From: Alphaproteobacteria bacterium
GTDB taxonomy: Bacteria > Pseudomonadota > Alphaproteobacteria > MPNO01 > VGEU01
Assembly (NCBI GenBank): GCA_016869145.1
Contig: VGEU01000020.1
Coordinates: 1 to 39,630 of the forward strand
Direction of reading: 5' to 3'
DNA length: 39,630 nt
Part shown: in pieces, positions 1 through 39,630 of the stretch
Layout: each line of letters starts with the position of its first letter
Position numbering within the stretch: the first letter of the stretch is position 1
The notes under the pieces: generated by a model
Told to the model about the DNA's origin: nothing
What the model saw: only the letters and a program-made list of their open reading frames with translations
Database searches by the model: none
Program-made: the position numbers and the translations under genes

Positions 1-1
1 G

Positions 2-250
2 GCGGCCACGCCCGTCCGCGCCGCCGGTGTGACGGTCGAGCGGCTTGAGGCAGGGCAGGGGCCGGCGACCCTCGTCGTGACCGCGCCGTCGGCGCCGGCG
101 CTCGCGCTCGATGGCGAGGCCGCGGCGGTATTCGAGCTCTGCGACGGCACGCGTCCGGTCGCCGCGATCCGCGATTCGGCCGGCGCCCGGTCGGTCCTCA
201 CCGTGGAGCGGCTGTTCGAGCGCGGCGTCGTCGCGCTCCGTGGCGTCTGA
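2..250 (+). CDS. C-terminal part of a gene with a PqqD-like winged-helix tail (5' end outside window)
   Basis: The reading frame is open from the first bases and ends at a TGA at 248-250, so this is most likely the last 82 codons of a longer gene. A GTG at 29 is the only internal start candidate and has no convincing ribosome site. The segment with LDGEAAAVFELCDGTRPVAAI, then a helix, then LFERGVVAL resembles the small PqqD-type winged-helix fold: a 'lngta..I..lcDG..tv..I' helix-turn motif followed by a short wing. Such domains occur alone as peptide chaperones, or as C-terminal tails of cupin/JmjC-like and radical-SAM proteins that bind peptide substrates. Which larger protein it belongs to cannot be seen here. 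The PqqD-like reading is by eye and moderately uncertain. Confidence 0.5.
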   Translation, partial: AATPVRAAGVTVERLEAGQGPATLVVTAPSAPALALDGEAAAVFELCDGTRPVAAIRDSAGARSVLTVERLFERGVVALRGV

Positions 251-380
251 GGCGCCGTCGCGGCGACCGGAATCGGCGGGTGCGAATAGTTCGCGCGCGG
301 GCGCCGCGATCGCGTAAGGTGGGTCTCCCGGGGCTCGTCGATCGGCGACGAACCATCGTCATGCATTCGAGGAGAGATCG

Positions 381-785
381 ATGGCCCCATCGGCGCCCGC
401 CCAACCGAAGGCGGACAAGTCCCGGAAGCTCCGCCAGTTGCGTCTCGCCGACGAGCGCGCGCGGCGCGAGGCGGGCACCTGGGGCGATGTGAACGTGAGC
501 GAGATCGTGCACGCACCGACGCGGTCGACGCTCCTTCAGTTCTGGAAGGGCGCGCGGCGGCCCGACCCCGGCGACGGGAGCCCGCGCCCGCCCGGTTTCC
601 GCGCCGAGCACTGGAAGAACGCGCAACGCTGGGCCGCGGCCCGCAACGCCGATGGCTTCGTCCATCGCTCGATCGCCGTCAATGTCAGCGGCGTCGAGGC
701 AGAGCGCATCATCGCCGAGCACGCGGCGGCGCGGGAGACCGAGGGCTACACGGTGACGCTGGCGGCCCGGACGCCGGCCGATTGA
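381..785 (+). CDS. Hypothetical protein, 134 aa
   Basis: I do not recognise the family. The ATG is preceded by a strong purine-rich ribosome site (GAGGAGAG, 5 bases upstream), which supports a real gene. The protein is hydrophilic with no signal peptide or membrane segment. The first 40 residues are rich in Lys and Arg (KADKSRKLRQLRLADERARR) and probably helical. The C-terminal third (FVHRSIAVNVSGVEAERIIAEHAAARETEGYTVTLAA) looks like an alternating strand-helix-strand unit. It is followed 54 bases later on the same strand by a tiny lysine-rich gene, with which it may be co-transcribed. No catalytic motif is visible. Confidence 0.6.
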   Translation: MAPSAPAQPKADKSRKLRQLRLADERARREAGTWGDVNVSEIVHAPTRSTLLQFWKGARRPDPGDGSPRPPGFRAEHWKNAQRWAAARNADGFVHRSIAVNVSGVEAERIIAEHAAARETEGYTVTLAARTPAD

Positions 786-839
786 GGACCGCGGCGCGCG
801 AATTCGATGGACCACAACCAGGAACGGGAGTGAGAGGAC

Positions 840-977
840 ATGGCCAAGGGACAGAAGCGGAGCGGCCGCGAGCCCAAGAAACCGAAGCAGAAGAAGCCGG
901 CGGCGGCGGTGTCGGCCTCCTCCTCGTCGGGGGCCTCATCGAAGTCCGGCACCCAAATGCCGTCCGGCAAGAAATAG
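840..977 (+). CDS. Small lysine-rich conserved protein, 45 aa
   Basis: A 45-codon gene begins MAKGQKRSGREPKKPKQKKP, continues with an Ala/Ser-rich stretch and ends PSGKK. The ATG at 840 follows a GAGAGG ribosome site (AGTGAGAGGACATG). The start MAKGQ(K/M/L)RSN(K/R)E(A/P)KKPK is, from memory, typical of a widespread family of uncharacterised proteobacterial proteins of 40-60 residues. The extreme basic charge and absence of hydrophobic residues suggest an unstructured, nucleic-acid- or ribosome-associated protein, but this is inference. Its 3' end faces the minus-strand gene at 996-1376, with 18 bases between the stops. Confidence 0.65.
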   Translation: MAKGQKRSGREPKKPKQKKPAAAVSASSSSGASSKSGTQMPSGKK

Positions 978-995
978 CCGCCGGCGCGCGGCCGC

Positions 996-1376
996 TCAGC
1001 GAACCGGGACCGGCCGCGTCCGACGCTGGCCGGACCGGTTGAACGACGATCCGCCGCGGCGGCGGCCTGTGCGCTCGCGTGCGGCCTGACCGGCGCCACC
1101 GGCCAGGTCGTCATCGGGGCTCATCCGCGCGGCTATCCGGGCGGCGCGGATATCCTCCGAGACCGCGGCCGCCTCGATCGCGGCGAGCCGGTGCATGACC
1201 TCGCTTGCGGCGACCTCGAGCAGTCGCTCGTCGTCGAGCCCGAGCGCGTCGATGCGCTGACGGGTCTCGCGATCGAGCCCGTCGCCGGGGTCCGGAGCCT
1301 GTCCGGCCGGCGCCGCACGCCTTCTCTTGCTGCGGACATAGGCCTGGATGGCCATGCCCTTCTGCTCTGGGCTCAA
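996..1376 (-). CDS. Hypothetical protein, 126 aa (TTG start)
   Basis: No family recognised. The start is taken as TTG at 1376 because a near-perfect ribosome site (GAGGAGG) sits 6 bases upstream. The alternative ATG at 1355 has no comparable site and would remove the conserved-looking MSPEQKGMAIQAYVRSKRRR opening. The middle (DRETRQRIDALGLDDERLLEVAASEVMHRLAAIEAAA) is predicted to be helical and acidic. The last 35 residues are rich in Arg and Gly and look disordered. No signal peptide or membrane helix. It lies downstream of tRNA-Asn on the same strand, separated from it by a strong hairpin (1484-1513), so it is probably transcribed separately. Confidence 0.5.
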   Translation of the reverse strand: MSPEQKGMAIQAYVRSKRRRAAPAGQAPDPGDGLDRETRQRIDALGLDDERLLEVAASEVMHRLAAIEAAAVSEDIRAARIAARMSPDDDLAGGAGQAARERTGRRRGGSSFNRSGQRRTRPVPVR

Positions 1377-1483
1377 AACTCGCCTCCTCAGGGTGGTCGC
1401 GGCGATCTATCCAGCCATGCGGGCGCGTGGCGCAGCGCGGGGGGTCGCGGAATGCGCCCGCCTCGGGCGCCCGGCGCGGGGGA

Positions 1484-1513
1484 AACGCCGCCGAGGCAGC
1501 CCTCGACGGCGTT
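1484..1513 (-). terminator. Hairpin downstream of tRNA-Asn, probable terminator
   Basis: On the minus strand a 13-base arm at 1513-1501 pairs with 1496-1484 around a 4-base GCTG loop, with a single G-T wobble. It begins 9 bases after the tRNA 3' end and is followed by TTCCCC rather than a true T run. The length and near-perfection of the stem and its position argue for transcript termination or 3'-end protection. The weak tail lowers confidence. Confidence 0.55.
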
Positions 1514-1522
1514 CCTGGAAAC

Positions 1523-1598
1523 TGGCTCCTCGGGTAGGACTCGAACCTACGACCCAGCGGTTAACAGCCGCTTGCTCTACCGACTGAGCTACCGAGGA
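1523..1598 (-). tRNA. tRNA-Asn (anticodon GTT)
   Basis: The minus strand folds as a complete 76-nt cloverleaf. The acceptor stem TCCTCGG/CCGAGGA is perfect, the anticodon arm is AGCGG-CTGTTAA-CCGCT with anticodon GTT (reads AAC/AAU), and the T arm is GTAGG-TTCGAAC-CCTAC. The discriminator is G and the 3' CCA is encoded (1523-1525). The D arm GCTC...GAGC with AGTCGGTA loop is standard. A hairpin follows immediately downstream. Confidence 0.97.
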
Positions 1599-1843
1599 TC
1601 AGGCCGGCCGGGCGCCGCCCGGACCGTCGCCTCGAACGGGGCGGTTGTATAGCAGAGGCGGGACTATCCCGCCACCCCCATGCGACCGCGCGTCGGATTG
1701 TGCTCGCCGCTCGTGTCCATTCCGTTAAGCGCGCAGCGATCAGGCGAGATCAGGGCAGGCGCGGCGCCACGCATCGCGCCATGTCGCGGTCGCGCCCGTC
1801 TCACCCCGCGCTCGCCGTTTCGTTCGCGATGCGGACGACAGGA

Positions 1844-2170
1844 TCAGGCGCGCTCGGCGGCGCGGTGGCGGAGAAAGGCGTCGATCAACGCCGCCGCGTC
1901 GTCCGGGCTCACCTCGTGAAAGAGCGTGCCCCCGGGCGTGCAGCGGATATTGGGACCGGTGCCGCAGAGCCCGAGGCAGCGGACCGTCCGGATCTCGACA
2001 TCGATGCCACGGCGCGCGACTTCGGCGATCAACGCCGCCTCGACCGCGACCGAGCCGAGCGGGCCGCACGCCATCGGCAGGCCCTGTCCGGACCGGTCGT
2101 TGACGCAGACCGTGATGCGGGTCGGCCAGTCGCGGGTCTCCGGCGCAATCGGGCGGAACACGCTACGCAT
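1844..2170 (-). CDS. [2Fe-2S] thioredoxin-like ferredoxin, 108 aa
   Basis: This is a small soluble electron carrier of the thioredoxin-like [2Fe-2S] ferredoxin family (as in NuoE C-termini and Aquifex-type Fd). The ligand set is visible: C22 in VCVNDR, C35 in MACGPLG, then C65 and C69 in VRCLGLCGTGP, followed by the usual PGGTLFHEV strand; C77 is additional. No signal peptide, so cytosolic. The ATG lies 15 bases after the stop of the diiron-oxidase-like gene (2186-2905) on the same strand, so the two are almost certainly one transcript. This suggests, by inference only, that it supplies electrons to that oxidase. Length and cysteine spacing are normal for the family. Confidence 0.88.
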   Translation of the reverse strand: MRSVFRPIAPETRDWPTRITVCVNDRSGQGLPMACGPLGSVAVEAALIAEVARRGIDVEIRTVRCLGLCGTGPNIRCTPGGTLFHEVSPDDAAALIDAFLRHRAAERA

Positions 2171-2185
2171 GGTCGCGCGATGCGG

Positions 2186-2905
2186 TCAGGCGTGCGCGGC
2201 CGCGCGCTTGCCGATCGCGCCCGTCTCGCATTCCCGCCAGAAATTTCCCCAGTGCGTCAGATAGGTGTCGATGCACCAGAACATCTTCTGCTGCAGGTCC
2301 TCGGTCGTCGCGTGGTCGAGGACGGTCTTGAATGCGGTGCCTGCGTGCTCCTGGTCGCCTTCGATATGAACGATCCAGGATTCCTGGTCGTCGTCCGAGA
2401 CGCCGTAGTGCTCGCGGAGTCCATCGGAGATCATGCGACACATCTCCGGCGCATGGCTCTCGCTCGCGACGCCCGAATTGCCGAGCGCGATCACGATCGG
2501 CATGTCGCGCGCGACCGTGAAGCGGTAGGCGATCATCGCGCGGATGCTGTCGGGGATCGGGTGGTTCTCGACCTCGGCCTCGGAGAGGCCCGAGAACCGG
2601 GTCGCGAAGCGCAGCGCGAGCTCGTCGTGTCCGGCCGAGCCGCAGCGGAGCTCGGTGTCCTCGTCGATCAAGGTGTCCATGATGCGCCGTCGGATGCGGC
2701 GGTCGTCGCAGCGCGCATGGATGGTGGACAGGACCTGAGGCGTCGCCTTGGTGAAATGGTAGAAGAGAACGCCGAGATAGGCGATCTGGTCGCGCGTCGC
2801 GGTTCCGGCATAGATGTTCCTGACCATCGGGTAGTCGGAATGCCGACACCCGACGAAGCGGGATTCCATCGCGGCCAGGAACGCGTCACGGGACAAGGCG
2901 GGCAT
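2186..2905 (-). CDS. Haem-oxygenase-like diiron oxidase (HDO; TenA/PqqC-like fold), 239 aa
   Basis: An all-helical protein of the PqqC/TenA/CADD superfamily, often annotated 'iron-containing redox enzyme'. Putative metal ligands follow the HDO pattern: an acidic residue (E82 or E85) and H93 in IDEDTELRCGSAGHDEL, E149 in ASESHAPE, and H180-x3-D184-x2-H187 in WIVHIEGDQEH. Proteins with this set activate O2 at two irons for oxidative decarboxylation, N-oxygenation, C-C cleavage or self-sacrificing pABA formation. The substrate here is unknown. The start is ATG 2905 with GGAG 8 bases upstream; an open frame continues further upstream to 3073 but runs across a terminator hairpin and lacks a ribosome site. 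It is followed 15 bases later by a [2Fe-2S] ferredoxin gene, a likely redox partner. No signal peptide. Confidence 0.8.
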   Translation of the reverse strand: MPALSRDAFLAAMESRFVGCRHSDYPMVRNIYAGTATRDQIAYLGVLFYHFTKATPQVLSTIHARCDDRRIRRRIMDTLIDEDTELRCGSAGHDELALRFATRFSGLSEAEVENHPIPDSIRAMIAYRFTVARDMPIVIALGNSGVASESHAPEMCRMISDGLREHYGVSDDDQESWIVHIEGDQEHAGTAFKTVLDHATTEDLQQKMFWCIDTYLTHWGNFWRECETGAIGKRAAAHA

Positions 2906-2931
2906 GGCGGACTCCGTCGTTGCACTCACCC

Positions 2932-2960
2932 AGTGTAACCGAGGGCGCTCAAAAGCGAAA
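2932..2960 (-). promoter_or_regulatory. Possible promoter of the HDO-ferredoxin pair
   Basis: On the minus strand TACACT (2937-2932) resembles a -10 box and lies in a GGTTACACTGGG context. A poor -35 (TTTCGC, 2960-2955) sits 17 bases upstream. The predicted transcript would start about 20 bases before the HDO ATG. It abuts the terminator of the upstream broken gene, so the pair needs its own promoter near here. Confidence 0.35.
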
Positions 2961-2980
2961 CGCGCGGCCAAAGCCGCGCG
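2950..2980 (-). terminator. Rho-independent-type terminator after the broken ldtD/mepK-like gene
   Basis: Minus strand: an 8-bp GC stem CGCGCGGC/GCCGCGCG with a 4-base loop (2980-2961) is followed by TTTCGCTTTT. It begins 28 bases after the stop codon at 3009. This is the clearest terminator in the window and separates the broken gene from the HDO gene. Confidence 0.75.
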
Positions 2981-3008
2981 CCCCCTGACTACCGTGTGGT
3001 TTCTTTTT

Positions 3009-3588
3009 CTACCAGGTTCTGACCGGATCGACGTCGAGGTGGACATAGGTGGTCCGGCGATAGATGCCGACACCGCCCCGCTGCATGTCGACGGCGGCGC
3101 GGTAGATGTCGCGGAAGTGGCGGTCGGGCAAGGCCACGTCGATCGCCATGCCGTCCATGTGGAAGCTGTTCCGGGCGACCTTGCGGCTCGCCCGCCGAAG
3201 CGCCTGGTTGGTCTCGGGCGAGCGATAGCCTGAGGTCGGCCTCGGCGCTCGCGCCGGCATCGCGTTCGGCGATCGAGCGGAGCGCGTCGGCGTCGTAGTT
3301 GGCGGGCACGAGGCCTTCGACATCGGCCCGGGCGAGGATGTCTCCGAAGACCCGCGCGCGCTCGGGGTTCCAGAGTGGCGCGAACTGGCGCGCCTGATAG
3401 GCCTGGCGGATCGCGCCGGCCTGGCCGCTCGTCTTCGTCCCCCGCTCGAGCGCGCGGCCAATATCGTCCGCGACGTCGGCCGCGCGAACGGCCGGGGCCG
3501 TCAGGACGAAACCCATCGCGATGAGTGATAAAACAACCACTTGCCGCGCGATGCTCAGCAGGGAGAGAAGAAATGTCATGTCAACCAC
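3009..3588 (-). pseudogene. Out-of-frame fusion: N-terminus of LdtD/YcbB-like L,D-transpeptidase joined to C-terminus of MepK/YcbK-like (DUF882, M15) endopeptidase
   Basis: From ATG 3588 the frame encodes a signal peptide (MVDMTFLLSL...VRA-AD) and about 85 residues like the scaffold region of YcbB-family L,D-transpeptidases (YQARQFAPLWNPERARVF, EGLVPANYDADAL). Near 3228-3238 homology jumps to another frame, which encodes the catalytic end of DUF882/MepK peptidases: SGYRSPETN, the zinc motif NSFHMDGMAIDV, then YVHLDVDPVRTW and a stop at 3009. The original frame continues as low-complexity Arg/Pro sequence to 2989. The transpeptidase catalytic domain and the front of the peptidase are missing, so a deletion between two adjacent genes fits better than a single-base shift. 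E. coli ldtD and mepK (ycbB-ycbK) are also neighbours: one makes 3-3 peptidoglycan cross-links, the other cuts them. A sequencing error is possible but would not explain the chimaera. Confidence 0.72.
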
Positions 3589-3723
3589 GAGGCTGGGAAT
3601 TGAAGGCTCGCGCGAGTGACATAATCCATTGAGAAGTCGCGGACAAGTCGAACGATCGGGCGGGATCGCCCGGTCGCCGCGCGCCTATCCTCGTGTGAAA
3701 TCTCCTGGATGCGTTGTAAGGTT

Positions 3724-3737
3724 TTGATCGCGATCAA
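3724..3737. promoter_or_regulatory. Perfect FNR/FixK-type box (TTGAT-CGCG-ATCAA)
   Basis: The 14-base palindrome TTGATCGCGATCAA matches the FNR/Anr consensus TTGAT-N4-ATCAA and the FixK form TTGATCNNGATCAA at every defined position. It is in the intergenic region between the broken ldtD/mepK-like gene and the amidohydrolase, ending 15 bases before ATG 3753. That is too close to act as a class II activator site for the amidohydrolase, so it would repress that gene, serve the divergent side, or be fortuitous. Confidence 0.6.
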
Positions 3738-3752
3738 CGAATGAGGGTGTCC

Positions 3753-4820
3753 ATGCCGGTCAACGGGTTCAGGATCTTCGATGGTGACGGACACGTGATG
3801 GAGGACGACGACGAGCTCGCCCTCTATTACGAGGGCGCCTTCGCCAATCGGCGCCGCGTCAAAGCGCTGCCGATCTTTCCCTCGATCGACGGCTGGTCGC
3901 GCGGCGCGATGATCGCCAAGGACGACGCCAATCGGAAATACGTCCACACCGATCACAAGGTGTGGGCCGAATGCCTCGCCGACATCGGCGCGGAGGGGAC
4001 GGTCCTCTATCCGACGGCCGGTCTCGCGCATGGTCTGATGCGCGATGTGCCGTTCGCGGTGGCGACGGCGACCGCCTACAACAACTGGCTCGAGGACCGC
4101 TACACGCGCCAGGACAAGCGCTTCTACGGCGCCGGGTTGCTCGCGGTTCAGGACCCCGAGGCGGCGGTCGTCGAGCTGCGTCGTGCCTCGCGCGATCGGA
4201 CACGGTTCCGGGCGATGGTGCTGCCCACCGTCACCGCGCTCGGCAAGAGCTACGGCGATCCGTTCTTCTGGCCGATCTATCGCGAGGCCGAGGCGCTCGG
4301 CATGCCGCTCGCGTTGCACGGCGCGCCGAGCGAGGGCTTCGGCTTCGACCACTTCACGCGCTACATCGCCTCGCACACGCTCGAGCACCCGGTGCCGACC
4401 TTCGTCCAGCTCACGGACATGATGTTCGCCGGCGTCTTCGACCGCTTCCCGACGCTCAAATTCGCCTTCCTCGAGGCCGGCTGCTCGTGGATTCCCTTCA
4501 TGATGGACCGGATGGACTACGAATATGATTCGATGCACGGCATCCGATCGCGGAAGGAAATGAAGAAACGCCCCTCCGACTATTTCCGCGAGGGCGTGAG
4601 CATCTGGGTCTCGCTCGAGCTCGGCGAGCAGTCGGTCAAGTATGTCGTCGACTATGTCGGCTCGGAACGGCTCCTCTACGCGTCCGACTACCCGCACGAG
4701 CCGTCCTACGAGGACCTCACCACCGATCTGCCGGAATTCCTCGAGAACGCCCCGATCAGCGCCGAGGCGAAGGCCAATATCGTCTACAACAACGTCAAGA
4801 AGTTCTATTCGATCGACTAG
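3753..4820 (+). CDS. Amidohydrolase family protein (Amidohydro_2, ACMSD/resorcylate-decarboxylase-like), 355 aa
   Basis: A TIM-barrel metal-dependent hydrolase or decarboxylase of the PF04909 type. Visible metal and catalytic positions are the N-terminal DGDGH (D12, H14), H189 in LALHGAP, and D312 with H315 in YASDYPH. The segment LEAGCSWIPFMMDRMDYEY is a hallmark of the subgroup that acts on aromatic or cyclic carboxylates. The exact substrate is unknown. ATG 3753 is preferred because GAGGG lies 5 bases upstream; ATG 3741 has no ribosome site and adds only MRVS. It stands behind a perfect FNR/FixK box and is followed by a hairpin. The nearby UbiD, GMC and GST genes suggest a catabolic neighbourhood. 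Cytosolic, normal length. Confidence 0.85.
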   Translation: MPVNGFRIFDGDGHVMEDDDELALYYEGAFANRRRVKALPIFPSIDGWSRGAMIAKDDANRKYVHTDHKVWAECLADIGAEGTVLYPTAGLAHGLMRDVPFAVATATAYNNWLEDRYTRQDKRFYGAGLLAVQDPEAAVVELRRASRDRTRFRAMVLPTVTALGKSYGDPFFWPIYREAEALGMPLALHGAPSEGFGFDHFTRYIASHTLEHPVPTFVQLTDMMFAGVFDRFPTLKFAFLEAGCSWIPFMMDRMDYEYDSMHGIRSRKEMKKRPSDYFREGVSIWVSLELGEQSVKYVVDYVGSERLLYASDYPHEPSYEDLTTDLPEFLENAPISAEAKANIVYNNVKKFYSID

Positions 4821-4826
4821 ACCGCT

Positions 4827-4850
4827 ATCCGATCACGCGCGATCGGATTT
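4827..4850 (+). terminator. Hairpin after the amidohydrolase gene
   Basis: ATCCGATC (4827-4834) pairs perfectly with GATCGGAT (4841-4848) around a 6-base loop and is followed by TT. It starts 7 bases after the stop codon, between two convergent genes. The T run is short, so termination is probable but may be weak. Confidence 0.45.
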
Positions 4851-4922
4851 GGATGCTGCGCGCGCGCCGTCGCGGGTCGTCCTCTCTGCGGCGAACCGAC
4901 GCCCGCGTCGCCGGATCAGGCG

Positions 4923-5996
4923 CTAGCCGATCGCGGCGGCGAGGTTGCCGACGAGCTCCTCCATGTCGGCGGTGCCGTTCTGCCGCCCGGCGACGGCCGT
5001 ATGCGGCGTGAGAAGGACGTTGGCGAAGCCCTTCAAGGGCTCGTCGGCGGCGGCCGGCTCCTCGTAGTGGACGTCGAGCCCGACGCCGCCGATCCGCCGC
5101 GCGGTGAGCGCATCGAGGAGCGCGCCACGGTCGATGATCGGCGCGCGCGAGATGTTGACGAGGATCGCATCGCGCTTCATGCGCGCGAAGGCGCCGGCGT
5201 CGATCATGCCGTTGGTCGAGGCATTCGAGGGGAGCTGCACGCTGATGAAGTCGGACCCGCGCAGGAGCGTGTCGAAGTCGACATGGCGCGCGCCCGATTC
5301 CGCCTCGATCGCCGCCGGCATGCGGTTCCGCTGGAAATAGACGACAGTCATGCCGAAGGCGCGCGCGCGGCTCGCGACCTCGCGCCCGATCTCGCCGAGC
5401 CCGAGCGCGCCGAGCGTCGCGCCGTGCAGGGTCTTCATGCCGGGAACGCGCGCCCAGTTCGCCGACGCGCTGTGGCGGCGGTCGTACATCCGGGGCTCGA
5501 AGCCGGCCTCGCGCAGGCTCTCGAGATCGATGCGGCGATCGAGCTCGGGCAGACGCTTGGCGAGCGCCAGCATCATCGCGAACGCGTGCTCGGCGACCGC
5601 GATGTTGACGCGGCGGCGGAGCGCGCGCACCGCGATGCCGCGGCGCGCACAGGCAGCATCGTCGATATTGCGGAGATCGGTGCCGAATTTCTGGACGATG
5701 CGGAGCCGGGGCGCGATCGCGAGCTCGGCCGGGCCGACCTCGAGCCCCTGGATGGCGACGCCGTCGGCCTCAGGCAGCGCGGCGCGAAACGCATCCTGCG
5801 ATCCGATCAGCCGGACGCGCGCAGGGAAGAGGTTCGGGTGCCTTGCCCTGAGGCCCGCGCGCCAGGCCTCGAAATCCGGGATGTCGACCGAGAAATAGTC
5901 GGCGATCGCGGCCTGCCGCTCGGGCGGTGTCTCGGGGTCGAGGATCACCGGCACGGTGCGGAGGATGACGTCGTCCTCGACCAGAATGACGGGCAT
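4923..5996 (-). CDS. NAD-dependent D-2-hydroxyacid dehydrogenase family protein, 357 aa
   Basis: A member of the D-isomer 2-hydroxyacid dehydrogenase family (PGDH/glyoxylate reductase-like), which interconverts 2-oxoacids and D-2-hydroxyacids with NAD(P)H. Visible features are the Rossmann glycine motif GLGEIG (199-204), active-site R284 in NISRAPIIDRGAL, an acidic pair E312-E313 before PAAADEP, and the catalytic H332 in LLTPHTAVAG. The N-terminal 30 residues before the usual start of the substrate domain are slightly long. The start is ATG 5996 with GGGAG 6 bases upstream. It converges with the amidohydrolase gene and diverges from the GMC oxidoreductase gene. The substrate is not deducible; FGTDLRNIDDAACARRGIAV is typical of the phosphoglycerate-dehydrogenase-like branch. 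Cytosolic. Confidence 0.88.
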   Translation of the reverse strand: MPVILVEDDVILRTVPVILDPETPPERQAAIADYFSVDIPDFEAWRAGLRARHPNLFPARVRLIGSQDAFRAALPEADGVAIQGLEVGPAELAIAPRLRIVQKFGTDLRNIDDAACARRGIAVRALRRRVNIAVAEHAFAMMLALAKRLPELDRRIDLESLREAGFEPRMYDRRHSASANWARVPGMKTLHGATLGALGLGEIGREVASRARAFGMTVVYFQRNRMPAAIEAESGARHVDFDTLLRGSDFISVQLPSNASTNGMIDAGAFARMKRDAILVNISRAPIIDRGALLDALTARRIGGVGLDVHYEEPAAADEPLKGFANVLLTPHTAVAGRQNGTADMEELVGNLAAAIG

Positions 5997-6100
5997 GGCG
6001 GCTCCCGGGTCATGCAGGGAAGCCGAGCATAGCCGCTATCGAGGCTGGGCGAACGCGGATCGAGATGATAATCGGAGGCGTTCAGCGCGGAGGGCCAAGG

Positions 6101-7816
6101 ATGGACGCGGCGGTGGCGGAACGGTTCGACACGGTGGTCGTCGGCGCCGGGTCGGCGGGTTGCGTGATGGCGCATCGGCTGTCGGCCGATGCCGGTCGCA
6201 GGGTTCTACTGGTCGAGGCCGGGCGCGATCATCCCCCGGGGCGCGAGCCGGCCGATATCCTCGATTCCTTCGCCCACATGGCCTACATGAACCCGGACTA
6301 TCTTTGGACCGGGCTCCGCGTCCGCTACGCCGCCGACCTCGACAACCGTCCGGGTCGCGCGGCGCCGCGCAAATACGAGCAGGGGCGCGTCGTCGGCGGC
6401 GGGTCGTCGATCAACGGCATGATGGCGAACCGGGGACTGCCCGAGGACTACACCGAATGGGCCGCGCTCGGCGCCGAGGGGTGGGACTGGGACGGCGTCC
6501 TCCCCTTCTTCCGGCGCCTCGAGCACGATCTCGATTTCGACGGCCCGCTGCACGGCAAGGACGGTCGCATCCTCGTCCGCCGCCTGTTTCCGGAGAGCTG
6601 GCCCGGCTTCACCCGCGCCGCCGCGGCCGCGATGGCCGAGGCCGGCCACCGCTACTTTCCCGACCAGAACGGCGATTTCGCCGACGGGTATTTCCCGATC
6701 GCGATCTCCAACGTGCTCAACCGCCGCGTCTCATCGGCGATCGCCTATCTCGATCCGGTGACGCGGCAGCGGCCGAACCTCGCGATCATGGATCGCACCG
6801 AGGTGGAGCGCCTGGTCTTCGACGGCCGGCGCCTCACCGGCCTCGTCATCAACCGCGACGGGCGGTCGCGATCGATTGCGGCCGGCGAGGTCGTGCTGAC
6901 GGCGGGCGCGCTCCACACGCCGACCATCCTGATGCGCTCCGGCGTCGGCCCCGCCGCGCATCTCCGCGAGCGCGGTGTCGAGGTCGTCGCCGACCGCGCC
7001 GGCGTCGGACGCAATCTGATGGAGCACCCGAATGTCTCGCTCTGCGCCTGGATGAAGCCGGAAGCCCGGCTGCCGCCGGAGATGCGCCGGCAGATGATCG
7101 TGGCGCTCCGCTATTCCTCGGGCGTGCCCGACTGCCCGGCCGGCGACATGTTCATGGTGCCGACCAACAAGACCGCCTGGCATCCGCTCGGCGCGCGCAT
7201 CGGCGCGATCATGGTCTGGGTCAACAAGTCCTACTCGAAGGGCCGCGTCGAGCTCGCGGGGCCCGATTTCCGCACACCGCCCGATGTCGCCTTCGAGATG
7301 CTCTCCGACCGACGCGATCTCGAGCGGCTCAAACGGGCGATGCGGATGATCCTCGACCTCTACGAGCGTCCGCCGCTCGCCGGCGCGGTCGACGATCTCT
7401 TCCCGGCGACGCTCACCGACCGGGTGCGCGAGATCGGCGCCATCCGTCCGGCGAATTACTGGAAGACCGCCGTCGCCGGCCGGATGATGGATGCCTCGGC
7501 CGCGATCCGTCGCGCGATGATCCGCAACGTCATCACCCCCGGCATCCGCGTCGAGGAGGTCATGGCCGATGACCGCGCGCTCGAGGACTGGATCGTCGGC
7601 AACGTGACCGGAACGTGGCATCCCTCCTGCACCTGCCGGATGGGCCGCGCCGACGATCCCTACGCGGTTGCCGATCCGGCCGGGCGGGTGCGTGGGATCG
7701 AGGGTGTGCGGGTCGCCGATGCGTCCGCGATGCCCGTCGTGCCGCGCGCCAACACCAACGTGCCGACCATGATGATGGCCGAGAAGATCGCCGAGGCGAT
7801 CCGAGCCGGCCGCTGA
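6101..7816 (+). CDS. GMC family FAD-dependent oxidoreductase (choline-dehydrogenase-like), 571 aa
   Basis: Oxidises an alcohol or related substrate with FAD, passing electrons to a quinone/acceptor or O2. The dinucleotide motif VVVGAGSAG (residues 12-20) followed by LLVEAG marks the FAD domain. GRVVGGGSSINGM is GMC signature 1 and GALHTPTILMRSGVGP is signature 2. The catalytic pair is H507 in GTWHPSCTCRMG and N551 in RANTNVPTMMMAEK. Start ATG 6101 is chosen because GGAGGG is close upstream and the FAD motif falls at the usual distance; ATG 6065 would add 12 unneeded residues. No signal peptide. The GST gene follows after 13 bases and the UbiD gene after that, so the three are probably co-transcribed. 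The substrate is unknown; a lignin-like aromatic alcohol is one possibility. Confidence 0.9.
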   Translation: MDAAVAERFDTVVVGAGSAGCVMAHRLSADAGRRVLLVEAGRDHPPGREPADILDSFAHMAYMNPDYLWTGLRVRYAADLDNRPGRAAPRKYEQGRVVGGGSSINGMMANRGLPEDYTEWAALGAEGWDWDGVLPFFRRLEHDLDFDGPLHGKDGRILVRRLFPESWPGFTRAAAAAMAEAGHRYFPDQNGDFADGYFPIAISNVLNRRVSSAIAYLDPVTRQRPNLAIMDRTEVERLVFDGRRLTGLVINRDGRSRSIAAGEVVLTAGALHTPTILMRSGVGPAAHLRERGVEVVADRAGVGRNLMEHPNVSLCAWMKPEARLPPEMRRQMIVALRYSSGVPDCPAGDMFMVPTNKTAWHPLGARIGAIMVWVNKSYSKGRVELAGPDFRTPPDVAFEMLSDRRDLERLKRAMRMILDLYERPPLAGAVDDLFPATLTDRVREIGAIRPANYWKTAVAGRMMDASAAIRRAMIRNVITPGIRVEEVMADDRALEDWIVGNVTGTWHPSCTCRMGRADDPYAVADPAGRVRGIEGVRVADASAMPVVPRANTNVPTMMMAEKIAEAIRAGR

Positions 7817-7829
7817 CAGGGAGACGACG

Positions 7830-8621
7830 ATGCTCGAGCTCTACCACAACGACATGTCGGTCTGCGCGCAGAAGGCCCGCTTCGCGCTCGCCGAGAAGAG
7901 GCTGGAGTGGACGGGCCACCATCTCAACCTGCGCGCCGGCGACCAGCAGAAGCCCGATTATCTCAAGATCAACCCGCTCGCGATCGTGCCGACGCTCGTC
8001 CACGATGGTGTGGTCATCCCGGAATCGACGGTGATCTGCGAATATCTCGACGACGCGTTTCCCGACCCGCCGCTCAAATCGGGATCGGCGCTCGAGCGCG
8101 CGCGCATGCGACTGTGGACCAAGCAGCTCGACGAGGGTGTCCACTACGCGACCGGCAACGTGAGCTACTGCCTCGTGTTCCGCCACCAGTTCATGCAGAA
8201 GCCACCCGACGAGCTCGAGGCCTTCTTCGCCGCGATCCCCGACCCGGTCCGCCGCGCGCGCGTCCGCGAGAACGTCCTCAAGGGCATGGAGTCGAGCCAC
8301 TTCAAGGACGGCATCGCGCGCTACAAGAGGCTCGTCCGCGACCTCGGCGCCGCGCTCGCCGACGGCCCCTGGCTCGCCGGGCAGAGATTTTCGCTCGCCG
8401 ACATCGGCTTCGCCCCCTACATCACCCGCCTCGACCAGCTCGGTTTCCAGGAGTGGCACCAGAGCTACGGCACCCGCATCGGCCATTGGTACGACCGTCT
8501 CCGCGCCCGTCCGGCCTATGCCGAGGCGATCACGAAGTGGTTGAACCCACCGGTCGTCGCGCTTCTCGGCGAGAAGGGACGAGAGGCCTGGCCCAAGGTG
8601 AAGGCGATGCTCGCGGCCTGA
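7830..8621 (+). CDS. Glutathione S-transferase family protein, 263 aa
   Basis: An N-terminal thioredoxin-fold GST domain (residues 1-78) includes LYHNDMSVCAQKARFALAEK with a Cys/Ser at the active-site position, the cis-proline motif AIVPTLVHDG, and the glutathione-binding ES in VIPESTVICEYLDDAFP. A helical C-terminal domain follows with the N-capping motif FSLADIGFAPYITRLDQLG. Family members conjugate glutathione or act as lyases, isomerases or beta-etherases on aromatics. A GGGAG ribosome site lies 6 bases before ATG 7830. It sits 13 bases after the GMC gene. A GST next to a GMC oxidoreductase and a UbiD decarboxylase recalls aromatic (for example lignin-fragment) degradation, but the specific reaction is not deducible. 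Confidence 0.9.
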   Translation: MLELYHNDMSVCAQKARFALAEKRLEWTGHHLNLRAGDQQKPDYLKINPLAIVPTLVHDGVVIPESTVICEYLDDAFPDPPLKSGSALERARMRLWTKQLDEGVHYATGNVSYCLVFRHQFMQKPPDELEAFFAAIPDPVRRARVRENVLKGMESSHFKDGIARYKRLVRDLGAALADGPWLAGQRFSLADIGFAPYITRLDQLGFQEWHQSYGTRIGHWYDRLRARPAYAEAITKWLNPPVVALLGEKGREAWPKVKAMLAA

Positions 8622-8629
8622 GCGCATCC

Positions 8630-8658
8630 TTGGACCACACCCGTCCCGGTGGCACAAT
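8630..8658 (+). promoter_or_regulatory. Possible sigma-70 promoter before the ubiD-family gene
   Basis: TTGGAC (8630-8635), a 17-base spacer, then CACAAT (8653-8658) in the 72-base gap after the GST gene. It would start transcription near 8665, just before a 7-codon open frame and the UbiD start. Moderate match; read-through from the GST gene is also likely. Confidence 0.4.
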
Positions 8659-8667
8659 GCCGCCGCC

Positions 8668-8691
8668 ATGAACCCGAGACTGAAAGCGTGA
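8668..8691 (+). CDS. Possible 7-codon leader peptide upstream of ubiD-family gene
   Basis: ATG AAC CCG AGA CTG AAA GCG TGA encodes MNPRLKA. Its stop lies two bases before the ATG (8694) of the decarboxylase gene, whose own ribosome site is poor (GAAAG). This layout would allow translational re-initiation. There is no ribosome site for the mini-frame itself except weak GC-rich sequence, and if transcription starts near 8665 it would be nearly leaderless. It could be chance. Confidence 0.25.
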   Translation: MNPRLKA

Positions 8692-8693
8692 CG

Positions 8694-10346
8694 ATGTCCC
8701 AACCGAAGCGGGGCTACCGCGACCTCCACGAGCACCTCGATCAGCTGAAGAAGGAAGGCCTTCTTCTCACCATCGACCGCCCCATCGACAAGGATTCCGA
8801 GCTGCACCCCCTTGTGCGCTGGCAGTTCGTCGGCGGCATGGACGAGGGAGAGCGCAAGGCTTTCCTCTTCACCAACATCCACGACGGACGCGGTCGCAAG
8901 TACGACATCCCCGTCGTCGTCGGCGCGCTCGCGGCGAACCGGGCGATCTACTCCGCCGGCATGCGCGCGCCGGTCGAGGAGATCCAGGCGAAGTGGGACA
9001 AGGCGATCGCGCACCCGATCGCGCCCCGCATCGTCAACCAGGGCGCCTGCCAGGAGGTCGTCCACGAGGGCGCCGCACTCCAGGGCGAGGGCAAAGGGCT
9101 CGACCGGCTGCCGATCCCGATCTCGACGCCGGGCTTCGATTCCGCGCCGACACTCACCGCGACCAACGTCATCACGCGCGACCCCGAGACCGGCGTTCAG
9201 AACATGGGGACCTATCGCGCGGCGCTGAAATCATCCGATCGCCTCGTCGTCCGCATGGCGACGCGCGTCGGCGGCGCCGGCGGCTATCGCCACTATCAGA
9301 AGCACCAGAAGCGCGGCGACAAGACGATGCCGTGCGCGATCGTCCTCGGCTGCCCGCCTTATGTCGCGTTCATGGGGCCGCAGAAGCTCCCCATCGACGC
9401 CGACGAGGTGGCGGTCGCGGGCGGGCTCGCCGGCGAGCCGATCAACATGGTGCGTGCGCGCACCGTCGATCTCCTCGTGCCCGCCGAGGCCGAGGTCGTG
9501 ATCGAGGGTCTCGTCGATACCGAATATGTCGAGCCCGAGGCGCCGTTCGGCGAGAGCCACGGCCATGTCGCGCTCGAGGAATTCAACATGCCGATGAGCG
9601 TCACCGCGATCACGCATCGGCGTCATCCGGTGATCCCGTCTTACATCAGCCAGGTCGCGCCGAGCGAATCGAGCGTCATCAAGCGCGTCGCCTATGAGCC
9701 TTTGTTCCTTACCCATCTCCGCGATGCGCTCGGCGTCAAGGGCGTGAAGAAGGTCGCGCTGCACGAGCCGCTGACCGGGCTCCTCCGCGTCACCGTCATC
9801 ACCGTCGAGCGCGGCCTGCCGCGCACCGAGGTCTGGCGCGCGCTCTACGGCGCGACCTCCTTCAAGGGCGACTGCGGCAAGATCTGCATCGCGGTCGACG
9901 AGGACATCGACGCCGACAACGCGGATGCGCTTCTGTGGGCGATGTCCTACCGGATGAATCCGGTCGAGGACGTGCTTGCGCTGCCGCATCGCGGCCAGGG
10001 CCACGGGCCGAAGCGCGAGCACGACCAGGAGGAGGATTCGACCCTCCTGATGGACGCGACGATGAAGAGCCCGATGCCGCCGCTCGCACTCCCGAAACAG
10101 GAATACATGGAGCGGGCGAGGGCGATCTGGGACGAGATCGGCCTGCCGCGGCTCCGCCCGCAGCCGCCGTGGTTCGGCTATTCGCTCGGCGACTGGCTGC
10201 CCGAATGGGATGCGGCCGCGAAACGCGCCGTCGAGGGCCGCTATCTCGAGAACGGCCGCATCAGCGAGCAGCAGCGGCGGAAGGGGCTCAAGCCGGAGAC
10301 CAAGTTCCGTCCCGACCCGACCGGCAAGGGGAACGGCAAGGGCTGA
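8694..10346 (+). CDS. UbiD family (prenyl-FMN-dependent) decarboxylase, 550 aa
   Basis: A reversible decarboxylase of unsaturated or aromatic carboxylic acids that uses prenylated FMN supplied by a UbiX-type prenyltransferase; no ubiX is in this window. The family signature is visible at E282-APFG-E287 in VEPEAPFGESHGHV, corresponding to the catalytic Glu pair. Upstream GTYRAALKSSDRLVVRM and QKHQKRGDKTMPCAIVLGCPP match the prFMN/Mn-binding region. DCGKICIAVDEDIDADNADALLWAMSYRMNP is the conserved C-terminal domain segment. At 550 aa it is longer than E. coli UbiD (497) and closer to catabolic relatives. The start ATG 8694 opens with MSQPKRGYRDLHEHLDQLKKEG as usual; an in-frame GTG at 8649 is less likely. 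It is the third gene after GMC and GST and converges with a MATE gene. Confidence 0.93.
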   Translation: MSQPKRGYRDLHEHLDQLKKEGLLLTIDRPIDKDSELHPLVRWQFVGGMDEGERKAFLFTNIHDGRGRKYDIPVVVGALAANRAIYSAGMRAPVEEIQAKWDKAIAHPIAPRIVNQGACQEVVHEGAALQGEGKGLDRLPIPISTPGFDSAPTLTATNVITRDPETGVQNMGTYRAALKSSDRLVVRMATRVGGAGGYRHYQKHQKRGDKTMPCAIVLGCPPYVAFMGPQKLPIDADEVAVAGGLAGEPINMVRARTVDLLVPAEAEVVIEGLVDTEYVEPEAPFGESHGHVALEEFNMPMSVTAITHRRHPVIPSYISQVAPSESSVIKRVAYEPLFLTHLRDALGVKGVKKVALHEPLTGLLRVTVITVERGLPRTEVWRALYGATSFKGDCGKICIAVDEDIDADNADALLWAMSYRMNPVEDVLALPHRGQGHGPKREHDQEEDSTLLMDATMKSPMPPLALPKQEYMERARAIWDEIGLPRLRPQPPWFGYSLGDWLPEWDAAAKRAVEGRYLENGRISEQQRRKGLKPETKFRPDPTGKGNGKG

Positions 10347-10375
10347 GGCTCTTCGGCGCGGCGATCCGGCATTCG

Positions 10376-11788
10376 CTATTCGGCCGCGGCGCGCGCCGGC
10401 GCCGGGACCGTCTCCGGGTTCCACACCCCGCGCGTCAACGAGTAGGCGATGAGCCCGCCGAACACGACGAGGCCGAGGGCGACGCAGACGAACAGCCAGG
10501 TGAGCGAGGCGCCGAGCCAGACGGTCGCGACGGCACCCAGCCCGGCCGCCGCGACGATGCGGAGCGCGCCCGCGGTGATAGGCCACGACATGTCGCCGGT
10601 GCCCTGCGAGGCGAAGTAGAGCGACTGGCCGAGGCCGAAGAACGCATAGAACGGCCCGACCAGCCAGAGATAGCGCCGTGCCACCTCGGCCGCGGCCGCG
10701 TCCGCCGTGAACAGCCCGATCCAGAGATCGGGGAACAGCGCGACCACGATGCCGATCAGACCGGTAAAGGCGAACACCGCGAGCCCGCCGGTCCAGGCGA
10801 TCCGACGCGCCCGGCCATAGTTCTTGGCCCCGCGATTGGCGCCCACCATCGCCGTCATCGCGCCGCCGACGCCGAACGCGATCGGGATCAGCATCAGCTC
10901 GAGCCGGCTGCCGAGGCCGTAGCCGGCGAGCGCCTCGGTGCCGTAGACGCCGACGAGCGCGGTCACGATCACGATCGTCGCGACGGTGAGGAGCGCGTTG
11001 CCGCAGGCGACGCCGCCGACCTTGACGATGTCGTAGAACAAGGCGCCCCGGAGCGGCACGCCGAGGATGCGGAGACGGAGCCCGGCGCGCCCGCTCGCGA
11101 GGTAGAACGCCATGAACGCCGCGGCGAGGAAGAACCCGATGATCGTCGCGATCGCCGGCCCGCGCACGCCGAACGCCGGCAGCCCGAACCAGCCGAGCGT
11201 CAACGCGCCGGAGAGGACGATCGAGAGGAGCGCCGTCGCGACCATCGCCGCCGCCGGCACGATCATGTTGCCGGTCCCGCGCAGCACCGAGGCGAGCGTG
11301 TTGGCGAGCCAGATCATCGCCGCGCCGCCGAACAGGATCTCGGCATAGGCGACCGTCGCATCGAGCACCGCATCGCGCCCGCCGAAGGCATGGAACACCG
11401 GCCGCGCGAGGATCGCGAACAGAAGCGTATAGACCGCCGCCATCGCGAGCGCGATCAACGCGGCATGGACGACGACCGCCTCGGCGTGGCCGCGATTGCC
11501 GGCGCCGAGGGCGCGCGCGATCGCCGACGATACGCCGCCGCCCATCGCGCCGGCCGACATCATGTTGATCAGCGCCTGGACCGGAAAGACGAGCGCGAGC
11601 GCGGCGAGCGGCGTGACGCCCAGCATGCCGACGAACCAGGCGTCCGCGATGGTCGAGAGGCTCTGCGCGGTCGCGACCGCGATATTGGGTCCGGCGAGTG
11701 CCGCGAGCGTGGTCGGGATCGGCGCCTCGAGCATGCGCCGGAGCCGGTCGTTGCCGCGGCTCGTCGCGGCGTGGCCCTTGTCGGACAC
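10376..11788 (-). CDS. MATE family multidrug/metabolite efflux transporter, 470 aa
   Basis: An integral inner-membrane exporter with about 12 transmembrane helices arranged as two homologous six-helix bundles (residues about 25-235 and 255-460). It exchanges drugs or metabolites for Na+ or H+. Typical MATE features are P-x-x-A-x-x-Q/TIADAWFVGMLG near the first helix, MSAGAMGGGVSSAIARALGAG in the first half, and the repeat GVGGAMTAMVGANRGAKNYGRARR in the second. GTG 11788 is used because GAGG lies 7 bases upstream. It diverges from the secreted protease gene and converges with the UbiD gene (29 bases apart). The substrate is unknown. Alternative annotation: polysaccharide-flippase-like MOP member, less likely. 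Confidence 0.9.
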   Translation of the reverse strand: MSDKGHAATSRGNDRLRRMLEAPIPTTLAALAGPNIAVATAQSLSTIADAWFVGMLGVTPLAALALVFPVQALINMMSAGAMGGGVSSAIARALGAGNRGHAEAVVVHAALIALAMAAVYTLLFAILARPVFHAFGGRDAVLDATVAYAEILFGGAAMIWLANTLASVLRGTGNMIVPAAAMVATALLSIVLSGALTLGWFGLPAFGVRGPAIATIIGFFLAAAFMAFYLASGRAGLRLRILGVPLRGALFYDIVKVGGVACGNALLTVATIVIVTALVGVYGTEALAGYGLGSRLELMLIPIAFGVGGAMTAMVGANRGAKNYGRARRIAWTGGLAVFAFTGLIGIVVALFPDLWIGLFTADAAAAEVARRYLWLVGPFYAFFGLGQSLYFASQGTGDMSWPITAGALRIVAAAGLGAVATVWLGASLTWLFVCVALGLVVFGGLIAYSLTRGVWNPETVPAPARAAAE

Positions 11789-11892
11789 GGAAACCTCGGG
11801 TCGCGGACGGGACCGCTACGGTAGACGATCGGGGCAGCAACCGCCACAACCGACGATTTGCTCGGTCCGTCCCGGCGCACTAGTTTTTCGTC

Positions 11893-12873
11893 ATGATCGG
11901 CGGCACCATCATTACGCTCGTTCTCGCTCTCGTCCTCCTCGCCGGGCCGGCGTCGGGCGAGCCGGGCGACCGCAAGGGTGCGGATCCGGGACCGAAGGCC
12001 CACGTCGATCGGGTGCATCCTCGGTCCGATGGGGCGACGATCGCCCGGGTGCAGCGGAACCTCGCCGCGCTCGGCTACGACGTCGGACGCGCGACCGGTC
12101 GGATGAACCGGAAGACGCGCGCGGCGATCCGCGCCTTCGAGACGGCGCATGGTCATTCTCCGACCGGCGAGGCGACCCGCGCGCTCGACGAGGTCCTCGT
12201 CTACGAGGTCGAGACGGGGCGCGAGCGGGGCACTGTCGCGGCCGCGCCGATCGAGCGGCACGGCGACGGCACCGCCTTCGCGGTGAACTCCGACGGCTAC
12301 GTCGTCACCGCGGCCCATGTCGTCGACCGGTGTCGCGAGGTCCGGGCCGTCGACGCGACGACCTTCGCGATCGTGGCGGTCGATGCGAAGGCCGATCTCG
12401 CGGTCCTCCGGGCGCCGGTTCGCTTCGACGCCGTGGCATCGTTTCGCGAAGGACCGGCGTTACGCATCGGCAAGGACGCGATCGTGATAGGATACCCACT
12501 CCAGCATGTGCTCGCGGCGGAAGCGAGCGTGACGCGGGGCAATGTCAGCGCGCTCTCCGGCTATCGCGACGACCCCGGCGAGCTCACCGTCACGGCGCCG
12601 GTTCAGCCCGGCAACAGCGGCGGCCCCCTTCTCGACAGCGCGGCCAACGTCATCGGGGTGATCACCAGCACCATCGGCGATCTGCGGATCGCCCGCCATA
12701 CAGGATGGGTGCCGCAGAACGCCAACTTCGCCGCCAAGGCGGCGAAGGTTCGCGCGCTGCTCGACGCGAACGGGGTCGGCTACCAGCGGCGATCATCGTC
12801 CGGGGCGCTCTCGACCGCCGACGTGGCCGAGGCGGCCGTCCGATTCACGCTCCGTCTCGAATGCTGGAACTGA
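11893..12873 (+). CDS. Secreted trypsin-like serine protease with N-terminal peptidoglycan-binding domain, 326 aa
   Basis: An export signal (MIGGTIITLVLALVLLAGPASG) is followed by a PG_binding_1 domain at residues 46-98 (VQRNLAALGYDVGRATGRMNRKTRAAIRAFE), then a chymotrypsin/Deg-like protease domain. The full triad is present: H142 in VVTAAHVVD, D168 in KADLAVL and S242 in PGNSGGPLLD. No PDZ domain follows, so it is not a classical DegP. It probably acts in the periplasm anchored to cell wall or spore-like murein and cleaves envelope proteins; the target is unknown. The gene overlaps by 29 bases the 3' end of the convergent DUF1499 gene. Start ATG 11893 is the only one before the signal peptide. 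Confidence 0.88.
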   Translation: MIGGTIITLVLALVLLAGPASGEPGDRKGADPGPKAHVDRVHPRSDGATIARVQRNLAALGYDVGRATGRMNRKTRAAIRAFETAHGHSPTGEATRALDEVLVYEVETGRERGTVAAAPIERHGDGTAFAVNSDGYVVTAAHVVDRCREVRAVDATTFAIVAVDAKADLAVLRAPVRFDAVASFREGPALRIGKDAIVIGYPLQHVLAAEASVTRGNVSALSGYRDDPGELTVTAPVQPGNSGGPLLDSAANVIGVITSTIGDLRIARHTGWVPQNANFAAKAAKVRALLDANGVGYQRRSSSGALSTADVAEAAVRFTLRLECWN

Positions 12874-13270
12874 ACGCAGCGAGCCAGCGCCGGACCCGCC
12901 GGCGGTTCGCGCCGATGTCCCAGCGGCCGAACACCGATCGGCTGTAGACGGCGAGGGTCGAGCGGTCCGGAGCCTGCGCGAGGAAGCGGACCGTGACGAG
13001 GTCGGGAAAGCCGAGCACGGCGCTCCGCGCAACATAGTCGTACTGCCTGAGCGCGACCTCGGCGCGCACCGGCTCGAGCCGAGGCTCGGCCGCGGCGATG
13101 CGCTGCCACGCGGCCTCGAGCGCGGTGACCGGCCGCGGAAAGACCGGGCTTTCGGCATCGACCGTGGTCGTGCAGAGCCCGGCCGGGGCGAGAAGATACT
13201 GATTGGGACGAGCGGTCCTGACGAGCGTCGCGAAGTCGATCGTCGGAACCGGGCCGGTCGGGATCGCCAT
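12845..13270 (-). CDS. DUF1499 family protein, 141 aa
   Basis: Matches the DUF1499 pattern throughout: PNQYLLAPAGLC near the start, SPVFPRPVTALEAAW, YVARSAVLGFPDLVTVRFL in the middle and STLAVYSRSVFGRWDIGANRRRVRRWL at the end. No biochemical function is established for the family. This copy has no signal peptide or membrane helix. It begins 10 bases after the stop of the ABC ATPase gene on the same strand, so it is the last gene of the phnD-phnE-phnC-like operon. Its ribosome site is weak, which suggests dependence on translation of the upstream gene. Its last 29 bases overlap the protease gene on the other strand. A second DUF1499 protein lies at 33438-34181. Confidence 0.85.
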   Translation of the reverse strand: MAIPTGPVPTIDFATLVRTARPNQYLLAPAGLCTTTVDAESPVFPRPVTALEAAWQRIAAAEPRLEPVRAEVALRQYDYVARSAVLGFPDLVTVRFLAQAPDRSTLAVYSRSVFGRWDIGANRRRVRRWLAAFSSSIRDGA

Positions 13271-13280
13271 GGTGGGGCGG

Positions 13281-14081
13281 TCAGTGGAGCACGGCGCCGC
13301 TGCGATCGGTCACGGGCGCCGGTATCGGTGCGTCGGGCAGATCGCCGAAGACGCGCGTCCGCGCCGCACCGTCGAACGTCCCGGGCTGTGCATCCACCAC
13401 GATCCGGCCGCCGGCGAGACCGACGATCCGGTCGGCGTGGCCGAGCGCGAGGTCGACCTGGTGCAGGTTGCAGAGGACGCCGATGCCGCGCTCGCGCGCG
13501 AGGCCGCGAAGGAGGGCGAGCGTCGCCGCCGCGGTGACCGGATCGAGGCTCGCGACCGGTTCGTCGGCGAGGATGATGCGGCTTTCCTGGGCGAGGACGC
13601 GCGCGATCGCGACGCGCTGCTGCTGACCGCCGGAGAGCGTGTCGGCGCGCTGGTGCGCGTGCTCGATCAACCCGACGCGGTCGAGGGCGGCGACGGCGCG
13701 GCTGAGATCGGCGCCGGCGAACCGACGCAGGATGACGCGCCAGGCCGGCACGCGCCCGAGCCGGCCGGCGAGCACGTTGTCGAGCGCATCGAGCCGGCGG
13801 ACGAGATTGTGCTGCTGGAACACGAGCCCGATGTCGCGCCGCGCCGCCGCGAGCGCGCGGCCGCGGAGCGCCTGGAGGGGCGTGTCGTCGAGATGGACCG
13901 AGCCCGCATCGATCGCGGCGAGGCCGGCGATGCAGCGGAAGAGCGTCGTCTTGCCCGCGCCCGACGCGCCGAGGACCGCGACCACCTCGCCCGAGGCGAC
14001 CGAGAGCGAGACGGCATCGAGGACGGTCCTGCCGGCATAGGCCTTCGACAGCCGGTCGACGCAGAGAAGGGCGCGCGCCAT
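13281..14081 (-). CDS. phnC: Phosphonate-type ABC transporter ATP-binding protein (PhnC-like), 266 aa
   Basis: An ABC ATPase with Walker A GASGAGKT (38-45), Q-loop Q89, signature LSGGQQQR (149-156), Walker B RIILADEP (168-175) and H-loop H207 in CNLHQVDLAL. FQQHNLVRRLDALDNVLAGRLG and CNLHQVDLALGHADRIVGL are characteristic of the PhnC subfamily. It powers the permease encoded directly upstream. ATG 14081 overlaps the PhnE stop (TGATG), which is why it is preferred to GTG 14084. Gene order is D-E-C-DUF1499 rather than C-D-E. No C-P lyase, phosphonatase or phosphite dehydrogenase gene is in the window, so phosphonate, phosphite or phosphate esters are all possible cargo. Confidence 0.88.
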   Translation of the reverse strand: MARALLCVDRLSKAYAGRTVLDAVSLSVASGEVVAVLGASGAGKTTLFRCIAGLAAIDAGSVHLDDTPLQALRGRALAAARRDIGLVFQQHNLVRRLDALDNVLAGRLGRVPAWRVILRRFAGADLSRAVAALDRVGLIEHAHQRADTLSGGQQQRVAIARVLAQESRIILADEPVASLDPVTAAATLALLRGLARERGIGVLCNLHQVDLALGHADRIVGLAGGRIVVDAQPGTFDGAARTRVFGDLPDAPIPAPVTDRSGAVLH

Positions 14082-14887
14082 CACACCAGCCGCCGGCGGA
14101 GCCAGGCGCTCAACTGGTCGATCGCGGTCACCATGACGAGGATGATGATCAGGATCGCGAACACGCGCGGGAAGAGGAGGAGATCGACGCTGTTCTTAAG
14201 CTCCTGGCCGATGCCGCCGGCGCCGACCAGGCCGAGCACCGTCGAGGCGCGCGCGTTGACCTCCCAGACATAGAGGACGATCGAGGTGAGCGAGGGCAGA
14301 ACGTCGGGCAGGACGGCGAACACGACGATCTTGGTCCGCGTCGCGCCGGTCATCGCGACCGCCTCGATCGGACCGGGCTCGATCGCCTCGATCGCCTCCG
14401 ACCACAACTTGGCGATGGTTCCGGCCGAGTGCAGCGCCACGCCGAGGACGCCCGCGAACGGGCCGAGCCCGACCGCGGCGACGAAGAGGAGCGCGAAGAC
14501 GAAGGAATCGATGCCGCGAAGCGCGTTCAGCACCCAGCGCGCCGGCGTGCGCAGAAAGCTGTTGGGCGTCAGGTTGCGCGCGGCGAGGACACAGGCCGGC
14601 ACGGCGATCACGGCACCGATCGTCGTGCCGATGGTCGCGATCGCGAGCGTCTCGAGCGCGCGGGCGAGGAGGAGGTCGAGCTCGGCGAAGTCGGGCGGCC
14701 AGGCGCGCATCGCCCAGGCGATCAGGCGCGGGATCCCGGTCCACAGCCGCTCGAGATCGATGTCGGCGTAGTGGAGACAGAGCGCATAGAATGCGGTCAC
14801 GATGGCGAGCACCGCGACGAAGCGGAAGCGACCGGCGGCGACCGATGCGAAGGGGCGCTGCGGCAGCCGGTCGAGCGCCGGGCTCAC
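14081..14887 (-). CDS. phnE: Phosphonate-type ABC transporter permease (PhnE-like), 268 aa
   Basis: An inner-membrane permease with about six helices and the binding-protein-dependent transport loop in GPIEAVAMTGATRTKIVVFAVLPDVLPSL, which docks on the ATPase. GIDSFVFALLFVAAVGLGPFAGVLGVALHSAG and the late VLGLVGAGGIGQELKNSVDLL are PhnE hallmarks. The GTG start at 14887 overlaps the stop of the binding-protein gene by 4 bases (GTGA), and the stop overlaps the ATPase start, so translation is coupled across the operon. The cytoplasmic N-terminus of about 20 residues is Arg/Pro rich. Complete in length. Confidence 0.9.
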   Translation of the reverse strand: MSPALDRLPQRPFASVAAGRFRFVAVLAIVTAFYALCLHYADIDLERLWTGIPRLIAWAMRAWPPDFAELDLLLARALETLAIATIGTTIGAVIAVPACVLAARNLTPNSFLRTPARWVLNALRGIDSFVFALLFVAAVGLGPFAGVLGVALHSAGTIAKLWSEAIEAIEPGPIEAVAMTGATRTKIVVFAVLPDVLPSLTSIVLYVWEVNARASTVLGLVGAGGIGQELKNSVDLLLFPRVFAILIIILVMVTAIDQLSAWLRRRLV

Positions 14888-15777
14888 CGTGCGTTCGTTC
14901 GCGGTTGCAGCCGGCCGACCGCCACGCCGGCGTCCTCGATGATACTGTAGCTCGAGTGGTTGGCGGCGATCCAGCCGGTATAGCGAGGCGGCATGACCAC
15001 CTTGGCCTTCTCCTCGTCGATCGCGAGGAGCGCCGCCTGGAGCTTCGTCTCGTCGGCGGCGGCGAACCCGCGGCGCACGACCAGAGGATCGTTGGGCAAA
15101 GGATCGGACCGCCAGACGATCCGCGTCGCCTCCGCCGTCACCGCGCCGCGCGCGATCATGCCGTCGCGGTTGCGGTCGAAGTCCGTCGCGAGATCGACCT
15201 GGCCGTTGGCGACCGAGACGATGTTCGCCGCGTGCGAGGCCCCGTCGCGGTACTGGAAGAAGCGGCGCGGGTCGATGCCCTGGCCCTTGAACCAGTAATG
15301 CGGGATCAGCCAGCCCGACGTCGAGCCGACGTCGGCGAAGGAGATGCGAAGCCCGCGCGCATCCTCGGGGAAGCGCGCGATGTCGAGCCCGGGCCGCGCC
15401 ATGATGATCGCGTGATAGAACGGGCGGCCGTCATACTTGACGGTAGCGACCGCGCGCGCCTCGCCCTCGTGATGGGAGAGGACATAGCCCCACGGTCCCA
15501 TCCACGCGATGTCGACCTGCTCGTTGGCGAGCGCGATGGCGATGCCGGCCCAGTCGTTGGCGACGGTGAGCTCGTGGCGCTCGCCGAGGGCCGTCGCGAT
15601 ATGGCGGAAGAAGGGCTCGTAGGCCGCGCGCGTGTCGGAAGGTGTGGGCAGGAACGGCCCGACGGCGACGCGGAGCGGCCGATCTTGTGACGATGCGGGA
15701 ACCGGCAGCGCCCCGGCGAGGGCGGCGAGGACGATCAAGGCCGACGGCCCGAGGCGTCGGTGGCGGCGTGCGTGCAT
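14884..15777 (-). CDS. phnD: Phosphonate-type ABC transporter substrate-binding protein (PhnD-like), 297 aa
   Basis: First gene of the import operon. It has a basic N-terminus and signal peptide (to about residue 30, PVPASSQ), then the PhnD/PtxB-type periplasmic binding fold (PF12974): LRVAVGPFLPTPSDTRAAYEPFFRHIATAL, QVDIAWMGPWGYVL and SFADVGSTSGWLIPHYWFKGQGIDPRRFF are diagnostic. SDPLPNDPLVVRRG is the usual late strand. It captures the oxyanion in the periplasm and delivers it to PhnE. The WMGPWGY variant of the binding loop differs from the phosphonate-type 'lGp.aYv', so cargo other than phosphonate is quite possible. It diverges from the SDR gene, with 125 bases between starts; no clear Pho box was found there. 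Confidence 0.9.
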   Translation of the reverse strand: MHARRHRRLGPSALIVLAALAGALPVPASSQDRPLRVAVGPFLPTPSDTRAAYEPFFRHIATALGERHELTVANDWAGIAIALANEQVDIAWMGPWGYVLSHHEGEARAVATVKYDGRPFYHAIIMARPGLDIARFPEDARGLRISFADVGSTSGWLIPHYWFKGQGIDPRRFFQYRDGASHAANIVSVANGQVDLATDFDRNRDGMIARGAVTAEATRIVWRSDPLPNDPLVVRRGFAAADETKLQAALLAIDEEKAKVVMPPRYTGWIAANHSSYSIIEDAGVAVGRLQPRTNAR

Positions 15778-15902
15778 GGCTCTGGTTCCCGGTCGGATGC
15801 CGGCGAGCCTAGGACCGCGGCGGCGGGACTCGCATCACAAGTGCGTGACGAACCGGCCGCGGGCGCGCAAGATGAGAGCGCACAGAAGGGGAGGCTCTGG
15901 CC

Positions 15903-16697
15903 ATGCAGGCGGCGCGATTGTTCGATGTGTCGGGGACGGTCTCGCTCGTGACCGGCGCGGCGAGCGGGCTCGGGCTCGCGATGGCCGAAGTGATGGCGGA
16001 GAACGGCGCGCGGGTCGCGATGCTCGATGTCGACGCGGGTGGGCTCGAGACGCACCTCGCCCGTCTCAGCAAGACCGGCGCCGCGGTCGAGGGCCACGTG
16101 GTTGACGTCACCGACGGGGCGCTTCTCAAGCGGACGATCGGCGATGTCGCGACCAAGCACGGCCGGCTCGACTCGGTCTTCGCCAATGCCGGCATCAGCG
16201 CCGGGCCGGGCTTCGAGTCCGAGGTCGGCCATCTCGAGGCCGTCGATCGCGAACGCTGGGACCGCGTGCTCCGCATCAATCTGACGAGCGTGTTCGAAAC
16301 CCTGCAAGCGGCGGCCGGGCCGATGAAGCGGCAGAAAAGCGGGCGCATCGTCGTCACGTCCTCGATCGCGGGCATCGGCGCCGAGGCGCCGTGCGGCTAT
16401 GCCTATGTCGCGACCAAGGCGGCGGTCGCCAATCTCGTCCGCCAGGCGGCGCTCGAGCTCGCGCGCTACAACGTGTTGGTGAACGCGATCGCGCCCGGCC
16501 CGTTCCGCACCAATATCGGCGGCGGCCAGTTCGCCAAGCGTCCGGATTCCGAGGCCATGTGGGCGGCGCGCACCGCGCTCGGGCGGGTCGCCGATCCGGC
16601 CGAGCTCAAGGGCCTCGCGCTCTTCCTCGCCTCGCCCGCCTCGAGCTACGTCACCGGCACGGTGATCCCGATCGACGGCGGCGCTACCGCGGACTGA
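15903..16697 (+). CDS. SDR family NAD(P)-dependent oxidoreductase, 264 aa
   Basis: A classical short-chain dehydrogenase/reductase. Visible are the cofactor motif TGAASGLG (17-24), D42 after the second strand (MLDVDAGG), which favours NAD over NADP, FANAG (93-97), catalytic S153 or S154 in VTSSIAG, and Y168-x3-K172 (YVATK). The C-terminal YVTGTVIPIDGGATAD is standard. A strong ribosome site (GGGGAGG) precedes ATG 15903. The substrate is unknown. The last 14 bases overlap the 3' end of nhaA on the other strand. No co-transcribed partner is apparent. Confidence 0.93.
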   Translation: MQAARLFDVSGTVSLVTGAASGLGLAMAEVMAENGARVAMLDVDAGGLETHLARLSKTGAAVEGHVVDVTDGALLKRTIGDVATKHGRLDSVFANAGISAGPGFESEVGHLEAVDRERWDRVLRINLTSVFETLQAAAGPMKRQKSGRIVVTSSIAGIGAEAPCGYAYVATKAAVANLVRQAALELARYNVLVNAIAPGPFRTNIGGGQFAKRPDSEAMWAARTALGRVADPAELKGLALFLASPASSYVTGTVIPIDGGATAD

Positions 16698-17853
16698 TCG
16701 ACCGGCGCGCGCTGGCGACGATCACGGCGACACCGGCGAGTGCGGCGAGCGTCGAGCCGCTCAAGACGCCGAGCCGGGCGCGATCCATCAGGGTCTCGTC
16801 CTCGAAGGCGAGCGCGCCGATGAACAGGCTCATCGTGAAGCCGATGCCGGCGATGAAGCCGACACCGATCACCTCGATCCAGCGGACCGCGGCCGGCAGA
16901 CGCGCCATCCCGCTCCGCACCACGAGATAGACGACGGCCGAGATCCCGATCGGCTTGCCGATGAGGAGGCCGAGCGCGATCCCGAGCGTCACCGGTTCGC
17001 CGATATCGGCGAGGCCGAGCCCGAGCAAGGGTACACCGGCATTGGCGAACGCGAACACCGGCATGATCGCGAAGATCACCGGCAATCGGAGCGCGTGCGC
17101 GAGGCTGTACAGGGGCATTCGGCCGGTCCGAGCGTCGCGGAGCGGCACGAAGAGCGCGGTGATCACACCGGCGAGCGTCGGATTGACGCCCGACTGGTGC
17201 AACGCGACCCAGAGAACCAGTCCGAGCCCGAGATAGGGGCCGAGGCGCATCACGCCGCGATGGTTGGCGACGGCAAGGAGCCCGGTCACCACGAGCGCGA
17301 GCGCGAGCGCGAGCCAGTCGAGCCGGTCGGTATAGAACAAGGCGATGATCAGGATGGCGCCGAGGTCGTCGATGACCGCGACCGCGAGAAGGAAGGCCTT
17401 GAGCGCCGGCGCGACTCGGGTCCCGAGAAGTCCGACGATGCCGACGGCGAAGGCGATGTCGGTCGCACACGGGATCGCCCAGCCGCGCGCCGCCACCGGA
17501 TCGCCCGCGACCACCACGAGGTAGATCGCGGCGGGAAGCGCCATGCCGCCGAGCGCGCCGGCGAACGGGACGATCGCGCGCTCGCGCGAGGCGAGCGTGC
17601 CCTCCTTGAACTCGTATTTGATCTCGAGCCCGACGAAGAGAAAGAACACCGCCATGAGGGCGTTCTTGATCCAGCTCTTGATGCTGTCGGTAATCGCGAT
17701 GTCGCCGATGCCGATGGTGACGGGCGCGGCCTTGGCGGTCGCATAGAGATCGGCGAGAGCGCTGTTGGCGACGATGAGCGCGGCGAGCGCGGCGGCGAGG
17801 AGGATGAGGCTCGCGGCGATCTCGGTCGTTCTCGATGTCGAGGTCTCGGCCAT
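16684..17853 (-). CDS. nhaA: Na+/H+ antiporter NhaA, 389 aa
   Basis: An electrogenic antiporter that exports Na+ in exchange for H+ at the inner membrane. The sequence carries the NhaA core: FFLFVGLEIKYEF near helix 2, PCATDIAFAVGIVGLLG with T131-D132 in the crossing region, and the ion-binding pair D162-D163 in AVAVIDDLGAI. GIGFTMSLFIGALAFED is the conserved late segment. Length and about 12 helices match E. coli NhaA (388 aa). It starts 8 bases after the stop of a CaCA exchanger gene, so the two form an operon, plausibly for Na+/Ca2+/pH homeostasis. Its 3' end overlaps the convergent SDR gene by 14 bases. Confidence 0.96.
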   Translation of the reverse strand: MAETSTSRTTEIAASLILLAAALAALIVANSALADLYATAKAAPVTIGIGDIAITDSIKSWIKNALMAVFFLFVGLEIKYEFKEGTLASRERAIVPFAGALGGMALPAAIYLVVVAGDPVAARGWAIPCATDIAFAVGIVGLLGTRVAPALKAFLLAVAVIDDLGAILIIALFYTDRLDWLALALALVVTGLLAVANHRGVMRLGPYLGLGLVLWVALHQSGVNPTLAGVITALFVPLRDARTGRMPLYSLAHALRLPVIFAIMPVFAFANAGVPLLGLGLADIGEPVTLGIALGLLIGKPIGISAVVYLVVRSGMARLPAAVRWIEVIGVGFIAGIGFTMSLFIGALAFEDETLMDRARLGVLSGSTLAALAGVAVIVASARRSISPR

Positions 17854-17861
17854 GGGGTCGC

Positions 17862-18848
17862 CTATCTGGGCCAGATCGCTGCGACATAGGCGGCGTAGCC
17901 CGCAACGAGGACCGCGCCCTCGCGGCGGCCGATCCGCATCCCGGTCGCGGCGAAGACGAGGAGGAGGAGCGAGACCGCGACCATCACGGGGCCGTCGAAG
18001 CGCACGATCTCGACCGGCACCGCGACCGGGGCGAGCAACGCGGTGAGGCCGCCGATCCCGAGCACGTTATAGATGTTGGAGCCGAGTATGTTGCCGAGCG
18101 CGACATCGGCTTGGCGGCGGGCGGCGGCGACGATCGAGGTGACGAGCTCGGGCATCGACGTGCCAACCGCGACGATGGTGAGCACGATCACCGTCTCCGA
18201 TATCCCGGCGCCCCGCGCGAGCGCGATGGCGCCGTCGACCAGGATGCTGCCCCCGACGATCACGATGACGAGGCCGGCGACGGCGATCCCGAGCGCGATG
18301 GCGATGTCGAGGGCCGCGCTCTGGGCGTGTCCGCGTGCCTGGTGCGGGACGGTCGCCTCGAGCGCCGCGCCCTTCTCGAACGCGGCCGTGTGGTCGCCGG
18401 TCGAGCCCCGCTCCTGTCGATAGGCGTAGAGGATGTAGAGGACGAGGAGGAGGACGAAGCCGATCCCGACCGTGCGGTCTAGCGTCGTTGCGGCGGCGAG
18501 GCCGGCGAGGAGGATCGCCGCCCCGAGAACGACGCCGCCGTCGCGCTTCAAGGCGCGCGAGCGGACCGCGATCGGGCAGAGGATCGCCGCCAGCCCGAGG
18601 ATCAGGAGGATGTTCGCGATGTTCGAGCCGACGATGTTGCCGATCGCGATGCCAGGCGAGCCGGCGAGCGCGGCCTGGACGCTGGTCACGAGCTCGGGCG
18701 TCGAGGTGCCGAATCCGACCAGGGTGAGAACGATTAGGAGCGGGGACATGCCGATCCGCTCGGCGAAACGAACGGCGCCGCGGACGAGGCATTCGCCGCC
18801 GGCGACGAGAAGCGCGCGCCCGCCGAGAAAGGAGAGGGCGATGTCCAT
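17862..18848 (-). CDS. CaCA family calcium/sodium antiporter (YrbG-like), 328 aa
   Basis: A K+-independent Na+/Ca2+ or H+/Ca2+ exchanger with two inverted alpha repeats. Repeat 1 has VGFGTSTPELVTS and GNIVGSNIANILLILG; repeat 2 has VAVGTSMPELVTS and GNILGSNIYNVLGIGG. The acidic residue in each PELVTS coordinates the ion. About 10 helices flank a short cytosolic loop (about residues 145-172) that contains a His/Glu-rich stretch. Length is typical of bacterial YrbG/ChaA-like proteins. It is the first gene of a two-gene operon with nhaA, 8 bases apart. ATG 18848 is used; tRNA-Cys lies just upstream on the same strand. A specific regulatory site is not seen. Confidence 0.93.
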   Translation of the reverse strand: MDIALSFLGGRALLVAGGECLVRGAVRFAERIGMSPLLIVLTLVGFGTSTPELVTSVQAALAGSPGIAIGNIVGSNIANILLILGLAAILCPIAVRSRALKRDGGVVLGAAILLAGLAAATTLDRTVGIGFVLLLVLYILYAYRQERGSTGDHTAAFEKGAALEATVPHQARGHAQSAALDIAIALGIAVAGLVIVIVGGSILVDGAIALARGAGISETVIVLTIVAVGTSMPELVTSIVAAARRQADVALGNILGSNIYNVLGIGGLTALLAPVAVPVEIVRFDGPVMVAVSLLLLVFAATGMRIGRREGAVLVAGYAAYVAAIWPR

Positions 18849-18946
18849 GGGTCCGGAGAGGGTCCGTCGCGGCTACGGTTCCGGTCGAGATGGTCCGGTC
18901 GGGCCGGCGATCAAGCCTGAATTGCGCACCAGTTGGCGTGTGGAAA

Positions 18947-19020
18947 TGGAGGCCCGGGCCGGAATCGAACCGGCGTAGACAGATTTGCAGTCTGCTGGAT
19001 GGCCACTCTCCCACCGGGCC
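18947..19020 (-). tRNA. tRNA-Cys (anticodon GCA)
   Basis: The minus strand forms a 74-nt cloverleaf with acceptor stem GGCCCGG/CCGGGCC, anticodon arm GCAGA-CTGCAAA-TCTGT (anticodon GCA, one G-U pair), and T arm GCCGG-TTCGATT-CCGGC. The discriminator is U and the 3' CCA is encoded (18947-18949). The short variable loop is normal for tRNA-Cys. No clear terminator was seen before the downstream antiporter gene. Confidence 0.96.
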
Positions 19021-19154
19021 GGTGGGGTCCGCGAATCGGCTCGTTCAAGAGATGTTAACCTAAACGTCCCTAGATCGGGCAGATCCCCGTGCGCCAAGGG
19101 GTTATAGGGGCCGGCGCCGGCGGGGGTCAAGGTCGCGACCGCGGGGGTAACACG

Positions 19155-19183
19155 TTGAGTTCCAAGCCTCGGAGCTTTATAAC
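19155..19183 (+). promoter_or_regulatory. Sigma-70-type promoter for the pcm-tolC-popZ region
   Basis: TTGAGT (19155-19160), a 17-base spacer and TATAAC (19178-19183) give one of the best housekeeping promoter matches in the window. Transcription is predicted to begin near 19190, leaving a 5' leader of about 130 bases before the pcm ATG at 19323. The start of that leader coincides with a perfect hairpin. Confidence 0.65.
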
Positions 19184-19189
19184 CGGCAC

Positions 19190-19206
19190 GCCATCGCAGC
19201 GATGGC
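19190..19206 (+). repeat. Perfect inverted repeat at the start of the pcm leader
   Basis: GCCATCGC-A-GCGATGGC is a perfect 8-bp palindrome around one base. Flanking arms (CCGGCACGC from 19183 and GCGTGCGCCGG to 19230) can extend it into a larger imperfect stem. It lies where the predicted transcript begins, so it could be an operator or a 5' mRNA hairpin. A one-base loop fits a DNA operator better than a simple RNA stem. Confidence 0.5.
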
Positions 19207-19322
19207 GGGGTGTTGCCCGGCGTGCGCCGGCGCGGCGGTTCACGGGTCGCGGCCGGTTAACCATGCGAATGCGCGGCCGGGCGGGGTTAGTCGGCACAGA
19301 ATTCGGTCGGCCCGGGCAAGCC

Positions 19323-19979
19323 ATGGCAGATTACGCGCGCGCGCGTCTCAACATGGTCGAATCGCAGATTCGACCGAACAAGGTCACCGACGAACGGTTG
19401 ATCGACGCCTTCCTCGCGCTGCCGCGCGAGGCCTTCGTCGACCGTACCCGACACGGCATCGCCTATGTCGACGAGGACCTGCCGCTGGGCAATGGCCGCT
19501 TTCTGACCGCGCCCATGGTGCTCGGCCGGCTGATCCAGACGCTCGCGGTCCGTCCCTCCGACGTCGTCCTCGACGTCGGCTGCGCGACCGGCTACTCGAC
19601 CGCGGTCCTGTCGCGGCTCGCCGCGACCGTGGTCGGGCTGGAGAGCGATGCCGGTCTCGTCGAGGCCGCCAACCAGACCCTGAGCCGGCTCGGCGCCGAC
19701 AATGCCGGCGTCGTGCGCGGCCCGCTCGTGCGCAGTCTCCCGGCGCAGGGTCCCTATGACGTGATCCTGGTCCAGGGCTCGGTCCCCGCGGTGCCCGCGG
19801 CACTCCTCGACCAGCTCGCCGAAGGTGGGCGGCTCGCCGCGGTCGTGCGCGAGGAGGCGGGCCCCGGCCGCGCCACCCTGATGATCAAGATCGGCGGCGT
19901 CGTATCGCGCCGCGTCGTGTTCGATGCCAATACCCGGCCGTTGCCGGGCATCGTCCGCGAGGAGCGGTTCGCGTTCTAG
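19323..19979 (+). CDS. pcm: Protein-L-isoaspartate O-methyltransferase family protein, 218 aa
   Basis: A SAM-dependent methyltransferase of the PIMT family, which marks isoaspartyl residues in aged proteins for repair. Visible are MVESQIRPNKVTDERLIDAFLALPREAFVD at the N-terminus, the SAM motif I VLDVGCATGYSTAVLSRL, the acidic VVGLESD after strand 2, and PYDVILVQGSVPAVPAALLDQLAEGGRLAAVV. The isoaspartate-binding region is less canonical than in E. coli Pcm, as is common for this alphaproteobacterial type found before tolC, so activity on isoaspartate is not certain. ATG 19323 begins MADYARARLNMV; upstream extension is not supported. tolC starts 29 bases after its stop. Confidence 0.85.
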   Translation: MADYARARLNMVESQIRPNKVTDERLIDAFLALPREAFVDRTRHGIAYVDEDLPLGNGRFLTAPMVLGRLIQTLAVRPSDVVLDVGCATGYSTAVLSRLAATVVGLESDAGLVEAANQTLSRLGADNAGVVRGPLVRSLPAQGPYDVILVQGSVPAVPAALLDQLAEGGRLAAVVREEAGPGRATLMIKIGGVVSRRVVFDANTRPLPGIVREERFAF

Positions 19980-20008
19980 GCACAGGCGTGTTTCGGGGGC
20001 AGGTTGGG

Positions 20009-21415
20009 ATGGATCGGCGAATCGAGCGTTGGGGACGGTTGCGGTGGGTGCTGCCGCTCGCAGCGGCGGGTGCATCGCTGCTCGGGGTGCAGGCGTCGGC
20101 ACAGTCGCTGACCGATGCGCTGGTCAAGGCCTATCAGAGCAACCCCAACCTGATGGCCGAGCGGGCGCGTCTCCGGCAATCCGACGAGCAGGTCGCGCAG
20201 GCGCTCTCTAACTGGCGTCCGACGGTCATCGTCAACGCCGACGCGGGCGTGCAGCGCGCCGATCGCGACATCCCGCCGACGGTCCGCGGCGTGCAGACCC
20301 TCGAGCCGCGCGGCGCCGACGTCCGCATCACCCAGAACATCTATCGCGGCGGCTCGACGGTGGCGGCGGTGAGCCGGACCAAGAACCAGGTCCAGGCCGA
20401 CCGCGCGCGCCTGCTCGGCATCGAGCAGACGGTGATGGCGAATACGATCACCGCCTATATGGACGTCGTCCGCGACCAGGCGGTCGTCGAGCTCACCCGC
20501 AACAACGAGCGCGTGCTGCAGCGCCAGCTCGAGGCGACCCGCGACCGCTTCCGGGTCGGCGAGGTGACCCGCACCGACGTCGCCCAGGCCGAATCCCGCC
20601 TCCAGCGCGCGACCGCCGACCGCATCCAGGCCGAAGGCAATCTCGTCGCCTCGCGCGCCAACTACCGGAGCGTCGTCGGCGATCAGCCGGAGCGGCTCGA
20701 GGCCGTCGAGCCCTCGACCGGTCTCCCGCGCGGCGAGGAGGAAGCGATCGAACGGGCGCGCGAGAACAATTTCGCGGTCATCCAGGCGCGGTTCCTCGAA
20801 GTCGCCGCCGGCGACCGGGTTCGCGAGATCCTGGGCGAGATGCTGCCGCAGGTCTCGGTCGACGGCGTCTACGACAAGAGCATCGAGGGATCGGCCGAGA
20901 ACAGCGACGTCGATACGCTGGCGCTGACCGCGCGCGTCCGCATGCCGCTCTACCAGGCGGGCGCGGTCGATGCGCGCATCCGCGAGGCGAAGGAGCTCCG
21001 CTCGCAGCGTCGCCACGAGCTCATCCAGACCACGCGGCTCGCCACCCAGAACGCGACGCAGACCTGGCAGGCCTACGAGACCGCACAGGCGCGGACCAGC
21101 GCCTTCACCACCCAGATCGCGGCCGCCAAGATCGCGCTCGAGGGCGTCGAGCAGGAAGCGCTGGTCGGATCGCGCACCGTCCTCGACGTGCTCGACGCCG
21201 AACAGGAATATCTCAACGCCCAGGTCGAGCTCGTGCGCGCCCAGCGCGATGCGGTCGTGTTCTCCTATCAGGTCAAGTCGGCGGTCGGCGAGCTGACCGC
21301 GGAGGCCTTGCGGCTGCCCGTCGACCTCTACGACTACAACCGGCACTACGAGGATACCCGCCGGCGCTGGTTCGGGATCGGCATCGCCGAAGAACCCGTC
21401 CTCAACCGCCGTTGA
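20009..21415 (+). CDS. tolC: TolC family outer-membrane efflux protein, 468 aa
   Basis: Forms the trimeric outer-membrane exit duct for type I secretion and RND/ABC efflux pumps. The signal peptide runs to ASA-QSLTDAL. Two OEP repeats follow (about residues 32-230 and 245-440), with long coiled-coil helices: TITAYMDVVRDQAVVELTRNNERVLQ and RFRVGEVTRTDVAQAESRLQRA in repeat 1, WQAYETAQARTSAF and EALVGSRTVLDVLDAEQEYL in repeat 2. The last motif is diagnostic of TolC. ATG 20009 is chosen over GTG 19988 because GGGGG-CAGG precedes it and it gives a normal n-region. It is placed between pcm and popZ as in other alphaproteobacteria. No inner-membrane pump partner is nearby. Confidence 0.95.
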   Translation: MDRRIERWGRLRWVLPLAAAGASLLGVQASAQSLTDALVKAYQSNPNLMAERARLRQSDEQVAQALSNWRPTVIVNADAGVQRADRDIPPTVRGVQTLEPRGADVRITQNIYRGGSTVAAVSRTKNQVQADRARLLGIEQTVMANTITAYMDVVRDQAVVELTRNNERVLQRQLEATRDRFRVGEVTRTDVAQAESRLQRATADRIQAEGNLVASRANYRSVVGDQPERLEAVEPSTGLPRGEEEAIERARENNFAVIQARFLEVAAGDRVREILGEMLPQVSVDGVYDKSIEGSAENSDVDTLALTARVRMPLYQAGAVDARIREAKELRSQRRHELIQTTRLATQNATQTWQAYETAQARTSAFTTQIAAAKIALEGVEQEALVGSRTVLDVLDAEQEYLNAQVELVRAQRDAVVFSYQVKSAVGELTAEALRLPVDLYDYNRHYEDTRRRWFGIGIAEEPVLNRR

Positions 21416-21458
21416 TGCACCCTGTGATCTCCTGGCCGCCTGGTCGAGACGAACCGGC

Positions 21459-22058
21459 ATGAGCGAGACGAAACCGCAGACCGAACCGTCGATGGAGGAG
21501 ATCCTCGCGTCGATCCGGCGCATCATCTCCGAGGACGGCACGGCGCCGGCCGCGGCGCCGGCGCGCGAGGCCAAGGACGACGTGCTCGATCTCACCGAGA
21601 TCGTGCCCGAGGATGCGAAGGCGGCCGCCCCGCCGCCGCCTGCCCCACCACCGCCGCCGGCCCCCCTGCCTTCGACCGTCGCGGCGCCCGCACCGGCGCG
21701 GACCGACGATATCGAGATCAGGGACGAGCCCGAGCCCGATGTGGCGGCGCCGGCGCTGGTCGAGCCGACATCGCCGGTGGTCGCGCCGGTCGCTCCGATG
21801 CCGCCGCCCGCTGGTGGCCTGATCTCCGACATGGCTGCCGCCGCCGCCACCGGCTCCTTCGCCGCGCTCGCCTCGCGTGTCGCCGAGAGCCAGGCCGGTC
21901 TCCCGCTCGGCGTCGGCAACCGGACGATCGAGGACCTCGTGAAGGAGGTCATGCGGCCGATGATCAAGGAATGGCTCGATGCGCATCTTCCGGCGCTGGT
22001 CGAGCGCTTGGTCCGGCGCGAGATCGAGCGGCTCGCCCGGCGCGCCGACGACGCCTGA
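21459..22058 (+). CDS. popZ: Polar organizing protein PopZ (DUF2497), 199 aa
   Basis: Assembles the cytoplasmic pole matrix that anchors the ParB-parS centromere and cell-cycle signalling proteins in alphaproteobacteria. The architecture is diagnostic. An N-terminal client-binding helix (SMEEILASIRRIISED, residues 11-26) is followed by a Pro/Ala/Glu-rich disordered spacer (about 30-135) containing poly-Pro runs. The C-terminal helices TIEDLVKEVMRPMIKEWLD and LPALVERLVRREIERLARR drive oligomerisation. At 199 aa it is near Caulobacter PopZ (177 aa), with a similarly charged linker richer in proline. It is followed by valS, a conserved neighbour. The presence of PopZ is the strongest taxonomic marker in the window. 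Confidence 0.95.
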   Translation: MSETKPQTEPSMEEILASIRRIISEDGTAPAAAPAREAKDDVLDLTEIVPEDAKAAAPPPPAPPPPPAPLPSTVAAPAPARTDDIEIRDEPEPDVAAPALVEPTSPVVAPVAPMPPPAGGLISDMAAAAATGSFAALASRVAESQAGLPLGVGNRTIEDLVKEVMRPMIKEWLDAHLPALVERLVRREIERLARRADDA

Positions 22059-22074
22059 GGCGCGATCCCGCCGG

Positions 22075-22104
22075 TTGAGACGAGCGGCGCGGTCGGGGTA
22101 GAAC
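22075..22104 (+). promoter_or_regulatory. Candidate promoter for valS
   Basis: TTGAGA (22075-22080), an 18-base spacer and TAGAAC (22099-22104), in the 103-base gap between popZ and valS. Predicted start near 22111, 50 bases before the valS ATG. It would allow valS to be expressed independently of the pcm-tolC-popZ transcript. Confidence 0.45.
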
Positions 22105-22161
22105 CCAGGGCGGCGGCCTTGCAGCCGGCCGCACAGCGCAACCGACACGGCACGGCGGATC

Positions 22162-24831
22162 ATGGAAAAGACCTATCGGCCCGCCGAGGTCGAAGCCCGG
22201 CAATATGCCCGTTGGGAGGAGGCCGGCGCCTTCGCCTCGGCCGCGACACGGGCGGCGGGCGAGACGAACGCCGTGCCCTACACGATCGTCATCCCGCCGC
22301 CGAACGTCACCGGCAGCCTCCATATCGGGCACGCGCTCAACAACACCCTGCAGGACATCCTGATCCGCTATCGCCGCATGCGCGGACGCGATGCCTTGTG
22401 GCAACCGGGCACAGACCACGCCGGCATCGCGACCCAGATGGTCGTCGAGCGCCAACTCGCGGCCGACGGCAAGACGCGGCACGATCTCGGCCGCGACGCG
22501 TTCATCGACCGGGTCTGGCGGTGGAAGGCGGAATCGGGCGGCACGATCATCGGCCAGCTCCGCCGCCTCGGCGCGAGCTGCGACTGGGCGCGCGAACGGT
22601 TCACGATGGACGAGGGGTTGAGCGAGGCGGTGCGCTGCGTCTTCGTCACCCTGCACAAGGAAGGCCTCGTCTACCGCGACAAGCGGCTGGTGAACTGGGA
22701 CCCGCGGCTCCACACGGCGGTCTCCGATCTCGAGGTGCAGCAGCGCGAGGAGAAGGGGAAGCTCTGGTATTTCCGCTACCCGGTCGAGGGCGGCGACGGC
22801 GTCCACATCACCATCGCGACGACGCGGCCCGAGACGATGCTCGGCGACACCGCGGTCGCCGTGCATCCCGATGACGAGCGCCACCGCGCGCTGGTCGGCC
22901 GCCACGTGATCCTGCCGATCGTCGGCCGGCGCATCCCGATCCTCGCCGATCCGATGAGCGATCCCGAGAAGGGCTCGGGCGCGGTCAAGATCACGCCCGC
23001 GCACGACTTCAACGATTTCGAGCTCGGACGTCGCCACGATCTCCCGATGGTCGACATCTTCGACGTCAACGCGGCGCTCAACGACAACGTGCCCGCCGGC
23101 TATCGCGGGCTCGACCGGTTCGTCGCGCGCGAGAAGATCGTCGCGGAGATGGAAGCGCTCGGGCTCCTCGAGAGGATCGACGACCACGTGCTGATGCTTC
23201 CCTATGGCGATCGCTCCGGCGTCGTGATCGAGCCGCGGCTCACCGACCAGTGGTTCGTCGATGCGGCGACGCTCGCGAGACCGGCGATCGAGGCGGTCGA
23301 GGCGGGTCGCATCCGCTTCGTGCCGCGGCATTGGGAGAGCACCTATTTCGACTGGATGCGGAACATCCAGCCGTGGTGCGTGTCGCGCCAGATCTGGTGG
23401 GGCCACCAGATCCCGGCCTGGTACGGTCCGGACGGCACGATCTTCGTCGAGATGACCGAGGCGGAAGCGCTGTGCGCCGCGGCGAAGCACTACGGCCGCG
23501 ACACCGACCTCGTCCGCGACGCCGACGTGCTCGACACCTGGTTCTCCTCGGCGCTGTGGCCGTTCTCGACGCTGGGCTGGCCGGAGCAATCGCCCGCGCT
23601 CGCCCGCTACTACCCGACCGATGTCCTGGTGACCGGCTTCGACATCATCTTCTTCTGGGTCGCCCGGATGATCATGATGGGCATGCACTTCATGCACGAC
23701 GTGCCGTTCCGCATCGTCTACATCCATGCGCTCGTGCGCGACGCGCAAGGCCAGAAGATGTCGAAAAGCAAGGGGAACGTGCTCGATCCCCTGGTGCTCA
23801 TCGACGAGTACGGCGCCGATGCGCTCCGCTTCACGCTCACCGCCTTCGCCGCGCAGGGGCGCGACATCAAGCTCTCGACGGGCCGCATCGAGGGCTACCG
23901 CAACTTCGTCACCAAGATCTGGAACGCCTCGCGCTACGCCGAGATGAACGGCTGTGCGGCGGTGCCGGATTTCGATCCCGCGTCGGGTCGGCTCACGGTG
24001 GACCGCTGGATCGTCGGTGCGCTCGCCGATGCGGTCCGGCGCACCGAGGAGGCGATCGAGGATTACCGCTTCAACGAGGCGGCGCAGGCGGCCTACACCT
24101 TCGTCTGGCACACGTTCTGCGACTGGTATCTCGAGTTCACCAAGCCGATCCTCGCCGAAGGCGACGCGGCGGCGAAGGCCGAGGTGCGCGCAACGACGGC
24201 CTGGGTGCTCGACACGATCTTGAAACTCCTGCACCCAATGATGCCGTTCGTGACCGAGGAGCTCTGGGACAATCGCGCGCCCGCGGGCCGACCCCGGAAG
24301 GCGATGCTGGTGTCCGAAAGCTGGCCCGTGCTCGATCCGTCGCTCGTCGATCCTCTGGCGAAGATCGAGATGGACTGGGTCGTCCGCCTGATCTCTGGCG
24401 TCCGCACCATGCGGGCCGAGATGAACGTCCCGCCGGCGGCGAAGATCGAACTCCTCGTCGATGGTGCGCTGTCCGAAACGCTCCGACGCCTCGAGACCCA
24501 TCGCGAGCTGATCGTCAGGCTCGCGCGTCTTTCGAGCGCTGCGGCGCTCGCCGGCCCGGCGCCGGCCGAGGCGGCCCGGCTCGTCCTCGACGAGGCGACC
24601 GTGATCCTTCCCTTGGGCGGCGTCATCGACATCGCGCAGGAGCGGGCCCGTCTCCGCAAGGAGATCGGTCGCCTCGAGCGGGAGATCGACGGCATCGACA
24701 AGAAGCTCGGCAACGCCAACTTTGTCGCCCGCGCGCCGGAGGAGGTGGTCGAGGAGAATCGCGAACGCCGCGCCGAGTTCGAGACGACGCGCGCGCGTCT
24801 GTCGGAGGCGCTCGTCCAGCTCGGCGTCTGA
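22162..24831 (+). CDS. valS: Valyl-tRNA synthetase, 889 aa
   Basis: Charges tRNA-Val in the cytosol (class Ia). Visible are HIGH at residues 54-57 in [12 protein letters not shown], the CP1 editing domain ([19 protein letters not shown] and [19 protein letters not shown]), [15 protein letters not shown], and [12 protein letters not shown] at 532-543. The anticodon-binding domain is followed by a C-terminal coiled coil from about residue 820 ([23 protein letters not shown] ... [16 protein letters not shown]) that ValRS uses to grip tRNA. Length is normal for the alphaproteobacterial form. Start ATG 22162 gives the usual [11 protein letters not shown] opening. An enoyl-CoA hydratase-like gene follows after 25 bases. 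Confidence 0.97.
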
Positions 24832-24856
24832 TCCCACCCGTATTGCGGAGGCGTCC

Positions 24857-25666
24857 ATGACCAAGACCTATCCCGGCATCGAGCGGCTGCAGCTCGAGTT
24901 CGTCGCGCCGCGCGTTCTCCAGGTGACGCTCGACAGCCCAGGCCGGCTCAACGCGACCGATGCCAAGATGCACGGCGAGCTCGCCGAGATCTGGCGCCAC
25001 GCGGATGCCGATCCCGAGGTGTCGAGCATCCTGATCCGCGGCGCCGGCAAGGCGTTCTCCGCCGGCGGCGATCTCGACCTGGTCCAGGCGATGACCGAGG
25101 ACTTCCAGGTCCTGACGCGCGTTTGGCGCGAGGCACGCGACATCGTCTACAACGTCATCAACTGCTCGAAGCCGGTGGTCTCGGCGATCCATGGGCCGGC
25201 GGTCGGCGCCGGCCTCGTCTGCGCGCTTCTCGCCGATGTCTCGGTCGCGGCGAAGACCGCGCGCATCATCGACGGCCATACCCGGCTCGGCGTCGCCGCC
25301 GGCGATCACGCGACGATCGTGTGGCCACTCCTCTGCGGCATGGCGAAGGCGAAATACTATCTCCTCACCTGCGAGCCCCTGTCGGGCGAGGAGGCCGAGC
25401 GCATCGGCCTCGTCTCGCTCTGCGTCGAGGACGATAAGTTGATGGAGACCGCGATTGGCGTCACCAAGCGCCTCGCCGCCGGCTCGCCAACGGCGATGCG
25501 GTGGACCAAGTACACGCTCAACAACTGGCTCCGCATGGCGGGGCCTTCGTTCGATGCCTCGCTCGGGCTCGAGATGCTGGGCTTCACCGGGCCCGACGCG
25601 CGCGAGGGCCTCGCCTCGCTCCGCGAGAAGCGCGGGCCCCGGTTCTCGACCGATTCCCCAGTTTGA
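24857..25666 (+). CDS. Enoyl-CoA hydratase/isomerase family protein, 269 aa
   Basis: A crotonase-fold enzyme acting on an acyl-CoA (hydration, isomerisation or cleavage). The oxyanion-hole segments are clear: [15 protein letters not shown] and [22 protein letters not shown]. At the position of the second catalytic Glu there is [14 protein letters not shown], so the hydratase Glu pair is incomplete. This is common in family members that are not true enoyl-CoA hydratases. The late motif [14 protein letters not shown] is standard. ATG 24857 has GGAGG 6 bases upstream. It is 25 bases downstream of valS and 42 bases upstream of a flavin-reductase-like gene, and may be read with both. The exact reaction is unknown. 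Confidence 0.88.
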
Positions 25667-25708
25667 GGGTTCGGCTATAGTGGGGCGTCAGCCCGGGAGG
25701 AGCCGCCG

Positions 25709-26401
25709 ATGTTCTACGAGACCGAGAAGAACAATCACGGGCTCAAATACAACCCGTACAAGTCGATCGTGATCCCGCGGCCGATCGGCTGGATCTCGAC
25801 GATCAGCCACGACGGCATCGTGAACCTGGCGCCGTTCAGCCAGTTCAACAATCTCGGCTACGATCCGCCTTATGTGATGTTCTCGGCCTCGACGCACCCG
25901 GACGGCGCGCGCAACAAGGATAGCGTGCACAACGCCCAGATGACCGGCGAGTTCGTCGTCAACATGGCGACCTACGAGCTCCGCGAGGCGGTCAGCAAGT
26001 CGTCCTATTACCTGCCGCCGGAGGTCGATGAGTTCGACTATGCCGGGCTCGAGAAGGCGCCGTCGGTGCTCGTCAAGCCGCCGCGCGTCGCGGCCTCGCC
26101 GATCCATCTCGAATGCGTGTTCCACCAGACCGTGGTGCTGCCCGGCTATTCGATCAACAACATCTGCAACGTGGTGATCGGCCGTGTCGTCGGCGTCCAC
26201 ATCCGCGACGACGTTCTGACCGCCGACGGCCGCATCGACGTCCTCAAGGTGCGCCCGATCGCGCGTCTCGGCTATCACGACTACACCTCGGTCGATTCCA
26301 TCTTCACGATGAAGATCGACGAGACCGCGTTCAGCGAGCAGCTCAAGGCCGGTCTCGGCGGCGAGGCCAAGGGCAAGCGCCCGCGCCAGGCCGCGGAATA
26401 G
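25709..26401 (+). CDS. Flavin reductase-like (FMN-binding split-barrel) protein, 230 aa
   Basis: A split-barrel flavoprotein of the flavin-reductase-like family (PF01613) that binds FMN and reduces it, or uses it, with NAD(P)H. Typical sequence includes IPRPIGWISTISHDGIVNLAPFSQFNNLGYDPPYVMFSAS near the N-terminus, then HNAQMTGEFVVNM and HLECVFHQTVVLPG, and finally RPIARLGYHDYTSVDSIFTM. A very strong ribosome site (GGGAGGAG) precedes ATG 25709. Soluble, with a Lys/Arg-rich tail. A TATAGT box 25 bases upstream of the ATG suggests possible independent transcription, but no -35 is evident. It converges with the PaaK-like gene (8 bases between stops). It could serve a two-component monooxygenase or a corrinoid enzyme; none is proven. 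Confidence 0.88.
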   Translation: MFYETEKNNHGLKYNPYKSIVIPRPIGWISTISHDGIVNLAPFSQFNNLGYDPPYVMFSASTHPDGARNKDSVHNAQMTGEFVVNMATYELREAVSKSSYYLPPEVDEFDYAGLEKAPSVLVKPPRVAASPIHLECVFHQTVVLPGYSINNICNVVIGRVVGVHIRDDVLTADGRIDVLKVRPIARLGYHDYTSVDSIFTMKIDETAFSEQLKAGLGGEAKGKRPRQAAE

Positions 26402-26409
26402 GCGCCCTT

Positions 26410-27720
26410 TCAGCCGCGCGTGTCGACGAAGCGCGGCGCCTTGACCGAGGATTCGAACTCCTTCGCGAGCGTGCCGACCGCGATGACGACGACCTCGGGC
26501 GTGAGCTCAAACGTCGCCTTGGTCGCCGCGACGATCGCCGCGGTCGTCGCGGCCGAATCGGCGCCGCGCTTGATCTCGACCGACAGCCTGAGCCCGTCGA
26601 TCCCCTTGGCGTCGGCCATCGCCTCGGCCTTGAAGTCATTGACGGCGGTGTTCGCGAACAGGAAGTCCTCGAACTCCTGGTGGTTGATGTTGACGCCGCG
26701 CACCTTGAAGAAGCCGGCGGTGCGATGGGCGTGGCGGATCAGGGGAAAGACGCCGAACAGGCCGTCATTGCGCCCCTCGCTCTGGCGGATCACGATGTCG
26801 CCCGAGTTCCAGCGGATGAACGGCGTCGCGTTGTTGGTGTAGAGCGGCGTGACAAGGAGCGTGCCGGGCGTGCCGTCGGGCACGGGCTTCCAGGTCTCCG
26901 GGTCGACGACCTCGATATGGGCGAGATCGGTCCAGATGTGGAAGCCCTCGTTCAAGGGGCTCTCGGCGCCCATCATCGAGCATTCGGTCATGCCGAAGCA
27001 GTCGAACAGGCGGGCGCCCCACTCGCGCTCGATCTTGGCGCGCTTGGCGGCCGAGATCGGCTCGGCGGTCGTGAGGATCCGCTCGACCGACCCGGCGGCG
27101 AGATCGATGCCCGAGGCCTCGGCGAGATTGGCGAGGTGGAGGGCATAGGACGACATCCCCATCCAGAGCGAGGGCTTCATCGTCCGGATCAATTCGAGCT
27201 GGAGCGCCGACGGTGTCGCCGCGCCGGCGCCCGCCCACACCATGCCGATGCCTTCCTCGCGGCCGGCGCGCGCCCACATATGGCCGGCGGGATGGATGCC
27301 GAGCGGGAAGGAGAGGTGCGCCGTGTTGCCCGCCAGGGTCCCGGTGCAGAGATAGGTGCGCGTGAAGCCCACCATGCAGTAGCGGATGTCCTCGAAGGTG
27401 CGGGCGTAGAAGAGGGGCTTTCCGGTCGCGCCGCCGGAGCGCCAGAACTCGCAGACCTCCTCGGGCCGGCAGATGCGGAAATCGCTGTAGAACGCCTCCA
27501 CCGTCATCGCGCGGAGAGCGTCCTTGTGGAGGATCGGGATCTTCGCCCATTCCTCCGGGTCGTCGAGCCGGTCGAGCCGCACATGATCGAGCCGGCCCTT
27601 CCAGAACGGGGCGCGCCGCGCCTTCTCGACCGCAAGCCGCATCTGGCGGCGCTGGATCGCCGCGATCTCGGCCCGAGATTTCGGGATGGGGAGAAGCTCG
27701 CTCGACGGCGAAAGCGTCAA
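26410..27720 (-). CDS. PaaK-like adenylate-forming enzyme (phenylacetate-CoA ligase family), 436 aa
   Basis: A member of the ANL superfamily close to phenylacetate-CoA ligases: it activates a carboxylate with ATP and usually transfers it to CoA. Visible are the P-loop SGGATGKP (residues 95-102), FDCFGMTECSMMGAESP (the Y/FG-x-TE motif), and RWNSGDIVI, which carries the conserved Asp. The C-terminal half from about residue 330 holds FFKVRGVNINHQEFEDFLF in place of the usual 'GrgDdvi..rG.ni.P..iE' hinge. The start is TTG 27720, with GAAGGA 6 bases upstream and a TTGA overlap with the upstream stop, so translation is coupled to the two RdhA/QueG-like genes. The carboxylate substrate is unknown. 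Confidence 0.85.
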   Translation of the reverse strand: MTLSPSSELLPIPKSRAEIAAIQRRQMRLAVEKARRAPFWKGRLDHVRLDRLDDPEEWAKIPILHKDALRAMTVEAFYSDFRICRPEEVCEFWRSGGATGKPLFYARTFEDIRYCMVGFTRTYLCTGTLAGNTAHLSFPLGIHPAGHMWARAGREEGIGMVWAGAGAATPSALQLELIRTMKPSLWMGMSSYALHLANLAEASGIDLAAGSVERILTTAEPISAAKRAKIEREWGARLFDCFGMTECSMMGAESPLNEGFHIWTDLAHIEVVDPETWKPVPDGTPGTLLVTPLYTNNATPFIRWNSGDIVIRQSEGRNDGLFGVFPLIRHAHRTAGFFKVRGVNINHQEFEDFLFANTAVNDFKAEAMADAKGIDGLRLSVEIKRGADSAATTAAIVAATKATFELTPEVVVIAVGTLAKEFESSVKAPRFVDTRG

Positions 27721-28721
27721 GGCGTGTCCTTCGGGGATGGTGTGCGGCCGATCCAGCGCGCCTGCGCCGTCCGGCCCGGCGACACCACGCCGGCCTTCTC
27801 GTCGGCGACCATGCGGGCGAGGCGGGCGCGCTTCTCGGGCGTGTCCTCGGGCATCGTCTCGAGCGCGTCCTTGTAGAACCGCGCGTAGTCGGCCCCGACC
27901 GGACAGACATCCTGGCAGCGCCGGCAGCCGGTGACGACACCGGCGCCGCGGAGGATCGACTGCCACAGGTTGAAGCTGGTCTCGGAGCGGATCAGCTCCA
28001 TCTTGGCGTCGAGACCGTTGGCATCGAGCACCGTGCCGATGTGCTCGGCGAGCTGCGCGAACCCGTGCGGCGAGCGGTAGCGGTCGCACGTCGACCAGTC
28101 ACGCGCCCAGTGGCCGACGACATCGCCGGGGCAGGTCGAGAGGCAGCGCCCGCATTCCGGCCCGAGGCAGAGCGCCTCGGTCATCGGCCTGTCGACCGCG
28201 CAGTCGATCGACGAGAGGATCGCGCTCAGGATCACGCGCGGGCCGAACTCGGGCGTGAGGAGCTGGAGGTTGAGCCCGAGCGTCCCGAGCCCGGCCTCGA
28301 CGGCGGCGTGGTTGAGCGAGAGGAGCGTCGTCATGTGCGCGCTCGGATCGTTCCGGTAGCGCCACGGATCGACATGGGTCGGCGGGATGATGATCGCCGG
28401 GTAGCCCTTGTCCTCGAGCCAGTAGACGAGCTCGAGCGAGGCCTCCTCGAGCGCGGTCAGCGTGAGCTCGTCGTTGTAGTATTTGTGCCGTTCGTCCCAG
28501 CGCGCGAGCCGGGTGGTGCCGGCGGTGTAGTGCTTGGCGAGGACGATCACGCGGCCGGCGTCGAGCTCGGTGATGTCGGAGGGCCGTCGCGGGTCGGCGG
28601 GATCGGGCGGGTGCGTGTCCATCACCGTGCCGTCGGCGATGCCGACGAGGTCGACGCCGAGCGATTTGGCCTTGGCCTTGATCTCGTCGGCGCCGAGCGG
28701 GGCCTTGAACGCGCCGATCAT
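27717..28721 (-). CDS. RdhA/QueG superfamily double-[4Fe-4S] protein, paralogue B, 334 aa
   Basis: Related to reductive dehalogenases and epoxyqueuosine reductase. The segment VEAGLGTLGLNLQLLTPEFGPRVILSAILSS is the conserved corrinoid-domain end. It is followed by the eight-Cys double-cluster layout: C185-x4-C190-x2-C193-x3-C197-P, C212, then C266-x2-C269-x3-C273-P. The N-terminus (ADEIKAKAKSLGVDLVGIAD) matches the first helix-strand of the same family. There is no Tat or Sec signal, so it should be cytosolic. QueG's C-terminal HEAT-repeat extension is absent. ATG 28721 shares a base with the upstream paralogue's stop (TGATG). The substrate is unknown; I would not call it a dehalogenase on this evidence. 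Confidence 0.78.
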   Translation of the reverse strand: MIGAFKAPLGADEIKAKAKSLGVDLVGIADGTVMDTHPPDPADPRRPSDITELDAGRVIVLAKHYTAGTTRLARWDERHKYYNDELTLTALEEASLELVYWLEDKGYPAIIIPPTHVDPWRYRNDPSAHMTTLLSLNHAAVEAGLGTLGLNLQLLTPEFGPRVILSAILSSIDCAVDRPMTEALCLGPECGRCLSTCPGDVVGHWARDWSTCDRYRSPHGFAQLAEHIGTVLDANGLDAKMELIRSETSFNLWQSILRGAGVVTGCRRCQDVCPVGADYARFYKDALETMPEDTPEKRARLARMVADEKAGVVSPGRTAQARWIGRTPSPKDTP

Positions 28722-29761
28722 CACTCCTTCTCCACGGTATCGGCACCGGCGGTGGCCGCGGCGGTGGCGCGCGCGGCCTGCTCCTTCTTGAACGCCTGGA
28801 GCTGGCGCGCGACCATGCCCTTGTAGCCTTCGGGGCCGACCCAGCGTTTGTTCCAGTCGTTGAGGCCGGCGACCTCGGCGCCCGATTTGCGCGCGTCCTT
28901 GTAGCCCTGCGCCTTCGCGATCTTCTCCGGCGTCTTCTCCGGGATGTGCTTCTGGATGTCGGCGAGATGGGCGTGATAGTCGTTGCCGACCGGGCATACC
29001 GCGAGGCAGCGCGGGCAGTCGCCGAACGAGCCGACGACGCGGAGCAGCCCCTGCCAGAAGCCGAACAGCTCGCGGTCGGCGGCGAGCTTCTTCTGCTGGT
29101 CTGGGCTCGCCTTCGAGAAGTGCTCCCAGAACTTGATGATGGTCGAGAAGCCGAACTCCTGCGCCTCCGTCGCGCAGGCGCGCTTGTCGATCCCGAAATG
29201 CAGCACCGCGTCCGACGGGCACGAATAGAGGCAGCGGCTGCACGATTCGCCGATGCAGACCTGCTCGGTGATCGGGCTGTCGGCCTCGAGCTCGAGCTCG
29301 GTCAGGATCCCGGTCAGATAGACGCGCGGCCCGAACTCGGGGGTGAGGATGTTGACCTCGAGGCCGAACGTGCCGAGGCCGGCCTCGATGCCGAGATGGC
29401 GGGTCGAGAGCCGGCCATAGCTCGCGCGCTTGTAGTTCCAGTCGGTCTCCTGCGCCGCGGTGACGAAGGAGGGGTGGCCTTCGCGCTCCAGCGCCTCGGC
29501 GAGCTTGTAGGCGATGCGGTCCATCTTCCGCAGCACCAGCATGTCGATGTACTGCACCGGCACGTTGGTCTTGCAGCGGAAGGCGCCGACTGGGATGCGC
29601 TTGACGACGACGATGACGCTCTTGCAATAGGGCGAGATGCGCTCGGGCGTCTGCGGCCAGCGCGGGTCGGGCGGAAAGGCGTTCAGCGTCTTGGCACTCG
29701 CGATGCCGACGAGATCGGCGCCGAGATCCTTGGCGAGCTGTTTTACGGCCGCAGCATCCAC
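28721..29761 (-). CDS. RdhA/QueG superfamily double-[4Fe-4S] protein, paralogue A, 346 aa
   Basis: First of the tandem pair. The corrinoid-type segment IEAGLGTFGLEVNILTPEFGPRVYLTGILTELELEADSPI is closer to RdhA (TPEYGPR, D-x-P) than to QueG. The cluster cysteines are C169-x4-C174-x2-C177-x3-C181-P, C196, then C249-x2-C252-x3-C256-P, the same spacing as in paralogue B. The C-terminal 70 residues are Lys/Ala-rich and differ from B. There is no twin-arginine signal, and no membrane-anchor (RdhB-like) gene is nearby, which argues against respiratory dehalogenation. ATG 29761 has GGGAG 8 bases upstream. It lies 51 bases downstream of a 2-oxoglutarate-oxygenase-like gene on the same strand and overlaps paralogue B by one base. 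Confidence 0.8.
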   Translation of the reverse strand: MDAAAVKQLAKDLGADLVGIASAKTLNAFPPDPRWPQTPERISPYCKSVIVVVKRIPVGAFRCKTNVPVQYIDMLVLRKMDRIAYKLAEALEREGHPSFVTAAQETDWNYKRASYGRLSTRHLGIEAGLGTFGLEVNILTPEFGPRVYLTGILTELELEADSPITEQVCIGESCSRCLYSCPSDAVLHFGIDKRACATEAQEFGFSTIIKFWEHFSKASPDQQKKLAADRELFGFWQGLLRVVGSFGDCPRCLAVCPVGNDYHAHLADIQKHIPEKTPEKIAKAQGYKDARKSGAEVAGLNDWNKRWVGPEGYKGMVARQLQAFKKEQAARATAAATAGADTVEKE

Positions 29762-29812
29762 GCGACACTCCCGTGAGCTAGGATCGTGGAGGGTCGCACA
29801 GCGGCGCCCGGC

Positions 29813-30430
29813 TCACAAGCCGGCGGCGGTCGCGAGCGCGAAGTTCCAGGCGATGCTGATCCGCGGTCGCTCGCCCCGGTAGACATGGACGAAGTGGACG
29901 ATCTGGCTCGGGAAACCGAACATCAGACCGTCGACATGCTGCGGCATGACCGCCTGGGACAACCGTCCGGCCTCCTCGTGGCAGCACAGTGTCAGCCGTG
30001 GATCGACGAAGGCGAAACGACCGTTATGCGGATTTGTCGGCTCATTGGTGCCGAGATCGAGAAAATAGACGACCGAGACCGTGGATCGGGTATGGCTGTG
30101 CGGCTGTCCGTATTCGCCCGAGGCGGTCACGTTGGCCCAGCTACCGACGAGGCGGGTATCGCGGCTATATCCCTTGCGCACGAAGGCGCACGCGCGCTCG
30201 GTCAGAAGCGTGGCGGCGGGTACGTTCCAGCGCTCGAGGTCGTAGGCCTTGGCGCCACCCGAACCGGGAAGGCCGACCCCGGTCGCCGCGGTGCGCGCCA
30301 GGCACGCCGCGATCAGCGCGGGATGATACGCCGCGGTGTCGTCGAACAGGGTCCACGGGAAGGCCGCGTGACCGATGGTCCCGATCGACTGTCTGGGAGG
30401 CCACACCGGCGGCATCGGCGCGAGGCTCAT
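29813..30430 (-). CDS. 2OG-Fe(II) oxygenase-like protein (TIGR02466-like), 205 aa
   Basis: Resembles the TIGR02466 group of putative 2-oxoglutarate/Fe(II) dioxygenases, seen in many bacteria and phages but with unknown substrate. The double-stranded beta-helix features are [31 protein letters not shown] (with H-x-H iron-ligand candidates), [10 protein letters not shown], and [31 protein letters not shown], which carries the distal His and the Arg that would hold 2-oxoglutarate. The N-terminal 80 residues are less recognisable. No signal peptide. It diverges from ilvD and is the likely first gene of the RdhA/QueG-like operon, although the 51-base gap could hold a separate promoter. Confidence 0.75.
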
Positions 30431-30569
30431 CGCAAGAGCGTCCTTCTGCGCGACCCGAGCATGCGGCGCGTGGCCTGGGCTGTCGAGAGCGAGGTTGCGG
30501 CGCCAGCGGCGACGGCACTATTCTCGGCGCCCCAATCGATCGACGCCGATTGCACAACGGGAGCCCGTC

Positions 30570-32321
30570 ATGGCGAAGCCGAAACCGATGACCGCGAAAA
30601 AGCGAAACGGGATCGACAAGAAGGGGCTGCCGAGCCGCCATGTCACCGTGGGGCCGGAGCGGGCGCCGCACCGGAGCTATCTCTACGCCATGGGGCTCAC
30701 GACCCAGGAGATCAACCAGCCGCTGGTCGGCGTCGCGACCTGCTGGAACGAGGCCGCACCCTGCAATATCGCGCTCTCCCGCCAGGCCCAGGCGGTCAAG
30801 CAGGGAGTAAAGACCGCGCACGGCACGCCGCGCGAGTTCACCACCATCACCGTGACCGACGGCATCGCCATGGGCCATGCCGGCATGAAGTCCTCGCTCG
30901 TCTCGCGCGAGGTGATCGCGGATTCGATCGAGCTCACCATGCGCGGCCATTGCTACGACGCGCTGGTCGGCCTCGCCGGGTGCGACAAGTCGCTGCCGGG
31001 CATGATGATGGCGATGGTCCGGCTCAACGTGCCGGCGGTGTTCATGTATGGCGGCACCATCCTGCCCGGCCGTTTCCAGGGCCGCGACGTGACGGTGGTC
31101 GACGTGTTCGAGGGCGTCGGCCAATACGCGGCCGGGCGCATGAGCGCCAAGGACCTTACCGAGCTCGAGCAGGTGGCCTGCCCCTGCGCCGGCTCGTGCG
31201 GCGGCCAGTTCACCGCCAACACCATGGCCTGCGTGTCGGAGGCGATGGGGCTCGCGCTGCCGGGATCGGCCGGGGCGCCGGCGTCCTACGAATCGCGCGA
31301 TGCCTTCGCCGAGAAGTCGGGCGCCGCCGTGATGCATCTCGTCAAGCTCGGGCTCAGGCCGCGCGACATCGTGACCAAGAAGGCGCTCGAGAACGCCGCG
31401 ACCGTTGTCGCGGCGACCGGCGGCTCGACGAATGCGGCCCTCCATCTGCCCGCGATCGCGCACGAGGTCGGCATCAAGTTCGACCTCTTCGATGTCGCCC
31501 GCATCTTCAAGCGCACACCTTACATCGCCGACCTGATGCCGGGCGGGCGCTACACCGCGACCGATCTCTACAATATCGGCGGCGTGCCGGTGGTGATCCG
31601 CGAGCTTCTGGATGCGGGCTATCTCCACGGTGACTGCATCACCGTGACGGGCAAGACGCTCGCCGAGAACCACCGCTCGATCAAGTTGCCCAAGGGCCAG
31701 GATGTCGTGCGACCGGTGAAGGCGGCGCTGTCGCCGACCGGCGGCGTCGTCGGCCTCAAGGGCAATCTCGCCGCCGAGGGCGCGATCGTGAAGGTCGCCG
31801 GCATGAAGACGCTCACCTTCCGAGGTCCGGCGCGCGTGTTCGACTGCGAGGAGGATGCGTTCACCGCGGTGCAGGCGCGGAAGATCAAGGAGGGCGAGGT
31901 CATCGTCATCCGCTACGAAGGGCCGCGCGGCGGGCCGGGCATGCGCGAGATGCTGGCGACGACGGCGGCGCTCTACGGCCAGGGCATGGGCGAGAAGGTC
32001 GCGCTCATCACCGACGGGCGCTTCTCCGGTGGCACGCGCGGCTTCTGCATCGGCCATGTCGGGCCGGAGGCCGCGATCGGCGGCCCGATCGGGCTCCTCA
32101 AGAACGGCGACATCATCGTGATCGACGCCAAGCGCGGCCGGCTCGACGTCGAGCTCTCGGACGCCGAGCTCAAGCGCCGCCGGGCGCAATGGAAGCCTCG
32201 CCGCCACGACTTCCAGTCGGGCGCACTGTGGCGCTACGCCCAGACGGTCGGCCCGGCGGTCGACGGCGCGGTCTGCCACCCCGGCGGCAAGGCGGAGACC
32301 CACGTCTACGCCGACATCTGA
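30570..32321 (+). CDS. ilvD: Dihydroxy-acid dehydratase (IlvD/Edd family), 583 aa
   Basis: Dehydrates 2,3-dihydroxy-isovalerate or -methylvalerate to the 2-oxoacids of valine and isoleucine synthesis, using an Fe-S cluster. The cluster region is clear: [18 protein letters not shown], and [61 protein letters not shown] and the late [21 protein letters not shown] are standard. GGVP favours true IlvD over sugar-acid dehydratases, but related dehydratases share much of this. ATG 30570 has GGGAG 8 bases upstream; the Lys-rich N-terminus ([14 protein letters not shown]) is slightly long for the family. It stands alone, with no other ilv gene in the window. Confidence 0.9.
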
Positions 32322-32423
32322 CCCGCTCGGTTTATGCCTCCGCTCTTGCCGGTTCGCGCCGGCTCGGGCACGATCGTTCGTAATCGAGCGACGATAATCG
32401 GGATTTTCCCGGAGGGGGGAACG

Positions 32424-33428
32424 ATGGGCGGCAGGGTGACGACACTCGCGGCGGCGATTGTGCTCGCGGCCGGTCTCGGCGTGAACACGGCGGCGGCGCA
32501 GGCCATCCCGGTCAAGATCGCGCACGCGACCGTCAACGACGTGCAGGACGAATGGTCGAAGCGCTACAAGGCGCGCCTCGAACAGAAGTCGGGCGGGCGG
32601 TTCCAGGTCCAGGTGTTCCCGCTCAGTCAGCTCGGCATCACGCCGCGCCAGATCGAGGGCCTCCAGCTTGGCACCATCGAGTTCATGGCCGCGCCGCCTC
32701 AGTTCATGGTCGGCGTCGACCCGCGCTTCCAGGTCCTCGCGGCGCCCGGCATGTTCACCGGCATGGAGCACGCGCAGCGCACGCTCTCCGACCCGCGCGT
32801 GCGCGAGGCCGCGCTCGGCCTCGGCACCGCCAAGGGCCTGATCGGCGTCACGCTCATCATCTATGGCCCGAGCGGGTTCCAGACCAAGGAGCCGCTCGCG
32901 ACGCCCGAGGCGCTCCGCGCCAAGAAGATCCGCGTGCTCGCCTCCGAGATCGAGATCGAGCCGGTGAAGCATTTCGGCGGCTCGGCGGTGCCGATGCCGC
33001 TCGGCGAGCTGATGGCCGCCTTGCAGCAGGGCGTGGTCGACGGTTCCTCGACCAGCCTAACCGTCGCCGCCGCGTTCAAGATGTACTCGGTCGCCAAGTA
33101 CCACACCGAGGCGCGCTGGCAGATCCACCCGACCGCCGGCTTTGTCAGCAAGGTGTGGTTCGACAAGCTGCCCGCCGATCTCCAGAAGATCGTGATGGAG
33201 GAGGGCAAGGCCGTCGAGCAGGAGCTGTTCGGCTGGATGCTCGACCACCAGACCCGCGCGCGCGCGGACTGGGAGAAGAACGGTGGCGTGTGGTCGGAAT
33301 GGCGCGCCGACCAGCATCCGCAGATGCTGGCGACGGTGGCCTCGATCGCCGATCGGATCCTCGCCAAGGACGCCGGCTCGAAGCAGCTTTACGACCTGAT
33401 CACCGGGGTGGCCAGGGAAAAGCCTTGA
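32424..33428 (+). CDS. TRAP transporter substrate-binding protein (DctP family), 334 aa
   Basis: A periplasmic binding protein for TRAP-type uptake, usually of C4-dicarboxylates, 2-oxoacids or other organic acids. The signal peptide ends near NTAAAQ. The DctP domain follows: KIAHATVNDVQDEWSKRYKARLEQKSGGRFQVQVFP, LQLGTIEFMAAPPQFM, the ligand-Arg region KIRVLASEIE, LMAALQQGVVDGSSTSLTVAA and the late WFDKLPADLQKIVMEEGK. ATG 32424 follows a textbook ribosome site (GGAGGGGG). No DctQ/DctM membrane genes are next to it, so it is an orphan: 102 bases after ilvD and convergent with a DUF1499 gene 9 bases away. The substrate is unknown. Confidence 0.92.
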   Translation: MGGRVTTLAAAIVLAAGLGVNTAAAQAIPVKIAHATVNDVQDEWSKRYKARLEQKSGGRFQVQVFPLSQLGITPRQIEGLQLGTIEFMAAPPQFMVGVDPRFQVLAAPGMFTGMEHAQRTLSDPRVREAALGLGTAKGLIGVTLIIYGPSGFQTKEPLATPEALRAKKIRVLASEIEIEPVKHFGGSAVPMPLGELMAALQQGVVDGSSTSLTVAAAFKMYSVAKYHTEARWQIHPTAGFVSKVWFDKLPADLQKIVMEEGKAVEQELFGWMLDHQTRARADWEKNGGVWSEWRADQHPQMLATVASIADRILAKDAGSKQLYDLITGVAREKP

Positions 33429-33437
33429 CCGGCGCGC

Positions 33438-34181
33438 TCAGCGCGTCGGCAGGCGGTCGAGGAACGCCTGCACGCGCCGGGCGTTGCGGCCCAGATCGCT
33501 CCGCCCGATCCGCGACTTCGAGCGCATGTCGATGCGCGCGCCGCCCGGATCGGGCCGGATGCGGACGACGACATCGTCCGTGAAGCCGAACCAGAACGTC
33601 GTCGCGGAGGCCTCGATGCGGCCCGTCGCCGGATCGGCGGCGACGATCGTCCAGCCCATCGACGCGGCGGCCATCTCGGCATAGAGGAACGACTGAGCCG
33701 GCGAGTGCGGGATGACGAGCGGGCGGAGATGCGGATAGGCCCGCTTCTGCTGTTCCGCGACCGCGGCGCCGGCATAGCCCGACCCGTTCGGAACGCCGGC
33801 GCGGAGCGGCGCGATCGCGACGAAGACGGGCGGATCGTCGGTGTCTGTCGTGATGTCGTGGATCGGCGGTACGCTCCGCGCCGCCTTCTGCATGGCCGGC
33901 GGCATGACGAGCGCGACGAGGCCGAGGACGAGGCCGAGCGTCGCAATGGCGAGCCCGCGCCGCGCGCTCACCGCCCGCGTCAGGACGCAGCCGACGAGCG
34001 AGACCGCGGCGGCGAGCGCGCCGCAATAGGCGGCCCAGCGCATCAGCTCGAAGCCGCCGCGTATGTCGTTCCAGCCGAGCCGGTAGGACGGCCCGGCCAA
34101 GGCGAGGAGCGCGAGCGCAATAAAAGCGAGCACGAGACCGGCGAGCGCGATCCGGGAAAAGGGGCGCTGGGCTTCGGTCAC
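33438..34181 (-). CDS. Membrane-anchored DUF1499 protein, 247 aa
   Basis: Three predicted membrane helices (about residues 10-30, 47-67 and 76-96) precede a DUF1499 domain, which starts near VPPIHDITTDTDDPPVF and ends DMRSKSRIGRSDLGRNARRVQAFLDRL. The final motif matches the other DUF1499 copy at 12845-13270. The function is unknown; the layout suggests a domain held at the periplasmic or cytoplasmic face of the inner membrane. The start is GTG 34181, 4 bases after the methyltransferase stop, rather than the far longer open frame upstream, which would run antisense-like through that gene. It is last in the chain xthA-methyltransferase-DUF1499. Convergent with the TRAP gene. Confidence 0.82.
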   Translation of the reverse strand: MTEAQRPFSRIALAGLVLAFIALALLALAGPSYRLGWNDIRGGFELMRWAAYCGALAAAVSLVGCVLTRAVSARRGLAIATLGLVLGLVALVMPPAMQKAARSVPPIHDITTDTDDPPVFVAIAPLRAGVPNGSGYAGAAVAEQQKRAYPHLRPLVIPHSPAQSFLYAEMAAASMGWTIVAADPATGRIEASATTFWFGFTDDVVVRIRPDPGGARIDMRSKSRIGRSDLGRNARRVQAFLDRLPTR

Positions 34182-34185
34182 CGGA

Positions 34186-34797
34186 TCACCGCTTGCGCGC
34201 GACGATGTAGAAGATGTGCCAATGCTTGGCGCCCCCCATCGCGTCCTTCCCCGGCCGGTTGATCTCGTCAAGCTGCTCGGGCTCGAACGCCGCGAGCATG
34301 GCCTCGACCGCGGCGCGGTCACGGATCCCGAGTGCGGGGCTCGCCCATTCGTCGTCGGGGCCGAAGATCTGGCCGGCGAACCGCCCACCCTGGGGCAGCG
34401 CGGCGACGATGCGCGCCCACAGTGCCTCGAGACAGTCCGGCGTGCAGAAGGGCAAGGCGAAGCTCGCGTTGAAGACCTCGACCGCGGGCCACGCGGCGTC
34501 TTCCATTCTCGCGCAGACCGTTTCGAGGGTGCCGGTCGTCGGGAGGTCGGCGCGCCCTGCGAGCCAGTCGAGCGCGCGTTGTTCCGAATCGATGGCGCGG
34601 ACATGGAATCGACGTCGCAGGAGCTCCACGGTGTCGCGCCCCTCGCCGCAGCCGAGATCGACCGCCGTCCGCATCCGGCGCGCGCCGAACTCCTTCTCCC
34701 AGGCATCGAGTGCGCGGACGAGCGTCTCGCGCGGCGGGTTGCCCGAGACTGCCTTATAGTATTCGTCCCAGCTCGTGAACCCCGCGATGCAGGTCAT
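34186..34797 (-). CDS. Class I SAM-dependent methyltransferase, 203 aa
   Basis: A Rossmann-fold methyltransferase with motif I AVDLGCGEGRDTVELLRRRF (residues 45-64), the acidic VRAIDSEQRALDWL, and the post-motif FNASFALPFCTPDCLEALWARIVAALPQGGRFAGQIFG. The GCGEGRDT form recalls the TehB/thiopurine-methyltransferase-like group acting on small molecules; the substrate is unknown. The last residues FYIVARKR are a usual strand. ATG 34797 overlaps the xthA stop by 4 bases (ATGA), and its own stop lies 4 bases before the DUF1499 GTG, so the three genes are translationally linked. The linkage of a methyltransferase to a repair nuclease is not obviously functional. Confidence 0.85.
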   Translation of the reverse strand: MTCIAGFTSWDEYYKAVSGNPPRETLVRALDAWEKEFGARRMRTAVDLGCGEGRDTVELLRRRFHVRAIDSEQRALDWLAGRADLPTTGTLETVCARMEDAAWPAVEVFNASFALPFCTPDCLEALWARIVAALPQGGRFAGQIFGPDDEWASPALGIRDRAAVEAMLAAFEPEQLDEINRPGKDAMGGAKHWHIFYIVARKR

Positions 34798-35573
34798 GTC
34801 CGATCCTCGAGCGCGCACCAGACGGGCGTGTGATCGGACGCCTTCTCCTTGCCGCGCGGGCCCTTGTCGACCCCGGCATCGACCAGGCGGTCCGCCGCCT
34901 GCGGGCTCAACAGCAGGTGGTCGATGCGGAGCCCGTGGTCACGCTGCCACGCGCCGCCCTGATAGTCCCAGAAGGTATAGACATGGGGCTCGGGATGAAA
35001 GGCGCGGACGGCGTCGGTGAGCCCGAGATGGAGGATCGCGCGGAAGCGCGCGCGCGATTGCGGACGGCACAGCGCGTCCGCGGTCCAGCCGGCCGGATCG
35101 TAGACGTCGATGTCGGTCGGGCACACGTTGTAGTCGCCGCCGAATACGACGATCTCCTCGTGCGCGAGGACGGATCGCACGCGCTCGCGCAGGCGGTCCA
35201 TCCAGGCGAGCTTGTAGTCGTATTTCTCGCCCGGCGCCGGATTGCCGTTGGGCAGATAGATCGACGCGACGCGCAACGCGCCGGTGAAGGCCTCGATATA
35301 GCGCGCCTGGACATCCTCCGGATCGCCGGGGAGGCCGGTCGTCACGTCCTCGATCGGCGTCTTCGACAGGATCGCGACGCCGTTGAAGTTCTTCTGCCCA
35401 TGGGTCGCGATGTTGTAGCCGAGGTCCTCGATCTCGAGCCGCGGGAACCCGTCGTCGACACATTTGATCTCCTGCAGGAGCGCAATGTCGGGCGCGGCCT
35501 CCTTGAGCCATTCGAGCACCCGCGGCAGTCGCGCGCGGACCGAGTTGACGTTCCAGGTCGCGATGCGGGTCAT
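34794..35573 (-). CDS. xthA: Exodeoxyribonuclease III / AP endonuclease, 259 aa
   Basis: A Mg-dependent repair nuclease that cuts at abasic sites and trims 3' ends in base-excision repair. Family residues are visible: TWNVNSVRARL at the N-terminus, E35 in LLQEIKC, the NFNGVAILSK strand, SIYLPNGNPAPGEKYDYKLAWMDRL, the catalytic GGDYNVCPTDIDV (Asp-x-Asn), and the C-terminal RIDHLLLS ... ASDHTPVW with the active-site Asp-His. Length matches XthA. It starts at ATG 35573 and overlaps the downstream methyltransferase by 4 bases. A 142-base gap separates it from erpA upstream on the same strand, so it may have its own promoter. Confidence 0.96.
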   Translation of the reverse strand: MTRIATWNVNSVRARLPRVLEWLKEAAPDIALLQEIKCVDDGFPRLEIEDLGYNIATHGQKNFNGVAILSKTPIEDVTTGLPGDPEDVQARYIEAFTGALRVASIYLPNGNPAPGEKYDYKLAWMDRLRERVRSVLAHEEIVVFGGDYNVCPTDIDVYDPAGWTADALCRPQSRARFRAILHLGLTDAVRAFHPEPHVYTFWDYQGGAWQRDHGLRIDHLLLSPQAADRLVDAGVDKGPRGKEKASDHTPVWCALEDRT

Positions 35574-35715
35574 GAACGGGGCGGCTCCATCCCGGGGATC
35601 ACGCGCGGGCGCGCGGCGCGGCGGGCCCGAGGCCGACGAGCCGTCGAGGTGTCTCAGGCATGGTTGCGCGGGTCAAGCCTTCGTGCGCGCCCGTCGGTCG
35701 ATCGTCCCGGCCGGC

Positions 35716-36066
35716 TCAGCCGACCGAGAACGACGTGCCGCAGCCGCAGGTCGAGGACGCGTTGGGATTGCGCACGGTGAAATAGGCGCCGATCAGCTCC
35801 TCGGCGAAGTGCAGCTCGGCGCCGGCGAGATAGTCGAACGACACATCGTCGACCACCACCTTGACGTCGTCGTGCTCCACCACGCGGTCGTCCGCGTTGA
35901 CGGCATCGTCGAACGCGAAGGAGTACTTGAAGCCCGAGCAGCCGCCGCCCGAGACGGCGACGCGGAACACCATGCCGGCATTCTCCGGCAGCGACAGCAG
36001 CACCGCGATCCGCCTCACGGCGGCGGGGGAAAGCGACAAAGGAGGGGCGACGCGGCTGTCGTCCAT
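35716..36066 (-). CDS. erpA: Iron-sulfur cluster insertion protein ErpA (A-type carrier), 116 aa
   Basis: An A-type carrier that hands [4Fe-4S] or [2Fe-2S] clusters to apoproteins. The three ligands are present: C43 in SGGGCSGFKY and C107/C109 in STCGCGTSFSV. SFDYLAGAELHFAEELIGAYFTVRNPNASSTCGCG is typical of ErpA/IscA, with NPNA favouring ErpA. No suf or isc genes are nearby. It is placed head-to-head with dgt, as in many alphaproteobacteria. A strong promoter lies 45-73 bases upstream of its start. The N-terminal DSRVAPPLSLSPAAVRRI is ordinary. Confidence 0.94.
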   Translation of the reverse strand: MDDSRVAPPLSLSPAAVRRIAVLLSLPENAGMVFRVAVSGGGCSGFKYSFAFDDAVNADDRVVEHDDVKVVVDDVSFDYLAGAELHFAEELIGAYFTVRNPNASSTCGCGTSFSVG

Positions 36067-36110
36067 GAGATGCTCACTGGCAACGGGCTTAAGCTGGCGG
36101 CACGGCTCAC

Positions 36111-36139
36111 TATCTAGGGAGCCGGCACGCTTCGGTCAA
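36111..36139 (-). promoter_or_regulatory. Sigma-70-type promoter of erpA
   Basis: On the minus strand TTGACC (36139-36134), a 17-base spacer and TAGATA (36116-36111) match the housekeeping consensus well. The predicted start is near 36104, about 38 bases before the erpA ATG (36066). No Fe-S regulator (IscR/RirA-like) site was recognised next to it. Confidence 0.65.
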
Positions 36140-36232
36140 TCTGGCGCCCGCCGGCCTCACCCGGGCGTTAACCGGGATCATACCGGCTCCCGCTCCGGTT
36201 CCGAAGGAATCGGATATGGATTAGGTTGAGCC

Positions 36233-37435
36233 ATGGCCAACATGCCCGGCGTCCGGCCCGAGCGCGGGCACGCACCCTATGCGTGTCTCGCCGCGCGCTC
36301 GCGCGGGCGTCTCCACGCCGAGGATGAGAGCCCGACCCGGACCGCTTTCCAGCGCGATCGCGACCGGATCATCCACTCGACCGCCTTCCGCCGGCTCAAA
36401 TACAAGACCCAGGTCTTCGTCTATCACGAGGGCGACCACTACCGGACGCGGCTCACCCATAGTCTCGAGGTCGCCCAGATCGCCCGTTCGCTCGCCCGCG
36501 CATTGGCGCTCGACGAGGACCTCGCCGAGGCGCTCGCCCTCGCGCACGACCTCGGCCATACGCCGTTCGGCCACGCCGGCGAGGAGGCGCTGCAGGAGGT
36601 GATGCGGCCCTATGGCGGCTTCGACCACAACAGCCAGACGCTCCGCATCCTGACCCGGCTCGAGGCGCGCTATGCCGAGTTCGACGGCCTCAACCTGACA
36701 TGGGAGACGCTCGAAGGCGTCGCGAAGCATAACGGGCCGCTGATCCGGCGCGCCGCGGAGGCTCCTCAGCTGCCGTGGGCGGTCGCCGAGTACGCGAGCC
36801 GGCACGATCTCGAGCTCGACACGCATGCGGGCGCCGAGGCGCAAGTCGCCGCCATCGCCGACGACGTCGCCTATCACACCCACGACATCGACGACGGGCT
36901 CCGCGCGTGGCTCTTCGCGGTCGACGATCTCCGCGACGAGCCGCTCGTCGGTCCGCTGCTGGTGGCGGTCGATCGGCGCTATCCCGGGCTCGAGAGCGCC
37001 CGTCTCGTGCACGAGACGACGCGGCGGCTGATCGATCTCCTGGTCAACGACATCCTGGCGGAGACCGGGCGCCGGCTCGACGCACTCGCGCCGCAATCGC
37101 CCGACGACATAAGGCGCCACGATCACCCGGTGGTCGGGTTCTCGCCGGCGATCGCCGAGCGCAATCTGGGATTGAAGCGGTTCCTGTTCGACCGTATGTA
37201 CCGCCACTACAAGGTCAACCGGATGACCAGCAAGGCTCGGCGGGTGGTGCGCGATCTGTTCGGCCTTCTGCACGCCGAGCCCGAATGCCTTCCGGCCGAT
37301 TGGCGCCGCGCCGCGGAGGGGCTCGACACGGCGGGCCGCGCGCGCCTCGTGTGCGACTACATCGCCGGCATGACCGACCGCTTCGCCGTCGACGAGCACC
37401 GTCGCCTGTTCGATCTCTACGAAAGCAACCGATGA
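36233..37435 (+). CDS. dgt: dNTP triphosphohydrolase (Dgt family), 400 aa
   Basis: An HD-domain enzyme that hydrolyses dGTP or other dNTPs to nucleoside and triphosphate, limiting dNTP pools. The metal residues are visible: H76 in [11 protein letters not shown]105-D106 in [16 protein letters not shown], and a late Asp in [38 protein letters not shown] is the family opening and [16 protein letters not shown] is conserved. Length matches the shorter alphaproteobacterial form (about 400 aa), not E. coli Dgt (505). Its TGA overlaps the argS ATG (ATGA), so the two are translated together. ATG 36233 is used; ATG 36242 is an alternative. Confidence 0.94.
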
Positions 37436-39186
37436 ACGTGTTCCAGACCTTTCGCGACCTCGTGGTCGAGACGCTCGGCGCGCTCGCCGCCGCCGGCAGC
37501 CTGCCGGCGGGGCTCGATCTCGCGCGCGTCGCGGTCGAGCCGCCGCGCGATCCGGCGCATGGCGATGTCTCGACCAATGCCGCGCTCGTCCTCGCGAAGA
37601 ACGCCGGCCAGAAACCGCGCGCGATCGCCGAGCTCCTGGCGGCGCGTCTTGGCGCCCATCCCGACGTCGCCGAGGCGGCGGTCGCGGGCCCCGGCTTCGT
37701 CAATCTCCGGCTCCGCGATCCGTTCTGGCAGGCGCAGGTCCCGGCGATCGTCGCCGCAGGTACCGGCTACGGCGCATCCACGATCGGCCGAGGCATCGCC
37801 GTCAACATCGAATACGTGTCGGCCAACCCGACCGGGCCGATGCATGTCGGACACGGCCGCGGCGCCGTCGTCGGCGATGCGCTCGCTGCCCTCCTCGCCA
37901 AGACCGGGTTTCGCGTCACGCGCGAATACTACATCAACGACGCGGGCGCCCAGGTCGACGTGCTCGCGCGCTCGGCCCATCTCCGCTACCTCGAGGCGCT
38001 GGGCGAGGAAATTGGCGCGATCCCCGACGGGCTCTATCCGGGCGATTATCTGAAGGATGTCGGGCGCGCGCTCGCCCGACGCGACGGCGATCGCTGGCGC
38101 GGCCGGCCGGAGGCCGAATGGCTCGCACCGGTCCGCGACGCGGCGATCGCGGCGATGATGGCGCTCATCCGCGAGGATCTCGCCGCACTCGGCATTCATC
38201 ACGACGTCTTCACCTCCGAGCGCGCGCTCCACGCCGCGGGCGCGATCGACGAGGCGGTCGCCCTCCTCGAGAGCCGCGGCCACATCTATGTCGGCGTGCT
38301 CGAGCCGCCCAAGGGCCGGGTGCCCGACGACTGGGAACCGCGGCCGCAGACCCTCTTCCGTGCCACCGCATTCGGCGACGACGTCGACCGGCCGCTCCGG
38401 AAATCGGACGCGAGCTGGACCTATTTCGCCGCCGACATCGCCTATCACCGCGACAAGTTCCGCCGCGGATGCCCGGTGATGATCGACGTCTGGGGCGCCG
38501 ACCACAAGGGCTACGTCAAGCGGATGGAGGCCGCCGTCGCGGCTGTCACCGAGAGGGCCGCGACGCTCGATGTCCGCATCTGCAATCTCGTCCATCTCCT
38601 CGACAAGGGCGAGCCGGTCAAGATGTCGAAGCGCGCAGGCACGTTCGTCACGCTGCGCGAGGTCGTCGACGAGGTGGGGAAGGGCGTCGTCCGCTTCATG
38701 ATGTTGACGCGAAGCAACGAAGCCGCGCTCGATTTCGATCTCGCCAAGGTGGTCGAGCAGTCGAAGGACAACCCCGTCTTCTACGTCCAGTACGCGCATG
38801 CGCGCGCGGCCTCGGTCCGGCGCAACGCGGCCGAGGCGTTCGCCGGCGCCGCGCTTGACGATTCGACGCTCGCATCGGCTGATGTGACACACCTCACGGT
38901 CGCGGAAGAACTCGCGCTCGTCCGGCTCCTCGCCGCGTGGCCGCGCGTCGTCGAGACCGCGGCGACCGCACACGAACCCCACCGAGTCGCGTATTATCTC
39001 GCCGAGGTCGCGGCCGGCTTCCACGGGCTTTGGAACAAGGGCAATGAGACGGAGAGCCTCCGCTTCATCGTCGCATCCGACAGGGCGCTCAGCCTCGCCC
39101 GCCTCGCGCTCGTGCGCGCGACCCAGATCGTCATCGCCTCGGGTCTCGCCGTGATGGGCGTCGACCCAGTCGAGGAGCTTCGTTGA
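37432..39186 (+). CDS. argS: Arginyl-tRNA synthetase, 584 aa
   Basis: Charges tRNA-Arg (class Ia). The N-terminal Add-1 domain ([16 protein letters not shown] ... [19 protein letters not shown]) is followed by the catalytic domain with HVGH (138-141, the HIGH equivalent) in [57 protein letters not shown], and [12 protein letters not shown] (KMSKS equivalent). [20 protein letters not shown] and the C-terminal helical anticodon domain are complete, ending near [13 protein letters not shown]. It overlaps dgt upstream (ATGA) and the SPOR gene downstream by one base (TGATG). This dgt-argS-SPOR block is typical of alphaproteobacteria. Confidence 0.97.
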
Positions 39187-39630
39187 TGGCCCGTATCGGT
39201 CCGCTCGACAACGACCGACAGCTGATGCCCTACGATCCCGATCGCCGCCCCGTCGGGCGCGCCCGCCGACGTCTCCTCACCGCGCTCGTCGCGCTCGTCG
39301 CGCTGGGCGGCTTCGGCGGGGTCGCCTACCACTTCTATGAGAAGAACCGCGATGCCGCGATGGAAGGCATCGTCCCGATCCTGAAGGCGGTCGAGGGGCC
39401 GACCAAGGTCAGGCCCGAGACGCCGGGCGGCATGCAGGTGCCCAACCGCGACCGCGAGGTCTATGGCCTGATCGACAAGAACGCGCCGGCGCCGAAGCCG
39501 CGGGTCGAGCAGCTTCTGCCGCCGCCGGAACAGCCGGTCGAGCGGCCGATCGAGCGCGCGCCCGAGCCGCCGCCGGTCGAGAACGTCGCCGAGGCGAAGC
39601 CGCCGGCCGGACCCGTCGCCGCGGCGCCGC
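39186..39630 (+). CDS. SPOR-domain-type envelope protein, N-terminal part (3' end outside window)
   Basis: ATG 39186 shares one base with the argS stop. The first 148 codons are in the window. A cytosolic N-terminus (residues 1-28) is followed by one membrane helix (about 29-50, LLTALVALVALGGFGGVAYHF) and a periplasmic segment with the alphaproteobacterial signature KVRPETPGGMQVPNRDREVYGLI. A Pro/Glu-rich linker (QLLPPPEQPVERPIERAPEPPPVE) then runs to the edge. In related genomes this protein ends in a SPOR domain that binds denuded septal peptidoglycan; that domain is not visible here, so the name rests on the N-terminal motif and on position after argS. Confidence 0.8.
   Translation, partial: MARIGPLDNDRQLMPYDPDRRPVGRARRRLLTALVALVALGGFGGVAYHFYEKNRDAAMEGIVPILKAVEGPTKVRPETPGGMQVPNRDREVYGLIDKNAPAPKPRVEQLLPPPEQPVERPIERAPEPPPVENVAEAKPPAGPVAAAP

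Follow-up and report, generated by a model that had tools for sequence, protein, structure and literature searches.

Paired QueG/RdhA-like proteins encoded beside a CoA ligase: a possible, hitherto undescribed reduction in the aerobic breakdown of aromatics

To our knowledge, two activities are known for class III cobalamin enzymes, dehalogenation and epoxyqueuosine reduction. The enzyme of the latter, QueG, reduces an epoxide (PMC4646009). Catabolic RdhAs take part in aerobic degradation and contain two copies of the core domain, an arrangement that imitates the dimer of respiratory RdhA; in NpRdhA one copy of this domain is vestigial and has no cobalamin bound (PMC10463259). A further system of interest is the Azoarcus evansii pathway built around ACMR, the fused FAD-monooxygenase/OYE that acts as 2-aminobenzoyl-CoA monooxygenase/reductase; members of family NF006101 are called ACMR-type here. 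The CoA ligase, the FAD/OYE fusion and the beta-oxidation-type genes of this pathway all have counterparts that co-occur with the gene pair described below (PMC4539516), whereas a QueG/RdhA-like step is missing from the pathway as described.

The window, i.e., the whole stretch of 39,630 nucleotides that was analysed, contains the gene pair (A and B) and its neighbours:

28721..29761, minus strand: A, QueG/RdhA-superfamily dicluster protein of 346 aa; GTG start; predicted N-terminal corrinoid-type fold and two [4Fe-4S] motifs
27717..28721, minus strand: B, paralogue of A, 334 aa; eight Cys as in A; 1-base overlap with A
26410..27720, minus strand: C, PaaK-like AMP-forming (ANL) CoA ligase, 436 aa; TTG start overlaps the stop of B
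29813..30430, minus strand: D, 2OG-Fe(II) oxygenase-like gene (PF13759), upstream of A
25709..26401, plus strand: F, flavin-reductase-like gene (PF01613), convergent with C
24722..25666, plus strand: ORF of the enoyl-CoA hydratase family; uncertain start, with a long 5' extension in the mechanical ORF

The four minus-strand ORFs lie exactly as in the original prediction. The stop of A (TGA, 28723-28721) shares one base with the ATG of B, which begins at 28721; TTGA (27720-27717) is common to the stop of B and the TTG start of C; and 51 nt separate the end of D from the GTG of A. A and B are 35% identical across 316 aligned residues. The cluster motif C-x4-C-x2-C-x3-CP ... C ... C-x2-C-x3-CP, predicted for both paralogues together with a GLG-x2-GL ... 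TPEFGPR segment, is indeed common to them (C169, 174, 177, 181, 196, 249, 252 and 256 in A; C185, 190, 193, 197, 212, 266, 269 and 273 in B), as is that segment. Its eight Cys residues, sufficient for two [4Fe-4S] clusters, show no variation among 73 A and 67 B sequences, and each of the 80 named loci has B directly after A, so the layout is far from what chance would give.

A and B score 52.7 and 41.0 bits against the QueG family TIGR00276 (cut-off 200) and 37.7 and 22.8 bits against the RdhA family TIGR02486 (cut-off 160). They are members of the QueG/RdhA (class III cobalamin) superfamily that fall outside the cut-offs of both families, and the RdhA/QueG-like assignment stands at superfamily level. 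QueG is the best NCBIfam and PDB sequence match of A, and both are soluble proteins in which a cobalamin-type domain is followed by two [4Fe-4S] motifs. Yet A reaches one quarter of the QueG cut-off, and the catalytic Asp of QueG (Asp130 in S. thermophilus) aligns with Ser114 in 72 of the 73 A sequences; B has an insertion at this position and is not clearly alignable. Candidates for Tyr101 of the QueG Asp-Tyr-His set were found by eye in the alignment, namely Y71 in A (conserved in 72/73) and Y82 in B (conserved in 62/67). B has its own conserved putative active-site residues unlike those of A (R78-H79-K80-x-Y82-N83-D84-E85 and T115-H116-x-D118-P-W120). Unlike QueG, A and B form an obligate pair of paralogues with links to both a CoA ligase and aromatic-CoA catabolism, and neither has a HEAT-repeat C-terminus, with just 61–90 residues past the last Cys that form isolated helices in the models.

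A and B resemble the RdhAs (respiratory PceA; catabolic NpRdhA/BhbA) in fold but have no export signal, no counterpart of the PceA Arg305 and no fused reductase, and their gene neighbour is a CoA ligase. The catalytic Arg305 of PceA aligns with an invariant Tyr148 in A and with a non-polar residue in B. Read for a Tat signal of the respiratory type, the N-termini of A and B show no RR motif or hydrophobic stretch and lead straight into the folded domain. Both predicted absences, of an export signal and of the QueG HEAT region, are thereby upheld by sequence and models. No gene for an RdhB membrane anchor recurs beside A-B among ORFs of at least 90 aa. In NpRdhA one copy of the core is vestigial, whereas both halves of A-B have full cluster ligands; by analogy, A-B could mirror the duplicated catabolic RdhA core as two separate chains.

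In the AlphaFold models of A and B (mean pLDDT 87 and 91), the fold corresponds to that of QueG and RdhA and to the B12-binding MMACHC fold. Foldseek gave QueG (5.6e-11) and MMACHC (5.7e-4) for A, and NpRdhA (8.9e-9) and MMACHC (3.7e-3) for B. The nitroreductase/MMACHC-type cobalamin-binding fold of class III enzymes, on which the proposed corrinoid chemistry depended, is thus present in both models. TM-scores are modest (≈0.46) and the rmsd is large over the full alignment, which makes the domain arrangement uncertain, and the active-site loops 103–114 and 243–246 of the A model have low confidence. Since the vestigial NpRdhA domain keeps the fold without cobalamin, a fold match is no proof of binding, and cobalamin occupancy of A-B is a prediction from the models. 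MetH is present in 41 of the 44 A-carrying (A+) genomes that were tested, so most of them use B12.

A-B genes occur in many Proteobacteria of marine, sponge-associated, soil and groundwater origin, and one of the loci (L050) is carried by the cultured Amorphus coralli DSM 19760. The median gap between A and B is 1 nt, and in two loci they are fused into one ORF (675 aa in L109, 681 aa in L082), in keeping with a putative heterodimer. An ANL CoA ligase lies within ≈3 kb of A-B at 70 of 76 testable loci; homologues of A and B therefore do not usually stand without a ligase, and the predicted A-B-PaaK trio recurs widely. These ligases comprise 62 of C-type and 14 of AMP-binding type, and the AMP-binding-type ligase of L109 belongs to the benzoate-CoA-ligase family (591 bits, cut-off 375). 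C-type ligases occur in 10 of 289 Alphaproteobacteria, exclusively in A+ genomes. A-B-C is a conserved module, with D and F outside it. The original prediction had made the 2OG oxygenase an operon partner and the flavin reductase a possible electron supplier, and neither role is borne out across the loci: D, which is probably not a module member, had no match in the 80 other A-B loci, and F had a sole relative there (L093, 36% identical). As F is not a conserved partner, it is unlikely to be a dedicated donor, and no conserved gene for an electron donor came to light. A search of a plasmid collection for a plasmid-borne A-B copy in a cultured host gave no match. In L041, L042 and L046 a trehalose cluster adjoins A-B, but this reflects synteny among close relatives and the cluster is no partner.

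The PaaK-like adenylating gene of the original prediction encodes an ANL CoA ligase by both Pfam and motifs. C scores 45.2 bits against PF00501 (AMP-binding; gathering cut-off 29.9), and SGG-x-TG-x-P, FGMTE, RG and a C-terminal Lys427, which we take to be the catalytic Lys of ANL enzymes, are conserved in the C alignment. C aligns over its full length with PaaK and with solved PaaKs, but its 120 bits against PaaK (TIGR02155) are far below the equivalog cut-off of 646. It also differs from PaaK in its partners, which are A-B or ACMR; classical PaaA was found in no A+ genome of the class sample.

The strongest clue to function, overlooked in the original prediction, is the strict co-occurrence with ACMR. 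An ACMR-type gene is present in 11 of 11 A+ genomes compared with 51 of 289 Alphaproteobacteria overall (hypergeometric 2e-9, for A+ genomes that are not phylogenetically independent) and 9 of 50 relatives without A. Of 50 A+ genomes drawn from Alpha-, Beta- and Gammaproteobacteria, Rokubacteria and SAR324, 47 have a full-length ACMR. The controls PaaA (0/11 vs. 32/289) and HmgA (3/11 vs. 35/289) have no comparable link, which speaks against a general aromatic-catabolism confound. ACMR is located less than 10 kb from A-B in L031, L047, L055, L067, L090, L092 and L093, and C homologues adjoin ACMR in L120, L132, L144 and L184. As ACMR-type enzymes are aryl-CoA monooxygenases, this association suggests a reaction at the ring of an aryl-CoA. 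A+ genomes have ACMRs that are scattered over the ACMR tree, so that one subclade as the A-B partner is ruled out and no single substrate can be deduced. Recurring neighbours of A-B are a HAAT-type transporter, acyl-CoA dehydrogenases and enoyl-CoA hydratases, the last near about a quarter of the loci; kynureninase is found near A-B in four.

Taken together, the data point to an A-B role in an undescribed reduction step of aerobic aromatic breakdown. Our tentative proposal, held at somewhat under an even chance, is that A and B together constitute a heteromeric cobalamin/[4Fe-4S] reductase whose substrate is an aryl-CoA supplied by C, upstream of ACMR-type catabolism. A and B would be the subunits, both of QueG/RdhA type, of a single and most likely heterodimeric enzyme; each subunit would carry two [4Fe-4S] clusters, and one or both would carry base-off cobalamin. 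C would convert an aromatic acid to its CoA thioester, an external donor would reduce the A-B clusters, and Co(I) might then attack or abstract a ring substituent, so that A-B reductively removes one such group. The product (2-aminobenzoyl-CoA or salicyloyl-CoA-like) would be a substrate of the ACMR type, and the FAD-monooxygenase/OYE fusion could hydroxylate and reduce it for beta-oxidation-like breakdown. The partner set of C-type ligase and ACMR narrows the substrate to aromatic acids; the aryl-CoA itself, the place of the step ahead of ACMR and the bond that is broken are all putative. We favour a halide or hydroxyl as the candidate leaving group, with Tyr148 in place of the PceA Arg305 speaking against a halogen. 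That two ligase types adjoin A-B also counts against the proposal.

A-B could instead retain fold and clusters without cobalamin and serve the CoA pathway as a module that transfers electrons or carries out a two-electron reduction. The vestigial NpRdhA domain shows that the fold can outlast the cofactor (PMC10463259), and the A- and B-specific active-site residues are unlike those of QueG and RdhA. We consider this unlikely, given many invariant polar residues in the N-terminal domain of both subunits and the invariance of all cluster ligands. Moreover, ACMR of Azoarcus takes its electrons directly from NADH and needs no such module. A repair role is a rather improbable reading: A-B would be a QueG-like deoxygenase that returns dead-end or toxic by-products of CoA-dependent aromatic oxygenases to aryl-CoA, for example 5-hydroxyanthraniloyl-CoA or a ring-epoxide CoA ester. 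ACMR reportedly makes the former when NADH is limiting (PMC3534580), QueG acts on an epoxide as a reductase (PMC4646009), five loci (L044, L054, L072, L079 and L087) have PaaA-like diiron genes near A-B, and A-B needs ACMR present while ACMR does not need A-B. However, repair would require neither its own ligase C nor a transporter, Ser114 replaces the catalytic Asp of QueG in A, and ≈40 of the 51 ACMR+ genomes in the class sample have no A-B; the module is an addition in about one fifth of the ACMR+ Alphaproteobacteria sampled.

The wording of the original prediction leaves room for reduction of the activated carboxylate itself, which would run from acyl-AMP or acyl-CoA to the aldehyde or lower. 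Ligase C in the same operon would suit this, but the co-occurring aryl-CoA ring monooxygenase fits a CoA ester that is kept rather than lost, and no aldehyde or alcohol dehydrogenase family is among the most frequent A-B neighbours. With nothing else pointing there and the ACMR link favouring ring chemistry, we regard carboxylate reduction as very improbable. Hardly more credence is due to A-B as a plain QueG or reductive dehalogenase that happens to have an unrelated ligase next to it: superfamily membership would fit, but not the family scores (52.7 bits for QueG, cut-off 200; 37.7 bits for RdhA, cut-off 160), the absence of a HEAT domain and export signal, the obligate pairing or the confinement of C to A+ genomes.

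If the proposed aryl-CoA reductase is real, A-B would be a third, widespread and obligately paired branch of class III cobalamin enzymes tied to CoA-ester aromatic catabolism, and would show how O2-respiring bacteria reduce aromatic rings or their substituents. In the open-licence literature on QueG/RdhA-like proteins together with PaaK, kynureninase or aminobenzoyl-CoA we found no account of this module. It is possible, if doubtful, that A-B is the first two-subunit cobalamin/[4Fe-4S] CoA-thioester reductase, removing halide or hydroxyl aerobically ahead of ACMR, and that the family has diversified for other substrates, as a divergent pair, A2-B2, might illustrate. This further pair adjoins another C-type ligase in L180 and L182.

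Four minus-strand genes, D, A, B and C, lie in the window as originally predicted, with a 1-base overlap between A and B and a TTGA overlap between B and C. They are listed here with F, the flavin-reductase-like neighbour.

28721–29761, minus strand: A, QueG/RdhA-type protein
27717–28721, minus strand: B, paralogue of A
26410–27720, minus strand: C, matching AMP-binding and PaaK models
29813–30430, minus strand: D, PF13759-type 2OG oxygenase
25709–26401, plus strand: F, flavin-reductase domain protein

A and B share 35% identity over 316 aligned residues, and both show the QueG/RdhA arrangement of eight cysteines for two ferredoxin-type clusters. The curated QueG and reductive dehalogenase models were the top matches for both, each far below cut-off (for A, 52.7 bits against 200 and 37.7 bits against 160, respectively). 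The AMP-binding and PaaK matches span the full length of C without reaching equivalog level.

A single scan with an alignment of A, covering species genomes of bacteria and archaea (84,980 in all), found 80 A loci. The genomes examined were mostly metagenome bins, and the hosts are chiefly uncultured Alphaproteobacteria from marine, sponge, soil and groundwater sources, with further hosts among Beta- and Gammaproteobacteria, Rokubacteria and SAR324; one cultured strain, Amorphus coralli DSM 19760, is among them. B directly follows A in all 80 loci (median gap 1 nt), the two form a single open frame in loci L109 and L082, and additional copies within genomes G219, G303 and G311 are likewise paired. 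The predicted A-B-PaaK-like trio proved to be a recurring unit: of the 76 loci that could be tested, 70 have a CoA ligase within ~3 kb. D and F are not conserved in the A-B loci compared and are probably not part of the unit. Counting the window, the ligase is of the C type in 62 loci and another AMP-binding ligase in 14, seven of which have both; that of L109 belongs to the benzoate-CoA-ligase family (591 bits, cut-off 375). HAAT-type transporters, enoyl-CoA hydratases and acyl-CoA dehydrogenases are common neighbours, and PaaA-like diiron proteins occur near five loci.

The AlphaFold models (pLDDT 87 for A, 91 for B) match QueG, PceA, NpRdhA and the B12-processing MMACHC, which supports a predicted corrinoid-type fold. 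As TM-scores were modest (~0.46) and rmsd was large across full alignments, only the domains can be trusted, not their arrangement. Every QueG cluster ligand (184, 187, 190, 243; 194, 210, 236, 239; PMC4646009) has a counterpart. In the alignment the catalytic Asp130 of QueG corresponds to Ser114 in A and Arg305 of PceA to Tyr148. Invariant residues are Q70, Q104-E105-T106, Y115 and S119-T120-R121-H122 in A, and R78, K80 and N83-D84-E85 in B, where Y82, T115-H116, D118 and W120 are near-invariant. That the two sites are distinct and both strongly conserved speaks against one of the subunits being a non-functional copy. In catabolic RdhAs the core is duplicated, and its second copy is a vestige that mimics the dimer of respiratory RdhAs (PMC10463259); A-B would be a similar arrangement, but with both halves intact.

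Genes for the fused FAD-monooxygenase/OYE enzyme of the 2-aminobenzoyl-CoA monooxygenase/reductase type (ACMR; salicylyl-CoA 5-hydroxylase/ACMR family) lie within 10 kb of A-B in seven loci (L031, L047, L055, L067, L090, L092 and L093), and we therefore made a phyletic test. Among 289 Alphaproteobacteria, A occurs in 11 from eight families (G248 as a partial match only) and ACMR above cut-off in 50, plus G033 with the gene split over two contig ends. All 11 genomes with A have ACMR (hypergeometric p = 2e-9, shared ancestry ignored). In a set of 61 relatives it was found in 11/11 genomes with A (two split across contigs) vs 9/50 without (p = 4e-7, shared ancestry ignored). Of 50 A-containing genomes, which span many groups while the base rate comes from the Alphaproteobacteria sample only, 47 have a full-length ACMR; among the remaining three, G339 has a partial one, G333 has the two halves separately, and only G345, a 1.1-Mb bin, lacks it. 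As controls, PaaA occurs in 32/289 Alphaproteobacteria and 0/11 with A, and homogentisate dioxygenase in 35/289 and 3/11, the three from one genus. C-type ligases occur in 10/289, all with A, and ~50%-identical C homologues adjoin ACMR in G018, G015, G009 and G033. In the tree, ACMRs from A-containing genomes fall in more than one clade, linking A-B to a pathway type rather than a single substrate.

In the described ACMR pathway, 2-aminobenzoate is turned into a CoA ester and ends as a non-aromatic ketone (PMC4539516); no step in it is QueG/RdhA-like. Here the likely mechanism is that C produces an aryl-CoA, which A-B would reduce with the help of Co(I) and its clusters before ACMR-type chemistry takes over. 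The observations behind this mechanism are the pairing and fusion of A and B, the linkage to a ligase, the co-occurrence with the pathway and the fold; cobalamin, an A-B complex, the substrate, the direction and the bond cleaved are what we infer. The favoured reaction would strip a halide or hydroxyl from the ring, as this lies close to what the superfamily is known to do and would give an ACMR substrate. MetH, present in 41/44 A-containing genomes, shows that most of them use B12, which is weakly consistent with cobalamin in A-B. A serious rival is that A-B recycles a by-product of ACMR, for example 5-hydroxyanthraniloyl-CoA (PMC3534580). The other serious rival is a corrinoid-free Fe-S role.

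Close to the host ACMR gene (L116, on G000:C94) are genes recognised by eye as a LigB-type extradiol dioxygenase, a Rieske oxygenase and an FAD oxidoreductase, surroundings that differ from the Azoarcus-type cluster. Besides C, the host has another C-type ligase that shares 50% identity with it (L178:4645-5853), on a short contig (G000:C158) with neither A-B nor ACMR nearby. A kynureninase gene is found near A-B-C in L040, L052, L054 and L060, and anthranilate or 3-hydroxyanthranilate is a possible feed there. A transglutaminase-like protein, possibly an amide hydrolase freeing the aromatic acid, is encoded near A or C in 13/80 loci (e.g., L052:2549-3328 and L046:13416-14048), frequently immediately 5' of A or 3' of C. 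Cobalamin-independent methionine-synthase-type (Meth_synt_2) genes adjoin C-type ligases or A-B-C (L184:3233-4336, L179:7304-8494, L181:4782-5972 and L047:13818-14930), so the pathway may include a methyl- or alkyl-transfer step. The A-B-C genes of L076 belong to a bin of 1.1 Mb that carries the label Dependentiae and yielded neither an ACMR nor a related match; this bin is probably mis-assigned.

In G303 and G210 a further C homologue adjoins two divergent QueG-like proteins, 290 and 303 aa long, together with a small, 110-aa HTH-like protein.

L180:3953-5738, minus strand: second dicluster pair beside a C-type ligase
L182:7547-9335, plus strand: second dicluster pair beside a C-type ligase

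These dicluster proteins are 27–28% identical to A and B, in parts only, and gave no matches in a Pfam search. The combination of a PaaK-like ligase with a dicluster-protein pair thus arose or diversified more than once, and is a wider theme extending beyond A-B-C itself. A comparable small HTH-like protein seems to be present near A-B in L033, L046 and L048.
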